A DNA stretch of 64,000 nt from Luteimonas rhizosphaerae (lineage in GTDB: Bacteria; Pseudomonadota; Gammaproteobacteria; Xanthomonadales; Xanthomonadaceae), in NCBI RefSeq assembly GCF_002849595.1, contig NZ_NRQR01000020.1, forward strand, positions 1 to 64,000. The letters are read 5' to 3'. Within the stretch, counting starts at the first letter, position 1. Every line of letters starts with the position of its first letter. This document shows positions 1 through 64,000 of the stretch, in pieces. Position numbers and translations under genes: made by a program. The notes beneath the pieces were generated by a model. It searched no databases and was not told the DNA's origin. It was given only the letters and a program-made list of their open reading frames with translations.

Positions 1-1
1 G

Positions 2-154
2 ACGCTGCAGGAACACGAGGACAGCCCGCACGCGGGCACCACGCTGCAGATTCCCAACAGCCTGTTCTTCCAGCGGACCGTGCGCCGCTGGCGCGGCCAG
101 CGTCCGTCGAGCGTGCCCGCGGCGCGCGTCCATGACGACCCGCTCGACGTCTGA
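2..154 (+). CDS. C-terminal fragment of a possible MscS-family mechanosensitive channel
   Basis: The window opens inside a reading frame that runs 50 codons to a TGA. The visible piece contains a short beta-like stretch around the residues LQIPNSLFF, followed by an Arg-rich tail. The IPNS(L/K)xF pattern is typical of the beta domain of MscS-type channels, where a pore-proximal loop reads V/I-IPNS. The N-terminus and membrane helices lie outside the window, so the family call rests on one short motif. The frame has the same codon use as its neighbours and is co-directional with the creatininase gene 128 bases downstream. Confidence 0.5.
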   Translation, partial: TLQEHEDSPHAGTTLQIPNSLFFQRTVRRWRGQRPSSVPAARVHDDPLDV

Positions 155-282
155 GCGCAGCGCGCTGCGGTCCGGAGCGCCAGGAACCGCGCGTCCAGGG
201 CGACGGCGCGGGCTGTGGCGACCCGCCCGGTCCGGTCATCCACGACAGGTATGCTGCAGGTCCCCGCCCGCCGAGGACCTCC

Positions 283-1023
283 ATGCGCCTGCAACTGAGC
301 ACCTGGCCCGAGATCGAGACCTATCTCGGCCATTCCAGCGGCATCATCGTGCCGATCGGATCGACCGAGCAGCACGGCCCGAACGGCCTGATCGGCACCG
401 ATGCGATCTGCCCCGAGGTCGTTGCGAACGCGGTCGGCGAGCGCTTCGAAGTGCTCGTGGCACCGACGCTGAGCATCGGCATGGCCCAGCATCACCTCGG
501 CTTCCCCGGCTCGCTGACGCTGCGTCCGACGACGTTGATCGCGGTGATCCGCGACGTGGTCCAGTCCCTGGCCCGGCACGGGTTCCGCCACGTGTATTTC
601 TTCAACGGCCATGGCGGCAACGTGGCGACGATGCAGGCGGCCTTCGCCGATCTGTACGCGGATGCCAGCCTGGCGGGCACGGCGTCCACGCCGTCGCTGA
701 AGATCGCCAACTGGTACATGGGCCGGCGCGTGCAGGCACTGTCGCGCGAGCTGTACGGCAGCAGCGAGGGCAGTCACGCGACACCGTCGGAGATCTCGCT
801 GACCTGGCACGCGCATCCGGATCGGGCGCGTCCGATGACGCTGGATCCTCGGCTCGCGCCGACCGGCCCGATCGCCGATGCGCAGGATTATCGCCGCCGT
901 TTTCCGGACGGGCGGATCGGGTCCGACCCGTCGCTGGCGAGCATCGAACACGGCACGCAGCTGTTCGAAGCCAGCGTGCAGGACACGATCGAGGACTACC
1001 TCGCCTTCGTCGGCGGACGCTGA
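283..1023 (+). CDS. Creatininase family protein
   Basis: Predicted cytoplasmic amidohydrolase of the creatininase/FAPy-deformylase superfamily, 246 aa, which is the usual family length. The family hydrolyses cyclic or formyl amides at a two-metal centre; the substrate here cannot be told. Visible metal-binding motifs are STEQHGP (E29, H31), the following GTD (D40), the NGHGGN loop (H110) and GSHATPSE (E170). The ATG is preceded by an AGGAC ribosome-binding site at a good distance. No clear operon partner: upstream is the end of an unrelated gene and downstream is a convergent zinc-finger gene only 20 bases away. Confidence 0.93.
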   Translation: MRLQLSTWPEIETYLGHSSGIIVPIGSTEQHGPNGLIGTDAICPEVVANAVGERFEVLVAPTLSIGMAQHHLGFPGSLTLRPTTLIAVIRDVVQSLARHGFRHVYFFNGHGGNVATMQAAFADLYADASLAGTASTPSLKIANWYMGRRVQALSRELYGSSEGSHATPSEISLTWHAHPDRARPMTLDPRLAPTGPIADAQDYRRRFPDGRIGSDPSLASIEHGTQLFEASVQDTIEDYLAFVGGR

Positions 1024-1043
1024 GCGATCCGCGCAGACATCCC

Positions 1044-1310
1044 TCAGCGAAGCTGGCTGTCCTTGCTGCCGCGACGGTTGACGCCGCCCCCGCCGTCCTG
1101 CGCCGCATCGCGTGCCGCCTGGCACTGTACGCAAAGGCGCACGCCGGGCACGGCCGCGCGTCGCGCCTCGGGAATCGGCGCCTCGCATTCTTCGCAATGG
1201 GTCAGACCGGGACCGGTCTGCAACTGGCGGCGGGCGCGCTGGATCGCATCCTTCACCGTCGCATCGATCTGGTCCTGCACCGCGCTGTCGCCTGCCCAAC
1301 CGGTGGCCAT
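1044..1310 (-). CDS. DksA/TraR family C4-type zinc finger protein
   Basis: A small 88-aa protein with a helical N-terminal half and a four-cysteine zinc finger (C39, C42, C60, C63; CEEC...CVQC). This is the arrangement of the short TraR/YbiI-like members of the DksA family, which can bind the secondary channel of RNA polymerase. It lacks the long coiled-coil of full-length DksA, so whether it acts on polymerase is uncertain. The ATG at 1310 was chosen because the family begins just before this helix; the frame is open further upstream but that part is low-complexity and family-unlike. Convergent with the creatininase gene. Confidence 0.88.
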   Translation of the reverse strand: MATGWAGDSAVQDQIDATVKDAIQRARRQLQTGPGLTHCEECEAPIPEARRAAVPGVRLCVQCQAARDAAQDGGGGVNRRGSKDSQLR

Positions 1311-1428
1311 GCGAATCTCCTGCGTGCGTCGGTTCCGAGGGGACCGCGAGCGTAGCAAGCGGTGCGTCACCGGCGCATGAGCGCAGGCGTGGTTCCGGGC
1401 CCGGCATGCCGGCCCGCATAATGGCGCG

Positions 1429-2694
1429 ATGCCTGAACCCGCCTCCCTGCCTGCCCGACCGCCCCGCCTCGCCATCGTTGGCGGTGGACCCGCGGGCCTG
1501 TTCGCCGCCGAACGCGCCCGCGCGGCGGGAGTCGAGGTCGACCTGTTCGATGCCAAGGGCTCGGTCGGCCGCAAGTTCCTGATCGCCGGCAAGGGCGGCC
1601 TCAATCTCACCCACTCCGAGCCGCGCCCCGGCTTCGACGCCCGCTATGCGGCACGCGCGGCCGCCATCGGGCGCTGGCTCGACGGATTCGACGCGGACGC
1701 GCTGCGCGCCTGGGCTGCTGCGCGGGGCGTCGACACCTTCGTCGGCTCGTCGGGTCGCGTGTTCCCGGTCGACCTCAAGGCCGCGCCGCTGCTGCGCGGC
1801 TGGGTGCGGCAGCTGCGCGAGTCCGGCGTGCGGTTCCACATGCAGCACCGCTGGCAGGGCTGGGATGCGGACGGCGTCCTGCGTTTCGACACGCCGACCG
1901 GCCAGATCGCCCACGCCGCGGATGCCACGCTGCTGGCGCTGGGCGGTGGCAGCTGGCCGCAGCTCGGCTCGGACGGCGCCTGGCACCCGTTGCTGCAGGC
2001 GCGTGGCGTGAACGTGGCGCCGCTGCAGGCGGCGAACTGCGGCTTCGACGTCGGCTGGAGCGCACATCTGGCCCAGCGTCACGCCGGAGCACCCCTGAAG
2101 CCGGTCGTGCTGCACTGGCGCGACCTCGACGGTGTCGCCCACCAGTTGCAGGGCGAGTGCGTACTGACCGCGACCGGCATCGAGGGCAGCGCGATCTACG
2201 CCGTCTCCGCGACGCTTCGCGATCTGATCGCGCGCGATGGTCATGCGCTGCTGCAGCTCGACCTGGTGCCGGGACGCGAGCTGGCGCGTCTGCAGGCCGA
2301 CCTGTCGAAGCCCCGCGGCCGCCGCAGCCGCAGCGAGCAGCTGCGTCGCGAGGCGGGGATCGAGGGCGCCAGGGCCGGGCTGGTCTACGAGGTGCTCGAC
2401 GCGCCCGCGCTGGACGATCCGGCCACGCTGGCCGCGACGCTCAAACGCCTGCCGCTGCTGCTCACGGCGCCCCGCCCGCTGGCCGAGGCGATCAGCAGCG
2501 CAGGCGGCGTGCGGCTCGAGGCGACGAACGACGATCTGATGCTCGATGCCCTGCCCGGCGTCTTCGTCGCCGGCGAGATGCTGGACTGGGAGGCGCCGAC
2601 CGGCGGCTATCTGCTCACGGCCTGCTTCGCCAGCGCGGCGGTCGCGGCGGACGGGGTGCTGGCGTGGTTGCGGCGTGGCGGGACCACGGCCTGA
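1429..2694 (+). CDS. HI0933-like NAD(P)/FAD-dependent oxidoreductase (TIGR03862 type)
   Basis: Flavoprotein of the HI0933/BaiN-like family, 421 aa. The N-terminus holds a Rossmann FAD-binding motif (VGGGPAG, residues 17-23), followed by the characteristic GKGGLNLTHSEP stretch near residue 57 that separates this family from ordinary flavin monooxygenases. The C-terminal GEMLDWEAPTGGY region is the conserved FAD-closing motif. The reaction is unknown in most members; they are annotated as flavin-dependent oxidoreductases or flavoproteins of unknown substrate. Stand-alone gene, convergent with a pseudouridine synthase 147 bases away. Confidence 0.9.
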   Translation: MPEPASLPARPPRLAIVGGGPAGLFAAERARAAGVEVDLFDAKGSVGRKFLIAGKGGLNLTHSEPRPGFDARYAARAAAIGRWLDGFDADALRAWAAARGVDTFVGSSGRVFPVDLKAAPLLRGWVRQLRESGVRFHMQHRWQGWDADGVLRFDTPTGQIAHAADATLLALGGGSWPQLGSDGAWHPLLQARGVNVAPLQAANCGFDVGWSAHLAQRHAGAPLKPVVLHWRDLDGVAHQLQGECVLTATGIEGSAIYAVSATLRDLIARDGHALLQLDLVPGRELARLQADLSKPRGRRSRSEQLRREAGIEGARAGLVYEVLDAPALDDPATLAATLKRLPLLLTAPRPLAEAISSAGGVRLEATNDDLMLDALPGVFVAGEMLDWEAPTGGYLLTACFASAAVAADGVLAWLRRGGTTA

Positions 2695-2841
2695 GGCCGG
2701 CTGCATCGCGTGTGCGGCGTTGCGCGCGTGGCTTCCTTCACCGACTGCCGTGCGAGGCCTGCGGGCCTGCGGGATTGCGTGCTCATGAGCGGCCTACACC
2801 GCGATGCCGATCGCGTCGATCGCTGACAACACGTGACCTGC

Positions 2842-3735
2842 CTAGCGCACGTCCGACAGTCGGAATTCCGATTCGAACGCACGCGGGCGACCGTCGAGCG
2901 GATCATCGAAGGCGAGCGCGCGGGCCAGCAACTGTAGCGGCCGCGAACCGTCGGCGTCCTCGCGCACGTCGGGATACCAGGGATCGTGCAGGATCGGCGC
3001 GCCGAGCGCGGCCATGTGCACGCGCAGCTGGTGCTTGCGCCCGCTGACCGGCACCAGCGCGTAGCGCCAGGACGTCGTGCCGCGTTCGAGTACGTCGACG
3101 CGCGTTTCGCTGTTCGGCGCACCGTCGACTTCGCGCATGCGGAAGAACGGCGTACCGCGTTCGATGCGGCTGCGTCGCGTCGTCGGAAAGTCGAGCGCCG
3201 GCAGCGGCGGCGCCACCGCGTGGTAGGTCTTGCGAATCCGGGACGTGCGGAACAGCGCCTGGTAGGCGGCGCGCGTCGCCGGATTCGCCGAGAACAGCAC
3301 GAGGCCCGCCGTGCCGCGATCGATCCGGTGCAACGGCGCCAGCGCAGGATTGCCGAGTTGCGCGACCAGGCGGGTCAGCAGCGTCTGGGTGACGAAGGCT
3401 CCGGTCGGCGCGACCGGCAGGCCGTGCGGCTTGTCGGCGACCACGAGATCCGTATCGCCGTGCAGGATGCGCTCGGCGGCCGCGCGGACCGGCTCGGCGA
3501 CGACTTCGCGGTAGTAGCCGATCTCGGCGCCGACGCGGAATGGCGTCTCCGCCATGATCGGATCGCCGTTCGCATCGAGGACCCGGCCGCGGGCGATGCG
3601 ATCGCGCCAGACTTCGGCAGGTACCTGCGGAAACCGCGCGACCAGCGCATCGAGCACGGTGCGCCAGGGACCCGGCGGCAGTTGCAGGCGACTGGCGGGG
3701 ACGCCGTCGAGACGCGGGAATTGCGAACGGGTCAT
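2842..3735 (-). CDS. RluA-family RNA pseudouridine synthase
   Basis: Isomerizes uridine to pseudouridine in rRNA or tRNA; the exact target cannot be read from sequence. The 297-aa protein has the family motif HRIDRGTAG with the presumed catalytic Asp139, preceded by the DKPHGLPVAP segment typical of RluA-type enzymes, and a C-terminal GRKHQLRVHM motif. The N-terminal 80 residues resemble a divergent S4-like region. Start set at MTRSQF (3735) because the upstream open frame is Arg/Pro-rich and unlike the family. Followed upstream on the same strand by a 343-base gap before the RIO kinase. Confidence 0.9.
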   Translation of the reverse strand: MTRSQFPRLDGVPASRLQLPPGPWRTVLDALVARFPQVPAEVWRDRIARGRVLDANGDPIMAETPFRVGAEIGYYREVVAEPVRAAAERILHGDTDLVVADKPHGLPVAPTGAFVTQTLLTRLVAQLGNPALAPLHRIDRGTAGLVLFSANPATRAAYQALFRTSRIRKTYHAVAPPLPALDFPTTRRSRIERGTPFFRMREVDGAPNSETRVDVLERGTTSWRYALVPVSGRKHQLRVHMAALGAPILHDPWYPDVREDADGSRPLQLLARALAFDDPLDGRPRAFESEFRLSDVR

Positions 3736-4078
3736 GGCGGGTTCGACGTCATGCCGATGCGTGCCCTGGCGTGAAGCGCGCATCGGCATGCAACGCCCCC
3801 ACCCCGACGGCTCGCCCGCAGGCGGGAGAGCGGCTTGAACGCGCAACGTGGCGCAGGCGCGTCCTGTTGTCTCCCATGCGCTCGCCGTTGATGGCTTCGC
3901 ATCTCATGACATCGTCCCGGCAACGTCGAGCTTCCGGAGGTCGCCACTCGGAAGTCGCCGTGACATCGCCGCTGTCCGACCGATGTCTCGCAGGGGCGAT
4001 GCATGAGGGGCATGGACGGACGCCGCCTGCTTCCGAAGGCGCCGGCCGACCCGCAACCGCCGACATGGCGCGCGCCGC
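3736..4078. other. 343-base intergenic stretch with no supportable gene
   Basis: Lies between two leftward genes. Frames on both strands stay open for roughly 100 codons, but they are rich in Arg, Pro and Ser with no family resemblance, as expected from GC-rich non-coding DNA. No strong hairpin plus T-run and no convincing promoter was seen. Confidence 0.5.
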
Positions 4079-4936
4079 TCAATCGGCAGCATCGGCCTCG
4101 TCGCGGCCCTGCTGGCGGATCAACGCCACCTGCCGCGCATCCTCGATCGACCACAGCACGGCGCGGGTGTCCGCGGTGTGGGTGTCGAACACGAACTGGC
4201 CGGTCAGCGGGCTGTCCGCGCGCAACTCACCGGCCTCGAACAGCGCCCACATCTCTTCGCCGTAGTGGGTCTCGGCAAGCTCGGGCGCAAAGCGGGCCAT
4301 CGAATCGCGCATGTTGTGCACGTCGCGCAGCAGCATCGCGCGCGCATTGTTGTTGCCGGCAGCGGTGACGACCTGCGGGAAATCGATCAGCACCGGGCCG
4401 TCGGGCGTGGCCAGCACGTTGTACTCGGACAGGTCGCCGTGGATCATGCCGAGCACCAGCATGCGGACCACGTCGCGTACCAGCTGCAGGTGCCATGCGC
4501 GCGCCTGCTCGGGCTCGAGTTCCACTTCGCCGAGGCGCGGCGCGCTGAAGCCCTCGGCGTCGGTCACCAGTTCCATCACCAGCACGCCGTGGAAGAAACC
4601 GTAGGGCTGCGGCACGCGCACGCCGGCATCCGCCAGCGTGTAGAGCGCGTCGACCTCGGTGGTCTTCCACACCGCTTCCTGCTCGCGGCGGCCGAACTTC
4701 GTCGCCTTGCCCATCGCCCGCTGCTCGCGGCTGCCGCGGACCTTGCGGCCTTCCTGGTACTGCACGCGCGCCTGGAAACTGCGCTGCGCCATGTCCTTGT
4801 AGACCTTCGCGCATCGCACGTCGTCGCCGACCTGGACGACGTAGACCGCGGCCTCCTTGCCGCTCTTGAGCGGGCGCAGCACGGCATCGATGATGCCGTC
4901 GTCGATCAGCGGTTGCAGTCCCTGCGGGATTTTCAT
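4079..4936 (-). CDS. RIO1-like serine/threonine protein kinase (PA4780 type)
   Basis: A 285-aa bacterial RIO-type kinase. Visible kinase features are the glycine-poor loop LKSGKEAAVY, the ATP-anchoring lysine in CAKVYK (K44), the catalytic loop HGDLSEYN (D168, N173) and the metal-binding IDFPQ (D185). These match the PA4780-type group common in Pseudomonas and Xanthomonads, whose substrates are not established. It starts at an ATG whose first residues MKIPQGLQPLIDDGIID match that group. No partner gene is obvious; YaeQ lies upstream on the same strand 239 bases away. Confidence 0.9.
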   Translation of the reverse strand: MKIPQGLQPLIDDGIIDAVLRPLKSGKEAAVYVVQVGDDVRCAKVYKDMAQRSFQARVQYQEGRKVRGSREQRAMGKATKFGRREQEAVWKTTEVDALYTLADAGVRVPQPYGFFHGVLVMELVTDAEGFSAPRLGEVELEPEQARAWHLQLVRDVVRMLVLGMIHGDLSEYNVLATPDGPVLIDFPQVVTAAGNNNARAMLLRDVHNMRDSMARFAPELAETHYGEEMWALFEAGELRADSPLTGQFVFDTHTADTRAVLWSIEDARQVALIRQQGRDEADAAD

Positions 4937-5175
4937 GGGGCCGGCGCGTTCCGGTGAGGGTCGGGCATTGTGCGGCCAAATCCCCCGCCGCACCCGAACC
5001 GCGCTCGAACGCGGCGCGTCGGCGGTGCCGGTCGCAGCGACGTGCGGCCGGCGCGCAGCCCCGCCGGAACACCGAATTCTTGCGCAACACGTGTGCTGGA
5101 AGGTCCGCGGCATCACCAGCGCACCTGCTGCAGCGGACGCGACGCGCCCCCGGGCCCGACGCGCCGCGCACTCGC

Positions 5176-5724
5176 TCAGCCGGCGGCGCGGACCCGCCAG
5201 GTCGGCGTCATCGCGATGGTCTCGGACTCGCTCATCAGTTGCAGTTCGCCGTCCTGGATCATCGCGGTGAGACGCATGCTCCGCTGCAGCAGACCGGTCG
5301 CCGCCTCGATCGAGGCCGGATCGAGATCGACCACGGTCAGGTTCTTCAGGCGGGTGAGCGAGTTGGCGATCTTGTCCCACCAGATACCCGCCGCGTTGCC
5401 GCTGTAGTTGACGACGATGACCTCGCGCGCGCGGCTGCTCGCCTTGCGGATGCGGCTCTCGTCGGGCTGGCCGAGGTCGATCCAGCGCTCGATGTCGCCG
5501 GTGTAATCGCGGCGCCACAGGTCGGGTTCTTCCTCGTTGCTGAGGCCGCGACCGAATTCCAGGCGTTCCTCGGCGAACAGCGCGAACGCGATCAGGCGCG
5601 CCATCAGGCGGGCCTCGGTCTCCGAGGGATGCTGCGCCAGCACGAGGTCGTGCGAGGCGTAGTAATGCCGGTCCATGTCGCTGACCTGCAACTCTGCTTT
5701 GTAGACGGTGGCCTTGGGCGACAT
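5176..5724 (-). CDS. yaeQ: YaeQ family protein
   Basis: A 182-aa cytoplasmic protein of the YaeQ family, which has a restriction-endonuclease-like (PD-(D/E)XK) fold but no firmly established reaction. The N-terminus MSPKATVYKAELQVSDMD matches the canonical start (M-x-x-KATIYKA-L), so this ATG was preferred over an in-frame one 24 codons upstream. Internal landmarks are the HPSETE motif, FGRGLSNEEEPDLW and VVNYSG near the C-terminus. Transcribed divergently from the N-formylglutamate amidohydrolase gene across about 100 bases. Confidence 0.92.
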   Translation of the reverse strand: MSPKATVYKAELQVSDMDRHYYASHDLVLAQHPSETEARLMARLIAFALFAEERLEFGRGLSNEEEPDLWRRDYTGDIERWIDLGQPDESRIRKASSRAREVIVVNYSGNAAGIWWDKIANSLTRLKNLTVVDLDPASIEAATGLLQRSMRLTAMIQDGELQLMSESETIAMTPTWRVRAAG

Positions 5725-5822
5725 CGACGGAGCCTGCGCGGGGAAGCGCGGATTGTAGGTTAAACGCGCGTCAAGGCCTGTCGCGTCGATGGTCACGGCG
5801 ACCTCATTCCGCCGCTGCGATC

Positions 5823-6689
5823 ATGCGCCACATGCCAGATGACACCCGCCGCGACACCACAACCCGTTTCACCTCCGACACCCCGCCCGCCCTGCGCCAG
5901 CCCGATCCGGCCTGGGATCTGATCGTCTCCGACGGCCCGGTCATCGCGACCGCGGTGCACGACGGCCACCTGCTGCGCGAGTCGCTGCAGGCGCGCGTCA
6001 AACTGGACGACGAGGGCCGCCGGCGCGAGGAGGATCCCCTCACCGGCCTGCTGACCACCGTCGGCGACATCCGTCTGCGCGTGCGTACGTCACGCTTCGA
6101 GGTCGACCTCAACCGTTCGCGCGACGAAGCCGTCTACGCCTCGCCCGAAGCGTGCTGGGGTCTCGATGTCTGGCAGCAGTCGCCGCTGCCCGACGACGAG
6201 ATCGCCACGTCGCTGGCGCTGCACGACCGCTTCTACGCGATGTTCGGCGAGCTGCTCGACCGCACCGTCGACCGATGGGGCTGCGCGCTGCTGATCGATC
6301 TGCACAGCTACAACCACCGTCGCGACGGTGCCGATGCCGCGCCTGCGCCGGCGGCGGGCAATCCTGATATCGAGCTCGGCTTCACCACGTTCGATCCCGA
6401 TCGCTGGGGCGACACCGCCAAACGCTTCGCCAACGTGCTGCGTCGCCACCCGGTGCGCAACGCCCTGCCCGACGTTCGTGCCAATGTCCGCTTTCCCACC
6501 GGCGGCCATTTTCCGGAATGGGTCTACGCGACCTGGGGCGACAAGGTCTGCACGATCTCGCCCGAGTACAAGAAGATCTTCATGGACGAGTGGACGGGCC
6601 AGGCGGATATCGCCGCGTTGTATGCGCTGCGCGACGGCCTGCAGAAAGCGGTGGACGCCGTGCGCCCGGAGTTCCTGCAGTGCCGTTGA
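5823..6689 (+). CDS. N-formylglutamate amidohydrolase family protein
   Basis: Predicted zinc-dependent hydrolase of the N-formylglutamate deformylase (HutG-like, PF05013) family, 288 aa. Conserved features are HDG near residue 47, the RFEVDLNR motif (R91 to R98), the DLHSYNHRR segment and a late GGHFPEW/SPEYKK block. No histidine-utilization genes lie nearby; instead it heads a three-gene cluster with a DUF1704/QEGLA gene (10-base overlap) and an ATP-grasp ligase, a combination recurrent in gammaproteobacteria. This suggests a role other than histidine catabolism. Two in-frame ATGs (5823, 5832) are possible. Confidence 0.9.
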   Translation: MRHMPDDTRRDTTTRFTSDTPPALRQPDPAWDLIVSDGPVIATAVHDGHLLRESLQARVKLDDEGRRREEDPLTGLLTTVGDIRLRVRTSRFEVDLNRSRDEAVYASPEACWGLDVWQQSPLPDDEIATSLALHDRFYAMFGELLDRTVDRWGCALLIDLHSYNHRRDGADAAPAPAAGNPDIELGFTTFDPDRWGDTAKRFANVLRRHPVRNALPDVRANVRFPTGGHFPEWVYATWGDKVCTISPEYKKIFMDEWTGQADIAALYALRDGLQKAVDAVRPEFLQCR

Positions 6690-7857
6690 CCCCGGCGGCC
6701 GTCGCGCGGCCGCTGCCGCCGATCGCCGCGCACGTCGACGAAGTCCTGGCCCGCCTCGATGCCAAGGTCGACTGGCTGCTCGCACTCTCGCCCATCGACG
6801 GCGCCAGCTTGTGGCGCGACTTCGACGCTGCCGGCCGCAGCGTGGAACCGGCGTTGCGCTACGTGGATCTGGAAAGCGACCTGCCTGCGGTGCAGGCGGA
6901 GCTCGACGCGTTGCCGATCGCCGATATCGAAGCGCCCGCCCTGCAGGCGCTGCTCGGTGAAAAGCAGCGCGAACTCGACCGCATGATCCGCCTGGTGCAC
7001 CTGCGCGACACCGACGCCTTCATCGAGGCCAGCATCGCCCTGTTCGGCGACGTCGACGACGCCCTGCTGGCGCTGGCCACCGAGACCCTGGACACGGTCA
7101 CGCGCGCAGCGCGGTCGAGGACGAGATCGCGTGGTACCGCACCCAGGCGCCGGATTTCCACATCGACGTCGTCATCGATACCGACATCAGCTCGATGCTG
7201 ATGGTGTCACACGGCACCTTCTACATCGACGGCAACATCCGCCTGCCGCAGGCGCGCGTGCAGCCACTGATCCAGCACGAGATCGGCACCCACGTGGTCA
7301 CGCGCCACAACGGCCGCAAGCAATCGCTGAAGCAGCTGGAAGTCGGACTGGCGCAATACGACCCGACCCAGGAAGGTCTCGGCGTGCTCGCCGAATACCT
7401 GACCGGCTATCTGCCGGGCGAGCGCCTGCGCGTGCTCGCCGCCCGCGTGGTCGCCGCGCCGCTGGCGATCGACGCCGAGTAGCCGCCGGCGATCTTCCAG
7501 CGTCTGCACGAAACCCACACGCTGCCGACCGACGATGCCTTCGACGTCGCCGTCCGCGCCCGCCGTGGCGGCGGGCTGACGAAGGACGCGGTCTACCTGC
7601 GCGGCGTGCGCGACCTGCTCGCCTACCTGCACGCCGGCGGCGCGTTCGAAGCGCTGTTCGTCGGCAAGTTCGCGCTGTCCCAGCTCGAGTTGCTCGACCA
7701 GCTGCTCGACGACGACTGGATGGTGCCGCCGGCCCTGCTGCCGCGCTACAGCATCGCCGACGATTTCTCCGAACGCCTGGCCGCGTGTCGCAAGACGCCG
7801 GTGCAGGCGCTACATCACTCCCACTGCCCTCCGGACCAGCGCCCATGCCCCCCATGA
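6680..7857 (+). pseudogene. Broken QEGLA-motif (DUF1704/TIGR02421) peptidase-like gene
   Basis: Related to 'flavohemoglobin expression-modulating QEGLA motif' proteins, a metallopeptidase-like family. A GTG or TTG start at 6680/6686 opens frame 2 and gives a good N-terminal domain. The homologous sequence then continues in another frame from about 7110 (AVEDEIAWYR), so there is a frameshift between about 7085 and 7115. That second frame carries the metal site HEIGTH (about 7276-7293) and a QEGLG version of the QEGLA motif (about 7369). It then meets an in-frame TAG at 7480, after which conserved sequence resumes (KDAVYLRG, LFVGKFAL) until TGA at 7855-7857. That stop overlaps the next start codon (ATGA). 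Two independent lesions make a functional product unlikely unless the assembly is wrong. Confidence 0.85.
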
Positions 7858-8900
7858 AACTCGGCTTCGTCGTCAACGATGTCGCCACCGAAAAGAACAA
7901 CTACACGACGATCCGGCTTGCCCGCCACGCGATCAACCGCGGCCACCGGGTGGCGCTGATCGGCCTGGGCGATTTCACCTACGACGCCAACGGCGCGGTC
8001 CGCGCGCACGCGCACCTGCCCTGCCAGGACCACTACGAAGACGACGACGCGCTGCTGGCGGACCTGCAGGGCGCCAACTGCCAGACCGAGCGGCTCGCCG
8101 TCGGCGAGCTCGACGTGCTGATGCTGCGCAGCGATCCTGCCGAGGAAGCGCTGGAACGTCCGTGGGCGCCCAACAGCGGCCTGCTGTTCGCGCAGCTGGT
8201 CGCACTGCGCCACACGATCGTGCTCAACGATCCCGCGCACCTGACCGACGCGTCGAACAAGACCTACTTCCAGCATTTTCCCGAAGAGGTCCGTCCGGTC
8301 ACCTGCATCACCCGCGACAGCGAGGAGATCAAGTCCTTCATCGCGACCCACGACGGCTACGGCGTGATCAAGCCGCTGCAGGGCTCCGGCGGCCAGGGCG
8401 TGTTCGTGGTGACGCCCGACAGCGGCGGCAACCTCAACCAGATGATCGACGCGGTGATGCGCGACGGCTACGCGATCGTGCAGGAATACCTGCCCAGGGC
8501 GAAGGACGGCGACCTGCGCCTGCTGACCCTCAACGGCCGGCCGCTGCAGGTCGACGGCACCTACGCCTGCATCCGGCGCTACAACGACAGCGGCGACGCG
8601 CGCAGCAACATCAGCGCCGGCGGCAAGTACGAGATGGCGGTTCCGGACGAGGACGCGCTGCGTCTGGCGGAAATCGTCGCGCCCAAGCTGATGCGCGACG
8701 GCATGTACTTCGCCGGGCTCGACATCGTCGGCGACAAGCTGATGGAGATCAACGTCGACACGCCCGGCGGCATCAACATGATCGAAGAGCTCACCGGTCT
8801 CGATTTCAGCGGCGCGATCCTCGACGACATGGAACGCAAGGTCCGCCTGCGCGACCAGTACAACCACACACTGACGAACGTCGAACTGGCGATGCTCTGA
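7854..8900 (+). CDS. RimK/glutathione-synthetase-like ATP-grasp ligase
   Basis: A 348-aa ATP-grasp protein that would join a carboxylate to an amine using ATP; the substrate is unknown. Visible are the phosphate-binding loop (KPLQGSGGQGVFVV), the lid/metal region VQEYLPRAKDGDLRL, the S-GGKY segment (ISAGGKYEM), and the C-terminal metal-binding block LMEINVDTPGGIN. The ATG at 7854 overlaps the TGA of the preceding QEGLA gene (ATGA), implying translational coupling; an ATG three codons upstream is also possible. This gene is intact although its upstream partner is broken. Confidence 0.9.
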   Translation: MKLGFVVNDVATEKNNYTTIRLARHAINRGHRVALIGLGDFTYDANGAVRAHAHLPCQDHYEDDDALLADLQGANCQTERLAVGELDVLMLRSDPAEEALERPWAPNSGLLFAQLVALRHTIVLNDPAHLTDASNKTYFQHFPEEVRPVTCITRDSEEIKSFIATHDGYGVIKPLQGSGGQGVFVVTPDSGGNLNQMIDAVMRDGYAIVQEYLPRAKDGDLRLLTLNGRPLQVDGTYACIRRYNDSGDARSNISAGGKYEMAVPDEDALRLAEIVAPKLMRDGMYFAGLDIVGDKLMEINVDTPGGINMIEELTGLDFSGAILDDMERKVRLRDQYNHTLTNVELAML

Positions 8901-8910
8901 AGCGGATCCA

Positions 8911-8934
8911 CGCGCCGGGGCAAGCCCCGGCGCG
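8911..8934. terminator. Strong GC hairpin between convergent genes
   Basis: Perfect 11-bp inverted repeat CGCGCCGGGGC / GCCCCGGCGCG separated by AA, in the 67-base gap between the ATP-grasp and esterase genes, which converge. There is no T-run on either side, so it is a hairpin-type transcription barrier or mRNA end stabilizer rather than a canonical intrinsic terminator. Confidence 0.55.
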
Positions 8935-8967
8935 GCTTCGCCGCCGTCGCTGCGCGCGTGCCGAACC

Positions 8968-9879
8968 TCAGCGCCGATAACGCGACACGAAATCCCACAG
9001 GGCCTCGTTGTCGGCCACCCAGCTGTGCCCGCTTTCGACCCGGACCCAGGCCTCGACGTCGGCGTTACCGCGGCAGCCGGAATAGCGCTCCACGTACGTT
9101 CCCGTCCCGGCCCATTCGGTGGTCGGCGCGGCCGTGCACCGGTTGAGCTGGGCCCAGCGCCGTTGCGCCGCGTGCATGTCGTACTGCCAGTAACTCGCCC
9201 CGCCACCGCCGATCGGATTGGTGTCGTCCAGCGCGCCGGCGAACGCGATCACCGGCATCGGCAGGCGTGGCCGGCAGGTGGCCGGGTCCGGCCGCGCAGG
9301 ATTGGAGGCCAGCGGATTGCCGGCGCGCAGCCCCACTACTGGCGCGATCGCCGCGATGCGCGTGGAGGCGACGCAGCCCAGCCACGAGGTCATGCGGCCG
9401 CCGCCCGACAGGCCGGCGACGTAGGTTCGGCTGGCATTGGCGCAGCCCGCGTCGGTCAGCCACCGCATGACGCGCTGCAGGTACGCGACATCGTCGGCCG
9501 CGTCGCGGCCGGGGATTTCACCGGTCACCGTGGGCACGCCCGGCACGTGCCAGGCGAAACCCTGGTCGAGCGGAATGCCGGCATCGGGCGCGACGACGAT
9601 GAAACCGCGCGCATCGGCGGTGCCGGCGAGCGCCGAATGACCGAGGATGCCGGCGCCCGTACCGCCACTGCCGTGCAAGAGCACCAGCAGCGGGAGCGGG
9701 CCCGTCACACTGCCCGATGGACGGTGCAGTGCCATCGAACGCGAACCGCCGGGCAACGCCACGGTGCGGGTCTGTCCGGCTGCACCGATGTCGCAGGCCG
9801 GCGCGGCGTGGGCAGGTCCCCATGCGGCGCAGGCCAGCACGGCGCTGACGCCGATCGCGATCCGGATGGAACCTCGCAT
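8968..9879 (-). CDS. Secreted PHB depolymerase family esterase
   Basis: A 303-aa exported alpha/beta-hydrolase of the esterase-PHB-depolymerase (LpqC-like) family. Residues 1-25 form a signal peptide ending in AHA. The oxyanion region LLVLLHGSGG (about residues 65-73) and the nucleophile elbow GLSGGG (Ser158) are clear; the acid (in GALDDTN) and the histidine (ESGHSW) follow at the expected places. Many family members act on short-chain polyesters or feruloyl/acetyl esters, so the substrate is open. Single gene, convergent with the ATP-grasp gene. Confidence 0.9.
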   Translation of the reverse strand: MRGSIRIAIGVSAVLACAAWGPAHAAPACDIGAAGQTRTVALPGGSRSMALHRPSGSVTGPLPLLVLLHGSGGTGAGILGHSALAGTADARGFIVVAPDAGIPLDQGFAWHVPGVPTVTGEIPGRDAADDVAYLQRVMRWLTDAGCANASRTYVAGLSGGGRMTSWLGCVASTRIAAIAPVVGLRAGNPLASNPARPDPATCRPRLPMPVIAFAGALDDTNPIGGGGASYWQYDMHAAQRRWAQLNRCTAAPTTEWAGTGTYVERYSGCRGNADVEAWVRVESGHSWVADNEALWDFVSRYRR

Positions 9880-9982
9880 GTCGTCTCCCGTTCGAAGCCG
9901 CGAGACTACGGGCCGCGCGCCGTCGAGGACAAGCCGTGCGACGGCGTCCTGGCCGTCGCCACCCCTCGCGCGCTGCGCCCCG

Positions 9983-12269
9983 TCAGTGGGGTGCGGGACC
10001 GGCGGGCACCGGCGCGTCGCTGCTGCGCACGATGCGCACCGGCACCGATTTCGCGGCCAGCACGTGGCTGTCGATCGCGTGGTGCGCGACCGGAATCAGC
10101 GGATTGCATTCGGGGTAGTACGCGGCGATGCAGCCGCGCGGGATCGCATAGGCGATCGGGCGCAGGCCCCCGACGGCGCGGGACACGCCATCGTCGACGT
10201 CGGTGACCAGCGCGATCTCCTCGCCTTCGTCCAGCTGCAGCGCCGCGATGTCGTCGGCATGCATCAGCACGACCCGGCGCGTTCCGTCGATGCCGCGAAA
10301 GCGGTCGTGGTAGCCGTAGACGGTGGTGTTGAACTGGTCGTTGCTGCGGATCGTCATCAGCCGGAAGCGGCCGGGCGCATCCGCGAAGCCCGTCGCCGAC
10401 AGCACCTCTGGCACGTGGAATTCGGCCTTGCCGCTGTCGGTCTTCCATTCGCGCTCGCGCGCCGGATTGGGCCGCGGGAACCCGCCCGGCGTGTGCAGGC
10501 GTGCATTGAAGGCGCGGAACGGTTCGGGATACGTCGCTTCGATCGCATCGCGGATGGTCGCGTAATCGTCGACCCAGGCCTGCCACGGCGCCGCATTGTC
10601 CGGCGGCAGGATCGCGCGCGCGATGCCGGCCACGATCGCGGGCTCCGAGCGCAGCCGCACATCGGCCGGCTCGCTGACGCCGACCGAGGCATGGATGCAG
10701 GTCGTGCTGTCTTCGACGGTCACGGTCTGCGGACCGCTGGCCTGGTCATCGCGCTCGATCCGGCCGAGGCAAGGGAGCAGCAAGGCGGTCCTGCCGCACA
10801 GCAGATGGCTGCGGTTGAGCTTGGTTGCGATCTGCACCGTCAACGCCATCGAGGACCACGCCGCTTCCAGCGGTCCGGTCTCGGGCGCGGCGCGGGCGAA
10901 ATTGCCGCCCAAGCCGATGAAGGCATGGACCGAGCCGTCGAGGATGCCCTCCACCGTTTCCACGGTGTCGAGACCCTTGTGCCGCGGCGGCGAGAATCCG
11001 TACTGCGCCTGCAGCCGGTCGAGCGGCGCGAGCTCGGGTTTTTCGGTGATGCCGACCGTGCGCTGGCCCTGCACGTTGGAGTGCCCGCGCACCGGGCACA
11101 TCCCTGCGCCGAGTCGACCGACGTTGCCGCGCATCAGCGCCAGATTGCACAGCATGCGGACCCATGCCGTAGACGAGGATCGCCGCCTTGGCGCTGGCAT
11201 AGGCGCCGGCGACGCCCTCCATGTCGGCGCGCTGCAAACCGGACTCGGCCTCCAGCGCCGCCCAGTCACTGGCACGCAGGGACGCGGCGAAGGCGTCGAA
11301 TCCGTGGGTGTGCGTCTCGATGAAATCGACGTCCAGCACGCGCTCCCGGCCCGAGGTACGGGCGTGGTCGTCGAGCGCCAGCAGCGCCTTGGCGATGCCG
11401 TGGATCACAGACAGATCGCTGCCGGCGCGGACCTGGAAGTACCCGCCGCTGATCCGGGTCGACTGGCCGGTCGCCATCGCCACCGGTTCCTGCGGATTGG
11501 TGAAGCGCTCCCAGCCGCGTTCGTACAGCGGGTTGAAGGTCAGGATCGTCGCGCCGCGGCGGCTCGCTTCCTGCAGCGGGTGCAGCATGCGCGGACTGTT
11601 GACGCCGACGTTCTGGCCGAACGACAGGATGCAGTCGCAGTGCTCGAAGTCCTCGAGCAGGACCGTGCCGACCGGCACGCCGATGCTGCGCGGCAGCCCG
11701 ACCGACGTGCTTTCGTGACACATGTTGGAGCTGTCGGGCAGGTTGTTGTTGCCGTACATGCGTGCCAGCAGCGCATACATGTACGAGGTCTCGAGCGACG
11801 CCCGGCCGGAGGCGTAGAACACGGCGCTGTCGGGATCGAGCCCGCGCATCTCGTTGCCGATCAGCGCGAACGCCTCGTCCCAGGACACCGCCACGTAGCG
11901 GTCGCTGGCGGCGTCGTAGCGCATCGGCTCGACGATGCGGCCCTGCGTCTCCAGGTCGTGGTCGGCCCAGGTCCGCAGTTCGGACACGGTATGACGGGTG
12001 AAGAACGCCGCATCGACCCGGCCCTGGTCGAGTTCCCAGAAGGTCGCCTTGGCGCCGTTCTCGCAGAACTCGAAGGTGTGCGCGCTGGCCGGCTTGGCCC
12101 ATGAACAACTGACGCAGGCGAAGCCGTCCACCTTGTTCTGCCGCGCCAGCTGGCGCGTGCCTTCGATCGATCTTGTCTCGCCGTCGGTGGCCCGATGCAG
12201 CAGCGAACCGACCGATCCCCAACCGCCAGCAGGACCCGTGTACGGCTTGAAGTTCGGGGAATCGGACAT
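9983..12269 (-). pseudogene. FdhF/YdeP-like molybdopterin oxidoreductase with internal out-of-frame deletion
   Basis: Homologue of YdeP-type alpha subunits of formate-dehydrogenase-like molybdoenzymes (normally about 760-770 aa). The N-terminal half runs from ATG 12269 with CVSCSWAKP near residue 52, NMCHESTS, and the cofactor-binding FNPLYERGWERF. It ends in AAILVYGMG. The C-terminal half (VRMLCNLALMRGN, GHSNVQGQRTVGI, SNDQFNTTVYG) lies in a different frame. The junction at about 11160-11170 lacks roughly ten residues normally found between the MG and the VR (family pattern ITQH...), so about 31 bases appear to be missing, shifting the frame. Diverges from a CPXCG gene. Confidence 0.85.
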
Positions 12270-12404
12270 GACGGACCTCGCGACGCGGAAAGCCCCACGC
12301 TACCCGGCGACGCGCGCCATCCACGTGACGGCAGCGGTGCGGAACGCACCGCCGTCGCATGCCTCGCCACGCCATGCAGACACGCAGCGCCGCACGATGC
12401 GCGC

Positions 12405-12596
12405 ATGGACAACACCTTCTGGCTGGGCGTCGATTGCCCTTATTGCGGCGAGCGCTTCGACACCATGGTCGATGCGAGCGCGGGGGACCTGGACTACATT
12501 GAGGACTGCGCCGTGTGCTGCCGTCCGATCGAGATGCATCTGCGCGTCGACGAAGAGAACGAGGACGTCACCCTGCGCACCGGCCGCGACGACTGA
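12405..12596 (+). CDS. CPXCG motif-containing cysteine-rich protein
   Basis: A 63-aa protein with a CPYC pair (C11, C14) and a second cluster (C35, C38, C39) followed by an acidic tail. This is the layout of the CPXCG-motif family, presumed to bind zinc and of unknown function. The start is the ATG at 12405, giving MDNTFWLGVDCPYCG, which matches the family start. It sits between the divergent FdhF-like gene and a small convergent gene 9 bases away. Confidence 0.88.
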   Translation: MDNTFWLGVDCPYCGERFDTMVDASAGDLDYIEDCAVCCRPIEMHLRVDEENEDVTLRTGRDD

Positions 12597-12605
12597 GCGG
12601 TCGGC

Positions 12606-12794
12606 TCATTCGGGGCCCTCCCAAAACGCACGGATCAGCGGTTCGACCTCGTGCCAGTCGAGGGTCGGATCGCGGCGCACCCGGATCCAGCCGTCCTGCA
12701 GCCGCGGCAGACACGCGTCCCACGGCAGATCGCCGTAGTACTCGCGCGACATCTGTCCATAGACGCGGCACAGCTCGACATCTTCGACGTTCAA
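12606..12794 (-). CDS. Small conserved-looking protein of unknown function
   Basis: A 62-aa acidic frame beginning MNVEDVELCRVYGQMSRE, with several Trp (PWDACLP, DGWIRVRR, LDWHEVEPLIRAFWEG) that resemble small cytoplasmic Xanthomonad proteins. I do not recognise a named family. Its composition is protein-like and its frame is distinct from the Arg/Pro-rich shadows around it. It is convergent with the CPXCG gene. Confidence 0.55.
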   Translation of the reverse strand: MNVEDVELCRVYGQMSREYYGDLPWDACLPRLQDGWIRVRRDPTLDWHEVEPLIRAFWEGPE

Positions 12795-12830
12795 TTCGGT
12801 CCTTTGCTACGGTGGCGTCGGGCAACGGCG

Positions 12831-12945
12831 GCGGCGCCATGTTCATGAACATGTCTCCGGCGCCGCGGCCCAGCATTCGCCCGCGCCCGCGCGTCGTCTG
12901 TGCGTTAACGCACGCCTGTTCAGGCGCTTGATCCGACGTAAGCGC
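12831..12945. promoter_or_regulatory. Cluster of palindromes upstream of the Crp/Fnr gene
   Basis: Four dyads occur within 115 bases. CATGTTCATGAACATG (12838-12853) is a perfect 16-bp palindrome flanked by GCGGCGCC and GGCGCCGC arms (12831-12838, 12859-12866). GTGCGTTAACGCAC (12900-12913) is a perfect 14-mer. CGCCTGTTCAGGCG is at 12913-12926. GCGCTT-N10-AAGCGC spans 12924-12945. The density suggests multiple regulator sites for the downstream gene; the CCTGTTCAGG dyad recurs upstream of the MFS-ggpPS operon. Confidence 0.5.
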
Positions 12946-13018
12946 GATTTCGCACATACTTCGCCCTATTCAGGCACGAGAATGGTCTGCCGCCCGCCTA
13001 CCGGACCCGCCGCACCGC

Positions 13019-13738
13019 ATGATCACCCGTACGCCCTGGTCGCCCCGTAACCGCCTTCTCCAGCATCTGCCGTCGGATGTCTGCGACCGCCTTGGCGAGG
13101 AGCTCCAGCTGGTGGAGTGGCAGGCCGGCAAGGTGCTGTTCGAGCCGCACGCGCCGCAGAACATGCTGTATTTCCCGCGCGAGGGCATCGTCTCGAAGAC
13201 CTATGTGCTCGAGAACGGCGACAGCAGCGAGATCGCGATGGTCGGCAACGAAGGCGCTGTCGGCTTGGCGATGCTGACCGACGGCCGCACGACGCCGGCG
13301 CGCAACGTGGTCAAGGTCGGCGGCGAAGCGCTGGCGATGCGCGGCGATCTGGCCGCGGCGGAATTCCGTCGCTGCGGGGCCTTCCAGGCGATCATGCTGC
13401 GCTACATGCAGGCGCTGCAGACGCAGACCGCGCAGACCGGGGTCTGCAACCAGCACCACACCGTCGAGAAGCAGCTCACGCGCTGGCTGCTGCTGGTCAA
13501 TGACCGGATCGGTTCGACCGAGATCAAGATGACCCAGGAGCAGATCGCGCAACTGCTCGGCGTGCGCCGCGAGGGCGTGACCGAAGCCGCGCGCCGCCTG
13601 CAGGAAGACGGCTGCATCCGCTACAGCCGCGGCCTGATCCAGGTGCTGGAACGCGACGGCCTGATCGCCCGCGCCTGCGAGTGCTACGGCGTGATCCGCA
13701 TCGAATACGACCGCCTGCTGGCGCATCCGTATCCCTGA
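13019..13738 (+). CDS. Crp/Fnr family transcriptional regulator
   Basis: A 239-aa regulator with an N-terminal cyclic-nucleotide-binding-like beta barrel (about residues 20-140) and a C-terminal winged helix-turn-helix. The recognition region is TQEQIAQLLGVRREGVTEAARRL, shown here in two parts: TQEQIAQLLGVRREGV and TEAARRL. The barrel lacks the RxS/T cAMP-contact motif of true CRP, and there is no N-terminal Fnr-type cysteine cluster, so the effector is unknown. It is preceded by an unusually palindrome-rich leader and likely autoregulates. No co-directional partner. Confidence 0.92.
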   Translation: MITRTPWSPRNRLLQHLPSDVCDRLGEELQLVEWQAGKVLFEPHAPQNMLYFPREGIVSKTYVLENGDSSEIAMVGNEGAVGLAMLTDGRTTPARNVVKVGGEALAMRGDLAAAEFRRCGAFQAIMLRYMQALQTQTAQTGVCNQHHTVEKQLTRWLLLVNDRIGSTEIKMTQEQIAQLLGVRREGVTEAARRLQEDGCIRYSRGLIQVLERDGLIARACECYGVIRIEYDRLLAHPYP

Positions 13739-13802
13739 CGAGCGCTGCGCCCGAGGCGCCGCGCGGATTGCCCGGACCTCGGGTCACCTGCTGCCGGCGA
13801 TC

Positions 13803-14069
13803 TCAGCCGGTCGTGCCCTCGCCTTCCACCTCGGGCCTGGCGTGCAGCGCGACGTTGAGCTGGTCGATGACCACGATCCAGTCGGCATCCTCGATCCGCT
13901 CCTCGCGCAGCAACGCGGCCTGCGCCGGGGTCCAGAACGATGCCTCCTCGAGGCGCACGTCGTCCGGCAGCGGCGAGTGCGTCGCGATGAACTTGCGGAT
14001 CGAGGCTTCGTCGTCCGGCAGGCCGAGCTGCGCGAAGAGCTCGGAGAACGGATGTACGGTCTGGTCCAT
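13803..14069 (-). CDS. DUF2789 family protein
   Basis: An 88-aa acidic cytoplasmic protein. The N-terminus HPFSELFAQLGLPDD and the central FWTPAQAALLREE are the hallmarks of DUF2789, a small helical family of unknown role. The ATG at 14069 matches the family start (M-D-x-x-H). Stop lies 65 bases from the convergent Crp/Fnr gene. Confidence 0.9.
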   Translation of the reverse strand: MDQTVHPFSELFAQLGLPDDEASIRKFIATHSPLPDDVRLEEASFWTPAQAALLREERIEDADWIVVIDQLNVALHARPEVEGEGTTG

Positions 14070-14200
14070 GGGCGTGCCTGTCGTGGGGATGGCGCAGCCT
14101 AGTCGGCACGGCGTCAACGCGGCGAGGAGACGGCGCGCCGTTCCTCACTGCGCGTAAGCGAGGCACGCGCGAGCATCGGCATTTTCCGGAGGATCCGCGC

Positions 14201-14488
14201 ATGAGCCACACCCCGCCCCGCATCCTGACTTCGCAAGCCGACATCGCACGTCTGCAGGCGCTGATCGACCGACTCGACGACGACGCGCGCGTGGAGCTGC
14301 TGTTCGAAGACGGTCGCCGCGTCTCCGGCAGCGTATCCGCCCGCCCGACGATCGAAGCCTTCCGCGACGCCGCCGGCGACGAAGGCCACAACGCCCTGCT
14401 GCGGTTCGCCGCCACGGACGACGCCGACGCGCCGACGGACATCTGGCTCGATGGCGTGCGCGAGGTGATCCACGCCGGCGCAGTCTGA
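14201..14488 (+). CDS. DUF3247 family protein
   Basis: A 95-aa protein whose core (RVELLFEDGRRVSGSVSARP) and C-terminal DIWLDGVREVIH match DUF3247, a small beta-rich family found essentially in Xanthomonadaceae. Function unknown. It is a useful taxonomic marker here. Preceded by a GGAGG ribosome-binding site (TCCGGAGGATCC) ending about 8 bases before the ATG. Confidence 0.9.
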   Translation: MSHTPPRILTSQADIARLQALIDRLDDDARVELLFEDGRRVSGSVSARPTIEAFRDAAGDEGHNALLRFAATDDADAPTDIWLDGVREVIHAGAV

Positions 14489-14766
14489 TCGCTCGCATCG
14501 AATGCAGGAAGCGACTCAGCAGACACCAGGCGCTGCTTCCAGCTCGCCTGCCGTCCGGTGTGCGGCTGCCGCGCCCGACAGCGGACAGCCGGAATGCCAG
14601 CTGTCGGAAAAGACAACTCGACACCGCGCCATGTCGCGGTCAGCGCACAGGCGGGCACCGACCGCCAGGGATGCAGCATGCCCGCGCGTGGCGGTTTTTT
14701 CTCACGGGAAGTCCGAGCATTCGATACGGACGGGAGACGCGCTGGAATTCGCGTGTGGAATCCCGA

Positions 14767-15534
14767 TCATTCCTCGCAGCGCACCCGGCGCATCGACGCG
14801 CCGTCGGCGCCGGCGACGACCAGGGTCTCGTCACCGTCCTCCAGACGCAGGGTCCGGGTCGCGGTCCACTGCTCGCCTTCGCCCGCGTCGTCCGACGTGA
14901 CGCGGATCGCGTCGTCGCCGACCGGCTCGACCGCGGTCGGCACGGCGATGCTTTCGTGGAAGCGCAACGCGTCGGCTGCGACCGTCAGGCCTTCGATGCT
15001 GACGTCGGGATCGGCGCAGGCCGCGACATCCGCGCCCCAGCGGCCCTGCCAGCGCGCAGGGATCGCCGCGGTGTCCGACGCCGCATCGCCTTCCGGCGGC
15101 ATCGGTGGCGGCATCGACGCGGGACGCGCGCACCCGTGGATCGGGCCGACACCATCGATCGTCAGCAGGCCGGTCATCGGGAATTCGGCGCCCGACATGG
15201 CGTCCTCGCAGCGCATCTTGCGCACGATGACGACGACCTCGCCGGCTGCATCACGTGCGGCGATGCGGCGTCCGTCCGAGGTCATCGCATCGCTGGCGCC
15301 GGGCAGGCGCCGCGCGGGGGCGTCGACGCCGGTCAGCAGGATGACGTCGCCTTCGACCCGCGCCTGCCAGAACGGCTCGGTCGTCGACACGATCACGTCC
15401 TCTGTTCCGGGCCGCGCGACCGCGTCTTCGGCCGCGGGCGCTCCGCCATCGGCGCGGGCCGGGCGATCGGACTCGCTTCCGCATGCGGCAAGCAACAGGA
15501 CGGGCAGGACGGCGGCGAGCGGGTACGGTCGCAT
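14767..15534 (-). CDS. COG3650-like lipoprotein
   Basis: A 255-aa predicted lipoprotein: a short hydrophobic leader ends in the lipobox LLAAC (Cys18). After a low-complexity linker the sequence FWQARVEGD is followed by RKMRCEDAMSGAEFPMT, which is the conserved C...DxMSG core of COG3650-type 'predicted membrane protein' lipoproteins. The C-terminal half carries a second beta-rich repeat (WGADVAACADPDVSIEGL) and ends in VRCEE. Function unknown; likely periplasmic, anchored to the outer membrane. Transcribed towards DUF3247. Confidence 0.75.
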   Translation of the reverse strand: MRPYPLAAVLPVLLLAACGSESDRPARADGGAPAAEDAVARPGTEDVIVSTTEPFWQARVEGDVILLTGVDAPARRLPGASDAMTSDGRRIAARDAAGEVVVIVRKMRCEDAMSGAEFPMTGLLTIDGVGPIHGCARPASMPPPMPPEGDAASDTAAIPARWQGRWGADVAACADPDVSIEGLTVAADALRFHESIAVPTAVEPVGDDAIRVTSDDAGEGEQWTATRTLRLEDGDETLVVAGADGASMRRVRCEE

Positions 15535-15704
15535 GGAGTCACTCCTTCAGACAGGCGCCGATCATCGCCAGTCGCATGTCCAGAGGAAGTGGAACCGGCA
15601 GGCACGTACGCGCTCGCGGGAGCGAAAAACGTGCCTAGCCGAGACGGCGCCGTGGCGGCGTCCACCGCGTAGCGGCTGCAAGCATCTGATTCCGCGGCGG
15701 TTTT

Positions 15705-15776
15705 TGCTGCATCGCAGCAGATCTTGGAGGCGCCTGAACAGGCTCGTATTTTCCATATTTATCAATGTGTTATGCT
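15705..15776 (+). promoter_or_regulatory. AT-rich promoter region with dyads upstream of the MFS-ggpPS operon
   Basis: A local AT-rich island in very GC-rich DNA contains TGCTGC-ATC-GCAGCA (15705-15719), the dyad GCCTGAACAGGC (15732-15743) and a -10-like TATGCT (15771-15776). The GCCTGTTCAGGC core (opposite strand) is identical to a dyad upstream of the Crp/Fnr gene. No good -35 hexamer was found, which fits an activated promoter such as an osmotically induced one (inference). Confidence 0.45.
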
Positions 15777-17081
15777 CACCCACCTTCGCCGAATCCCGTT
15801 CCGGAGGCTCCGATCTCTGTCGTTCGCGCCCTGACTGCCCTGCTCGTCGGCGTCGCCCTGCTACTGATGGGCAGCGGCCTGCTCGGCACCCTGCTGGCCG
15901 TGCGCGGCGGGCTGGAGGGCTTCAGCGACCAGACGCTGGGCCTGATCATGTCGGGCTACTTCGTTGGCTTCTTCCTCGGCACCTATCTCGCCCCCGGCCT
16001 GATCCAGCGGATCGGCCACATCCGCGCCTTCGCGTTCTATGCCGCCCTGTGCGCGGCCGCGATCCTGCTGCATCCGATCTTCATCGATCCCTGGGCCTGG
16101 GGCGCATTGCGGGTGCTGACCGGCATCGCGCTGGTCGGGCTGTACACGGTCATCGAAAGCTGGCTCAACGTGCAGGCGCCGCCGGAGAAGCGCAGCCAGG
16201 TGTTCGCGATCTACATGGCCGTCAACCTGCTGGCGCTGGCCGCCGGCCAGTGGCTGATCGGACTGCAGGATCCCGCGTCGTTCGCACTCTTCAGCATCGT
16301 CGCCGTGCTGATCTGCCTGGCGGCGCTGCCGGTCGTCGCCAGCCGCATGACCCAGCCGACGCTGCCGGTCGTGCCGCGCCTGGCCGTCGCGGCGCTGTGG
16401 CGCGCGGCGCCTGCCGCGGCGTCCGGCGCCCTGCTCGCCGGCGTGGCGATGGGCGGTTTCTGGGGCATGGGCGCGGTCTACGCGGCCGGCCTCGGCCTCG
16501 ATCTGCAGGGCATCGCCTCGCTGATGAGCGCGACGATCCTCGGCGGCGCCCTGCTGCAGTGGCCGATCGGTCGCCTGTCCGACGGCGGCGACCGCCGCAC
16601 CACGCTGGCGCTCATCTGCGCGGCCGCTGCGCTGATCGGCGTGGCGATGGTGTTCATCGCCGCGCAATCGCAGATCGCGCTGTTCGGCCTGTTCTTCCTG
16701 TTCGGCGGCGTGGCCTTCGCGATCTATCCGATCTGCGTCGCCCATCTGCTCGATCACCTGCCGACCGAGGACACGCTGTCGGGCTGTTCCAGCCTGCTGC
16801 TGCTCAACGGCGTCGGGTCGGCGATCGGCCCGGCGATCGCGGGCGCGGCGATGTCGCGCTACGGGACGTCCGCGCTCCCGGCATCGTTCGCCGTCGTGCT
16901 CGGCGCGATGGCGGTGATCGCTGCCGGGCGCCGCCTGCTTCGCCAGCGCGACAACGACCATCCCGCCCACTTCCACCCGATGCTGCGGACCACGCCGTCC
17001 GCGCTCGAACTGCTGCCCGAGACCGGCCCCGCGCCGGAGGGCCCCGATCTTTCCGAACCACAACACAAGGACCCCCATTGA
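15765..17081 (+). CDS. ycaD: MFS transporter (YcaD type), osmolyte operon
   Basis: A 438-aa 12-helix major facilitator resembling YcaD, with the loop between helices 2 and 3 (GLIQRIGHIRAFAFYA), the VIESWLN motif in the mid N-half and RLSDGGDRRTT after helix 8. It is followed with a TTGA overlap by the glucosylglycerol-phosphate synthase gene; the same ycaD-ggpPS pairing is known in Stenotrophomonas, where it is linked to salt stress. The start is uncertain. The first ATG (15765) has no ribosome site and overlaps a -10-like element, while a strong GGAGG at 15803-15807 is followed only by ATC (15813) at start-codon distance. Confidence 0.85.
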   Translation: MCYAHPPSPNPVPEAPISVVRALTALLVGVALLLMGSGLLGTLLAVRGGLEGFSDQTLGLIMSGYFVGFFLGTYLAPGLIQRIGHIRAFAFYAALCAAAILLHPIFIDPWAWGALRVLTGIALVGLYTVIESWLNVQAPPEKRSQVFAIYMAVNLLALAAGQWLIGLQDPASFALFSIVAVLICLAALPVVASRMTQPTLPVVPRLAVAALWRAAPAAASGALLAGVAMGGFWGMGAVYAAGLGLDLQGIASLMSATILGGALLQWPIGRLSDGGDRRTTLALICAAAALIGVAMVFIAAQSQIALFGLFFLFGGVAFAIYPICVAHLLDHLPTEDTLSGCSSLLLLNGVGSAIGPAIAGAAMSRYGTSALPASFAVVLGAMAVIAAGRRLLRQRDNDHPAHFHPMLRTTPSALELLPETGPAPEGPDLSEPQHKDPH

Positions 17082-19420
17082 TTCCTGACACGACCACCGC
17101 TGACCTCACCCCCGCCAACACACCGTTCGTCCCGCGACTGATGCTCGCGACCGACCTCGACGGCACCTTCCTCGCCGGCTCGCCCGCGCACCGCCAGCAG
17201 CTCTACCGCCTGGTCGACCGCCATCCCGAGATCCGCCTGACCTTTGTCACCGGCCGCGGCCTCGAAGCCGTCATGCCGCTGCTGTCCGATCCCAGCCTGC
17301 CGCGCCCCGATTACGTGATCTGCGATGTCGGCGGCACGGTGGTCGACGGCCGCACGCTGCAGCCGATCCAGCCGCTGCAGACCCACATCGACCGCCGCTG
17401 GCCCGGCGAACACGCCGTCGCCGAGGCGATGGCCGGCTTTCCTGGCCTGGTGCGCCAGGACGTGCCGCAGGAACGCCGCTGCTCCTATTTCTGCGAACCC
17501 GGCACGCTCGAGGGCGTGCGCGGCGACATCGAAGCCGCGGCGCGCAAGCTCGACTGCTCGGTGCTGTATTCGGCCGACCGCTATCTCGACATCCTGCCGT
17601 TGAACACCGACAAGGGCCGCACCCTGGCCGCGCTGGCCGATCATCTGGACCTGCCGCGCGAACGCGTGTTGGTCGCCGGCGACACGCTCAACGACCTGTC
17701 GATGTACACCTCGGGCTTCCAGGGCGTGTGCGTCGGCGAATCCGAGCCGGCACTGGTCGATGCGACCAACCAGCTGGCGAACGTGTTCCATGCGCGCGAG
17801 CCCGGCTGCGGCGGCATTCTCGAAGCGATCGCGCATTTCGACCTGCTCGAAGCCGACGATCCGCACCTGAAGATCCGCGCGCCCGAAGCCACCGGCCAGT
17901 CCGATCTGGTGATGGTCTACCACCGCCTGCCTTACGAGGAATACGTCGAGGACGGTGAGCGCAATCGCCGCCGGCCCACGTCGCCCAACGGCATCATTCC
18001 CAGCCTGCTCGGTTTCTTCGGCAGCGGGCAGAAAGGCTCGTGGGTCGCGTGGAGCGTCGACGATCCCAAGCTCGGCAAGTTCGAGACCCGCACGCCGGTC
18101 GACGCCGATGCCTATCCCAACCTGACCGTCGCACGCGTGCCTCTGTCGAAGACGGAAGTCGACGCGTTCTACAAGCGCTTCTCGAAGGAAGCGTTCTGGC
18201 CGCTGCTGCACACGTTCTGGGAGCGCGCGCGGTTCCGCGAAGAAGACTGGAAGATCTACCTGCGCGTGAACCGCAAGTTCGCCGAGGCGACCGCCGCCGA
18301 AGCCGCACCGGGCGCGACCGTCTGGCTGCACGACTACAACCTGTGGATGGTGCCGGCCTACCTGCGCGAACTGCGGCCGGACGTGCGCATCGCGTTCTTC
18401 CACCACACGTACTTCCCGTCCGCCGACGTCTTCAACGTCGTGCCGTGGCGCCGCGAGATCCTCGGCAGTCTGATGCAGTGCGACTACATCGGCTTCCACA
18501 TCCCGCGCCAGGTCGAGAACTTCGTCGATGTGGTGCGCGGCGCGATGCCGACCGAAGTTCTGACGCGCGAAGGCTGCGCGCCGCGCTTCCTGACCTACGG
18601 TTGCGCCGTGGGCCTCGACAACGTCACCACCCGGCTGCGGGTCGGCGACCGCACGATCGGGCTCGGCGCGCATCCGGTCGGCACCGACCTCAAGCGCATC
18701 CGCGACGGCCTGGCGCACCCCAAGGTGCGCGTGCGACTGGAACAGATCCGCCGCGAGTTCAGCGGTCGCAAGCTGGTGCTCTCGGTCGAGCGCCTCGACT
18801 ACACCAAGGGCTCGCTGGAGAAGCTGCTCGCGTTCGAACGCCTGCTCGAGACCCAGCCCGAGCTCAAGGGCAAGGTCAACATGCTGATGATCTGCGTGCC
18901 GGCGGCCAAGGAAATGACCGTCTACCGCCAGCTGCAGACGCAGATCGAGCAGGCCGTGGGGCGGATCAACGGCCAGCATTCGATGCTCGACTGGACGCCG
19001 GTGCGGTTCTTCGCGCGCGGCTTCGCGTTTGAGGAAGTGCTGGCGCACTACGCCGCGGCCGACGTCATGTGGATCACGCCGCTGCGTGACGGCCTGAACC
19101 TCGTCGCGAAGGAATTCGTCGCCGCCCACGGCATCGAGGGCAGCGCGGGGACGCTGGTGCTCTCGGAGTTCGCCGGTGCCGCCGCCGAACTCAAGGGCGC
19201 TGTGCTGACCAATCCGCACGACCAGGCGGACCTGGTCGCCGGCCTGCGCCAGGCGCTGAAGATGCCCGAGCACGAAGCCGTCGGTCGCCAGCGCCAGCTG
19301 TTCGACATCGTCAGCCACTACGATGTCGAGCGCTGGGGACGCGACTTCCTCGACGCGGTGCAGACCAGCGGCAGCGGCGCGGACCGGCATCGCTACGCGA
19401 TGCGCGGACTCGCCGCCTGA
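17078..19420 (+). CDS. ggpPS: Bifunctional glucosylglycerol-phosphate phosphatase/synthase
   Basis: A 780-aa fusion predicted to make the compatible solute glucosylglycerol: ADP-glucose plus glycerol-3-phosphate gives glucosylglycerol-phosphate, which is then dephosphorylated. Residues about 20-265 are a HAD phosphatase of the sucrose-phosphatase type (TDLDGTF with D26 and D28; GDTLNDLSM near residue 200). Residues about 275-770 are a GT20 synthase related to trehalose-6-phosphate synthase (HDYNLWMVPAYLR, FFHHTYFPSADVF, SVERLDYTKG, LRDGLNLVAKEFVA, LSEFAGAA). This HAD-first order matches the Stenotrophomonas enzyme rather than cyanobacterial separate proteins. The start is TTG at 17078, overlapping the MFS stop (TTGA), with AGGA 7 bases upstream. 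A plain trehalose-phosphate synthase is the alternative. Confidence 0.9.
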   Translation: MIPDTTTADLTPANTPFVPRLMLATDLDGTFLAGSPAHRQQLYRLVDRHPEIRLTFVTGRGLEAVMPLLSDPSLPRPDYVICDVGGTVVDGRTLQPIQPLQTHIDRRWPGEHAVAEAMAGFPGLVRQDVPQERRCSYFCEPGTLEGVRGDIEAAARKLDCSVLYSADRYLDILPLNTDKGRTLAALADHLDLPRERVLVAGDTLNDLSMYTSGFQGVCVGESEPALVDATNQLANVFHAREPGCGGILEAIAHFDLLEADDPHLKIRAPEATGQSDLVMVYHRLPYEEYVEDGERNRRRPTSPNGIIPSLLGFFGSGQKGSWVAWSVDDPKLGKFETRTPVDADAYPNLTVARVPLSKTEVDAFYKRFSKEAFWPLLHTFWERARFREEDWKIYLRVNRKFAEATAAEAAPGATVWLHDYNLWMVPAYLRELRPDVRIAFFHHTYFPSADVFNVVPWRREILGSLMQCDYIGFHIPRQVENFVDVVRGAMPTEVLTREGCAPRFLTYGCAVGLDNVTTRLRVGDRTIGLGAHPVGTDLKRIRDGLAHPKVRVRLEQIRREFSGRKLVLSVERLDYTKGSLEKLLAFERLLETQPELKGKVNMLMICVPAAKEMTVYRQLQTQIEQAVGRINGQHSMLDWTPVRFFARGFAFEEVLAHYAAADVMWITPLRDGLNLVAKEFVAAHGIEGSAGTLVLSEFAGAAAELKGAVLTNPHDQADLVAGLRQALKMPEHEAVGRQRQLFDIVSHYDVERWGRDFLDAVQTSGSGADRHRYAMRGLAA

Positions 19421-19432
19421 CGTGCGGCACGC

Positions 19433-19465
19433 GGGCCGCGACCGGGGATTCACCCGGCGCGGCCC
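19433..19465 (+). terminator. Hairpin downstream of ggpPS
   Basis: Inverted repeat GGGCCGCG (19433-19440) with CGCGGCCC (19458-19465), extended inward by CCGGG/CCCGG. It starts 12 bases after the ggpPS stop. No T-run follows, so a terminator or 3' stabilizer role is inferred from position only. Confidence 0.5.
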
Positions 19466-19499
19466 AGACTGCACACTCCCCAACCCAGAGGCCGACCGC

Positions 19500-19925
19500 A
19501 TGCGCCAGACCCTTCCGCTTCTGCTGATCGCCGGTCTGTTGACCGCGTGCGGCAGCGATCCGCCGCCGACGCCCGCCGCCGATACGGCACCAGTGACGAC
19601 GCCTGCGCCGGCGCCGGCACCTGTCGACGATGCCGAAGACGTTCCCGCCACGGGATCGCTGGCGGCGCGCGAGTCCGCGGCCGAGCCGTCCTCCACGGTC
19701 GACTATGACTGCGAGGGCATGCGCATGACCGTCGCGTTCGAGAACGAAGGCGAGGTGGCGAAATTCATCGTCGACGACGTGACCCACGCCCTCGATACCG
19801 CGTCGGCCGACTCCGGCGCGCGTTACACCGACGACGCGGGCAACCAGCTGTGGACCCACGGCACCGACGAGGCGCGGCTGTCGCTGGCCGGCCAGTCCGA
19901 ACGCAACTGCACGCGCGTGTACTGA
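19500..19925 (+). CDS. MliC-like (C-type lysozyme inhibitor domain) lipoprotein
   Basis: A 141-aa predicted lipoprotein with lipobox LLTAC (Cys17), a Pro/Ala-rich linker to about residue 45, and a C-terminal domain beginning VDYDCEGMRMTVAFEN. The first-strand Cys, the SGARYTDDAGNQLWTHG segment and a final RNCTRVY cysteine match the MliC fold, in which the two cysteines form a disulfide and the SGxxY loop enters the lysozyme active site. Likely an outer-membrane-anchored periplasmic protein; lysozyme inhibition itself is an inference. Confidence 0.75.
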   Translation: MRQTLPLLLIAGLLTACGSDPPPTPAADTAPVTTPAPAPAPVDDAEDVPATGSLAARESAAEPSSTVDYDCEGMRMTVAFENEGEVAKFIVDDVTHALDTASADSGARYTDDAGNQLWTHGTDEARLSLAGQSERNCTRVY

Positions 19926-20110
19926 TCCGGCGCCGCAGTGCGTGACTGCGGCCTCGTGCGGACCGACATCGACGGCGCCTCCGGGCGCCGTTTCCATGTG
20001 CACCGGACGGTTGGCGACGCGTCCACGGTGCGGGTGACCGACCAAGGTCTATCTGCGGTCGCGACGCGTCGCCGTTATCGTGTGCAGCCGTCCCCCGCCG
20101 GCCCCCTTCC

Positions 20111-21415
20111 ATGTTCCAGCGCGCCACCCGCCTGTCCGTCCGTCTCGTCGAACGGTTCCTGCCCGACGCCTACGTCTTCGTCCTGATCTTCACCGCGCTC
20201 GCGGCGAGCGCCGCGCTGGCGATCGAACGCACCGCGCCGCTCGAGCTCGTGCGCTATTGGGGTACCGGGTTCTGGGAACTGCTCGGGTTCTCGATGCAGA
20301 TGCTGCTGGTGCTGGTCACCGGCTTCATTCTCGCCAAGACCCCGCCGGTCAAGCGCGGCCTCACCTGGCTGGCCTCGCGTTGCCGCACGCCCCGAAACGC
20401 GATCGTCGTCGTGACCCTGGTGGCGATGGCGGCGAACTGGATCAACTGGGGCTTCGGCCTGGTCATCGGCGCGCTGTTCGCGCGTGAAGTCGCCCGGCAT
20501 GTGCGCGTGGATTACCGCCTGCTGGTGGCCAGCGCGTACTCCGGTTTCATCATCTGGCACGGCGGACTGTCGGGATCGATCCCGCTGACCATCGCGACCG
20601 AGGGGCATTTTATGCAGGACGCCATCGGCCTGGTGCCGACGTCGCAGACGCTATTCGCGCCGTTCAACCTGCTGATCATCGCGTTGCTGGTCGTCGTCGT
20701 GCCGCTGGTCAACCGCGCGATGACGCCGCCCGACCAGGACGCCGTGCTGTTCACGCCGCCCGACGATCCCGAGCCACCGCTCCTCGCCGCCGATGCCACG
20801 CCGGCCGAGCGGCTCGAACACGGCTGGGTCCTGTCGGTCGCGGTCGGCGTCGCCGGGCTGGTCTATCTCGCCGACCACTTCATCGGCGGCGGCGGGCTCA
20901 ACCTCAACATCGTCAACTACGGCTTCCTGATGCTGGGCATCGTGCTGCACCGCACGCCGGCGCGTCTGCTGGCCGCATTGCAGGAAGCGATCAAGGGCGG
21001 CGCGGGCATCGTCGTCCAGTTCCCGTTCTACGCCGGCATCATGGCGATCCTGGTGCAGTCCGGTCTCGCGACGACGCTGTCGGAATGGTTCGCCTCGTTC
21101 GCGACCGCCGGCAGCCTGCCGGCCTGGACCTTCCTGTCGGCGGGGCTGATCAACCTGTTCGTGCCGTCGGGCGGTGGCCAGTGGGCGGTGCAGGCGCCGG
21201 TGATGATTCCCGCGGCGCAGGCGCTCGGCGCCGACCTGCCACGCGTCGCGATGGCCGTGGCCTGGGGCGATGCCTGGACGAGCATGCTGCAGCCGTTCTT
21301 TGCCCTGCCGCTGCTCGCGATCGCAGGCCTGAAGATCAAGGACATCATGGGCTACTGCCTGATCCTGCTGGTGGCCTCAGGCACGGTGATCGGACTGGTA
21401 CTCGCGCTGTTCTGA
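20111..21415 (+). CDS. Short-chain fatty acid transporter (AtoE family)
   Basis: A 434-aa polytopic inner-membrane protein of the AtoE/TIGR00366 family of short-chain fatty acid uptake proteins. Visible: about 10 to 12 hydrophobic segments, the conserved ANWINWGFGLV motif, SGFIIWHGGLSGSIPL, and near the C-terminus NLFVPSGGGQWAVQAPV and WGDAWTSMLQPFF. The ATG at 20111 follows a short spacer from the upstream lipoprotein and its own leader. Substrate (acetoacetate, butyrate or other) cannot be fixed; no ato degradation genes are adjacent. Confidence 0.88.
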   Translation: MFQRATRLSVRLVERFLPDAYVFVLIFTALAASAALAIERTAPLELVRYWGTGFWELLGFSMQMLLVLVTGFILAKTPPVKRGLTWLASRCRTPRNAIVVVTLVAMAANWINWGFGLVIGALFAREVARHVRVDYRLLVASAYSGFIIWHGGLSGSIPLTIATEGHFMQDAIGLVPTSQTLFAPFNLLIIALLVVVVPLVNRAMTPPDQDAVLFTPPDDPEPPLLAADATPAERLEHGWVLSVAVGVAGLVYLADHFIGGGGLNLNIVNYGFLMLGIVLHRTPARLLAALQEAIKGGAGIVVQFPFYAGIMAILVQSGLATTLSEWFASFATAGSLPAWTFLSAGLINLFVPSGGGQWAVQAPVMIPAAQALGADLPRVAMAVAWGDAWTSMLQPFFALPLLAIAGLKIKDIMGYCLILLVASGTVIGLVLALF

Positions 21416-21611
21416 GCGCGACCTGCGCGCGATTGCCGATCGGGCGCTGCGCTCGCGACGCCACCGCCATACGAGGCATAGGTCGGCGTTCCTCGTGCAT
21501 GACAGGCGCGTTCGACCCTCGCGAAAACGCCAGCCCCGGACAGGCCGAAGCCGTCGTCGTATCGCACGATGAATCGAAGATGCGGTTCGTCAGCGAACGC
21601 GCGCGCCGGGT

Positions 21612-21689
21612 TCAGCGTCGCGTCGAGGCCCGTCGCGACGAACGCCGGCGGAACAGCCGGTAGGCGATGAGAAGAATCCACTTGAACAT
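21612..21689 (-). CDS. 25-codon truncated DUF1328-like mini-ORF
   Basis: Begins MFKWILLIAYRLF and then turns into an Arg-rich tail before TGA. The first residues resemble the start of the intact DUF1328 gene 230 bases upstream on the same strand (MIKWAIIFAVIGL). The 16 bases up to and including ATG (CCAGGAGCGCGTCATG) are identical in both. It looks like the remnant of a paralogue truncated early, or a very small membrane peptide; the shared leader favours a duplicated gene. Confidence 0.5.
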   Translation of the reverse strand: MFKWILLIAYRLFRRRSSRRASTRR

Positions 21690-21753
21690 GACGCGCTCCT
21701 GGTTGGGAAAATCCGGTTGCGCGTGACTGCGTGAGACAGGGTGCGGTTCCGAA

Positions 21754-21797
21754 GGCGTGCAGTCTTCCAACTGTGGGGTCCTGTCCGCGTGAACGCA
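21754..21797 (-). promoter_or_regulatory. Copy 1 of a promoter-like bipartite element
   Basis: Read on the minus strand: TGCGTTCAC, 18-base spacer, then TTGGAAGACTGCACGCC. The same two blocks with the same 18-base spacing occur upstream of the DUF1328 gene. Located 64 bases before the mini-ORF start. Spacing fits a -35/-10 pair, but the sequences do not match the housekeeping consensus, so an alternative sigma factor or activator is possible. Confidence 0.45.
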
Positions 21798-21918
21798 GCC
21801 GACGTCGGCGCGCGTGGTCGCGAGGCCACGACGGCTGCGATCACCCGGCGTCCCTACAGCACGACGCCCGCGTCGCCAGGGGCGGACGCGGGCGTGCGGG
21901 TGGCGCGTGCTGCCGCTG

Positions 21919-22095
21919 CTATTTCGCGATCTTTCTCGCAGCCGTCAGTCCGATGACGAACAGGATGACCGCGATGATGATGGCCGCCCAGAACAGGAAT
22001 TTCGCGATGCCCATCGAGGCACCGGCGACGCCGCTGAATCCGAGCGCGCCTGCGATCAGACCGATGACGGCAAAGATGATGGCCCACTTGATCAT
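21919..22095 (-). CDS. DUF1328 family small membrane protein
   Basis: A 58-aa protein with two hydrophobic helices (about residues 3-22 and 33-52) joined by a Gly-rich turn, SGVAGASMGIAKF. This is the DUF1328 pattern of YtjA-like small inner-membrane proteins often linked to stress responses. Start ATG at 22095 with a CCAGGAG ribosome site. It has an upstream bipartite promoter element and a truncated paralogue immediately downstream. Confidence 0.9.
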   Translation of the reverse strand: MIKWAIIFAVIGLIAGALGFSGVAGASMGIAKFLFWAAIIIAVILFVIGLTAARKIAK

Positions 22096-22115
22096 GACGC
22101 GCTCCTGGTGTCGGG

Positions 22116-22159
22116 GGCGCAGAGTCTTGCAACGCCCTCGTCCCGCCGGTGTGAACGCA
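22116..22159 (-). promoter_or_regulatory. Copy 2 of the promoter-like bipartite element
   Basis: Minus-strand TGCGTTCAC, 18-base spacer, TTGCAAGACTCTGCGCC, ending 20 bases before the DUF1328 start codon. Conservation of both blocks and exact spacing between the two copies, while the spacer bases differ, argues for function as a promoter rather than simple recent duplication. Confidence 0.5.
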
Positions 22160-22858
22160 TCACGTGCGATGCGCGCGCGTCCGTCGCCAGAGCAGTGCCG
22201 TGGCCGCGGCGAGCCAGCCGATCAGCAGCGCGATCACCGTTTTCTGCGCGAGTCCGCGCGGCGCTTCGCGCCACAACGCGAGCATCCACACCGAGGCGAA
22301 GCACAGCAGCGCCCATGGCAGCAGCCAGCCCGCCTGCGCGCGCCAGCCCGGATCGACCCGCAAGCGCCACGCCTGCAACACGATGCCGGTCGCCGTGCAC
22401 AGGAACGCGGCCTGCGCGGACACGCCGTGGACCAGGCCTTCGAAGCTCGCATCGACGCCCGGCAGATCCATCCAGGCGTAGGCCGTCGTGGTCAGCGACA
22501 TGCCGCCGATCACGAACAGCAGCAGCGGTGCGCCGCTGCGGGCCGCCGGCACCGTCGCCTGGTACAGGCCCCAGGCCAGCGCGATCATCGCGATGCCCAG
22601 CGTCGCGTACGCGGCCTGCAACAACGGCCCCCAGTCGCCGATCAGATACAGGCTCATCTGGCTCCGCACCGGATCGAGCTCCGGGCGCAGCAGATGCAGT
22701 GCGATCGCGGCAGCCGTGAAGCAGACCAGGCCGGCGGCCGCGAGCCGCGGCCAGACCGAAGCGAGCGCTGGCATCGCCTCCGCCCGGGTCGGGACATGTG
22801 TCGTAACGGGAGAGCCGGATGGGGACATCGCGAAGGCGGCGCGGGGACGTTCGCCCAT
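22160..22858 (-). CDS. DUF998-like integral membrane protein
   Basis: About 232 aa with six predicted membrane helices. The segment HLLRPELDPVRSQMSLY after the first helix is the conserved DUF998 signature (LRPxxxPxxxxxSxY). Function unknown. Several in-frame ATGs exist (22858, 22828, 22774) and none has a convincing ribosome site, so the start is arbitrary within the first 30 residues. Divergent from the ROK gene. Confidence 0.8.
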   Translation of the reverse strand: MGERPRAAFAMSPSGSPVTTHVPTRAEAMPALASVWPRLAAAGLVCFTAAAIALHLLRPELDPVRSQMSLYLIGDWGPLLQAAYATLGIAMIALAWGLYQATVPAARSGAPLLLFVIGGMSLTTTAYAWMDLPGVDASFEGLVHGVSAQAAFLCTATGIVLQAWRLRVDPGWRAQAGWLLPWALLCFASVWMLALWREAPRGLAQKTVIALLIGWLAAATALLWRRTRAHRT

Positions 22859-22929
22859 GCTAGCCACCGTCACGCCTCCTGTCCCCGTCGCGGGCAACGA
22901 TGCCGGCCATCGCCCGACATCGACCGCCC

Positions 22930-23981
22930 ATGACCCGCGCCCGCGACAACCGCCACCGGCATGCCGCCACCCATCTGCCCGGCCTGCGCATCGACAGCTG
23001 CAATCTCGCGCTGCGGAAACCGGATGGCGACGGCTTCATCGGCGATCGCGCCAGCCAGACCGCGTTCCGCGCCCTGCTCGACGCGCGGCGGCGCCAGCCT
23101 TCAGCGACGATCGGGATCCCTTCGGCCGCACGCCGACCGAGGCGATTCCCAAGAAGGACATCGATCTCGTCCTGGTCGGCGGCGATGCCGACGCCGCGCA
23201 CCTCGTCCACACCGCGATCGAAGACCATGCGCAGCGGCTGGCGGACGTCGTCCGGTGTTTCCTCGCGCAACCGGAGTGGGACGGCGTCAAGCGCGTCGTC
23301 ATCGGCGGTGGCTTTCCGGGCAGCCGCGCGGGCGCGCTCTCGGTGCGCCGCGCCGGTCGTCTGCTGAAGCTGGCGCGGGCCGGCGTCGATCTCACCCCGT
23401 TGCGCCACGATGGCGACGATGCCGGCCTGCTCGGCTGGGTGCCGCTGGCGCCTGCCAGTGCGCATCGCCACGACGCATTCCTCGCGGTCGACATCGGCGG
23501 GACCAACATCCGGTGCGGCATCGTCGCGCCGCGTGTCGAGTCGCGCGATGACGGCGGCCACGCCAAGGTGCTCGAGCGCACCCAATGGCGGCACGCGGAC
23601 GAATCGACCGATCGCGCCGCTGCCGTTGCGCGGACCGCAGCCATGCTCAACGGCCTGATCACCCACGCACGCACGCTGCGCATGCGGCTCGCGCCGTTCG
23701 TCGGCATCGCGTGTCCGGGACAGATCGACCCGAATGGCGCGATCACCCACGGCGCACAGAACCTGCCCGGTGACTGGGAGGCGGAAGACTTCCGCCTGGC
23801 CGATGCGCTGCGCGAGCGGCTCGACCGCATCGGCGGCCGCGCGCCGGTCGTCCGGCTGCACAACGACGCCATCGTGCAGGGCCTCAGCGAGGCGTCGCGG
23901 ATGCGGTCGGTCGCGCGCTGGGGCGTGCTGACCATCGGCACCGGGCTCGGCAACGCCAGCTACACGAACCTCCGCACCTGA
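22930..23981 (+). pseudogene. ROK family protein (sugar-kinase-like) with frameshift
   Basis: The first 55 codons (MTRARDNRH..., with LRIDSCNLALRKPDGDGFIG) are in one frame. Homology continues in another from about 23105 (FSDDRDPFGRTPTEAIPKKD). A one-base shift in the GC run at about 23085-23105 explains this. The rest carries LVLVGGDADAAHLVH, the ROK phosphate-binding DIGGTNIRCGI (about 23490) and CPGQIDPNGAITHGAQNLPG, so the catalytic half is intact. The product would be a ROK-type kinase-like or regulatory protein. A sequencing error in the homopolymer-like GC run is quite possible. Confidence 0.8.
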
Positions 23982-24142
23982 ACAGAGCGTGCCGCCGCCG
24001 GGCGTCGTCACGCCCGCGATGCTAGACTCCGCCGTCGGGCCAGGCCCGTTCCGCGTCCCGCGCGACCTGAGCCGTCGTCCGCCTCGCTTCCTCTCCCGCG
24101 TCATCGTCCGTTTCGCGGACGACGCTCTCCAGGAAGCGCGCC

Positions 24143-24811
24143 GTGCCCGGTTATGCCACCCGCAATCTCACTGTCCAGGTCGGCGGTCATCCATTCCGGC
24201 TTCGGGTGCTCAGCGATCGCCAGCAGTTCGCCGATCCCGATGGCCACGGCTCGCGCCTCGGCATCTCGTCGGCACAGTGGTGTCTGTTCGGCCAGTTGTG
24301 GCCGTCCGGTCGCCTGCTCGCGCAGGCGATGGACAAAGCCGACATCGCCGGCAAGCGCATTCTGGAGATCGGATGCGGGATCGGCCTGGCCAGCCTGGTG
24401 CTGCAACGTCGCGGTGCGGACGTCGTGGCATCGGACGTGCACCCGCTGGCCGAACCGTTCCTCGCCTACAACGCCGCGCTCAATGCACTGCCCGCGATCC
24501 ACTACCGGCAGATGCGCTGGGACCATCCCCTCCACACCCTGGGTGACTTCGACATGATCATCGCCAGCGACGTGCTCTACGAACGCGACCACGCGGCGTT
24601 GCTGTCGGGCGTCGTCGAGCGGCATGCGCGGCCGCAGGCCGAGGTGCTGGTGACCGACCCCGGGCGCGGCAACAGCGCGCCGTTCACCCGCATGCTGGGC
24701 GTGCAGGGGTTCGAGGTCACCGAAGCGCGCTGCGCGATGGACGACGCCGACACCGCCGCCGGGCGCGGACAGATCCTGCACTACCGCCGCGCCGGCGTCC
24801 GGCCTGCATGA
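24143..24811 (+). CDS. Class I SAM-dependent methyltransferase
   Basis: A 222-aa methyltransferase with the SAM motif ILEIGCGIGLASLVL (about residue 73), an acidic loop VVASDVHP and the post-motif DMIIASDVLYE. The D-x-x-Y-E pattern and size resemble the METTL21/lysine-methyltransferase-like group, so a protein substrate is plausible but unproven. GTG start at 24143 with AGGAA 8 bases upstream. Its stop overlaps the next gene's ATG (ATGA), so it heads an operon with the YkgJ protein and a small basic protein. Confidence 0.87.
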   Translation: MPGYATRNLTVQVGGHPFRLRVLSDRQQFADPDGHGSRLGISSAQWCLFGQLWPSGRLLAQAMDKADIAGKRILEIGCGIGLASLVLQRRGADVVASDVHPLAEPFLAYNAALNALPAIHYRQMRWDHPLHTLGDFDMIIASDVLYERDHAALLSGVVERHARPQAEVLVTDPGRGNSAPFTRMLGVQGFEVTEARCAMDDADTAAGRGQILHYRRAGVRPA

Positions 24812-25110
24812 GCGATGCGATCGACTGCGACAGATGCGATGCGGTCTGCTGCCGGCTCACCGTCGTGCTGCAGTCCGGCGACGACGTGCCGGAACGCTTC
24901 ACCGACGTCACCGATGCCGGACTGCGGGTGATGGCGCGCGACGAAGAAGGCTGGTGCGTGGCGATCGACGCGGCGCGCATGTGCTGCTCGATCTACGAAA
25001 CGCGCCCCGATGTGTGCCGCCGGTTCGTGATGGCCGGCCCCTACTGCCGCGGGATCCGCGACGATTACGCCGATCGCAATTTGCGCGGCATCCCACTGGT
25101 CATGTACTGA
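24808..25110 (+). CDS. YkgJ family cysteine-cluster protein
   Basis: A 100-aa protein with nine cysteines (C7, C10, C14, C15, C50, C59, C60, C70, C80) in the YkgJ arrangement CxxC..CC...C..CC..RPxxCRRF...YC. Members are thought to bind zinc or an iron-sulfur cluster. Translationally coupled by ATGA to the methyltransferase upstream; the operon suggests functional linkage, for example metal-dependent protein modification (inference). Confidence 0.88.
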   Translation: MSDAIDCDRCDAVCCRLTVVLQSGDDVPERFTDVTDAGLRVMARDEEGWCVAIDAARMCCSIYETRPDVCRRFVMAGPYCRGIRDDYADRNLRGIPLVMY

Positions 25111-25121
25111 CGGAGACGACC

Positions 25122-25370
25122 ATGCCACGAGCCAAGAAACCTGCCCTGCCCCCTTCCAACACCAGCCACCTGTTCGGCGGCCGCAAGCCCAACGACCGCG
25201 GCGCGGCCGTGACCAGCGCGCGCATCGCCGACGACCTCGCGGATTTCCGCAAGTCCGGCGGTCGCATCGAAGTGCTGGGCGTGACCCGCACCCTGATGAA
25301 GGTCGATGCCGAGCCGGCCCCGCCGCCGAAGCCCGAAGCCGCCAAGCCGCGCAAGCGGCGCGAGTCCTGA
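25122..25370 (+). CDS. Small basic protein of unknown function
   Basis: An 82-aa protein, 11 bases after the YkgJ stop with a CGGAG ribosome site. N-terminus is Lys/Pro-rich (MPRAKKPALPP). The middle reads RIADDLADFRKSGGRIEVLG and the tail is a Pro/Lys linker ending KPRKRRES. The middle motif recurs in small Xanthomonad hypothetical proteins, but no function is known. Third gene of the methyltransferase operon. Confidence 0.7.
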   Translation: MPRAKKPALPPSNTSHLFGGRKPNDRGAAVTSARIADDLADFRKSGGRIEVLGVTRTLMKVDAEPAPPPKPEAAKPRKRRES

Positions 25371-25443
25371 CGACACGCGTTCACGCGCAGGACGCCGCAC
25401 CCGCGGCAGCATGCGCGCCCGAGTCCGGACGCCGAGTACGCCG

Positions 25444-26244
<801 letters not shown>

Positions 26245-26397
26245 CGCATGCATGGGAGGCGCTGCCCACGCACCGCCCGCACCATGGCGCGGGCACGGAG
26301 CCGCATGAACCGTCCCCGACTCTCCCTGCGCCTTTCACCGGGGATTCGCGACGCCGCTGCCAGCATCGGCCCCACTTTCCCCGTGGAGCCGCGGATC

Positions 26398-26763
26398 ATG
26401 AACCCCATTCGTTCCATCACCTGTGCAGGCCTGCTGTCGCTGGCCGCCGTCAGCCTCGCCCACGCCCAGACCTACGGGCCGGAAGACGAAGGCCGTCGCT
26501 TCAACGATGGCAGCCGCGTGGTCTGCGACGACGTCGAAGTGCAGCGCAACGCATCGGATCCGAACCGCATCGCCGGAACGGCGGCAGGCGCCGTGATCGG
26601 GGGTCTTGTCGGCAACCAGATCGGCAGCGGCTCGGGCCGCAAGATCGCAACGGTCGGCGGCGCCGTCGCGGGCGGTGCGATCGGTCGCAACGTCCAGGGC
26701 AATCGCCAGGAAAGCAACGGCGACCGCATCGTCGAGACCCGTTGCCAGCGCATCCATCGCTGA
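26398..26763 (+). CDS. Glycine-zipper 2TM-domain envelope protein
   Basis: A 121-aa exported protein: signal peptide residues 1-24 (LAHAQ cleavage), then a short acidic region. A glycine zipper follows (AGTAAGAVIGGLVGNQIGSGSG with the linked AGGAIGRN, about residues 60-100), of the Rick_17kDa/OsmB/SlyB-like type. It ends in a cysteine-containing tail (ETRCQRIHR). No lipobox. Probably periplasmic or outer-membrane associated, of structural or stress function. Followed by a bidirectional terminator. Confidence 0.85.
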   Translation: MNPIRSITCAGLLSLAAVSLAHAQTYGPEDEGRRFNDGSRVVCDDVEVQRNASDPNRIAGTAAGAVIGGLVGNQIGSGSGRKIATVGGAVAGGAIGRNVQGNRQESNGDRIVETRCQRIHR

Positions 26764-26779
26764 CCCATCCCGCAGTCGC

Positions 26780-26816
26780 AAAAAAGGCCGGTCGATGCAC
26801 GTCGACCGGCTTTTTT
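26780..26816. terminator. Bidirectional intrinsic terminator
   Basis: Stem GCCGGTCGA (26787-26795), six-base loop, TCGACCGGC (26802-26810), flanked by A6 on the left and T6 on the right. It serves both the glycine-zipper gene (rightward) and the DUF2058 gene (leftward). Confidence 0.9.
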
Positions 26817-26841
26817 CATGGCGCTCCAGAACCGGTTGCGA

Positions 26842-27381
26842 TCACCAGACCAGATCGTCCGGCACTTCGAAGCCGCGGTAGTAGGCATCGTCGTCCGCGG
26901 TATCGGCCGGGCCCGTCGTGCGGGCGTGGTCGACGACGATCGTCTCCGGATCGCGCGTCGCCACCTTGTCGGCGACGGTGCGCGGCAGCAGCGCATAGCC
27001 GTCGTCAAGGCGCGCGATCACCAGCGCCCCGGTCGCCAGCAGGCGTGACTGCGTGTCGCTGGTCAGCAGGCTGCGGAATGCGGCGCCATCGGCGAAGCGG
27101 TAGACCCGTTCGCCTTCCGGCACGACCTTGCCATCGACCACGAGTTGCCGCGCCTGCAGGCGCAGCTCGCGCGTCTTCGCCTGCGCGTTGCGTTCGGCCG
27201 CCAGCACGCGATCACGTTCGGCCTTGTCCTGCCGCAGGCGTTCGACCTCGCGCTGCTCGGCCGTCGGCGCGGCGGGCTGCTTGCCATGGCGCGCCTTGGT
27301 CTGGTCGCGCACGACCTGCGCCACCTGGCCTTTCTTGACCAGCCCGGCCTTGAGCAGCTGTTCCTGCAGGGGATTGCGCAT
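26842..27381 (-). CDS. DUF2058 family protein (YaiL-like)
   Basis: A 179-aa protein of the DUF2058/YaiL family, sometimes annotated as nucleoprotein/polynucleotide-associated. Begins MRNPLQEQLLKAGLVKK, then a highly charged coiled-coil-like stretch (about residues 30-90), and a C-terminal domain with VYRFADGAAFRSL and YYRGFEVPDDLVW. Role unknown. Ends at the bidirectional terminator; divergent from the YgjP-like gene over 96 bases. Confidence 0.88.
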   Translation of the reverse strand: MRNPLQEQLLKAGLVKKGQVAQVVRDQTKARHGKQPAAPTAEQREVERLRQDKAERDRVLAAERNAQAKTRELRLQARQLVVDGKVVPEGERVYRFADGAAFRSLLTSDTQSRLLATGALVIARLDDGYALLPRTVADKVATRDPETIVVDHARTTGPADTADDDAYYRGFEVPDDLVW

Positions 27382-27477
27382 CGCACCGGCTCCGCCGTCC
27401 AGATCATGGCCCCGATGATACCGCCCGCATCCACGACGGACTGCGCGCGTGCGGCGCATGCCGGTATCGTGGCCGCG

Positions 27478-27984
27478 ATGGACGCCCTGCCCTACATCGC
27501 CGGTTACCCCCCGCATGTCGTCGCGCAGGTCCGCGCGTTGCGGGACGCCGGCACGCTCGGCGCCCACGTCGCCCGGCGCTACGACACGGCCCACGCCGTG
27601 CGCAACGACCGCCAGCTCTACGACTACGTGCAGGCGCTGAAGGACCGCTACCTGCGCAAGGCCGATCCGCTGCACAAGGTGCTCTACGACGGCAAGCTGC
27701 AGGTGCTGCGGCACGCGCTGGGCACGCACACGACCGTGTCGCGGGTCCAGGGCAGCCGGCTGAAGGCGAGTCGCGAGATCCGCATCGCCGCGGTCTTCCG
27801 CGACGCACCGGCGGAGTTCCTGCGGATGATCGCCGTGCACGAGCTGGCGCATCTGAAGGAAAGCGACCACAACAAGGCCTTCTACCAGTTGTGCCTGCAT
27901 ATGGCGCCCGACTATCACCAGCTGGAATTCGATCTGCGGCTCTACCTGACCCATCTGGACTGGCAGGCCGCGCAAGGCGGGTGA
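27478..27984 (+). CDS. YgjP-like metallopeptidase domain protein
   Basis: A 168-aa protein whose zinc-site motif HELAHLKESDHNKAFY is the HExxH...H arrangement of the YgjP/DUF45 (WLM-related) family. The upstream basic segment (YLRKADPLHK, SRVQGSRLK) and downstream MAPDYHQLEFDLR fit that group. Likely cytoplasmic; substrate unknown. First good ATG is 27478. Confidence 0.85.
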   Translation: MDALPYIAGYPPHVVAQVRALRDAGTLGAHVARRYDTAHAVRNDRQLYDYVQALKDRYLRKADPLHKVLYDGKLQVLRHALGTHTTVSRVQGSRLKASREIRIAAVFRDAPAEFLRMIAVHELAHLKESDHNKAFYQLCLHMAPDYHQLEFDLRLYLTHLDWQAAQGG

Positions 27985-28090
27985 CGGATTGCGGCGCGCC
28001 CGAGCGACCGGATCTCGACGTTCGACCGACTGCAGGTTGCTCGCGGGCACGTTCTCGGCGCATCCCAGGCGTCCGGCCCAGCGGGCTGAA

Positions 28091-28154
28091 CGATTGTTCC
28101 CGAATTGGATCAATCGCTGATTTCCCCAATTATCGTTCCATATATAGCAACGAT
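28091..28154. promoter_or_regulatory. Two dyads in the leader of the nitroreductase gene
   Basis: CGATTG-N14-CAATCG (28091-28116) and ATCGTT-N11-AACGAT (28132-28154). The second encloses the AT-rich TATATA (28141-28146), a possible -10 element, in an otherwise GC-rich genome. A regulator binding both sites would cover the promoter. Identity of the regulator is not inferable; none is encoded adjacent. Confidence 0.45.
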
Positions 28155-28254
28155 CCTTCCCGGTACGCCCGGTCGTTCCAGATCCCAGGACTCGCCAGAC
28201 TGTCGCTCTGCACCGGCACCCTGCCCGGTCGCCCGGATCCCTGGAGAACCCGTC

Positions 28255-28854
28255 ATGTCGCAATCGTTCCTGGAACACGCCCGTCGTCGCCGCAGCCAGT
28301 ACAGCCTGGGGCCCACCCTGCCGCTGTCGCAGGACGCCACCACCACGTTGATCCAGGAGGCGGTCCGCCAGGCGCCCTCGTCGTTCAACTCGCAGAGCTC
28401 GCGCGCGGTGATCCTGTTCGGTGCCCAGAGCCGGCGCTTCTGGGCTCTGGTCGAGGATGCGTTGCGGCCTGTCGTACCGGCCGACGCCTTCGCCGCGACG
28501 CAGGCCAAGCTCGCGGGGTTCGCGGCGGGCGCGGGGACGGTGCTGTTCTACGAGGATCAGGACGTCGTCGCCGACCTGCAGGCGAAGTTCCCGCTGTATG
28601 CGGACAACTTCCCGGTGTGGTCCGAGCATTCGACCGCGATCGCCCAGTACGCGGTCTGGACCGTGCTGGCCGAAGCCGGCATCGGCGCCAGCATGCAGCA
28701 CTACAACCCGCTGCCCGACGCTGCCGCCGCGCAGGAGTGGAATCTGCCGGCCAGCTGGCGCCTGCGCGCGCAGATGCCGTTCGGCTCGCACGAGGCGCCG
28801 ATCGGCGAGAAGACCTTCATCGACGACGCGATCCGGTTCCGCGTCCACGGCTGA
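28255..28854 (+). CDS. Nitroreductase family protein (Frm2/Hbn1-like)
   Basis: A 199-aa FMN-dependent nitroreductase-fold protein. The N-terminal RRRSQYSLG and QAPSSFNSQSSRAVIL are the phosphate/FMN contacts of the Frm2-like branch, and AVWTVLAEAGIGASMQHYNPL and MPFGSHEAPIGEK are conserved in it. Expected to reduce nitro compounds or quinones, linked to redox or fatty-acid stress in yeast homologues. Start ATG 28255 follows GGAG by 8 bases; an upstream in-frame ATG is unlikely because the region is the promoter. Confidence 0.88.
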   Translation: MSQSFLEHARRRRSQYSLGPTLPLSQDATTTLIQEAVRQAPSSFNSQSSRAVILFGAQSRRFWALVEDALRPVVPADAFAATQAKLAGFAAGAGTVLFYEDQDVVADLQAKFPLYADNFPVWSEHSTAIAQYAVWTVLAEAGIGASMQHYNPLPDAAAAQEWNLPASWRLRAQMPFGSHEAPIGEKTFIDDAIRFRVHG

Positions 28855-28947
28855 TGCCGCGCCACGCCATCGCCGCTGCGGCGGTGGCGTGCGCCGGCGG
28901 CGTCGGAGCGCCTTGCTAGACTGCCGTGCCTCGTAACGGACGGCACG

Positions 28948-30546
28948 ATGACCCCACCCCAGGCAGCGCCTCCCGCCTCCGGACGCACCAGCGCGACGAC
29001 CCGGCTGCTCAACACGGTCGAGTTCCTCGGCAATCTGCTGCCGCATCCGGTGACGTTGTTCGCACTGCTGGCGCTGACGATCGTCCTGCTGTCCGGCGTG
29101 CTCGCCGCCTATGGCGTCAGCGTGCCCGATCCCCGCCCCGATGGCGCCGCCGGGCGCGCCGAGGACGGCGTCATCCGCGTCATCAGCCTGCTGGATGCCG
29201 ACGGCCTGCGCCGGATCGTCACCGGCCTGGTCACCAACTTCACCGGCTTCGTGCCGCTGGGTACGGTGCTCGTCGCGATGCTCGGCGTCGGCATCGCCGA
29301 ACGCTCGGGCCTGCTCGCCGCGGCGATCAAGACCCTGGTGCTCGGCGCGCCGAAGAACCTGGTCACCGTGGTCATCGTGTTCGCGGCGATCCTGTCGAAC
29401 ACCGCGTCGGAAATGGGCTACGTCGTCGTGATTCCGCTCGCCGCGGCGATCTTCCACGCGCTGGGCCGGCATCCACTCGCCGGGCTCGCGGCCGCGTTCG
29501 CGGGCGTGTCGGGTGGCTACAGCGCCAACCTGCTGATCGGCACCGTGGATCCGCTGCTGGCCGGCATCACCCAGGAAGCCGCGCAGCTGATCGACCCCGC
29601 GTACGAGGTCCATGCGGCGGTGAACTGGTACTTCATGATCGCCAGCACCTTCCTGGTCACGGCGATGGGCTGGTTCGTCACCGCGCGCATCGTCGAGCCC
29701 AAGCTCGGACCCTACGACCCCACCCAGCTCGATCCCGATGCCGATCCCGTGGACATGTCCCCGCTGGGTCCGGTCGAGCGCCGCGCGCTGCGCTGGGCGG
29801 CCGTCGCGGCACTGGCGATGGCCGCGCTGATCGCGTGGCTGGTCGTGCCCGCGAACGGTGCGCTGCGCCTGCCGGGCGTCGACGACACGCTGGGCAGCCT
29901 GCGCCCCTTCCTGACCGGCATCGTCGTGCTGGTGGCGGTGTTCTTCGCCGTCCCCGGCATCGTCTACGGCGCACTGACCGGAAGCATCCGCAACGACCGC
30001 GACGTCATCGACGCGATGGCGAAGTCGATGGGCACGCTGAGTCTCTACATCGTGCTGGTGTTCTTCGCCGCGCAGTTCGTCGCCTTCTTCAACTGGACCC
30101 AGCTCGGCCAGGTGATGGCGGTGCTGGGATCGACGCTGCTGGAATCGATCGGCCTGACCGGTCCGCTGGTGTTCGTCGCCTTCATCGCGATGTGCGGCCT
30201 GATCAACCTGTCGCTGGGTTCGGCGTCGGCGCAGTGGGCGGTCACCGCGCCGATCTTCGTGCCGATGCTGATGCTGGTCGGCTACAGCCCGGAGGTGATC
30301 CAGGCGGCGTACCGCATCGGCGATTCGGTGACCAACCTGATCACGCCGATGATGAGTTACTTCGGACTGATCATGGCCTTCGCCGCGCGTTACCAGCGCA
30401 ATCTCGGGGTCGGCACGCTGATCGCGATGATGCTGCCCTACACCTTGGTGTTCTTCGTCGGCTGGACGACACTGTTCATGCTGTGGGTCTTTGTGTTCGG
30501 CCTGCCGGTCGGGCCCGGCGCGCCGACGTACTACGCGCCCGGTTGA
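28948..30546 (+). CDS. AbgT family transporter
   Basis: A 532-aa inner-membrane protein of the AbgT family (p-aminobenzoyl-glutamate import, or sulfonamide/antimetabolite efflux in MtrF-like members). It shows about 11 hydrophobic helices plus two re-entrant hairpins. Conserved stretches are SNTASEMGYVVVIPL, SGGYSANLLIGTVDPLL, LGSASAQWAVTAPIFVP and GDSVTNLITPMMSYFG. No abgAB peptidase genes adjoin, so import versus efflux is open. Confidence 0.92.
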   Translation: MTPPQAAPPASGRTSATTRLLNTVEFLGNLLPHPVTLFALLALTIVLLSGVLAAYGVSVPDPRPDGAAGRAEDGVIRVISLLDADGLRRIVTGLVTNFTGFVPLGTVLVAMLGVGIAERSGLLAAAIKTLVLGAPKNLVTVVIVFAAILSNTASEMGYVVVIPLAAAIFHALGRHPLAGLAAAFAGVSGGYSANLLIGTVDPLLAGITQEAAQLIDPAYEVHAAVNWYFMIASTFLVTAMGWFVTARIVEPKLGPYDPTQLDPDADPVDMSPLGPVERRALRWAAVAALAMAALIAWLVVPANGALRLPGVDDTLGSLRPFLTGIVVLVAVFFAVPGIVYGALTGSIRNDRDVIDAMAKSMGTLSLYIVLVFFAAQFVAFFNWTQLGQVMAVLGSTLLESIGLTGPLVFVAFIAMCGLINLSLGSASAQWAVTAPIFVPMLMLVGYSPEVIQAAYRIGDSVTNLITPMMSYFGLIMAFAARYQRNLGVGTLIAMMLPYTLVFFVGWTTLFMLWVFVFGLPVGPGAPTYYAPG

Positions 30547-30760
30547 GTCTGCGAGGTCCCTGGTACCACTCCGGCGGATGCCGGGAAAGCGGCCTGCAGC
30601 GGGCGGAACGGTAGACTTTCGACACGACCCGTGTCCTCAGCGCGGTTGCCAGATCGGCGGCGGCGTCGGCTTTTGTGAGCGCGCGCTTCTACGACAAGAA
30701 ACGGCCCTTGGACTCTGCGTCGTGCTGCATCGCCTGCAATGGCGCACGCGAATCCCGGGC

Positions 30761-30785
30761 AAAAAAAGGGGCGTTTGCGCGCCCC
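30761..30785 (-). terminator. Intrinsic terminator for the M13 peptidase gene
   Basis: On the minus strand GGGGCG, six-base loop, CGCCCC followed by T7 (A7 at 30761-30767 on the plus strand). Lies 26 bases after the M13 gene stop. Confidence 0.85.
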
Positions 30786-30811
30786 TTCTTCTGGTCTACC
30801 TGCCACCCGTC

Positions 30812-32794
30812 TTACCAGATACGGACGCGGTCTTCCGGTGCGATGTACTGCGCGTCGCTCTCGGACACGTCGAACGCGTCGTACCAGGCGTCGACGTTGC
30901 GCAGCGGCGCGAACGCGCGGATCTGGCCCGGCGAGTGGGTACCGTTGACCAGCTGCTGGCGCAGCGCGTCGTCGCGCCACAACGTGCGCCACACCTGCGC
31001 CCAGCCCATGAACAGGCGCTGCTCGCCGCTGAAGCCGTCGATCTCCGGCGCCGGCTTGCCGTCGAGCGAACGACGATAGGCCTCGAGCGCGATCGTGATG
31101 CCGCCGAGGTCACCGATGTTCTCGCCCATCGCGACCTTGCCGTTGATGTGCATGCCCGGCAGCTGCGGGAACTCGAACGCCTCGTACTGCGCGCCGAGCT
31201 TCGCGGCCTGGGCCTCGAACTTGCGCGCATCCTCGGCAGTCCACCAGTCGCGCAGCACGCCTTCGCCGTCGGACTTGCGGCCCTGGTCGTCGAAGCCGTG
31301 GATGATCTCGTGGCCGATGACGCCGCCGATGGCGCCGTAGTTCACCGCCGGATCCGCGTCCGGATCGAAGAACGGCGGCTGCAGGATCGCGGCCGGAAAC
31401 ACGATCTCGTTCTTGACCGAGTTGTAATAGGCGTTGACGGTCTGCGGGGTCATGCCCCACTCGCCCTTGTCGACTTCCTTGCCCAGACGGTTGCGGCGGT
31501 AATCCCACTCGAACGCCATCGACCGCTCGGCATTGCCGAACACGTCGCCACGCGCGACCTGCAGGTCGCTGTAGTCACGCCAGGTGTCGGGATGCCCGAT
31601 CTTGAGGCCGAAGCCCTCGAGCTTGCGGCGCGCTTCGGCCTTGGTCTCGGCGCCCATCCAGTCGAGCTGGTCCAGGCGCACGCCCATCGCCACCTTCACG
31701 TTGGCGACCAGCTCGTCCATCTTGGCCTTGGCATCGGCCGGGAAATACAGCTGCACGTAGTCGCGGCCGATGGCCTCGCCCATGGTGCTTTCGGCGAATG
31801 CGACGCCGCGCTTCCAGCGTTCCTTCTGCTCGGGCTGGCCCGACAGGAACTTGGAGCGGAACTCGAACTGCGCGTCCGAGAACGCCTTCGACAGCAGCGG
31901 TGCGGCGCCGTCGACGGTGCTGAACGCCTGCCAGGCCTGCAGCGTGGCGACATCGGTGTCGGCGAAGATCGCGGCGATCTTGGGGACCGCGGTGTCCTGG
32001 CGGACGACGGCGCGCGGCGCCTGGCCGACGCCCGCGGCCTCGAAGAACGCGTCCCAGGCGAAGCCGGGCGCGGTGGTCGACCGGGTTATAGGTCTTGTCG
32101 CGGTCGCGGCTTTCGGCGCGGGTCCAGTGCGCTTCGGCGATGCGGGTCTCCATCGCGAGGATCGCTTCGGCGTTCTGCTGCGGATTCTCCCAGCCCGCGA
32201 GTTCCAGCAGCTGCGCGATGTAGGCCTGGTAACGCTCGCGCTGCGGGGCGAAATTCTCGCGCAGGTACATCTCGCGATCGCCGAGGCCGAGGCCCGACTG
32301 GCTCATGTACAGCGTGTAGCGGTCCGGATCGCGCTGGTCGTCGGACACGCCGAGGCCGAAGAAGCTGCGGCCGAAGTCGGCCTGCTGCGCACCCATCAGC
32401 GCGGCGAGCGCCTCCTTGTCGTCCGCGGCGCGGATCGCCGCCAGCTTCGGCGCGATCGGCCGGGCGCCGAGCGCCTCGATGGCCTGCTCGTCCATGAAGC
32501 CGGCGTACAGGGCCGCGACCTTGGCCTGGTCGCCCAGGTGCCGTTGACGTAGTCGAAGAAGTTGTCGCCCGGCTTGACCGAGGTGTCCATGCCGGCGGTG
32601 TCGATGCCCCAGGTGCCGAGGCGCTTGGCGGCGACGACGTCGCCCGCGTCCCCGCCGGTGGTGGTGTCACCGGTCTGGAACAGCGACTGGATCGTGCAGG
32701 ACGCATCCAGGCAGTCGTGGTTGTCGTGGGCGGCCAGTGGGGTCGCGAGCGTCAGGGCCACGGCGGTCGCCGCGGACAACAGGGTCTTCTTCAA
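30812..32794 (-). pseudogene. M13 family (neprilysin-like) metallopeptidase, two internal disruptions
   Basis: Secreted M13 zinc endopeptidase homologue. The N-terminus (signal peptide, MKKTLLSAATAVALTL) is in one frame up to NFFDYVNGTW. Conserved sequence resumes in a second frame at about 32540 (DQAKVAALYAGFMDEQ), with some 45 family residues missing between, so a deletion shifted the frame. A second break at about 32085, after DKTYNP, moves to a third frame (TTAPGFAWDAFF) with a few residues missing. The remainder holds VNAYYNS, HEIIHGFDDQG (HExxH) and GENIGDLGG (second Glu ligand). The catalytic domain is thus intact but not translatable as one chain. Confidence 0.87.
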
Positions 32795-32978
32795 ATCGGT
32801 TTCTCCAGAGGGAACAGGCCGTGGCTGGCGTCGTTACCGGCGCAACCATCAGATCCTCAGGATACCGATCGGGGCGTGACGGGAGGGGTGCCGGAAGTCC
32901 GGCATGGCGCCACGGGCCACCGTGGGTCGGGATGCGACGCTGCGCGATCGTACCCGCCGCCCCTCGCGACGGAGCGCC

Positions 32979-34829
32979 TCAGGGCAAGGCGGCCCGGCGG
33001 GCGCGGCTCGCCGCGTCGGCGACGTGGAGGACATCCTCGAGCAACCGCGGCGGCAGCGGACGCGGCGTGGCGCACGGCGCTTCCACCGGCGGCGGCGTGG
33101 TGTCGTACACGCACAACCGGTTCCGGCCCGAGCGCTTGGCCCGGTACATCGCCTTGTCGGCGTGCGACAGCAGGCGGGTGAAATCGTGGCCCGAACGCAG
33201 GGTGTCGGTGATGCCGAAGCTCGCGGTCAGCTGCATGTCGTAGCCGCAGCCCGTGGCGTCGATCGCGGCGAAGCCGGTCATCGCCGCGGCCGCGGTCTGG
33301 CGCGCGGCGCTGGCGTCGCAGCCCGGAAACAGCAGCGCGAATTCCTCGCCGCCCAGCCGGCCGAACGCATCCTCGGGGCCGCGCAACGGCACGCAGGCCT
33401 TGGTCACCTGGCACAGCGCCCAGTCGCCCGCCGCATGCCCGAAGCGATCGTTGATCTGCTTGAAGTGATCGAGATCGAAGGTGACCAGCGCGGCGACCCG
33501 CCCCTCCCGCGCGCACTGGGCCAGGGCCCGCGTCGCCTGTTCGCTGAAATGGTGGCGATTGCTGATGCGGGTCAACGGGTCGGTCTGGGCCATCCGCTGC
33601 ATGCGCATCTGCAGGCGCTTGGTGCGGAACGCCCAGTAGCCGGTGGTGGCGAGCAGGAACACCAGCAGCGCCGCGGCGACGAGCCAGTTCTGCGCCCGCT
33701 GTTCGGTGACGCGCTTCTGCAGTTCCAGCAGCTGGTTCCTCTGGCGCAACAGCTCGATCTGCTGCGCCTGTTGCGACGACTGGTGGCGGACGACCTGGTA
33801 GGCCATCTCGCGCGACTTCATGTCTTCGGTGTAGGCGCGCTGCGCCTCGGCGTAGGCGCGATAGGTCCGCAGTGCCTCGACCGCGTCGCCGCGGCGCTCG
33901 GCCAGCTCGTACAGCACCCGGTGCGCGGTGACCATGGCCTCGGAACTGCCGGCGCCGCCCAGGTCGATCGCGCGCTGGGCATGCCGCTGCGCGGGCGCAT
34001 GCTCGCCCAGGGTCATGCGGAAATCCGCCAGCAAGGCCTGGTAGTGCGCGATCAGGAACGGGTAGCCGATCGCGGTCACGTCCGCCAGGCTGGTCTGCAG
34101 CAGCGTCGCCGCATCGCGAGTGCGCCCCTGCCGGTCCCACTCGCGCGCGAGGTGCGCGCGGACGAAGCCGGTGAAGATCGGCTCGCCGGCGGTCACGCAC
34201 CGGTCGATCGCCTGCTGACCCTGCGCATCGCCCGCGGTCAGCGACAGGCCGACATGCGATTCCATGATCACACCGCCGGCGGCGCAGTGGTTCCGTGGGT
34301 CGGGCGCATTGCGGGCGACGTCCTCGGCGTAATGCATGCCGAGGCGGTATTCGCCGACCTGGTTGTAGACCACGGCGGCGACCATGAGCCCGCGATGCAG
34401 CACCGCGCGATCCTCGACGCGCTGGCGCAGCGCGAGCATCCGGTCGACCATGACCAGCGCCTCCTCGAAGCGCCGGAGAATCGCGTAGCTGTTGGCCAGC
34501 ATCGAGGCGGCGACGAAACGTGTCTCGACGTCACCGTCGCCGTCGACCAGGGTGCGCAACGTCGCGATTGCCGTTTCGGTCTCGCCCTTGGTGATGGCGC
34601 GATGCGCGTGCAGCAGTTGCCAGCGGGTGCGCTGCGCCGGATCCGCGTCGGCGATCCGACCGTCCAGGACCTGCAGCAGGCGGTCCATCTGCGCCGGATC
34701 GGCCGTGCGGATGCGGTTGCCCTCGTTGAGCAGGCTGTCGAGCGAGCGCTCGTCCGCGCCTGCGGGCGGCAATGCCGCCAGCAGGCCGAGACAGAGAGCG
34801 CCGACCAGCGCGCCACGAAGGAGTTTCAT
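32979..34829 (-). CDS. TPR-repeat diguanylate cyclase (GGDEF)
   Basis: A 616-aa membrane-anchored diguanylate cyclase. Signal sequence at residues 1-27, then a periplasmic tetratricopeptide-like helical region (about 30-380), a coiled stretch rich in Gln, a single transmembrane helix near residue 430, and a C-terminal GGDEF domain. The active-site motif is RLGGEEF, i.e. a functional GGEEF variant; DLDHFKQINDRFGHAAGD is the metal/nucleotide region. No RxxD inhibitory site is obvious five residues before GGEEF. Start at ATG 34829. Sits just downstream of the borosin-like locus, same strand, and could be co-transcribed. Confidence 0.92.
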   Translation of the reverse strand: MKLLRGALVGALCLGLLAALPPAGADERSLDSLLNEGNRIRTADPAQMDRLLQVLDGRIADADPAQRTRWQLLHAHRAITKGETETAIATLRTLVDGDGDVETRFVAASMLANSYAILRRFEEALVMVDRMLALRQRVEDRAVLHRGLMVAAVVYNQVGEYRLGMHYAEDVARNAPDPRNHCAAGGVIMESHVGLSLTAGDAQGQQAIDRCVTAGEPIFTGFVRAHLAREWDRQGRTRDAATLLQTSLADVTAIGYPFLIAHYQALLADFRMTLGEHAPAQRHAQRAIDLGGAGSSEAMVTAHRVLYELAERRGDAVEALRTYRAYAEAQRAYTEDMKSREMAYQVVRHQSSQQAQQIELLRQRNQLLELQKRVTEQRAQNWLVAAALLVFLLATTGYWAFRTKRLQMRMQRMAQTDPLTRISNRHHFSEQATRALAQCAREGRVAALVTFDLDHFKQINDRFGHAAGDWALCQVTKACVPLRGPEDAFGRLGGEEFALLFPGCDASAARQTAAAAMTGFAAIDATGCGYDMQLTASFGITDTLRSGHDFTRLLSHADKAMYRAKRSGRNRLCVYDTTPPPVEAPCATPRPLPPRLLEDVLHVADAASRARRAALP

Positions 34830-34915
34830 GATCCGGTCCCGCCCGCGGTACCCGTCAGTCGCGCTGGCGTTCCGGCGCATCGTCGCCGGGCGGGCGATCG
34901 TCGCGGCCGTCATCC

Positions 34916-35119
34916 TCATCCGGCGTCCGCTCGGGCGTGTCGTCCGCATGCCGGGCGTCCCCGCAGCAGCCGGGCCAGCGCTGCCGTATCGCGTGCCAGC
35001 AGCGCCTGCCGCTGCGCCGTGTCGATCCCGAGGCCCGCGACGGCGGCCTCGAAGTCGGCACCGGCCGGCGGCGCGGCACTGCGCCCCATTGCCTCGAGAA
35101 ACTCGATGGCTGTCGTCAT
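34916..35119 (-). CDS. Putative split-borosin precursor peptide
   Basis: A 67-residue peptide whose start codon overlaps the stop of the TP-methylase gene (ATGA). Residues 1-54 are a compact helical, acidic-to-neutral domain (MTTAIEFLEAMGRSAA..., ALARLLRG) that resembles the small helical recognition domain found in discrete bacterial borosin precursors. The last 13 residues (ACGRHARADAG) are Arg/Ala-rich. In the third frame after Arg54 the DNA encodes a very acidic tail (DDTPERTPDEDDGRDD...) to a stop at 34855, which looks more protein-like; a frameshift near codon 54 is possible. Precursor identity is inferred from the operon and shape, not from a known core sequence. Confidence 0.65.
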   Translation of the reverse strand: MTTAIEFLEAMGRSAAPPAGADFEAAVAGLGIDTAQRQALLARDTAALARLLRGRPACGRHARADAG

Positions 35120-35952
35120 TGCGTTCTCCCCTTGGTGATCGACCCGTGTTCCGCCACACCGGCCGCGTCGCGCTCCAGTGCGGCGAGCCTGTCCAGCATT
35201 CCCTTGTCCAACGTCATCGCGCGAGCCGGCGGCACCACCAGTGTGGTCTGCATCGACATCACCGCATCCACCAGCGCCGCCATCGCCATCCCCTCGATGC
35301 GCGGCCCTTCGACCGGCAGCGTAGCAGCTTCATAGAGCGTCACGGCATGCCCCTCCGGATAATCTTCCGCCAGCCGCTCCAGCAGCAGACGGCGGTGCGC
35401 CACCCCCGTCGAAGAACGCCGAACCGAGCGGTCGCCGGCCACGCCGACCTGCCACAGGAGAAGGTAGGCCGAGGTGTCGACGACGCGGCGGTAGAACATG
35501 AACTGGCTGGCCTCGTAATGCTGGCAGCCCACGCTGCCTGGATCGATGCCCAGGTCCGCGTACAGGCAGTCGGCGGCGGAGATTGCCGGCTCCATGTGGG
35601 CCTCGAAGCCCTCGTCCCGGGCCTGGGCGAGCGCCCGGTGCGGCACCTCGGCGAACACGCCCGGGTGTCCGTAGAACGCGCCGCAGACGGTACGCCCGGC
35701 GCGGACTTCGACGAGCATCGCCTCGATCATTTCGCGGTAGGTCGCGTGGCGCGATTTCCCGTCCGCGTAGTAGGGCTGGAGGCTGCGCACATCCGGATGC
35801 ATCTGCTGCACCCACAGCTCGACCAGCGGATCCGACGCCGCGACGAAGACCACGTCGGCCTGCTCGATGCCGCTGCGCGCACGCGGCGCGAGATGCGCGC
35901 CGAGCAGCATGCCCAGTCCGACGCAGGTCAGACGTCCTGTTCCCCCTTGCAT
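35116..35952 (-). CDS. Borosin-type peptide backbone N-methyltransferase (TP-methylase fold)
   Basis: A 278-aa tetrapyrrole-methylase-fold SAM enzyme. It does not look like a corrin enzyme but like the alpha-N-methyltransferases of borosin RiPPs, which methylate backbone amides of a peptide. Diagnostic stretches are the SAM loop VGLGMLLGAH (11-20), the catalytic-region YYADGKSRHATY (61-72, giving Tyr/Arg/Tyr candidates), FYGHPGVF (93-100) and PAISAADCLYADLGIDP (122-138). GCQHYEAS (142-149) and WQVGVAGD (167-174) follow. The GHPGVF and ISAxDCLxADLxIDP blocks match fungal OphMA-type domains. The enzyme is not fused to its substrate; it overlaps a small peptide gene by ATGA and follows a GNAT gene by 31 bases. 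Start at MQGGTG chosen over an upstream Met because of that spacing. Confidence 0.88.
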   Translation of the reverse strand: MQGGTGRLTCVGLGMLLGAHLAPRARSGIEQADVVFVAASDPLVELWVQQMHPDVRSLQPYYADGKSRHATYREMIEAMLVEVRAGRTVCGAFYGHPGVFAEVPHRALAQARDEGFEAHMEPAISAADCLYADLGIDPGSVGCQHYEASQFMFYRRVVDTSAYLLLWQVGVAGDRSVRRSSTGVAHRRLLLERLAEDYPEGHAVTLYEAATLPVEGPRIEGMAMAALVDAVMSMQTTLVVPPARAMTLDKGMLDRLAALERDAAGVAEHGSITKGRTQ

Positions 35953-35983
35953 GGTCCCATCCCCCGCCCCGATCCGCCGGAAT

Positions 35984-36544
35984 CTAGCCTGCGCCGGGCC
36001 GGGACGCAAAAGCGGGCGGCATCTCGCCCCGGGCGAGCCACGCAGCGCGCGTCATCTGCCAGTGCAGCAGACCGTCGCGGGGAGCGTCGGGTTCGAACCC
36101 GAGCGCACGCATCAGCCCGCGGACCGCGACGTTGTCGGGCGTGTGCCGCGTCCAGACCCGATCGAGCGCCGGCGATGCGAACAGCCGGTCGAGCAGACCG
36201 GCCGTGGTTTCGCGCGCGACCCCGCGGGCGTGCGATGCGGGCTGCAGCAGCAGGCCGTACTCGGCGGTGCGGGGCGCGGGAGACAGCACCACCGCCATCA
36301 GGCCGCAGGCGTGCCCGTCGCTGCGCCGGTCGATCGTCCAGTAGCCCACGCCTGGCGCCACCTTCGACGTGGCGCGGAGGACGGCGTCGAACGCCGCCTG
36401 CGCCGCCGATGCCGACAGCGGCGGTGCGATCAGCCGCATCACGGCGGGGTCGGTGTAGAGCGCGCAGTAGCGCGCGTTGTCCGCGGCTGCCAGCGGCCGC
36501 ATGTGGTAGCGCGTCGTCTCGAAGGTGGCGGGAAACAGGCTCAT
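35984..36544 (-). CDS. GNAT family N-acetyltransferase
   Basis: A 186-aa acetyltransferase of the RimJ/RimL-like GNAT type: N-terminal FETTRYHMRPLAAADNARY, a central beta strand ending CGLMAVV, LQPASHARGVARET as the acetyl-CoA pyrophosphate loop (Q/RxxGxG/A variant), and TRHTPDNVAVRGLMRALGF near the C-terminus. Usual substrates are protein N-termini or small amines. It is the first gene of the putative operon with the borosin-type methyltransferase and peptide, so it might acetylate the peptide or provide self-resistance (inference). Confidence 0.88.
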   Translation of the reverse strand: MSLFPATFETTRYHMRPLAAADNARYCALYTDPAVMRLIAPPLSASAAQAAFDAVLRATSKVAPGVGYWTIDRRSDGHACGLMAVVLSPAPRTAEYGLLLQPASHARGVARETTAGLLDRLFASPALDRVWTRHTPDNVAVRGLMRALGFEPDAPRDGLLHWQMTRAAWLARGEMPPAFASRPGAG

Positions 36545-36634
36545 CGCAACGCGCGCGTCGGAAGACTTCGTTGCACCGCATGCCCTGCCAAGCTCGCGAC
36601 AGCGCCTCCGGCGTGGCTGGGTTCGCGCATCGCG

Positions 36635-37708
36635 TCAGCCCGGCAGGGGCTCGACCCGGATCCGCTGCAGCAGCGTGTGCTGGCCACCGGGCGCGATCTC
36701 GACCGATTCCGGCCCGGCATTCGCGGCTTCCAGGCACAGGAACTGGCGCCACAACCCGTCGCCCATCTCCGCCGAACGCGACGCCGACGCCTCGCCCGGG
36801 TTCCAGACCACCAGCGTGCGGCTGCCCTCGACCTCGAGCGCGATACGGCGCTGCGCCGCCGGATCGTCCAGCAGATAGCGACCGCCCGCGCCGCCGTAGA
36901 TCCGGTCGCTGCGTCCGGGGTCGCGTGGATCGTGCAGCGTCCAGTCGCCCGACTGGCGATGCGCGGCGTAGCCGTCGTTCTTGTCGAGATAAGTCAGCCC
37001 GTCGAGTCCCTGCACGCGCACGTTCGCGACGTCGGACACGCGGAAATAGGTGTGCAGCGCCTGGGTGATGCGCACCGGCGCGTCGCCGACGTTCTCGGTG
37101 ATCAGCCGCTGCTCCAGCGAGCGCCCGATGCGCAACTCGGTCCGCACGCGCAGGTCGAGATCCTCGAACACCGGCGGCGACAGCGTCACGACGAGGGTGC
37201 CGTCGGCTTCGCGCCGCGCATCGTCGAGCTGCCAGCGCATCGTGCGCACGAACCCGTGCGACGGCAGTGCGGCGTCCTGGTCCTGCTTGCCGAAATACGG
37301 CCAGACGATCGGCGTGCCGCCGCGGATCGGTTGCGGCGGCCCGGCCGATGCCGGCGAGACCCACAGCGCATCGGTCTGACCGGTGGGTACGAAGGACAGC
37401 AGATGGCCGCCGAACAGCGCGATGGCGGCGGTCGACTGCGGCGTCTCGATCAGCAGCGCCTGCAGGCCGGCGAACGTGCCGAGACGCAGGCCCGGCACCT
37501 CCGGCAGCGTGACGTCGGCCGGTGTCACCGATGTCGTCGCGAGGCGCTCGGCGTAGCGCGCCGGCAGGGCGAAGGCAGTACCGCGGGGCGGCGCGTCGGA
37601 CATGCGGGATTCCTCGGACGGGGTGGACGGTGACGGTGCCGGGCGCTCGCCAGGCGTCGCCGCGCAGCCGGCGAGCAGACACAGCAGCAGGAGGGACGGT
37701 GGGCGCAT
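36635..37708 (-). CDS. D-hexose-6-phosphate mutarotase (YeaD-like), possible lipoprotein
   Basis: Aldose-1-epimerase superfamily protein of the YeaD branch: GTPIVWPYFGKQ, LPSHGFVRTMRW, QALHTYFRVSD (catalytic His) and a late VVWNPGEASA with the glutamate. The longest frame gives 357 aa with a hydrophobic leader and lipobox LLAGC (Cys15) plus a Pro/Ser linker. An alternative start at 37603 (MSDAPPRGTAF) would give the normal cytoplasmic length. If the leader is real this enzyme is exported, unlike YeaD. Confidence 0.85.
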   Translation of the reverse strand: MRPPSLLLLCLLAGCAATPGERPAPSPSTPSEESRMSDAPPRGTAFALPARYAERLATTSVTPADVTLPEVPGLRLGTFAGLQALLIETPQSTAAIALFGGHLLSFVPTGQTDALWVSPASAGPPQPIRGGTPIVWPYFGKQDQDAALPSHGFVRTMRWQLDDARREADGTLVVTLSPPVFEDLDLRVRTELRIGRSLEQRLITENVGDAPVRITQALHTYFRVSDVANVRVQGLDGLTYLDKNDGYAAHRQSGDWTLHDPRDPGRSDRIYGGAGGRYLLDDPAAQRRIALEVEGSRTLVVWNPGEASASRSAEMGDGLWRQFLCLEAANAGPESVEIAPGGQHTLLQRIRVEPLPG

Positions 37709-37812
37709 GCGGTCTCCGGCATCGCGGCGGGGGCCGACAGCTTACGTCAGCGCCCGGGGCGCCGACGGCGCCCGCCGCGTACACTCCCGGACCCGTTGCA
37801 CCGACCTGCCCG

Positions 37813-38523
37813 ATGCCTCCGATCCGCCTCGACAAGCACCTCGCCGCCCTGCTCGACTGCTCGCGTGCGGACGCGCGCCAGTACATCGAAGGCGGCTGGG
37901 TCCTAGTGGAGGGCGAGGTCGTGGACGCGCCGCAGCATCCGGTCGAGGACGAGTCCGTCGTGCTCGCGCCCGGAGCGCGGCTCGGCGACACGGAGCCGGC
38001 GACGCTGCTGCTGCACAAGCCGGCCGGGCTCGACATCGCCGCGGCGATCGCGCTGGCGACACCGGCGACGCGCAGCCCGCTGGATCCGGTCGACCAGCAG
38101 GTGCTGAAGCGGCACTTCCATCGGCTCGAAGCACCGCTTCCGTTCGAGGACGCCGCGAGCGGCCTGCTGGTGCTGACCCAGGACCACCGCGCGAAGCGAC
38201 GCCTGACCGAAGACGCGGCGTTGCTGGAGCAGGAATACGTGGTCGACGTCGTCGGCACGCTGGGGCCGTACGGCCTGTCACAGCTCGCGCGAGGCGGCCA
38301 GGATGCCAACGGCTGGCCGATTCCGCCGTGCAAGGTCAGCTGGCAGAGCGAGCAGCGGTTGCGGTTCGCGATCAAGCACGTGCGGCCGGGCCAGCTGCAG
38401 GGCATGTGCGACCGCGTCGGGCTGCAGGTCACCGGCATGAAGCGGTTGCGGATCGGACGCGTGGGTCTGGCGAAGATGGACGTCGGTACGTGGCGCTATC
38501 TGCCGGCCGACGGCCGCTTCTGA
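37813..38523 (+). CDS. RsuA/RluF-family rRNA pseudouridine synthase
   Basis: A 236-aa pseudouridine synthase with an N-terminal S4 RNA-binding domain (RLDKHLAALLDCSRADARQY) and the catalytic core. The active-site loop is divergent: RLEAPLPFEDAASGLLVLTQD, i.e. FEDAASGL where the family has GRLDxxTSGL; the aspartate is kept. The C-terminal LQGMCDRVGLQVTGMKRLRIG matches RluF-like enzymes (which modify 23S rRNA). Divergent from the mutarotase gene across about 100 bases. Confidence 0.87.
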   Translation: MPPIRLDKHLAALLDCSRADARQYIEGGWVLVEGEVVDAPQHPVEDESVVLAPGARLGDTEPATLLLHKPAGLDIAAAIALATPATRSPLDPVDQQVLKRHFHRLEAPLPFEDAASGLLVLTQDHRAKRRLTEDAALLEQEYVVDVVGTLGPYGLSQLARGGQDANGWPIPPCKVSWQSEQRLRFAIKHVRPGQLQGMCDRVGLQVTGMKRLRIGRVGLAKMDVGTWRYLPADGRF

Positions 38524-38684
38524 TGGGCACGCCCGCCTCGGGCGACCGAATGCGGCGCGCGAACCACGCGCGTTTGCGATGTTGCCGCGCAACACGCGCG
38601 ACGCGTTTTTCCCGGTCCTTTCACCTGCACTGAACACCATTGCGTGATGTCGCCCGCAACTCGGCACATTCGACCGTTTGCGCT

Positions 38685-38713
38685 TTGACAGCGCTGTCAG
38701 CGCTGCCTAGCGT
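38685..38713 (+). promoter_or_regulatory. Promoter with LacI-type operator upstream of the GH16 gene
   Basis: TTGACA (38685-38690) as -35, 17-base spacer, and weak -10 TAGCGT (38708-38713). The -35 overlaps a perfect palindrome TGACAGCGCTGTCA (38686-38699). A central CG with symmetrical arms is the pattern of LacI-family operators, so repression relieved by an oligosaccharide is inferred. No LacI gene lies in the window. Confidence 0.65.
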
Positions 38714-38758
38714 CGTTCGCGACCGCACGGGTCATCGTTCACCACAAGGAGTTTCCGT

Positions 38759-40111
38759 ATGGATCGCGCACGCCTGTTCGCCGTGTCCGCCGCCGCCCTG
38801 CTCGGCGCCGGCGCATTCACCGCCGCACATGCCCAGACCCCCGTCTGGGAAGAGAATTTCGACGGCTCCACCATCAATGGCAGCAACTGGATCTACGACG
38901 TCGGCACCGGCTGCCAGATCGGCCTGTGCGGCTGGGGCAATTCGGAGCTGCAGTACTACACCAGCCGCCCCGAGAACGCGCGCGTCGAGAATGGCCGTCT
39001 GGTCATCGAAGCGCGACGCGAGAACTTCGAAGGCAGCCCGTTCACCTCGGCACGCATGAAGACCGAGGGGCGCGTGCACTTCAAGTACGGCACGCTGGAG
39101 GCGCGGATCAAGACCCCCGAAGCCGGTAACGGGATCTGGCCGGCCTACTGGATGCTCGGCGCGATCGGCGTTTGGCCCGACCGCGGCGAGATCGACATCA
39201 TGGAGATCGGCCACGTCGACGGCATCGCCGCCGGCATGGTCAACCGCCGCGTCGGCGGCGCGGTGCACTGGAACTACGGCGGCGGTCACGCCAGTCATGG
39301 CGATTTCGCGGACTTCCCGACCAATCTGCACGAGGACTACCGCACGTACCGCATGACCTGGGATCCGGAGTTCATCCGCGTCACGGTCGACGGCCTGCAG
39401 TACTTCGAGATGGCGATCTCGGACATCGAAGGCGCGTCGCTGCACGAGTTCCACCAACCGCACTTTCTGCTGCTCAATCTCGCGGTCGGCGGCACCTACA
39501 CCGGCATCTTCGATCCGAACGGCATCACCGCGCCGCTGCCCGGGCGCATGGAGGTCGACTACATCCGCCTCTACCAGGACCATCCGGACAGCGAGCTCTA
39601 CATCGGCAGCGATGCCGCGACGCCGGCCGGGCGGTTCGGCGTGTTTTCCGAGCAGGCCGGACTGGCCGGCGCGCTCGATTACGGCAGCAACGCCGAACTG
39701 TTCCTGTGGAACAACCTGACGCCGATCGCGGCGTCGCCGTTCGAGGGCAACGAAGGCATGGCGTTCCGCGCCAATGCCGGCGCGTGGTACGGCCTCGGGG
39801 TGCTCAACGACGTGCGCAACATGAGCGCCTATGCCAACGGCAGCCTCAAGTTCCACATGCGCACGACGACAGACTCGACGTTCAAGATCGGCATCAGTAC
39901 GTCGTTCGGCGACAGCTGGGTCGACTTCGTCGCCGGCGGTCCGCAGTACGGGCTGGTCCGGGACGGCGCCTGGCACCAGGTCACGATCCCGTTCAGTGAC
40001 TTCTACGACCTGGACCTGCACGCGGTGAAGCAGATGTTCATGGTCGTGGCCGACCCGCCGGGCCAGAACGTCGAGCTCTTCATCGACAACGTGTACTACC
40101 AGAGTCCCTGA
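38759..40111 (+). CDS. Secreted GH16 beta-glucanase with C-terminal carbohydrate-binding-like domain
   Basis: A 450-aa exported glycoside hydrolase: signal peptide 1-26 (AHAQ), GH16 catalytic domain about residues 28-280 with EIDIMEI (Glu144 nucleophile, Asp146, Glu149 acid/base), preceded by WGNSELQYYT and GIWPAYWMLG, as in laminarinases. Residues about 290-450 form a beta-sandwich domain resembling galactose-binding-like or CBM modules (FRANAGAWYGLGVL, LFIDNVYYQSP). Predicted to cleave beta-1,3-glucans. Ribosome site AAGGAG just upstream; promoter overlaps a LacI-type palindrome. Confidence 0.92.
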   Translation: MDRARLFAVSAAALLGAGAFTAAHAQTPVWEENFDGSTINGSNWIYDVGTGCQIGLCGWGNSELQYYTSRPENARVENGRLVIEARRENFEGSPFTSARMKTEGRVHFKYGTLEARIKTPEAGNGIWPAYWMLGAIGVWPDRGEIDIMEIGHVDGIAAGMVNRRVGGAVHWNYGGGHASHGDFADFPTNLHEDYRTYRMTWDPEFIRVTVDGLQYFEMAISDIEGASLHEFHQPHFLLLNLAVGGTYTGIFDPNGITAPLPGRMEVDYIRLYQDHPDSELYIGSDAATPAGRFGVFSEQAGLAGALDYGSNAELFLWNNLTPIAASPFEGNEGMAFRANAGAWYGLGVLNDVRNMSAYANGSLKFHMRTTTDSTFKIGISTSFGDSWVDFVAGGPQYGLVRDGAWHQVTIPFSDFYDLDLHAVKQMFMVVADPPGQNVELFIDNVYYQSP

Positions 40112-40134
40112 TCTCCGGAACCCGCTTCGGACCA

Positions 40135-40164
40135 GGCGCGGCGGGCGAACGATCGCCGCCGCGC
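40135..40164. terminator. Hairpin between convergent GH16 and glutaminase genes
   Basis: GGCGCGGCGGGCGA pairs with TCGCCGCCGCGCC with one bulged base. Position between two convergent stops suggests a shared terminator; there is no T-run. Confidence 0.4.
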
Positions 40165-40167
40165 CGC

Positions 40168-41127
40168 TCAGAACACCGACAGTTCCGTCATCCGCGTGAA
40201 ACGGTGCAGCGCATAGCCACCGAGCAGCGAATTGCCCTTGTCGTCGAGCGCGGGCGACCACACGCAGACGCTCAGGACATTCGGCACCACCGCGACGATG
40301 CCGCCACCGACGCCGCTCTTCGCCGGCAGCCCCACGTGGAAGGCGAACTCGCCAGCCGCGTCGTAGGTGCCGCAGGTCATCATGATCGCGTTGATCCGCG
40401 TCGCCCTCTCCTTGCTGGTGACCTGCTCGCCGGTCATGGGGCATGCGCCGCGGTCGGCCAGGTACTGCAGGCTGCGCGCGAGATCCACGCAGTTCATCTT
40501 CAGCGAGCACTGCAGGTAGTAGAAATCCAGCACCGCCTGCACGTCGTTCTCGATGTTGCCGAAGCTCCGGATGAAGTTCGCCAGTGCCACGTTGCGATAG
40601 CCGCTCTTGCGCTCCGACGTCCAGATCTCCTCGTCGCGGCCGACGGCGTCGTTGCCCGAACGCGCGCGCATGAACTCGAGCAGTTCCTGCTCGGGATCCT
40701 TGCAATGCGACAGGATCACGTCGGCGATGACGATCGCGCCGGCGTTGATGAAGGGATTGCGCGGAATGCCGCTCTCGTGCTCGAGCTGGATCAGCGAATT
40801 GAAGGGATCGCCCGAGGGTTCGCGGCCCACCCGCTTCCACAGGTCGTCGCCCGCGAGATCCAGGGCGAGCGTCAGCGTGTGGACCTTGGAGATGCTCTGG
40901 ATCGAGAACGGCGCGTGCGCCTCGCCGACCGTGTAGACATCGCCGTCGAGCGTGGCGACGGCCATGCCGAAGGTATCCGGCGACACCGATGCGAGCGCCG
41001 GGATGTAGTCGGCGACCTTGCCCTTGTGTTTGCCGAACCGCTCGCGCACCTCGCCGTGGATCGTCGACAGGATGTCCTGGATGTCGTGGCGGCTGAGATC
41101 GTGCGGATTCTGCGGCGGGCTGCGCAT
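40168..41127 (-). CDS. glsA: Glutaminase A
   Basis: Hydrolyses L-glutamine to glutamate and ammonia in the cytoplasm. The 319-aa protein has the serine-active-site fold of the beta-lactamase-like glutaminases: SISK (Ser78, Lys81), the NPFINAGAI motif, YRNVALA, and the late GVGGGIVAVVPN loop. Length equals the family norm. It carries a few extra N-terminal residues (MRSPPQNPHD) compared with E. coli YbaS/YneH. Single gene. Confidence 0.93.
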   Translation of the reverse strand: MRSPPQNPHDLSRHDIQDILSTIHGEVRERFGKHKGKVADYIPALASVSPDTFGMAVATLDGDVYTVGEAHAPFSIQSISKVHTLTLALDLAGDDLWKRVGREPSGDPFNSLIQLEHESGIPRNPFINAGAIVIADVILSHCKDPEQELLEFMRARSGNDAVGRDEEIWTSERKSGYRNVALANFIRSFGNIENDVQAVLDFYYLQCSLKMNCVDLARSLQYLADRGACPMTGEQVTSKERATRINAIMMTCGTYDAAGEFAFHVGLPAKSGVGGGIVAVVPNVLSVCVWSPALDDKGNSLLGGYALHRFTRMTELSVF

Positions 41128-41451
41128 GGGAACTCGGGTCGGACCGGGGGCTGCAGTCTGCCGCCGCGCGCGTGACCGGGAAGTCAGCGCTGCGCGGGTT
41201 GCGTGTTGCGCCCCGCGTGGTGCCGCCTCGGGACGGCGCGAACGCATGGCCGCGCGGCAGTTCGCCATCGCGCTCGTGCGCGCGAGGCCGGTCACCCGAC
41301 GCGTGCTGCGCGCGGCGTCGCACCCGGCGCTTGCGACACGGAGTTCCGGTCTCGCCGCATCTGCCGGATCCGCTCCGGACGCCGCGTTGACGCGGCATCG
41401 TCGACCCTGTCCACTTCGCGCGATGCGCTGCAACGGATACGGGAGCACCCC
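41128..41451. other. Intergenic stretch between divergent glutaminase and GST genes
   Basis: 324 bases of very GC-rich DNA between two divergent starts. Open frames here are Arg/Ala-rich and unconvincing as proteins. No good -10/-35 pair or strong hairpin was found, although promoters for both genes must lie here. Confidence 0.4.
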
Positions 41452-42414
41452 ATGGGCATGCTGGTCGACGGTCGCTGGACCACGGACGACGATGCACTGG
41501 TCGATAGCGACGGCAAACTGCAGCGGCCCGACTCCGCGTTCCGCCACTGGGTCACCGCCGACGGCAGTGCGGGCCCGACCGGCGAGGGCGGCTTCAAGGC
41601 CGAGCCCGGCCGCTACCATCTCTACATCGCCCGCGCCTGCCCCTGGGCGCACCGCGCGGCAATCTTCCGCGAGCTCAAGGGTCTGCAGTCGATGATCGAC
41701 CTGTCGGTGACCCACTGGCTGATGGCCGACGACGGCTGGACCTTCGCGCCCGGTCCCGGCGTGATCCCCGATCCGCTGCAGCAGGCGGACACCGTCTGGC
41801 AGCTCTACGTTTCGTCCGATCCGGCCTACACCGGCCGCGTGACCGTGCCGGTGCTGTGGGACAAGGCGACCGGGCGCATCGTCAGCAACGAATCCGCCGA
41901 CATCATCCGCATGTTCAACAGCGCCTTCGACGAGGTCGGTGCGACGGCGGGCGACTACTATCCGGCCGCGCTGCGCGGCGAGATCGACGCGGTCAACGCG
42001 CGGGTCTACGACGGGCTCAACAACGGCGTCTACAAGGCGGGATTCGCCAAGCGCCAGTCGGCCTACGACGACGCGGTGACCCAGGTGTTCGAGACACTGG
42101 ACTGGCTGGAAGCCCGGCTCGCCACCCGCGACACGCTGTGCGGCGACGTGCTCACCGAAGCGGACTGGCGTCTGTTCACGACGCTGCTGCGTTTCGATGC
42201 GGTCTACCACGGCCATTTCAAATGCAATCTGCGGCGCCTGGTCGACTACCCGGCCCTGTGGGCCCATACGCGTCGCCTGTACGCGCATCCGGCGGTCGCA
42301 CCGACAGTCGATTTCGATCACATCAAGCGGCATTACTACGAGAGCCATCGGCACATCAATCCGACCGGCATTGTGCCGAAGGGGCCGGCGCTGGATTTTT
42401 CGCTGGCGGCGTGA
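41452..42414 (+). CDS. Glutathionyl-hydroquinone reductase (Xi-class GST)
   Basis: A 320-aa omega/xi-type glutathione transferase that reduces glutathionyl-hydroquinones. The catalytic CPWAHR (Cys63) and the N-terminal GRYHLYIARA are diagnostic, as are LTEADWRLFTTLLRFDAVY and the C-terminal SHRHINPTGIVPKGP. Resembles YqjG/EcfG. Start at ATG 41452 with a GGAG ribosome site. Divergent from glutaminase with about 325 bases between. Confidence 0.92.
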   Translation: MGMLVDGRWTTDDDALVDSDGKLQRPDSAFRHWVTADGSAGPTGEGGFKAEPGRYHLYIARACPWAHRAAIFRELKGLQSMIDLSVTHWLMADDGWTFAPGPGVIPDPLQQADTVWQLYVSSDPAYTGRVTVPVLWDKATGRIVSNESADIIRMFNSAFDEVGATAGDYYPAALRGEIDAVNARVYDGLNNGVYKAGFAKRQSAYDDAVTQVFETLDWLEARLATRDTLCGDVLTEADWRLFTTLLRFDAVYHGHFKCNLRRLVDYPALWAHTRRLYAHPAVAPTVDFDHIKRHYYESHRHINPTGIVPKGPALDFSLAA

Positions 42415-42419
42415 GGCCG

Positions 42420-42493
42420 GTCGCGCGCGAGCGCGTGCCTACCCGGGACGACCTGGGCGGGCAGTCGCCTGCAGGCGCGCGCTCGCGCGCGAC
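42420..42493. repeat. REP-like long inverted repeat
   Basis: Perfect 16-bp arms GTCGCGCGCGAGCGCG (42420-42435) and its complement (42478-42493) around a 42-base interior, between the convergent GST and glyoxalase genes. The left arm plus flank (CGGTCGCGCGCGAGCGCG, then CCTAC) recurs at 47139-47161, so this is a dispersed repetitive extragenic palindrome rather than a gene-specific terminator. Confidence 0.65.
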
Positions 42494-42532
42494 GGACGCG
42501 CCTGAAACACCCGGAAGAAGCCGTCCATCCGC

Positions 42533-42916
42533 CTACGCCTCGTACAGCTCCAGCGGCAGGCCATCGGGGTCGGCGAAGAACACGAAGCGCCGTCCGGTGT
42601 CAGGGTCGACGCGCACGGGTTCCACCACGAGTCCGTCCGCCTGCAATCGCGCCGCGCACGCCGCGACGTCATCGACGGCGAACGCCAGGTGCCGCAACCC
42701 CTGCGCTTCCGGCCAGGACGGGCGCGGCGGCGCGTCGGGGAACGAGAACAGCTCGATCTGGCCGCCATCCGGCAAAGCCAGATCCAGCTTCCAGGAGCGA
42801 CGCGCCTCGCGGTACTGCTCCGCGACGACGGTCAACCCCAGCGTCGCCGTGTAGAACGCCTTGGATCGCGCGTAGTCGCTGCAGATGATGGCGACATGGT
42901 GGACGCGCTTCAGCAT
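42533..42916 (-). CDS. VOC family glyoxalase I-like metalloprotein (YaeR/SMU1112c type)
   Basis: A 127-aa single-domain vicinal-oxygen-chelate protein with two beta-alpha-beta-beta-beta repeats. Metal ligand candidates are His7 (KRVHHVAI), Glu in QIELFSFP, His in LRHLAFAV and Glu in PLELYEA. Closest in pattern to YaeR-like proteins annotated as glyoxalase I-like. Reaction unproven. Convergent with the GST gene; same strand as the dienelactone hydrolase. Confidence 0.9.
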   Translation of the reverse strand: MLKRVHHVAIICSDYARSKAFYTATLGLTVVAEQYREARRSWKLDLALPDGGQIELFSFPDAPPRPSWPEAQGLRHLAFAVDDVAACAARLQADGLVVEPVRVDPDTGRRFVFFADPDGLPLELYEA

Positions 42917-42977
42917 GCCGGCGGCATCGTACGCCGCGAGCGCGATGGCCGCGCGGCGCCGGTCGTCGTGCGCGGAC

Positions 42978-43892
42978 TCATGTCGCCGCAGGCGCCGGCG
43001 TCTGCAGGGTGCGCGCGAACAGCGCCAGCATCTTCGACCAGGCCTCGGCCGCCGCCGCTTCGTCGTAGCGCGGCGTCGTGTCGTTGTTGAAGCCGTGCTC
43101 GGTGCCGGCCGGCTGGAACAGCGTGTAGGTCACGTCCGCCGCGTGCAGCGCGGCCTCGTAATCCGGCCATTGCGCGTTGACGCGCGCATCGTTGGCGGCC
43201 AGCACGACCAGCAGTTCCGCCTCGATGGCCGGCACGTCCTCGAGCGGCGCTGCCGGGCCGTAGAACGGCGCGGCGGCGCGCAGCGACGGGACCTTCGCGG
43301 CGAGGTAGTTCGCCATGCCGCCGCCGTAGCAGAAGCCGACCACGCCGATGCGCCCGTTGCCGCCTTCGCGCGCCAGCAGCCACCCGGCCGCGGCGATGAA
43401 GTCCTGTCGTGCCTTGTCCTGGTCGAGCGTCGCGAACAGGGCGCGCGCCCGGTCTTCGTCGCCGGGATAGCCGCCCAGCGGGAACAGCGCATCCGGCGCG
43501 AACGCGCGGTAGCCCGCCAGCGCGATCCGCCGCGTCACGTCCTCGATGTGCGGGTTCAGACCGCGGTTCTCGTGCACCACCAGCACCAGCGGCAGCGGCC
43601 CGGTCGCATCCGCGGGCTGCGCCAGATATCCGCGCCCGCGGCCGTTGCCCGCGGGCGCGTCGAACGCCTCGTACGACGTGGCCAGGCGCGCATCGTCGGG
43701 TGCGATCTGCTGCGCCTGCGCGAACTGCGGCGTCAGCGCGGCCAGCAGTCCCGCCGCACCGGCGGCGCCGGCGACACGCGCAGCCCCGCTGAGGAATCCG
43801 CGCCGGTCGATCGCCCCGTGCACGTACTGGTCGAACAGCTCGAGCACGTCCGGATCGAAATCACGGGCGGTCTTGCGGGGCGGCTGCGACAT
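42978..43892 (-). CDS. Dienelactone hydrolase family protein, Tat-exported
   Basis: A 304-aa alpha/beta hydrolase. Residues 30-60 contain a twin-arginine motif and hydrophobic core (DRRGFLSG..., ending AQA), predicting Tat export. The nucleophile elbow GFCYGGG (Cys188) is the dienelactone-hydrolase version, with LVVHENRGLNPHIEDVTRR upstream and the acid/His (AANDARVNAQWP, EHGFNND) following. YghX-like; substrate unknown. Divergent from the TonB-dependent receptor gene. Confidence 0.9.
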   Translation of the reverse strand: MSQPPRKTARDFDPDVLELFDQYVHGAIDRRGFLSGAARVAGAAGAAGLLAALTPQFAQAQQIAPDDARLATSYEAFDAPAGNGRGRGYLAQPADATGPLPLVLVVHENRGLNPHIEDVTRRIALAGYRAFAPDALFPLGGYPGDEDRARALFATLDQDKARQDFIAAAGWLLAREGGNGRIGVVGFCYGGGMANYLAAKVPSLRAAAPFYGPAAPLEDVPAIEAELLVVLAANDARVNAQWPDYEAALHAADVTYTLFQPAGTEHGFNNDTTPRYDEAAAAEAWSKMLALFARTLQTPAPAAT

Positions 43893-44144
43893 GACGGACT
43901 CCGGTTGGCGACGACGGGACCCGCATCGTAGTCCGGTCCGCCCTCGCCTGCGCGCTGCGCGCCAGTGCGTGCCGATCCGAACGCCAGGCCAACGCAGCCC
44001 GCCTGTCACGACGCTGCTGCCGCACTGCAACAAAACCAACACCTTGCGTCGCTAGCCTCGGCGCCGCCTCCGGGCGCTTTCGCGATGGCGTGCATCGCCG
44101 CCATCACCTCGCACCACACGATCACGACCACTTGGGGAACCCGC

Positions 44145-46940
44145 ATGACGTACGACCTCCCGGCGCGCAGCACGCCCGGGCCGCGCCGCTGCCTGCTGAG
44201 CCGACGCATCCATCTCGCCCTGCTGGCCGGCGCCCTCGCCGCGCCGCTGCCCGTGCTCGCGCAGACCGCCGCCGAAGATGCGACGGTCCAGTCGCTGGAC
44301 GCGGTCACCGTGACCGGCAGCTACAGCCGCAGCCTCGAGCAGGCGGTCGATCTGAAGCGCGACAACGTCGGTTTCTCCGATTCCATCGTCGCCACCGACG
44401 TCGCCGATTTCCCCGAGCAGAACCTCGCCGAGGCGCTGCAGCGCATGCCAGGCGTCACCATCGAACGCAACAAGGGCCTGGGCTCGCGCGTCAACGTGCG
44501 CGGCCTGCCCTCCGACTACACGCATGTCTCGATCAACGATCTCGCCACAGCCTCGGGCAGCGGCGGCCGCGAAGTGGAATTCGACATTTTCGCGTCCGAG
44601 ATCATCCAGCAGGTCACCGTGCAGAAGTCGCCGACGGCGGCGGATGAGGAAGGCGGCATCGCCGGTTCGGTGAAGATCTCCACCGCGCGTCCGTTCGACT
44701 ACAACAGCCGCCAGCTGGTGGCCTCGGTCGAAGGTGCACACAACTCGATCTCCGAGGAGAACGACCCGAAGGTCTCGTTCCTCGCGTCCGACACCTGGGG
44801 CGACTGGGGCGCACTGGTGTCGTTCTCGAAGGCCAAGCGCACCAACCGCACCGACGCGACTTCGGGCATCAACTTCCGGCCGATGTCGCGCTTCCTCGGC
44901 GCCTCGGGCGTGCGCGGCGAGCAGGCCGAGGCCGTCATCGAGCGCGACACCGGCCGCCAGATCGGCGACCGCACCGATACCGCCGAATCGAACCTGATCG
45001 TGTTCCAGGACAAGGTCGGCGACCGCGTGTTCCTCAACGAGCAGGACAAGTGGGGCGCGACGGGCTCGCTGCAGTTCAAGCCCAGCAACGACTTCAGCCT
45101 GACCTTCGACGCGCTGGTCGGCGGCTACGATTCCAACGAGGACGAGTACGACGCGGCCGCCTATTCCGCGTCCAGCCGCAGCACGCTCGAGACCATCCAC
45201 GAGTACGACGACACCACGCTGGCCGAGCACGGCATCCTGGTGTTGCGCGACGTGTCCTACACCGCGACCCAGCACGAGTTCCTGAGCAAGGAACGCCGCA
45301 ACGAGACCGACTTCCGCCAGTACAGCGCGGCGCTCGACTGGCGCGGCGACACCTGGACCATCGACGCCCTGCTCGGCTACTCGGGCGCGAAGAAATCGCT
45401 GGACTACGCGAACCTCAAGCACGTCGCCTACGCGCCGTCGCGCACGCGCTGGAACGGGCCGAGCGGCGAAACGATCGCGAGCGCGTCGTCGAACGGCTTC
45501 GACATGTACGACTCGCCCGAGCGCTACCTGTTCGAGGCCTACGAGACCACGCTCGAGCAGATCAACGACGACAAGTACGCGGCCCAGGTCAACATCGCCA
45601 AGACCCTGGACCTGGCCTTCCTGCCGGCGCTGCGCGGCGTGCAGTTCGGCGCGCGCCACACCGACAAGTCCAAGGAACGCGAGTACGGCGAGGCCAAGAT
45701 CGGCGGCCCGTCGGCCGGCGACAACAGCTGGGTCAATACGCGCACCCTGGCCGACAGCCAGCTGCAGCCGATCGGCGACATCGTCCCCGGCGGCGCCTAT
45801 ACCGCGCGCGATCTCGACTGGCAGATGATCGGCAACGACTACGCGCGCGACACCTTCCGCTATGCCGGCTTCTCGACCCCGTTCGACGACAGCCAGTACT
45901 ACCGCGTCGACGAACAGGCGACCGCGCTGTACGCGATGACGGACATCGCGTTCGACCTTGGCCCCGTGCCGGTCGACATCAACGCGGGCGTGCGCTACGT
46001 CGACACCTCGGTGACGTCGTTCGGCTACCACCCGGTGCAGAACCCCGACGGCAGCACCGGCTACACCGACACGCCGATCTCGATGGACGGCAGCTACAGC
46101 GACGTGCTGCCGAGCATCAACCTCACCGCGGAACTGCGCGCGGGCCTGCTGTTGCGCGCCGCGGCCTCGGAGACGCTGATCCGCCCGGCGATGACCGACA
46201 TCGCCTACAAGCGCACCGCGAGCTGGAGCTCCTACCGCTTCACCGACGGCAATCCGGCGCTCAAGCCGACCTACGCCGACCAGTGGGAAGTCGGCCTCGA
46301 GCAGTATCTCGACAACGGCGGGCTGCTCGCGGCGTCGTATTTCCGCAAGAAGATCGACGGCGTGGTCATCAACGCGCTGACCGGCGTGGTCGAGGACGTC
46401 CCCGTCTACAACGCCAATGGCACGCTCAACGGCATCTTCGATTTCGACGTCTACCAGCCGGTCAATGCGGCGGGTTCGTACGAGGTCGACGGCGTCGAGC
46501 TCATCGCGCAGCTGCCGCTGACGATGCTGCACCCGGTGCTCGAAGGCTTCGGCATCAACGCCAACTACACGATGCTCGACAGCTCGCTGGCCGGCGAGTC
46601 GGATCTCGGCATCCAGACGCCGATGCCGGGCCTGGCCGAGAAGACCTGGAACCTGACCGCGTACTACGAGAACGACCGCTTCGACGCCCGCGTGTCCTAC
46701 AACCACAAGAGCGAGTACGTCGAGTCGATCGGTTACAACATGTATCCGATCTATCGCGATGCCTACGGCCAGCTCGACGTCTCGATCGGCCTGCGCCTGG
46801 CCGAGAACCTCAAGCTGAGTCTCAAGGGCATCAACATGACCGACGAGGCGACGACCGGCTACACGATGGACCCGTCGTTCCCGACGATGTACGAACTGTC
46901 GGGCCGCCGGATCTCGCTGGGGCTGCGCGCGGATTTCTGA
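44145..46940 (+). CDS. TonB-dependent receptor
   Basis: A 931-aa outer-membrane transporter: signal peptide about 1-42 (ending VLAQ), TonB-box-like LDAVTVTGSYSRS, plug domain about 65-180 (NLAEALQRMPGVTIERNKG, VNVRGLPSDYTHVSIN), then a 22-stranded barrel ending in the C-terminal aromatic of LGLRADF. Length and plug sequence resemble the large Xanthomonad TBDT group often tied to plant-polysaccharide uptake. Substrate not identifiable; no adjacent regulator. Followed by an intrinsic terminator. Confidence 0.93.
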   Translation: MTYDLPARSTPGPRRCLLSRRIHLALLAGALAAPLPVLAQTAAEDATVQSLDAVTVTGSYSRSLEQAVDLKRDNVGFSDSIVATDVADFPEQNLAEALQRMPGVTIERNKGLGSRVNVRGLPSDYTHVSINDLATASGSGGREVEFDIFASEIIQQVTVQKSPTAADEEGGIAGSVKISTARPFDYNSRQLVASVEGAHNSISEENDPKVSFLASDTWGDWGALVSFSKAKRTNRTDATSGINFRPMSRFLGASGVRGEQAEAVIERDTGRQIGDRTDTAESNLIVFQDKVGDRVFLNEQDKWGATGSLQFKPSNDFSLTFDALVGGYDSNEDEYDAAAYSASSRSTLETIHEYDDTTLAEHGILVLRDVSYTATQHEFLSKERRNETDFRQYSAALDWRGDTWTIDALLGYSGAKKSLDYANLKHVAYAPSRTRWNGPSGETIASASSNGFDMYDSPERYLFEAYETTLEQINDDKYAAQVNIAKTLDLAFLPALRGVQFGARHTDKSKEREYGEAKIGGPSAGDNSWVNTRTLADSQLQPIGDIVPGGAYTARDLDWQMIGNDYARDTFRYAGFSTPFDDSQYYRVDEQATALYAMTDIAFDLGPVPVDINAGVRYVDTSVTSFGYHPVQNPDGSTGYTDTPISMDGSYSDVLPSINLTAELRAGLLLRAAASETLIRPAMTDIAYKRTASWSSYRFTDGNPALKPTYADQWEVGLEQYLDNGGLLAASYFRKKIDGVVINALTGVVEDVPVYNANGTLNGIFDFDVYQPVNAAGSYEVDGVELIAQLPLTMLHPVLEGFGINANYTMLDSSLAGESDLGIQTPMPGLAEKTWNLTAYYENDRFDARVSYNHKSEYVESIGYNMYPIYRDAYGQLDVSIGLRLAENLKLSLKGINMTDEATTGYTMDPSFPTMYELSGRRISLGLRADF

Positions 46941-46969
46941 TCGCCCGCTGCAACGCGATGTGACAGGCG

Positions 46970-46998
46970 AAAGGCCAGCGCTTCCGCGCTGGCCTTTT
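46970..46998 (+). terminator. Intrinsic terminator after the TonB-dependent receptor gene
   Basis: Stem AAAGGCCAGCGC (46970-46981), loop TTCC, GCGCTGGCCTTTT (46986-46998), followed by GTTTTT. It starts 30 bases downstream of the receptor stop. Confidence 0.92.
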
Positions 46999-47097
46999 GT
47001 TTTTCGTCTGCCCTCAGGTTCCGTATGAGCGCCCCCCTTTTCAGTGCGTCTACCGGTTCCGTCCTACCCAGCCGGTCAAGATCGTGGCATCCGCTCC

Positions 47098-47162
47098 TGT
47101 AGGAGCGCGCCCGCGATGGGCGTTTCTCGGCATGCCCGGTCGCGCGCGAGCGCGCTCCTACA
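47098..47162. repeat. REP-like palindrome (TGTAGGAGCGCGC type)
   Basis: Perfect 13-bp arms TGTAGGAGCGCGC (47098-47110) and GCGCGCTCCTACA (47150-47162) around a 39-base interior. This GTAGGAGCGCGC signature is typical of repetitive extragenic palindromes in Xanthomonadaceae and Pseudomonads. Shares CGGTCGCGCGCGAGCGCG with the element at 42420. Confidence 0.75.
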
Positions 47163-47193
47163 TGGCGCCGATCCATTTTCTTCGCCGAACGGC

Positions 47194-48120
47194 TCAGCCC
47201 TGCGCCAGCACGAAATCCAGCGCCGCACGGATCGCGGCGACCTGGGCGTCGTCGCACTGTGCCGGCGTCGCGCGGGGACTGTCGGGATAGACCTCGGTCG
47301 TCGTCACGTAGTCGGCGCCGGAAATGCCGGCGCACAGGCCGAGTTGCTTGACCGGATATTCGATGACGCCGGGCGCGACGACCGGCGAGCCGATCATCAG
47401 GCCTCGCGCATCGGCCGGGGCGATATGCGTCACCGCCGCGACGGCCGCGATGATCGCCTGCTGGAACGCGGGCCGGGGATTTTCACTGTCGTCGACGAGA
47501 TAGAAACCGTCCGGGATCCCGCCGGGCTCGAATGCGACGCCATCGCGCGCCGCCAGCGCCGGGCGGAATTCGGATTCGTCGCTGTCGGTGGTCTCGTGCA
47601 GGTCCACGTGCACTCGCACGCGGTGCCGCAACGGCGCGACCAGCCGCATCAGCGCGACGGATTCCGGCGCCGGGCTGCCGTCGCGGAAGGCGCGGTTGGG
47701 ATCGACCGCATCGGGATTCCAGCGCTGCACGCGCTCGTAGCCCCAGGGACTGATGCACGGCGCGACCAGCAGGTTGAGCCTGCCGGCATAGTCGCCGGCA
47801 TGGCGGTCGACGAACTGCAGCGCACCGCGCACGCCGCTGGTCTCGTAGCCGTGGACGCCGCCGGTCACCAGCGCGCAGGGCAGCGCGTCATCCCAGTCGC
47901 GGCTGCGGATCGCGAACAGGGGATAGACATCCGGCGCGTACTGCAGCTGCCCGTACTCGATCACGTCGAAGCGCGTGCGCAGCGCGTCGACGACCGGCAC
48001 CACGTCGTCGGCGTACCGGCGGCTGCGGACCTGGCGGTTGCGCCACTGGTCGCGCTCGGCATCGCCCCAGGGCACACCCGGCGTGCCGATGGGATAGCGG
48101 GCATCGGGAGAGGTCTTCAT
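47194..48120 (-). CDS. M14 family zinc carboxypeptidase-like protein
   Basis: A 308-aa M14 metallocarboxypeptidase: GGVHGYETSG holds the first zinc pair (His90, Glu93), ISPWGYERVQRWNPDAVDPNRAF the substrate-binding region, and DLHETTDSDESEF the third ligand (HVDLHE). No signal peptide, so cytoplasmic. The family includes succinylglutamate desuccinylase-like and amidated-peptide-cleaving enzymes; the substrate is undefined here. Convergent with the TonB-dependent receptor gene. Confidence 0.88.
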   Translation of the reverse strand: MKTSPDARYPIGTPGVPWGDAERDQWRNRQVRSRRYADDVVPVVDALRTRFDVIEYGQLQYAPDVYPLFAIRSRDWDDALPCALVTGGVHGYETSGVRGALQFVDRHAGDYAGRLNLLVAPCISPWGYERVQRWNPDAVDPNRAFRDGSPAPESVALMRLVAPLRHRVRVHVDLHETTDSDESEFRPALAARDGVAFEPGGIPDGFYLVDDSENPRPAFQQAIIAAVAAVTHIAPADARGLMIGSPVVAPGVIEYPVKQLGLCAGISGADYVTTTEVYPDSPRATPAQCDDAQVAAIRAALDFVLAQG

Positions 48121-48285
48121 GGGGCGCTCCAGCAGGCGGAAAGCGGCGCACTCTAGCAGCCCGCCCCGCGAGGCCCGGTCAACCGGGCGCCTGCGGGCCG
48201 TCGTGCACATTGCCTGTCACCGCATGCCGCGACGATGATGCGCCCCCAGCCGGTCTGGCAGCCCGCCGCCTCGACAGGAGCGCCC

Positions 48286-49068
48286 ATGCACCACCTCCGC
48301 ACCGCAGCCAGATTGCTGCTGATGCTGCTCGCCAGCCTCGTGCTGATGCCGCCGCAGTGGTGGCTGATGCGGGTCGCCGCCGGACGCCCGGTCACCGTGC
48401 TGCCGCGGCTGTGGTTCGCGAGCCTGCGGCACGCGCTGGGCATCCGCGTCGAGGTCGTCGGCACGCCGCGGCGCGGCGGCGGCACGCTGTTCGTGTCCAA
48501 CCACGTGTCGCATTTCGACATCCCGGTGCTCGGCAGCCTGCTGCAGGCGCGCTTCATCGCCAAGGACGACATGGCGCGCTGGCCCGGCATGCCGGCCATC
48601 GGGGCGCTGGGGCGCACGCTGTTCGTCAGCCGTCGCCGGCGCGATGCGGCTGCCGTGGCCGCGGCCGTCGCCGCGCAGCTGCGGCCGGGCGACGACGTGG
48701 TGCTGTTCGCGGAAGGCACGACGTCGTCCGGCGTGCAGGTCGCGCCATTCAAGTCGAGCCTGTTCGCGCTGTTCCTTGACCCGCGCGCCGGCGGCGCCTG
48801 GACACTGCAGCCGGTGACGTTGGCGATCCTCGCCGTCGATGGCCGGCCGCTGGCCGACGGCGGCGCGCGCGATGCCTACGCGTTCCACGGCGACATGGAC
48901 GCGGGCGCGCACGTGCGGCGCTTCCTGCAGCTCTCCGGTGCGCGGGTGCGCGTGACCTTCCACGCACCGATCGCGCTGGACGACGACCTCGACCGCAAGT
49001 CGCTGGCCACGCGCGTGCACGCGATCGTGGCGTCGGGGCTCGGGCCCCACGCGTCACGCGCCGGCTGA
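48286..49068 (+). CDS. Lysophospholipid acyltransferase (PlsC-like)
   Basis: A 260-aa membrane-associated acyltransferase with an N-terminal hydrophobic helix (residues 7-25). It has the acyltransferase motif NHVSHFD (His73, Asp78), the FAEGTTSSG substrate motif, and LQPVTLAI near the C-terminus. Expected to acylate lysophosphatidate or a related lyso lipid. Start at MHHLRT after an AGGAG ribosome site; an in-frame upstream ATG at 48235 is less likely. Confidence 0.9.
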   Translation: MHHLRTAARLLLMLLASLVLMPPQWWLMRVAAGRPVTVLPRLWFASLRHALGIRVEVVGTPRRGGGTLFVSNHVSHFDIPVLGSLLQARFIAKDDMARWPGMPAIGALGRTLFVSRRRRDAAAVAAAVAAQLRPGDDVVLFAEGTTSSGVQVAPFKSSLFALFLDPRAGGAWTLQPVTLAILAVDGRPLADGGARDAYAFHGDMDAGAHVRRFLQLSGARVRVTFHAPIALDDDLDRKSLATRVHAIVASGLGPHASRAG

Positions 49069-49206
49069 CCCGGCGCGCAGGTCGCGCACGCGGCGTCCGG
49101 CACGGGCCGGATCCGCGGGAGCGCGGCGTCGCGCATGCCCGCCAGCGCGGCGCGGCGCCGATCGTCGCGACATGACCCCGGCCGCGGCATCGGTCCACAA
49201 TGGGCC

Positions 49207-51024
49207 ATGGATCCCGTTCCCGGCCTCGACCTCAGCCTGCCGCCGTTCGATCTGCTCGATGCCGCCGGTCGCGCGCGGCTGCAGGCCAGCGTCGACATGG
49301 CGTTCCATGCCGCCGGCACCTCGCTGATCGAAGCCGGCCAGCCCTCGCCGCACGCGTTCGTGGTGCTCAAGGGACTGGTGCACGCGCACGCGCTGGATCA
49401 CGGCGAAGAGCGCCGCTTCGCCGACTACGGCCCCGGCGACGTGTTCGGCGCCTGGGCGGTCATGGTCGGCCGCGCGCGGCTGAGTTACCGCGCCGGCAGC
49501 GACGTGCTGTGCTTCCTGATTCCGGCCGACGTGTTCCGCCGGCTGCTGGCCGACAACCCGCGCTTCGCCGCGTACTTCAACGAAGGCCTGGCAGTAAAGG
49601 GCCAGCTGGCCGCCGACAACAACGAGCACCGCGAATCGGCCGAGCTGCTGGTCACCCGCGTCGGCGAGGCCCAGCCCGCGCCCGCCGAACGCGTGCCGGC
49701 GACGACGACGATCGCCGAGGCCGGCGCCCGCCTGCGCGACCGTCGCGTCGATTGCCTGCTGGTCGACGATCCGGCCCACGAGGCGCCCGGCATCGTCACC
49801 CGCACCGACCTGCTGGATGCGCTGACCCTGGCCCGGTTGCCGCTGGAGAGCGCCGTCGGCCCGCTCGCGCACCGCCCGCTGATCCGTGTCGGCACCGGCG
49901 ACATGCTGTTCCAGGCACTGGTGGCGATGACCGAGCGGCATGTCGAGCGCGTCGTCGTCGACGACGACGGCACGATCACCGGCACCCTGGGCATGGCCGA
50001 AGTGCTGTCGCAGTTCGCCAGCCACTCGCACCTGATCAGCCTGCGCCTGGCGCGTGCGCGCACGCGCGAGGACATCGCCGCGGCCGCGTCCGGCATGACC
50101 GGCCTGGTGCGCAGCCTGCACGCGCACGGCGCGCGCATTCCCTATCTCGGCGATCTGGTCAGCGCGCTCAACAGCCGCATCATGGGCCAGCTGTTCGCCC
50201 TGCTCGTGCCGGCGGAATTCCACGACCGCATCTGCCTGCTGGTCATGGGCAGCGAAGGCCGGCGCGAACAGTTGCTCAAGACCGACCAGGACAATGCCAT
50301 CGTCGTCGCCGACGATCTGGACTGGCCCGATCTGGACGCGGCGATGGCCGCCTTCAGCGAGGCGCTGGCCGAGGTCGGGTATCCACCCTGTCCGGGCCGG
50401 GTCATGGTCGACAATCCGCACTGGCGCATGACCGCCGCGCAGTGGCATGCGCGCACCGAGCACTGGCGCCAGCACTACGGCGGCGACGCCGCGCTCGACC
50501 TGTCGATCGCGCTCGATGCGCGCCCCGTCGCCGGCAATCCCGCGCTGTTCGCGCCGGTCAAGGCCAGCCTGATGGCGATGGGCGGCGACGAGATCCTGCT
50601 GCACCACCTGGCGCGGGCGGCGCTGCAGTTCGGCCCGCCGCTGACCTTTTTCGGCCGCATGCGCAGCGAGGCCGAGGGCACCGACCTCAAGAAGAGCGGC
50701 ATCTTCCCGGTGGTGCACGGCCTGCGCTGCCTGGCGCTGCGCCGCGGCATTCCCGCCACCGGCAGCGTGGCGCGCTGCGAGGCGCTGGCGCGCGCCGGCG
50801 AGCTGTCCGAGGCGCTGGGCCGCGACCTGCCGCAGGCGCTGCACGTGTTCCAGCGCATGCGCCTCGATGCGCAGCTCGCCGCGCTGGATGCCGGCAAGCC
50901 GGTCGACAGCCACGTCGACGCCGGCCGGCTGCGGCGGCTGGATCGCGAGCTGCTGCGCGATGCCCTGCACGTGGTCAAGGAATTCCGCGAGCACATCCGC
51001 CGCAGTTTCCACGTCACCGACTGA
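49207..51024 (+). CDS. Cyclic-nucleotide-binding, CBS and DUF294 nucleotidyltransferase-like protein
   Basis: A 605-aa cytoplasmic regulator-like protein: an N-terminal cNMP-binding barrel (about 20-130), two CBS repeats (about 160-290; VRTDLLDAL-type and RVVVDDDGTITGTL), a DUF294 putative nucleotidyltransferase domain about 300-460 (MGSEGRREQLLKTDQDNAIV), and a helical DUF294_C substrate-binding domain to the end. This architecture is that of GlnD-like uridylyltransferase relatives. It overlaps the next gene by one base (TGATG), consistent with co-translation with the exonuclease. Confidence 0.92.
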   Translation: MDPVPGLDLSLPPFDLLDAAGRARLQASVDMAFHAAGTSLIEAGQPSPHAFVVLKGLVHAHALDHGEERRFADYGPGDVFGAWAVMVGRARLSYRAGSDVLCFLIPADVFRRLLADNPRFAAYFNEGLAVKGQLAADNNEHRESAELLVTRVGEAQPAPAERVPATTTIAEAGARLRDRRVDCLLVDDPAHEAPGIVTRTDLLDALTLARLPLESAVGPLAHRPLIRVGTGDMLFQALVAMTERHVERVVVDDDGTITGTLGMAEVLSQFASHSHLISLRLARARTREDIAAAASGMTGLVRSLHAHGARIPYLGDLVSALNSRIMGQLFALLVPAEFHDRICLLVMGSEGRREQLLKTDQDNAIVVADDLDWPDLDAAMAAFSEALAEVGYPPCPGRVMVDNPHWRMTAAQWHARTEHWRQHYGGDAALDLSIALDARPVAGNPALFAPVKASLMAMGGDEILLHHLARAALQFGPPLTFFGRMRSEAEGTDLKKSGIFPVVHGLRCLALRRGIPATGSVARCEALARAGELSEALGRDLPQALHVFQRMRLDAQLAALDAGKPVDSHVDAGRLRRLDRELLRDALHVVKEFREHIRRSFHVTD

Positions 51025-51632
51025 TGCACGCACTGCAACGCTGGTGGCTGCGGCAACGGCACGGCGCAGGCCCCTGGCAGGCGCTGCTGGCGGCGCCGCC
51101 AGCCGACGAGTGGGTCAGCCTGGATCTCGAAACCACCGGGCTGGATCCGCGCGAAGACCACATCCTCAGCCTCGCCGCGGTGCCGGTGCGCGACGGCCGC
51201 GCGGTGCTCTCCGAACGCTTCGAGCGCCGCATCCGTCCCGACCGCGTGTTCGGCATCGAGTCGATCCGCCACCACCACATCCTGCCCGGCGAAGCGGCCG
51301 ATGGCGGCGCAGTGACGCCGGCGGTGCGCGAGTTCCTGGCGTGGCTCGGCAGCCGGTCGCTGCTCGGCTACCACCTGCAGTTCGACGCGGCGATGCTGGC
51401 GCCGCACGTGCGCGCGATCACCGGCTTCGCATTGCCGAACCGGCGCGTGGAGCTGGCCGATGCCTTCGCCTCGCGTGCGCGCCGGGCGCGCCCTGACGTG
51501 CCGCCGAACCTCGCCTTCGAGCACATCGCCGACGCCCTCGGCGTGCCCGTGCTGGGCCGCCACAGCGCGCTCGGCGATGCGACGACGGTCGCGCTGTGCT
51601 GGCTGGCGTTGCAGCGTCTGGCGCCGCGCTGA
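51024..51632 (+). CDS. DnaQ-like 3'-5' exonuclease
   Basis: A 202-aa DEDDh exonuclease: DLETTGLDP (Asp34, Glu36; motif I), GYHLQFDAAML (motif II Asp) and GRHSALGDATTVA (motif III with His and Asp). Stand-alone, without polymerase domain, as in the DnaQ-like proteins paired with DUF294 proteins in many proteobacteria. The TGATG junction with the preceding gene implies an operon in which the two act together. Confidence 0.9.
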   Translation: MHALQRWWLRQRHGAGPWQALLAAPPADEWVSLDLETTGLDPREDHILSLAAVPVRDGRAVLSERFERRIRPDRVFGIESIRHHHILPGEAADGGAVTPAVREFLAWLGSRSLLGYHLQFDAAMLAPHVRAITGFALPNRRVELADAFASRARRARPDVPPNLAFEHIADALGVPVLGRHSALGDATTVALCWLALQRLAPR

Positions 51633-51644
51633 CGCGGCGCGCGG

Positions 51645-52162
51645 CTACGCCGCCAGGAGGTCGTCGGCGATGCGCTGCAGCCGCCGGGTCTCGCGGTCGA
51701 TGCTCATGCCCATCGTCGCATCGCCGCGCGCCATCACCGCACGGTGGTGGGCGATCGCCGCGTCGATGTCATGCCAGACCACGCGCATGCCGTTGGCCTG
51801 CTCGTAGGACTCGACACGCGGCGCGTCCGGCTCGGCATCGATCGCGCAGAGATGGGCGAAGGGCTGCAGGTGCATCGCGTCGTAACCGCCCCGATCGGGC
51901 GGGCGTCGTCGACGCGGCTGAAAGCCGACAGCACGCGCACATCGCGCGCGCCCGATTCTTCCTGCCGTTCGCACAGACGCGCGCCTTCCCGCGTTGCGCC
52001 TGCCTCGACGCCGCCGCCCGGCGGGCTGTCGTCGTCGCACGCGGTGTGGAGCAGCAGCATCCCGCGGCCGCGCAGCACGATGTCGCGCGCGGCCCGCCGC
52101 TCGAGCACGGCGGCGGGCTGCGCGGGACAACGCGGATGGACGGGATCGAACAGCAGGCGCAC
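51645..52162 (-). pseudogene. NUDIX hydrolase with frameshift and degenerate Nudix box
   Basis: N-terminal frame from ATG 52162 (MRLLFDPVHPR, RDIVLRG) reaches a Nudix box GGGVEAGATREGARLCERQEESGA, given in parts: GGGVEAG, ATREGAR, LCERQEESGA. Compared with GX5EX7REUXEEXGU, the first Glu is Ala and the first residue of REUxEE is Cys. At about 51885-51900 the homologous sequence switches frame to GGYDAMHLQPFAHLCAIDAEPD and continues to a stop at 51645 (MGMSIDRETRRLQRI). The single-base indel is in a run of four G. Together these make it a likely pseudogene. Confidence 0.8.
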
Positions 52163-52228
52163 GGCGGACCGGACGCGGAACGGCGCGGCATGATCCCGCG
52201 TCGCGCCACCGGTCGCCGTCGCCGCGCG

Positions 52229-52963
52229 TCAGAGCCCCTGCCCGCCCGACACTTCGATGCGCTGGGCGTTGACCCAGCGCTGGTCCGGCGTCAGCAGGCT
52301 GGCGATCATCGGCCCGATGTCGTCCGGCACGCCGACGCGGCCGAGCGCGGTGACCGAGGCGAGCTGCGCGTTGAGGTCCGGGTTGTCGCGGACCACGCCG
52401 CCGCCGAAATCGGTTTCGATCGCGCCGGGCGCGACCGTGTTGACGGCGATGCCGCGGCCGCCGAGTTCCTTGGCGAGATAGCGGGTCAGCACTTCCACCG
52501 CGCCCTTGGCCGCCGCGTACGCGGCGTAGCCGGGCAGCGACATGCGGGTGAGTCCCGAGGACAGGTTGACGATGCGACCGCCGTCGGCGATCAGCGGCAG
52601 CAGCGCCTGGGTCAGGAAGAACACGCCCTTGAAGTGCACGTCGACCAGACGGTCGAACTGCGCCTCGGTGTCGCCATGCCCGGCATTGTTGACCAGGTGG
52701 TCGACGCGATCGCGCTGCCAGGTGTCCTGCAGCGTGGCGCGCAGGCGCTCGACGAACGGCGCGAAGCTGGTGATGTCGCCGGTGTCGAGGGCCAGTGCGG
52801 CGGCGCGGCGGCCCGTTGCCTGAATCTCGGCGACGACGGCCTCGGCCTCGTCGGCGTTGGCGCGGTAGGTGACGATGACATCGCCGCCGCGGCGGGCGAT
52901 CGCGAGCGCGGTGTTGCGGCCGAGGCCACGGCTGGCGCCGGTGACGAGGGTGATGTGGGACAT
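52229..52963 (-). CDS. SDR family oxidoreductase
   Basis: A 244-aa classical short-chain dehydrogenase: TGASRGLG (residues 8-15), NNAG (91-94), Ser134/135 and Tyr148-xxx-Lys152 of the catalytic triad, PGAIETDF after it. NADPH preference is suggested by Arg12. Substrate unknown. Divergent from an AraC-type regulator 134 bases away, which is a typical arrangement for regulator and target. Confidence 0.9.
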   Translation of the reverse strand: MSHITLVTGASRGLGRNTALAIARRGGDVIVTYRANADEAEAVVAEIQATGRRAAALALDTGDITSFAPFVERLRATLQDTWQRDRVDHLVNNAGHGDTEAQFDRLVDVHFKGVFFLTQALLPLIADGGRIVNLSSGLTRMSLPGYAAYAAAKGAVEVLTRYLAKELGGRGIAVNTVAPGAIETDFGGGVVRDNPDLNAQLASVTALGRVGVPDDIGPMIASLLTPDQRWVNAQRIEVSGGQGL

Positions 52964-53097
52964 GTGGATGCTCCGGGTCGGGGGGAGCCACAGTGTCGAC
53001 CGCCGGCCCCGGCCCGGGTTGCCGGAATCTCGCCGTTGCTTGCGCGATCCTCCAGACCGGGATGCGCGCGGGTCGCGCGCGGCGTACCGTAGCCCGC

Positions 53098-53985
53098 ATG
53101 ACGACACTTCTCGATGCCGTGCGCCAGTACGCGGCCACGCAGGCGACCGACGGGCCCGTGCCGACCGCCATTCCCGGCCTGTCGCTGGTGCGGGCGACCG
53201 CGCCCAGCGGCCTGCTGCACGCGATCTCCAACCCGATGGTCTGCCTGGTCGTCCAGGGCAGCAAGGCGGTGACGGCCGGCGCACACAGTTTCGCGTTCTC
53301 GGCGGGCGATTCGCTGCTGATCACCGCCGACGTGCCGACGGTCAACCAGATCACCCGCGCCAGCCTGGCGGCGCCCTATCTGTCGCTGGTGCTGGCCCTG
53401 GACCTGGCCCTCGTCGCCGACCTCGCGCTGCAGATGCAGGGCGCGCCGCTCGACGATGCGTCGCCGGTGCGGGTGGAGCCGACGGACCACGAAGTCGCCG
53501 ACGCCGCGCTGCGGCTGCTGCGGCTGCTCGATCGGCCCGAGGCGATCCCGGTGCTGGGCCCGACGCTGGTGCGCGAGCTGCATTACTGGCTGCTCGCAGG
53601 CCGCCACGGCGCGGCGATCCGTCGCCTCGGCGGTGTCGACACGCATGCGCAACGCGTCGCGCGTGCGGTGGCCGTGCTGCGGGCCGAGTTCGCCCAGCCG
53701 CTGCCGGTCGAACGGCTGGCGGCGGTCGCGGGCATGAGCCCGTCGTCGTTCCACCAGCATTTCCGCAGCGTGACCTCACTGTCGCCGCTGCAGTTCCAGA
53801 AGCAGCTGCGCCTGATCGAAGCACGCCGGCTGTTGCTCGCCGACGGCGTCTCTGCGCGCAGCGCGGCCTTCGCCGTCGGCTACGAGAGCGTGCCGCAGTT
53901 CACCCGCGAATACGGGCGCATGTTCGGCTTGCCGCCGGTGCGCGATACCGCGGCGGCGCGGCAACGGGTCGCCGTGGCGAGCTGA
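53098..53985 (+). CDS. AraC family transcriptional regulator (AraC_N type)
   Basis: A 295-aa activator with an N-terminal AraC_N/cupin sensor domain (about 25-165) and a C-terminal pair of helix-turn-helix motifs (about 195-285; LAAVAGMSPSSFHQHFR and SARSAAFAVGYESVPQFTREY). The divergent SDR gene 134 bases upstream is the likely target. Effector unknown. Confidence 0.9.
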   Translation: MTTLLDAVRQYAATQATDGPVPTAIPGLSLVRATAPSGLLHAISNPMVCLVVQGSKAVTAGAHSFAFSAGDSLLITADVPTVNQITRASLAAPYLSLVLALDLALVADLALQMQGAPLDDASPVRVEPTDHEVADAALRLLRLLDRPEAIPVLGPTLVRELHYWLLAGRHGAAIRRLGGVDTHAQRVARAVAVLRAEFAQPLPVERLAAVAGMSPSSFHQHFRSVTSLSPLQFQKQLRLIEARRLLLADGVSARSAAFAVGYESVPQFTREYGRMFGLPPVRDTAAARQRVAVAS

Positions 53986-54030
53986 GTCGCGGTCGCAGCT
54001 CGGGCGGACGCCGGACGCGGTCCGCCGCGC

Positions 54031-54064
54031 CGCGCGACGTGGCCGCTCCGGCCCACGTCGCGCG
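54031..54064. terminator. Strong hairpin between convergent AraC and SlyD genes
   Basis: CGCGCGACGTGG (54031-54042) with its perfect complement (54053-54064) and a 10-base loop, lying between two convergent stops. No T-run, so terminator function is inferred from position. Confidence 0.5.
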
Positions 54065-54079
54065 ACACCGCAGCGTGGA

Positions 54080-54553
54080 TCAGGCCTGCGGCGCGGCCAC
54101 CTGGCCGGTCTGCTTCTCGGCCTCGGACGCATCGCGCACATCGGTCACTTCGATCGCGAAATGCAGGGTCTTGCCGGCGAGCGGATGGTTGCCGTCGATC
54201 TTGACCTGCGCCTCGTCGACGTCGACCACGGTCACCAGCAGCGGGCCGTTGCCGGTCTGTGCCTGGAACTGCATGCCGGGCTCGACCTGGTCGATGCCCT
54301 GGAACGCCTCGCGCGGCACCGACTGGATCAGGCTGTCGTTGCGCACGCCATAGCCTTCTTCCGGCTTGACCTCGACCTTCAGGGCATCGCCGGCCTGCTT
54401 GCCTTCCAGCGCTTTCTCCAGACCCGGAACGATGTTGCCCGCGCCGTGGAAATACGCCAGCGGCTGCGATTCGGGTGACTTGTCGATGACCTCACCGGCG
54501 TCGTCGGTCAGGGTGTAATGGAAGCTGGCAACACGCGCAGCGGCGATCTCCAT
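54080..54553 (-). CDS. slyD: FKBP-type peptidyl-prolyl isomerase (SlyD-like)
   Basis: A 157-aa FKBP with an inserted IF domain: NIVPGLEKALEGKQAGD and the EGYGVRNDSLIQSVPREAF flap are characteristic of SlyD. It lacks the His/Cys-rich metal-binding tail of E. coli SlyD, ending after GQVAAPQA, so it is closer to short SlyD-like chaperone isomerases (FkpB/SlpA range possible). Cytoplasmic, single gene, divergent from rlmF. Confidence 0.88.
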   Translation of the reverse strand: MEIAAARVASFHYTLTDDAGEVIDKSPESQPLAYFHGAGNIVPGLEKALEGKQAGDALKVEVKPEEGYGVRNDSLIQSVPREAFQGIDQVEPGMQFQAQTGNGPLLVTVVDVDEAQVKIDGNHPLAGKTLHFAIEVTDVRDASEAEKQTGQVAAPQA

Positions 54554-54760
54554 GGGGATCTCCTTGGAATGGAATGAAGGGAGGTGGAGCGGATAGGCAC
54601 CGGTCGATTCACGGTGCAACAGCGATGGAACGCCAACCACGATACCGGCTCGGCCGCGCGGGTACAAACCGCGGAATCCGCGGGATTCAGGCCCAGCGTC
54701 GCAACAGTGCGGGGAGAATCGATCCGCACGTCGCCGCCGCGGATCGTTTCTAATTGCCGC

Positions 54761-55768
54761 ATGAGCACGCCGCGACGCCCGAAGACCGCACCCGAATCCG
54801 CGCCGCCGCGCGCACCGCTGCATCCGCGCAACCGCCATCAGGGCCGCTATGCGTTCGCGCGCCTGACGCAGGCCAGCCCCGCGCTCGCGGCGTATCTGCT
54901 GCGCACGCCGACTGGTGACACCAGCGTGGATTTCAGCGATCCACGCGCGGTGCGCGAACTCAACCGCGCGATCCTGCGCGCGGACTACGGCATCGCGCAC
55001 TGGGATCTTCCCGACGGCGCCCTGTGCCCGCCAATTCCCGGCCGCGCCGACTATCTGCACGGACTCGCGGACCTGCTGGCGGCCGACGAGGACGGCGCGA
55101 TCCCACGCGGCGCGGCGATCCGCGTACTCGACATCGGCGTCGGTGCGAGCGCCATCTATCCCCTGCTCGGCCACGCCGAGTACGGCTGGCGCTTCGTCGG
55201 CAGCGACATCGCGCCGACCTCGCTGCAGGTCGCGGCCGCGATCGTCGCGTCCAACCGGCTCGAGAAGTCGATCGCGCTGCGTCCGCAGCCGAAACACACG
55301 CACGTGTTCAAGGGCGTCGTGGGGCCGGACGACCGGTTCGACCTGAGTCTGTGCAATCCGCCGTTCCACGCGTCCGCGGGCGACGCGGCCAGCGGCAGCG
55401 CACGCAAGCAGCGCAATCTGGGCGACGCGGGGTCCCGGCGGCTCGACGCGGCGCCCGCACTGAACTTCGGCGGCCATGCGCACGAACTGTGGTGCGCGGG
55501 TGGCGAGGCCGGCTTCCTGCGCCGCATGATCCGCGAAAGCCGCGAGGTCGGCGATCAGGTCCTGTGGTTCAGCAGTCTCGTCGCGAAATCCGCGCACCTG
55601 CCCGACGTGCGCGCGCAATTGCGCGCGGCCGGCGCGGTCGAGTTCCGGGAAACGGCGATGGCGCAAGGCCACAAGCAGAGCCGCTTCGTGGCCTGGACAT
55701 TCCTCGATCCCGGGCGCCGCGCGGCCTGGCGTGCGCTGCGCAAGTCGCAACCGGTCGCACGCGTCTAG
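54761..55768 (+). CDS. rlmF: 23S rRNA (adenine-N6)-methyltransferase RlmF
   Basis: A 335-aa Rossmann methyltransferase with the early family block [18 protein letters not shown] motif [13 protein letters not shown], catalytic CNPPFHAS (the NPPF motif of N6-adenine enzymes), then [17 protein letters not shown]. In E. coli RlmF methylates A1618 of 23S rRNA; position here is inferred by family. Start ATG 54761 fits the family N-terminus. Confidence 0.9.
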
Positions 55769-55771
55769 TCG

Positions 55772-56563
55772 TCAGCCTTCGAGCGCCGCCCAGGTCGCGT
55801 CGGGCACGGTGTCCAGGGTTTCCAGCGCGGGCCGTCCGAACAGGTAGCCCTGGAACAGGGCGATGCCCAGGCCGCGCAGGGTGCGGTATTCGGCGACGGT
55901 CTCGACGCCCTCGGCCAGCAGGGTCGACTCGATGCCCTCGGCGATCCGCGCGATGCCGGCGACGATCGCCTGCCGCACCGGATCGGTATCGATGCCGCGC
56001 AGCAGGCCCATGTCGAGCTTGATCAGGTCGGGCTGGAATTCGGTCAGCACGGACAGGCCGGCGAAACCCGCACCGAAATCGTCGATCGCCGTCTGGAAAC
56101 CGCGACTGCGGTAGTCGCGGAAGATCCGCAGCACGTGCGCCGTGTCCTGGACGGCTTCGGACTCGGCGCCTTCGAACACCAGCCGTTCCGTCGGAAACCC
56201 CGTCGACTGCGCTGCCGCCAGCGTCAGCCGGATGCAGGTCGCCGGCTGGTACACCGCGTTCGGGAAGAAATTGATGAACAGCCGTTGCTGCAGACCGAGC
56301 GCGGCCGCAGTGACGATCGCCTTGACCCGGCAGGTCTGGTCGAACCGGTAGAGCTGTTCCGGGCGCACGCGCGCGATGACCTCGGCGGCGCTTCCGCCTT
56401 CCGCCGTCCGCGCCAGCGCCTCGTAGCCGTAGATGCTGCGGTCGCGCGCATCGACGATCGGCTGGAACGCCATGCGGATCTCGAAGTCGAGCCGCTGGTC
56501 GCCCTGGCACTCGGCGCAGGGATTCGGCGACGGGGTATCTCCGAAGAACTGGTGCAGAAACAT
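55772..56563 (-). CDS. EAL domain protein (c-di-GMP phosphodiesterase-like)
   Basis: A 263-aa single-domain EAL protein: YEALAR (E48-A-L), DDFGAGFAGLS (two Asp), LIKLDMGLL (catalytic base Lys) and EGVET are present, so it may hydrolyse c-di-GMP. The ESE motif reads FEGAESE. The short N-terminus has a Cys pair (PCAECQG), hinting at a redox or metal contact in place of a sensor domain. Convergent with rlmF. Confidence 0.87.
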   Translation of the reverse strand: MFLHQFFGDTPSPNPCAECQGDQRLDFEIRMAFQPIVDARDRSIYGYEALARTAEGGSAAEVIARVRPEQLYRFDQTCRVKAIVTAAALGLQQRLFINFFPNAVYQPATCIRLTLAAAQSTGFPTERLVFEGAESEAVQDTAHVLRIFRDYRSRGFQTAIDDFGAGFAGLSVLTEFQPDLIKLDMGLLRGIDTDPVRQAIVAGIARIAEGIESTLLAEGVETVAEYRTLRGLGIALFQGYLFGRPALETLDTVPDATWAALEG

Positions 56564-56692
56564 GCGTGCGACTCCGTGTGGCGACCTGCCGTGGCTCCGG
56601 CAGGATACGACGCATGCGTGAGTGCAGCGACAGGACCCGCTGCACGGACTGCAGTTTTTTCCGTGCTCACGACACGGGCCACGTGGCAGGCG

Positions 56693-57985
56693 TCAGGACG
56701 AGACCTGCGAGTGCACGCCGCGACGCAGCAGCCACGACGCGGGCACGACGGCGGCCAGTCCGATGACGGCGCCGGGCCACACGCCCCACACCAGCGCGGC
56801 GCCGAGCGCGACATACAGCGCGATACCGCCGGCGACGATCCGCCCCGTCCCGTGCGCGGCCGGCACATCGCGTGTGCGTTGCAGTTCGAACCGCACGACC
56901 GCGGCGATCACCGGCGCCACCATCGCGATGCACAGGCCGATCCAGCACGCGCGCCCCAGCCAGAAGCCGGGTTCGCCGGGGAGACCGGCATCGATCGGCA
57001 GGCCGAGGCGTTCGCCGATCCACGCCGCCGGCAGTTCCGCGAGCTTGTGCCACAGATACAGCGGCATGCCGAGCGCGCCCAGCACCGCGATCGCGCGCGC
57101 CGGCGCGCGCCCGGCCAGCAGCCGCCGCGCCAGCGGCTCGCACAGCAGCACCGCCGCGACCTGCAGCCACATCACCCCGATCAACGCGAGCGTCGGCGGC
57201 AGCATGTTGTTGCCGGCCAGCGTGACGCCGACCATCGCGACCGGGTAGCCGCTGGCCAACGCCAGGGCCAGCCAGGCGATGCCCAGCACCAGCAGACCTG
57301 CGCCGGCTCCGATCCCTCGGAAACGGCCACGCTTCCACGCGATGCCGAGCTGCTGCGGGATCAGCCACACCAGCAACATGTTGAGCCAGGCGATGCCGGC
57401 CGGCTGCGCGGTCACCTCGCGCCCCAGGTGGCGCAGTCCGGCGAACGAGGTCACGTCGGCACGGACCAGGTCCAGCGCCGCCGCCGCGACGACGAAGCCG
57501 GCCACCGCGCCGAGACCGAAGCGCGCATCGAGCCGCAGGCACCACGGCAGCAGCGCCTGCACCGACAGCAGCATCAACAGGAACCACAGGTGGATCGTCA
57601 GCGACTGGTTGAACACGCCTAGCAGATGACCGCCGGTGAGCCAGGCGCCCAGGGCCACGACGCCCAGCACCGCGAGATAGGTGACGGTGGGCCGCGCGAG
57701 TCCGAGCGCACGCGACGCCCACCAGTGCGCCTGCGCGTGTTCCTCGAGGCGACGCGCGACCCCGTCGGCGCTGACCGCCGCCGACACGAAGACGAACAGC
57801 GGCACGACCTGCACCAGCCACGTCAGCGGACCGGCCGCCGCCCACACTGCAAGCAGATGGTCGGTCTCGACCAGCACGCCGTCGGCGAGCCGCGGCAACG
57901 TCGCGACCCAGTGGCCCAGCACGACGACCAGCAATGCGATCGCGCGCAGGGCGTCGGGATACGGATCACGAGGCGGTGGCGTCAT
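56693..57985 (-). CDS. Acyltransferase family 3 integral membrane protein
   Basis: A 430-aa protein with about 10 to 12 hydrophobic helices and an N-terminal block ALRAIALLVVVLGHWVATL containing the conserved His of acyltransferase-3 proteins, followed by a short cytoplasmic loop and many helices. Family members O-acylate polysaccharides or antibiotics. The start is ATG 57985; the open frame further upstream is a low-complexity Arg/Pro run. Confidence 0.85.
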   Translation of the reverse strand: MTPPPRDPYPDALRAIALLVVVLGHWVATLPRLADGVLVETDHLLAVWAAAGPLTWLVQVVPLFVFVSAAVSADGVARRLEEHAQAHWWASRALGLARPTVTYLAVLGVVALGAWLTGGHLLGVFNQSLTIHLWFLLMLLSVQALLPWCLRLDARFGLGAVAGFVVAAAALDLVRADVTSFAGLRHLGREVTAQPAGIAWLNMLLVWLIPQQLGIAWKRGRFRGIGAGAGLLVLGIAWLALALASGYPVAMVGVTLAGNNMLPPTLALIGVMWLQVAAVLLCEPLARRLLAGRAPARAIAVLGALGMPLYLWHKLAELPAAWIGERLGLPIDAGLPGEPGFWLGRACWIGLCIAMVAPVIAAVVRFELQRTRDVPAAHGTGRIVAGGIALYVALGAALVWGVWPGAVIGLAAVVPASWLLRRGVHSQVSS

Positions 57986-58255
57986 GCGGAACCGGTTGCG
58001 CGGGCGGAGACGACAGGATACGGGCGGCGTCCGGCGACGTGGCGGCGCGGGGCGTCGCATCGCGTCGACGACAGACAGGCGCGGTGAAGGTTGGCGCATG
58101 CGGCGTCCAGGACACTGCAGGCGGTCGGGGCCAGCGACCGGCAACGCTGCGGCCGTGCGTCGCGCGATGTCCGCCGGCTGCCGAAACGCGGAATCGACCG
58201 CAGATCTCGTGCAGTATCGTCACGGACCCACCGCCGCGTCGCTGCGACTTCCACC

Positions 58256-58978
58256 ATGTCCGACTCCGTCCCTGCCCTGGCCTCCTTCCCGCCCGACGGC
58301 GTCGCGCTCGTCGTCGGCGCCGGCGGCGGCATCGGCCAGGCCCTGGTCGCGGCGCTGGAGCGGAGTGGCCGGTTTGCGGCCGTGCTCGGCACACGTCGGG
58401 GCGGGCCGCTCCGGCTGGACCTGACGGATGTCGCCAGCATCGCCGCCGCCGTGGCCGACGCCGCGGGCCATGGCGAACTGCGGCTGGTCGTCGATGCGAC
58501 CGGCTTCCTGCACGACGCGCAGCACACGCCGGAAAAGTCCCTGCGCGATCTCGATGCCGCCCACCTCAAGCATGCCTTCGCGATCAATGCGATCGGCCCC
58601 GCGCTGCTGATGCGACAGGTGCTGCCGCGCCTGCCACGGGCCGGCAAGGCCGTGTTCGCGACGCTGTCGGCGCGGGTCGGCTCGATCGGCGACAACCGCC
58701 TCGGCGGCTGGCACGCCTACCGCGCCTCGAAGGCGGCACTGAACCAGCTGGTGCGCACCGCCGCCATCGAACTCGCGCGGCGCGCACCCGAGGCCGTCTG
58801 TGTCGCCCTGCATCCCGGCACCGTTGAGACACCGCTGTCGTCGCCGTTCGCCAGGACCGGCCTGACCGTGCACGCGCCGTCGGACGCCGCCCGGCATCTG
58901 CTCGACGTCATCGACGCGCTGGACGCGTCGCGCACCGGCGGCTTCTTCGACTGGCGCGGCGAACCGGTGCCCTGGTGA
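58256..58978 (+). CDS. Short-chain dehydrogenase (CsgA/C-factor-like)
   Basis: A 240-aa SDR: GAGGGIG (21-27), catalytic Ser138, Tyr155-xxx-Lys159, [15 protein letters not shown] after the active site. This matches the C-factor-like SDR group. Start ATG 58256 gives the normal distance to the Rossmann motif. Immediately followed by the DUF2256 gene; probably co-transcribed. Confidence 0.88.
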
Positions 58979-59006
58979 GCCGCGAGAGGCGGTGCCCGTG
59001 GCGAGG

Positions 59007-59165
59007 ATGACGCGCAAGGCCGACCTGCCGAGCAAGCCCTGCGCCGCCTGCGGTCGCCCGTTCGCCTGGCGCAAGAAATGGGAACGCGACTGGGACGCGG
59101 TGAAGTACTGCTCCGAGCGCTGCCGGCGCACCAGACCGCCATCGGGGCGCGCGGCATCGCGCTGA
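59007..59165 (+). CDS. DUF2256 family protein
   Basis: A 52-aa zinc-finger-like protein: [20 protein letters not shown] and [10 protein letters not shown] carry four cysteines (C12, C15, C35, C39) of DUF2256. Often found next to photolyase or cryptochrome-type and SDR genes. In-frame GTG codons at 58992 and 58998 after a GAGAGG are alternative starts. Too small to be obvious otherwise; recognised by its motif. Confidence 0.85.
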
Positions 59166-59310
59166 ATCGCGACGGCTCGCACGTCACGGAACGCTGCGCA
59201 CCGCGCGCCGCGCGTCCATCATCGGCGCACGCCCGTCGAGCCTCGGCCGGTCGCACGTCCTGCGTCTGCGCCGCCCTACAATGCGCGCCCCGTTTTCCAA
59301 GTGGAGCCGC

Positions 59311-60135
59311 ATGGACATCGTCGTCCTCGAAGATCTCAAGGCCTATATCGATCCGCTGACGGCGGACGAGTACGAGGCGCTGGAACGCAGCCTGCTGGCC
59401 GAAGGCTGCCGCGATGCGCTGGTGCTGTGGGGCGACGTGCTCGTCGACGGTCACAACCGCTACGGCATCTGCCGGAAGCACGGACTGCCGTTCACCACGA
59501 TCCAGAACACGCGGTTCCAGTCGATGGACGACGTGCACCTGTGGATGATCGAGCAGCACCTGGGACGCCGCAGCGTCTCCGACTACCAGCGCGGCGTGCT
59601 GGCACTGCGCAAGCGCGCGATCCTCGGGGCGCGCCAGCAGGCCGCACGCGATGCGACGCCCGATGCGGCGAGCGAGGACGCGACGGCATCTGCCGGGTCG
59701 GACGATCGCCCGCCGTGGGACGAGGCGCCCGTGCCGGTCAGCCGTGCCGAACTCGCGCGCGAAGCCAGGCTCAGCGCCAACCAGGTGGGCCTGATCGAAC
59801 GCATCCATGCGCAGGCCGCGCCCGAGCTCGTCGAGGCGCTGAAGGCCGGCGACATTTCGATCAGCGCCGCCGCGGCGGTCGCCAGCCTGCCCGCCGACGA
59901 ACAGCGCAGCGCCGCGCAGGCCGGCAAGGCCGAACTGAAGCAGGCCGCGAAACGCGCACGCGATGCGAAGAAGCGTCCCCGCGCCGATGGCGATGGGGAT
60001 CAGGGCGAGGCAGGCGATGCGGCGCCGGACCCCAAGGCGCTGCAGCGCCGCGTCACCGAACTGGAGCGCGAGAACGAGCGCCTGCGCGGCCAGGTCGCCA
60101 CCCTGCAGGAACAGCTGGTGCGCATGCGCGGCTGA
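59311..60135 (+). CDS. ParB N-terminal-like domain protein with coiled-coil tail
   Basis: A 274-aa protein. The first 110 residues resemble a ParB/Sulfiredoxin-like domain as in 'plasmid replication/partition-related' proteins: VLEDLKAYIDPLTADEY, LVLWGDVLVDGHNRYGICR, MDDVHLWMIEQHLGRRS. Then an acidic linker, a helical middle (LSANQVGLIERIHAQ) and a Lys/Arg-rich and Leu-heptad C-terminus (LERENERLRGQVATLQEQL) predicted as a coiled coil. No partner ParA nearby, so a chromosomal regulatory role is possible. Confidence 0.75.
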   Translation: MDIVVLEDLKAYIDPLTADEYEALERSLLAEGCRDALVLWGDVLVDGHNRYGICRKHGLPFTTIQNTRFQSMDDVHLWMIEQHLGRRSVSDYQRGVLALRKRAILGARQQAARDATPDAASEDATASAGSDDRPPWDEAPVPVSRAELAREARLSANQVGLIERIHAQAAPELVEALKAGDISISAAAAVASLPADEQRSAAQAGKAELKQAAKRARDAKKRPRADGDGDQGEAGDAAPDPKALQRRVTELERENERLRGQVATLQEQLVRMRG

Positions 60136-60195
60136 GGCGGCCCTGCCATCGCGCCCGGCGATACGATGCCCGCCCCTCGCCGCGCGACGACCGGA

Positions 60196-60945
60196 TCAGC
60201 CGACGTCGGGCGCCATGCGCGCCGTGACGATCACGAACGCCAGGAACCACCAGTCGTTGACGACATGGGCCAGCACGCTGGCCCAGAGGTTGCGCGTCAG
60301 CAGGTAGACACCGGTCAGTACCAGCCGCGCGGCGCCGATGACGAGCAGCGCCTGCCCCACGTGCCAGTGATAGGTCGACAGGTGCAGCGCGCCGAACATC
60401 AGCGCCGTCGCCACCCAGGCGATGCCGACGACGAGCCATGGATGCAGTCGCGCCCGGTGCAGCGCGGCCATCAGCACCAGCAGGGGCAGGATCGTGATCA
60501 GTTCCTCGCCCAGCAACTGCACGCCGGAGACCGCGAACAGGTTCACGACCTGCAACGGCGCCAGGTCGCCCGCGTTCTGGATGACCGCGTTCGCGGACAG
60601 GTTCGCGCTGCCCACCACGCCCCACGCCACGAGCGCCGGCAGCGCGAACGCCAGCGGCACGCAGGCCAGTGCGATCAGCAGGTCGCGCCACCGCGGCCGC
60701 CGGAACAGGGTCCGCCACGACGGCCCGACCGCGAGTCCCAGGCCCGCCAGTTGCAGACCGACGAACGCGAGCGCGCCCGCCCAGCTGCCAGGCACGCCCG
60801 GCATCCACCGGGGCAGCCAGGCCAACGCGGCGAACGCGAGACCGCAGGCGGCCAGGACGACCAGGCCGCGCTGCCAACCGAGCGGCGCCGGCGTTCCGTC
60901 GACGTAGGGAAAGGGAGGCCGGGGTCTTGGCGCACTGCGGTCCAT
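60196..60945 (-). CDS. CPBP family intramembrane metalloprotease
   Basis: A 249-aa polytopic protein of the CPBP (Abi/CAAX-protease-like) family: VQLLGEELITILPL (EExxx(R) motif variant), FGALHLSTYHW and HVVNDWWF form the predicted metal site. The first motif lacks the usual Arg. Physiological substrate unknown; related proteins process bacteriocin immunity or CAAX-like substrates. Confidence 0.82.
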   Translation of the reverse strand: MDRSAPRPRPPFPYVDGTPAPLGWQRGLVVLAACGLAFAALAWLPRWMPGVPGSWAGALAFVGLQLAGLGLAVGPSWRTLFRRPRWRDLLIALACVPLAFALPALVAWGVVGSANLSANAVIQNAGDLAPLQVVNLFAVSGVQLLGEELITILPLLVLMAALHRARLHPWLVVGIAWVATALMFGALHLSTYHWHVGQALLVIGAARLVLTGVYLLTRNLWASVLAHVVNDWWFLAFVIVTARMAPDVG

Positions 60946-61068
60946 GCTGGGTCTCTGCTTCTCATCGGATCGAACGGGTGGCGCGACCGGCCGACAGCCG
61001 GTGCGCGTGCGTTGCGGCCGTCGCCTTCCTGCGTGGCATGCCGCAGGCCGGACCGGGACGCGCTGCCA

Positions 61069-62163
61069 TCACAGCGGCTCCGTCGCGAGCGCCGCCGCGT
61101 CGATGTCGAGCCGGCCCACCGCATCTTCCGGGGCCTGGATCGGCGTCGACCAGGTGACGCCGAAGACTTTCCAGGCCGCTTCGCGACGCCGCAGCTCGCG
61201 GACGAATCCCGGCAGATGACCGCTGCCGTAGACGAGATACAGGTCCGCGGCCGGATCGGCCAGGACGCGTTCGGCCAGCTTGCGGTTGCGGAAATCCAGC
61301 ACCACGCGGTTCATCGGGTCGGGACTGTCGGGCCTCCCGAGCCCGATGTTGAAGATGCCCCGGCACGCCGCGCCGACGAAAGGCTGCTGCCGGTTGCCGA
61401 CCTTCGACAGCACCTCGACCACGTGATCGAGTCCGGACGGCCCGTCGTCGTCGTGCTTCGTCGCCAACGCCTGCGCGAGCTCGGGCTGCCGCGCCACGAG
61501 GCGCCGCCATTCCTCGTACATGTCGGTCTCCGACACGTCGGCGTCGACCGTGCGCCCGGGATGCAGCGCATGGTCGCGCACCAGGAACTCGATGAACTCG
61601 TTCTGGAAATGCAGGCCGCAGAATCCCGCGATCTTCTCGTAGTCGGCGTTGAGGCCGCCGCCGGCGCCGATCGCCGCATCGAACCACGCCTTCGCCTCCG
61701 GCGTGCCATCGCCGACGCCTTCGAAATACAGCACGGAGCCGGCTTCGCGCGCGCGCAGCAGGTCGAATGCCATCGACCGGTAGAACAGCGCCGACCCGAT
61801 GTGCGTCACGCCCTGGAACACCAGCTCGCGGCGACCGTCGGTCATCGTCACCCGAGGCACGACCATCGGCTTGAGCGCGGGTTGCAGGACCAGCCAGTAC
61901 AGCGGCAGCGCCACGAGCCCGGTCAGCAGCAGGCCCCCTACCAGCGCAGCGGACAGCACCCCGCGTCGCGCGAGCGGTCGATGCCGCAGGCGCTGGACGA
62001 TCCAGCGCCCCCCAGCGGCGAGCACCGCGCCGAGTGCGACGATCAGCAGCAGGATCCACGGCGAAATGCCGAGCAGCAACGGCGCGCCGATCAGGAACAG
62101 CACGACGAGACAGGCCCAGCCCAAGGTCTGCAGACGGATCGCGGATTCCGGGGACAACGCCAT
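61069..62163 (-). CDS. Membrane protein with TraB/GumN-like domain
   Basis: A 364-aa protein with three to four N-terminal hydrophobic helices (about residues 12-100) and a soluble C-terminal domain. That domain has FQGVTHIGSALFYRSM, a glutamate after SVLYFEGVG and a late YLVYGSGHLPGFVREL. The G-x-x-H-I-G-S...E...G-x-x-H-L-P pattern is that of the TraB/PrgY/GumN proteins, a predicted metalloprotease-like family. Function unproven. Starts are at MALSPESAIRLQ. Confidence 0.65.
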   Translation of the reverse strand: MALSPESAIRLQTLGWACLVVLFLIGAPLLLGISPWILLLIVALGAVLAAGGRWIVQRLRHRPLARRGVLSAALVGGLLLTGLVALPLYWLVLQPALKPMVVPRVTMTDGRRELVFQGVTHIGSALFYRSMAFDLLRAREAGSVLYFEGVGDGTPEAKAWFDAAIGAGGGLNADYEKIAGFCGLHFQNEFIEFLVRDHALHPGRTVDADVSETDMYEEWRRLVARQPELAQALATKHDDDGPSGLDHVVEVLSKVGNRQQPFVGAACRGIFNIGLGRPDSPDPMNRVVLDFRNRKLAERVLADPAADLYLVYGSGHLPGFVRELRRREAAWKVFGVTWSTPIQAPEDAVGRLDIDAAALATEPL

Positions 62164-62541
62164 GCCACGCTCCTTGTCGTCAACGCCGTCGCAGCGCGAG
62201 CGCCCGTCGACGCCAGCCCGACATGAAAACCCGTTCCTGCAGCCGCCCGCCGGGCGCTGGCGACATTACCACCGCACGTCAGGCGCCACGTGGGTGCGAT
62301 CACATCATCGACGAGTGCCCCGGTTAACTGCGGAAACGCCATTCGCGTGAATAGGCTGCCAGGCGGCATGGCCCCGGATTAACTCCGGAATATCGTCCAG
62401 GACCGTCATGGGATATGCGTCGGAGTTTCACACGTCATCGATTGACAGCCGCGCGGAGCGGCCAGAGGATTCGACCGGGAACGCGCATCCGGGGGGATCA
62501 TGAGCGTGGCCCGCCATCCCGAATCACAGGAAGGAATAGCC
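62164..62541. other. 378-base regulatory-looking gap before the glycine-zipper gene
   Basis: No gene is supportable here. It contains two imperfect direct copies of a dyad: GCCCCGGTTAACTGCGGAA (62317-62335) and GCCCCGGATTAACTCCGGAA (62371-62390), starting 54 bases apart. The second contains the palindrome CCGGA-TTAAC-TCCGG. A -35-like TTGACA lies at 62442-62447 without a clear -10. Looks like a regulated promoter for the rightward envelope gene. Confidence 0.5.
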
Positions 62542-62976
62542 ATGAAACATGCGTTTGTGGTCAGGTTCTTGCTCGTGTCCCTCGTCGCGCTCGCGCTCCT
62601 CGCACCCGTCTCCGCACAGGAAACCAACGTCCGCGAGGGCGTCGTCGAACAGGTCTCGTCCGTCGAGATCGGAAAGCGCCACCACCACGGCGTCGCGGCC
62701 ATCATCGGCGCCGGCGTGGGCTACGGCGTCGGCAGTCTCATCGGCGGCGGTCACGGGCGCGATCTGGCGCGCGTGGCGGGTGAACTCGCCGGCTCCACCG
62801 CCGCTGTGCACGAAGCCAGGCAGTCCGACCAGCCCGTGCAGGGCGAACAGATCGTCGTGCGCCTGACCAATGGCGTGCTCGTGGCGATCACCCAGTCCGG
62901 CGGCTCGGAACTGCACGTGGGCCAACCCGTCCTCATCGAGGGTGCCGGCGAGCATGCGCGCGTGGTCGCGCGGTAA
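62542..62976 (+). CDS. SlyB-like glycine-zipper outer-membrane-type protein
   Basis: A 144-aa exported protein: signal peptide 1-25 (LAPVSAQ), a short beta segment REGVVEQVSSVEIG, a glycine zipper (AAIIGAGVGYGVGSLIGGGHG, in two parts AAIIGAGVGYGVG and SLIGGGHG), and a C-terminal beta domain with VVRLTNGVLVAITQ. No lipobox, so periplasmic rather than lipid-anchored. Resembles SlyB/PcpA-type envelope proteins. Start ATG 62542 with AAGGAA upstream. Confidence 0.85.
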   Translation: MKHAFVVRFLLVSLVALALLAPVSAQETNVREGVVEQVSSVEIGKRHHHGVAAIIGAGVGYGVGSLIGGGHGRDLARVAGELAGSTAAVHEARQSDQPVQGEQIVVRLTNGVLVAITQSGGSELHVGQPVLIEGAGEHARVVAR

Positions 62977-63253
62977 GGGCTCGCCGGAAAGAATCGTCGT
63001 GACGCGATGCGACGTCTCCGGAATCCGCGCATCGCAATACGCGCGATCGTGGATGACGTGTCGCACACCGCAATCCACCCCCGCGCCGGTGGCGCGACGT
63101 CTCACCGCTGCAGACGTTCCGGATTCGCCGAATGCTCTTCGATCCCGAACCACTCTCGGCCGGACGCCGCCCCACGCGCGCCCGGACCTACGACACACGC
63201 CGCCCCGCTCCGTCGGGGCGCTGCCGATGTTCCCCTCACAGGAGAAATTCCCG

Positions 63254-64000
63254 ATGCGTCACGCCACGATCCTGCTCGCGTCCACCCTCGCCCTGTCCTG
63301 CGCCGCCATCGCGCAGACGCCGTCCGACGTCGAAGATATCGTCGGCGCCCGCGCCGCCGGCGGCGAAACCCAGCTGCAAGCGCGCGGCTACGAGTTGAAG
63401 CAGTCCAACGACGTGCGCGACCAGCGCTATACGTTCTGGTGGAATGCGCGCAACGGCCAGTGCATTTCCGTGTCCACGATGGAAGGCCGCTACGCGTCGA
63501 TCCAGCCGGTGCCCGCGAGCAATTGCAGCGGCTCGCGCGACACCGCGACCACCCTGCCCTCGCGTACGCCCGTGCCGGCCGGCAACGACGCACGGTCGCT
63601 GGTGCTGGTCTGCTACGGCGCCGGCAATCGCCCGACCGTGAAGTCGGAACCCAGCTACAGCTGGGACGACAGCACGCACAAATGGCACGAAGAGAACCGC
63701 ATCAGCAGCGGGCGCGAGGGGTTCAACAGCGACGTGCAGCTGGAGCTCTACGGCGATCACGGCCGCATCCACCTCGGCCGCGACCTGGTGCCGCCGATCC
63801 ACTCCGGGGGTTCCAACGGGTGGTGGGACCTGTCGGACCTGTCGGTGACGCCCGATCGCATCACCGCGTCCTACCGCCTCAATGGCATGAACCGGCCCCG
63901 GCTCACCGTCGACCGCCGCTCCGGGCGTCTCTCGATCGATGCCCAGACCGATTTTTCGGGCCAGTGCGACATCGGCAACTGGGCCGAGGGCAGCCGTCGC
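63254..64000 (+). CDS. Secreted protein of unknown function, runs off the window
   Basis: At least 249 residues. Signal peptide about 1-20 (CAAIAQ). Next comes a domain with GYELKQSNDVRDQRYTFWWN and ISVSTMEGRYASIQP that resembles small periplasmic proteins read with short repeats. A second beta-rich part contains a WDDSTHKWHEE segment, IHSGGSNGWWDLSDLS and a cysteine near the end (GQCDIGNWAEGS). I do not recognise a named family for the second half. GGAG ribosome site 10 bases upstream. The stop lies outside the window. Confidence 0.8.
   Translation, partial: MRHATILLASTLALSCAAIAQTPSDVEDIVGARAAGGETQLQARGYELKQSNDVRDQRYTFWWNARNGQCISVSTMEGRYASIQPVPASNCSGSRDTATTLPSRTPVPAGNDARSLVLVCYGAGNRPTVKSEPSYSWDDSTHKWHEENRISSGREGFNSDVQLELYGDHGRIHLGRDLVPPIHSGGSNGWWDLSDLSVTPDRITASYRLNGMNRPRLTVDRRSGRLSIDAQTDFSGQCDIGNWAEGSRR

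Follow-up and report, generated by a model that had tools for sequence, protein, structure and literature searches.

A probable split borosin module tied to a diguanylate cyclase in Luteimonas rhizosphaerae, with a precursor lacking core and frame as assembled

Locus and gene order

The locus described here is very probably a SonM/SonA-type split borosin module (type IV) that is tied to a diguanylate cyclase, and its precursor, as assembled, is without core and frame. It lies in a window of 64,000 nucleotides (the whole stretch of DNA that was analysed) from Luteimonas rhizosphaerae, the genome assembly of which totals 3.64 Mb in 34 contigs. The features of the locus, in window coordinates, are:

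35984..36544, minus strand: GNAT acetyltransferase (Acetyltransf_3; Pfam 2e-20)
35116..35952, minus strand: borosin-type alpha-N-methyltransferase of the SonM family, 278 aa, intact (TP_methylase 1e-20; SonM 5e-68)
34916..35119, minus strand: precursor gene, frame-0 ORF of 67 aa (family HMM; predicted binding domain at residues 1 to ~54, then ~13 out-of-frame residues)
34855..34947, minus strand: acidic precursor tail, readable in the +1 frame only (D/E 0.43 in +1)
32979..34829, minus strand: TPR-GGDEF protein, 616 aa (GGDEF 4e-37, GGEEF motif; N-terminal part weakly TPR-like; a membrane segment seen by eye)
30812..32809, minus strand: M13 peptidase gene, broken (comparison with homologues from Luteimonas and Pseudoxanthomonas)

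The GNAT and methylase genes are separated by 31 bases, the methylase stop and the peptide start overlap as ATGA, and the TPR-GGDEF gene begins 25 bases beyond the tail stop at 34855. An earlier sequence-only reading had reported the GNAT gene, the methylase, the 67-aa ORF, the 31-base gap and the ATGA overlap, all of which are borne out, and had overlooked the conserved partner, the TPR-GGDEF gene (34829-32979), which belongs to the cluster. A promoter and terminator scan returned no promoter-like sites and 3 terminator-like sites (vs 1.1 expected), none of which was used.

The methylase

A PDB search with the methylase returned 25 sequences at E<=0.01, all of them borosin enzymes, with SonM ranked first (E 5e-68) and followed by dbOphM, OphMA and Mro. 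In the alignment from this search, Y62, R68, Y72 and Y94 of the window methylase correspond to SonM Y58, R67, Y71 and Y93, respectively, which PMC8429565 gives as residues probed by mutation. Their equivalents are identical in 81 of 81 aligned methylases (the window and the best 80 of 261 named-genome loci). The enzyme is thus a borosin-type alpha-N-methyltransferase with the substrate-contacting residues, encoded separately from, and adjacent to, its precursor. Its nearest named-genome relatives are from Luteimonas (77% and 76% identity).

The three sequence blocks quoted in the sequence-only reading, YGHPGVF and GCQHYEAS among them, were all found in the methylase. The split borosin class proposed there, a methylase with a separate precursor, is a prediction on which the PDB matches, the precursor profile and the contact residues agree.

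The precursor family

The window peptide matches the family HMM at E 2e-19 over model positions 1-58, and a profile made from 16 precursors (window first) found SonA chains as its best PDB matches, with E 0.0011 across the binding domain, which identifies an N-terminal borosin binding domain. The structure model of the 67-aa peptide consists of four helices, its end being disordered (pLDDT 71.6 on average, below 50 for residues 56-67). SonA chains account for 21 of the 26 Foldseek matches of this model at E<=10; all are weak (none better than E 0.88) and therefore serve as supporting evidence only.

Related loci were found at 261 places in named genomes, and the best 80 were kept. A precursor ORF lies next to the methylase in 80 of these 80, 75 at E<=1e-5, a count that is partly by construction, since the loci that were scored had also served to seed the HMM and to iterate it; the count describes the family and is not a blind test of the HMM. 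At these 80 loci the peptide gene is therefore not missing beside the orthologues, an absence that had been put forward as grounds for abandoning the class. Five Luteimonas precursors match the HMM only at E 0.006-0.044.

The typical precursor runs from the binding domain through a short hydrophobic segment that often includes Cys to a D/E/P-rich tail. Core and acidic tail are usual, not universal, among the best 80 of 261 named-genome loci; cores are weak in L086, L091 and L109, and L098 and L100 have no acidic tail. A search of 52 genomes of the window's genus gave 43 methylase places, including 22 split-type places besides that of the window, and all 22 (61-76% identity) have, by eye, a precursor with in-frame core and acidic tail.

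Two further arrangements were seen among the loci. Some Luteimonas precursors (L057, L058, L065, L066, L067, L118-L121, L123-L127) have a shortened or diverged binding domain and keep core and acidic tail, the opposite of the window copy. At L044, L056, L088, L090, L101 and L107, one methylase is accompanied by two or three precursor genes, some copies of which are without the usual tail.

The precursor in this assembly

The window precursor, as assembled, appears from its sequence to have lost its core stretch and broken its frame, and the family membership of the locus stands. Read in +1, the final 30 residues before 34855 are 43% D/E, against a median of 37% (range 3 to 50%) for the final 30 in-frame residues of the other distinct precursors and at most 16.7% in 280 out-of-frame reads of precursor tails (repeats of the same genome included). 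Between the binding domain and the tail, the best 8-residue hydrophobicity means in the three frames are 0.34, -1.68 and 0.75, and none of the three contains a hydrophobic run comparable to the cores of the relatives; the median for those cores is 2.06, with a few intact relatives also low owing to the method. Because the tail is acidic in +1 only and there is no core-like run in any frame, the part encoding the core is taken to be missing and the frame shifted. The C-terminal core for methylation, present in most relatives, is accordingly lacking in the window copy. A genome search (E up to 10) found no second precursor elsewhere.

The claim of core loss rests on the reading of precursor sequences, the three-frame check and the tail-acidity test. 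A core-motif expression performed poorly, above all with a shortened binding domain, and caught 66 of 111 distinct precursors, while the 8-residue hydrophobicity measure is a poor core finder that did not separate the window from its relatives.

The 67-aa helical peptide of the sequence-only reading is present as an ORF and models as four helices, but it is the front of a longer gene, and its last ~13 residues are out of frame. The missing hydrophobic core, treated there as an open question about the substrate, is explained by a frameshifting loss in the window copy rather than by a new kind of substrate.

Mutation, artefact and other readings

Four further frame-breaking losses, in three genes, lie on the same contig (C15) as the window. 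The M13 peptidase gene next door has two (~41 and ~8 residues, relative to relatives' proteins), an arginine/agmatine-type antiporter has one of 10-14 residues (L144 13284-14550, contig C15 197284-198550, plus strand), and hisC has one of ~41 residues (L145 5570-6528, contig C15 209570-210528, minus strand). In the whole genome, matches of hisC grade come solely from the two fragments of this gene, with four others at 57-85 bits, so an assembly artefact is likely for hisC. A first screen found 2 of 43 genes with homologues to be broken, and a second flagged 3 of 60, of which one was M13 once more and another was weak. In the same test, 0 of 29 genes of a relative (G220) were flagged; the reverse test flagged 3 of 50, one from an ORF antisense to M13, and the control is thus not clean. 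A flagged frameshift at C15 5930-7851 was excluded from the count as weak (48% identity in one piece, pieces overlapping).

Since three more genes on the contig are broken, among them the sole hisC-grade gene of the genome, the precursor loss is no less likely to have arisen in assembly than by mutation, and we lean towards an artefact. A real, recent mutation, by which the module would be decaying in this strain with the methylase an orphan due to follow, is possible but the less favoured origin. The +1 tail is still open, so a break would be recent; the adjacent M13 peptidase gene carries two breaks, as it might under relaxed selection; and tail-less precursor copies occur beside intact ones elsewhere (L007, L028). 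Against this, the methylase and the TPR-GGDEF protein are both full length, and similar losses at a distance of over 160 kb, in hisC and the antiporter, look like a property of the assembly. Whichever the origin, the broken precursor is a warning that a small RiPP substrate known from one assembly may be artefactual and needs comparing with relatives first.

It is very unlikely that the short peptide is functional as it stands, a core-less binding domain acting on the methylase or some other partner as an inhibitor or modulator. The window peptide retains the binding domain, and the SonA binding domain by itself inhibits SonM with a Ki of 3.9 uM (PMC8429565). However, every one of the 22 other split-type loci of the genus has an in-frame core and acidic tail (by eye), the genome search yielded no second precursor that a short peptide could tune, and the acidic tail preserved in +1 would serve nothing. 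A programmed ribosomal frameshift yielding one product of binding domain and +1 acidic tail is more improbable still: that tail is open and acid-rich, but frameshifting would still yield no hydrophobic core like the relatives', and the relatives read use a single frame.

A corrin, siroheme or YabN-like identity for the methylase is hardly credible and was rejected. In its favour are the Pfam match, which is to the broad TP_methylase family only (1e-20), and a YabN match far below cut-off (38 vs 525 bits). The one other NCBIfam match, precorrin-3B methylase, is also far below (14 vs 391), leaving no curated tetrapyrrole methylase model above cut-off. Against it, the PDB matches at E<=0.01 are exclusively borosin enzymes, the contact residues are invariant in the aligned methylases and a precursor is linked to the gene. 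Grouping with cobalamin or siroheme enzymes, the outcome that was to have overturned the borosin class, is contradicted by these PDB matches.

The TPR-GGDEF partner and the GNAT gene

The near-universal companion gene of the relatives encodes a TPR-GGDEF protein and is a conserved part of the cluster. In the window protein, the GGDEF domain is matched at E 4e-37 and the TPR match is weak (16.3 bits vs a cut-off of 27.5). A TPR-GGDEF homologue lies downstream of the methylase, on the same strand and ending within 3.4 kb, in 79 of the best 80 of 261 loci, and at the 80th the contig stops 376 bases past the methylase frame. On the upstream side, 2 of these 80 named-genome loci have a homologue within that distance, either strand counted. 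By the distance rule, the methylase has a GNAT homologue beside it in at least 50 of the same 80 (31 upstream, 19 downstream), a lower bound because the rule missed nearby homologues in some loci; clustering gives 55. In that clustering of neighbours (best 80 of 261 loci), which took ORFs of at least 100 aa and so put most precursors out of reach, the widely shared families are TPR-GGDEF (75), methylase (70) and GNAT (55), with the next family at 13. The M13 peptidase was considered as part of the module and rejected, being near the methylase in a few relatives and not among the widely shared families; its damage is treated as separate.

By title, the loci (best 80 of 261) come from genera that we take to belong to the Lysobacteraceae and Rhodanobacteraceae, and from Rheinheimera, Arsukibacterium, Aliiglaciecola and Shewanella.

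Fused TPR-GGDEF-methylase proteins in Luteimonas

At twenty of the 43 methylase places of the genus, identity is lower (43-51%) and the match sits inside an open frame longer than 800 aa. Three such frames were read and two scanned, and both of the scanned frames combine TPR, GGDEF and methylase in a single chain. The separate-gene and fused forms therefore represent two gene arrangements that join the same three functions. A SonA-like peptide is encoded upstream in 3 of 10 fused-type loci (one, compared with SonA, gave E 1e-7), no precursor was found within 1.5 kb at the remaining 7 of 10, and none was found downstream in the 7 of 7 examined. Frames of this kind, ~850 aa long and with the methylase-like part last, lie in Luteimonas at L131-L137 and L167-L176.

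Proposed mechanism

Homology, active-site residues and gene order are the observed basis of the mechanism proposed here. In relatives whose precursor is intact, its helical binding domain would dock on the methylase, by analogy with SonM-SonA, and the hydrophobic core, just before the acidic tail, would be N-methylated, as in the same pair. The product or the precursor would then most likely act on the neighbouring TPR-GGDEF protein, and the outcome would be a peptide-controlled cyclic-di-GMP switch; for these last two steps, we infer from the linkage and the fusion. Gene neighbours need not act together, and the suggested signalling link has these two sequence observations behind it. Acetylation of the product by the GNAT enzyme would be a guess. 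As assembled, the window precursor could bind the methylase but offers no core, so the module as written could bind and not make product.

Tentatively, and with doubt outweighing confidence, the N-methylated borosin peptide of this clade may be a dedicated signal to the TPR-GGDEF protein, such that a RiPP would control cyclic-di-GMP in Lysobacteraceae, Rhodanobacteraceae and several Alteromonadales, and the fused Luteimonas protein would then be that switch in a single chain. The TPR-GGDEF linkage (79 of 80; best 80 of 261) and the fusion give a concrete, testable role in cyclic-di-GMP signalling. To our knowledge, the role of most bacterial borosins is open. Imani, in 2022, reportedly put the number of putative split borosin pathways at more than 1600.

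Comparison with known systems

The biochemical demonstration of type IV split borosins, from Shewanella and Streptomyces, dates from 2021 (PMC8429565), and a review terms bacterial split borosins widespread (PMC11285071); judged by these two sources, the system is not the little-described one that the sequence-only reading had supposed. The module is like SonM/SonA of Shewanella oneidensis (PMC8429565; PDB 7LTC and others) in that a small precursor, beginning with a helical binding domain, is encoded apart from the methylase, and in having the same active-site residues. In comparison with SonM/SonA, most of the relatives carry a hydrophobic core, often with Cys in it, ahead of a long acidic tail, and the window copy is core-less. 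A further possible difference is the TPR-GGDEF linkage, near universal in the 80 loci examined (best 80 of 261).

The near-universal linkage in this clade had no description in the literature searched, a search that key borosin papers lay outside, and no priority is claimed for it. A GGDEF domain is an item in a published scheme of borosin types (Figure 1 legend, PMC11395268), so the GGDEF association is not wholly new; the GGDEF domain is shared with those architectures. The fungal enzymes OphMA, dbOphMA and MroMA have a homologous methylase domain (E 3e-48 to 9e-45), and their substrate is fused to the enzyme whereas that of the window is separate. The window adds a member to the known split borosin kind.
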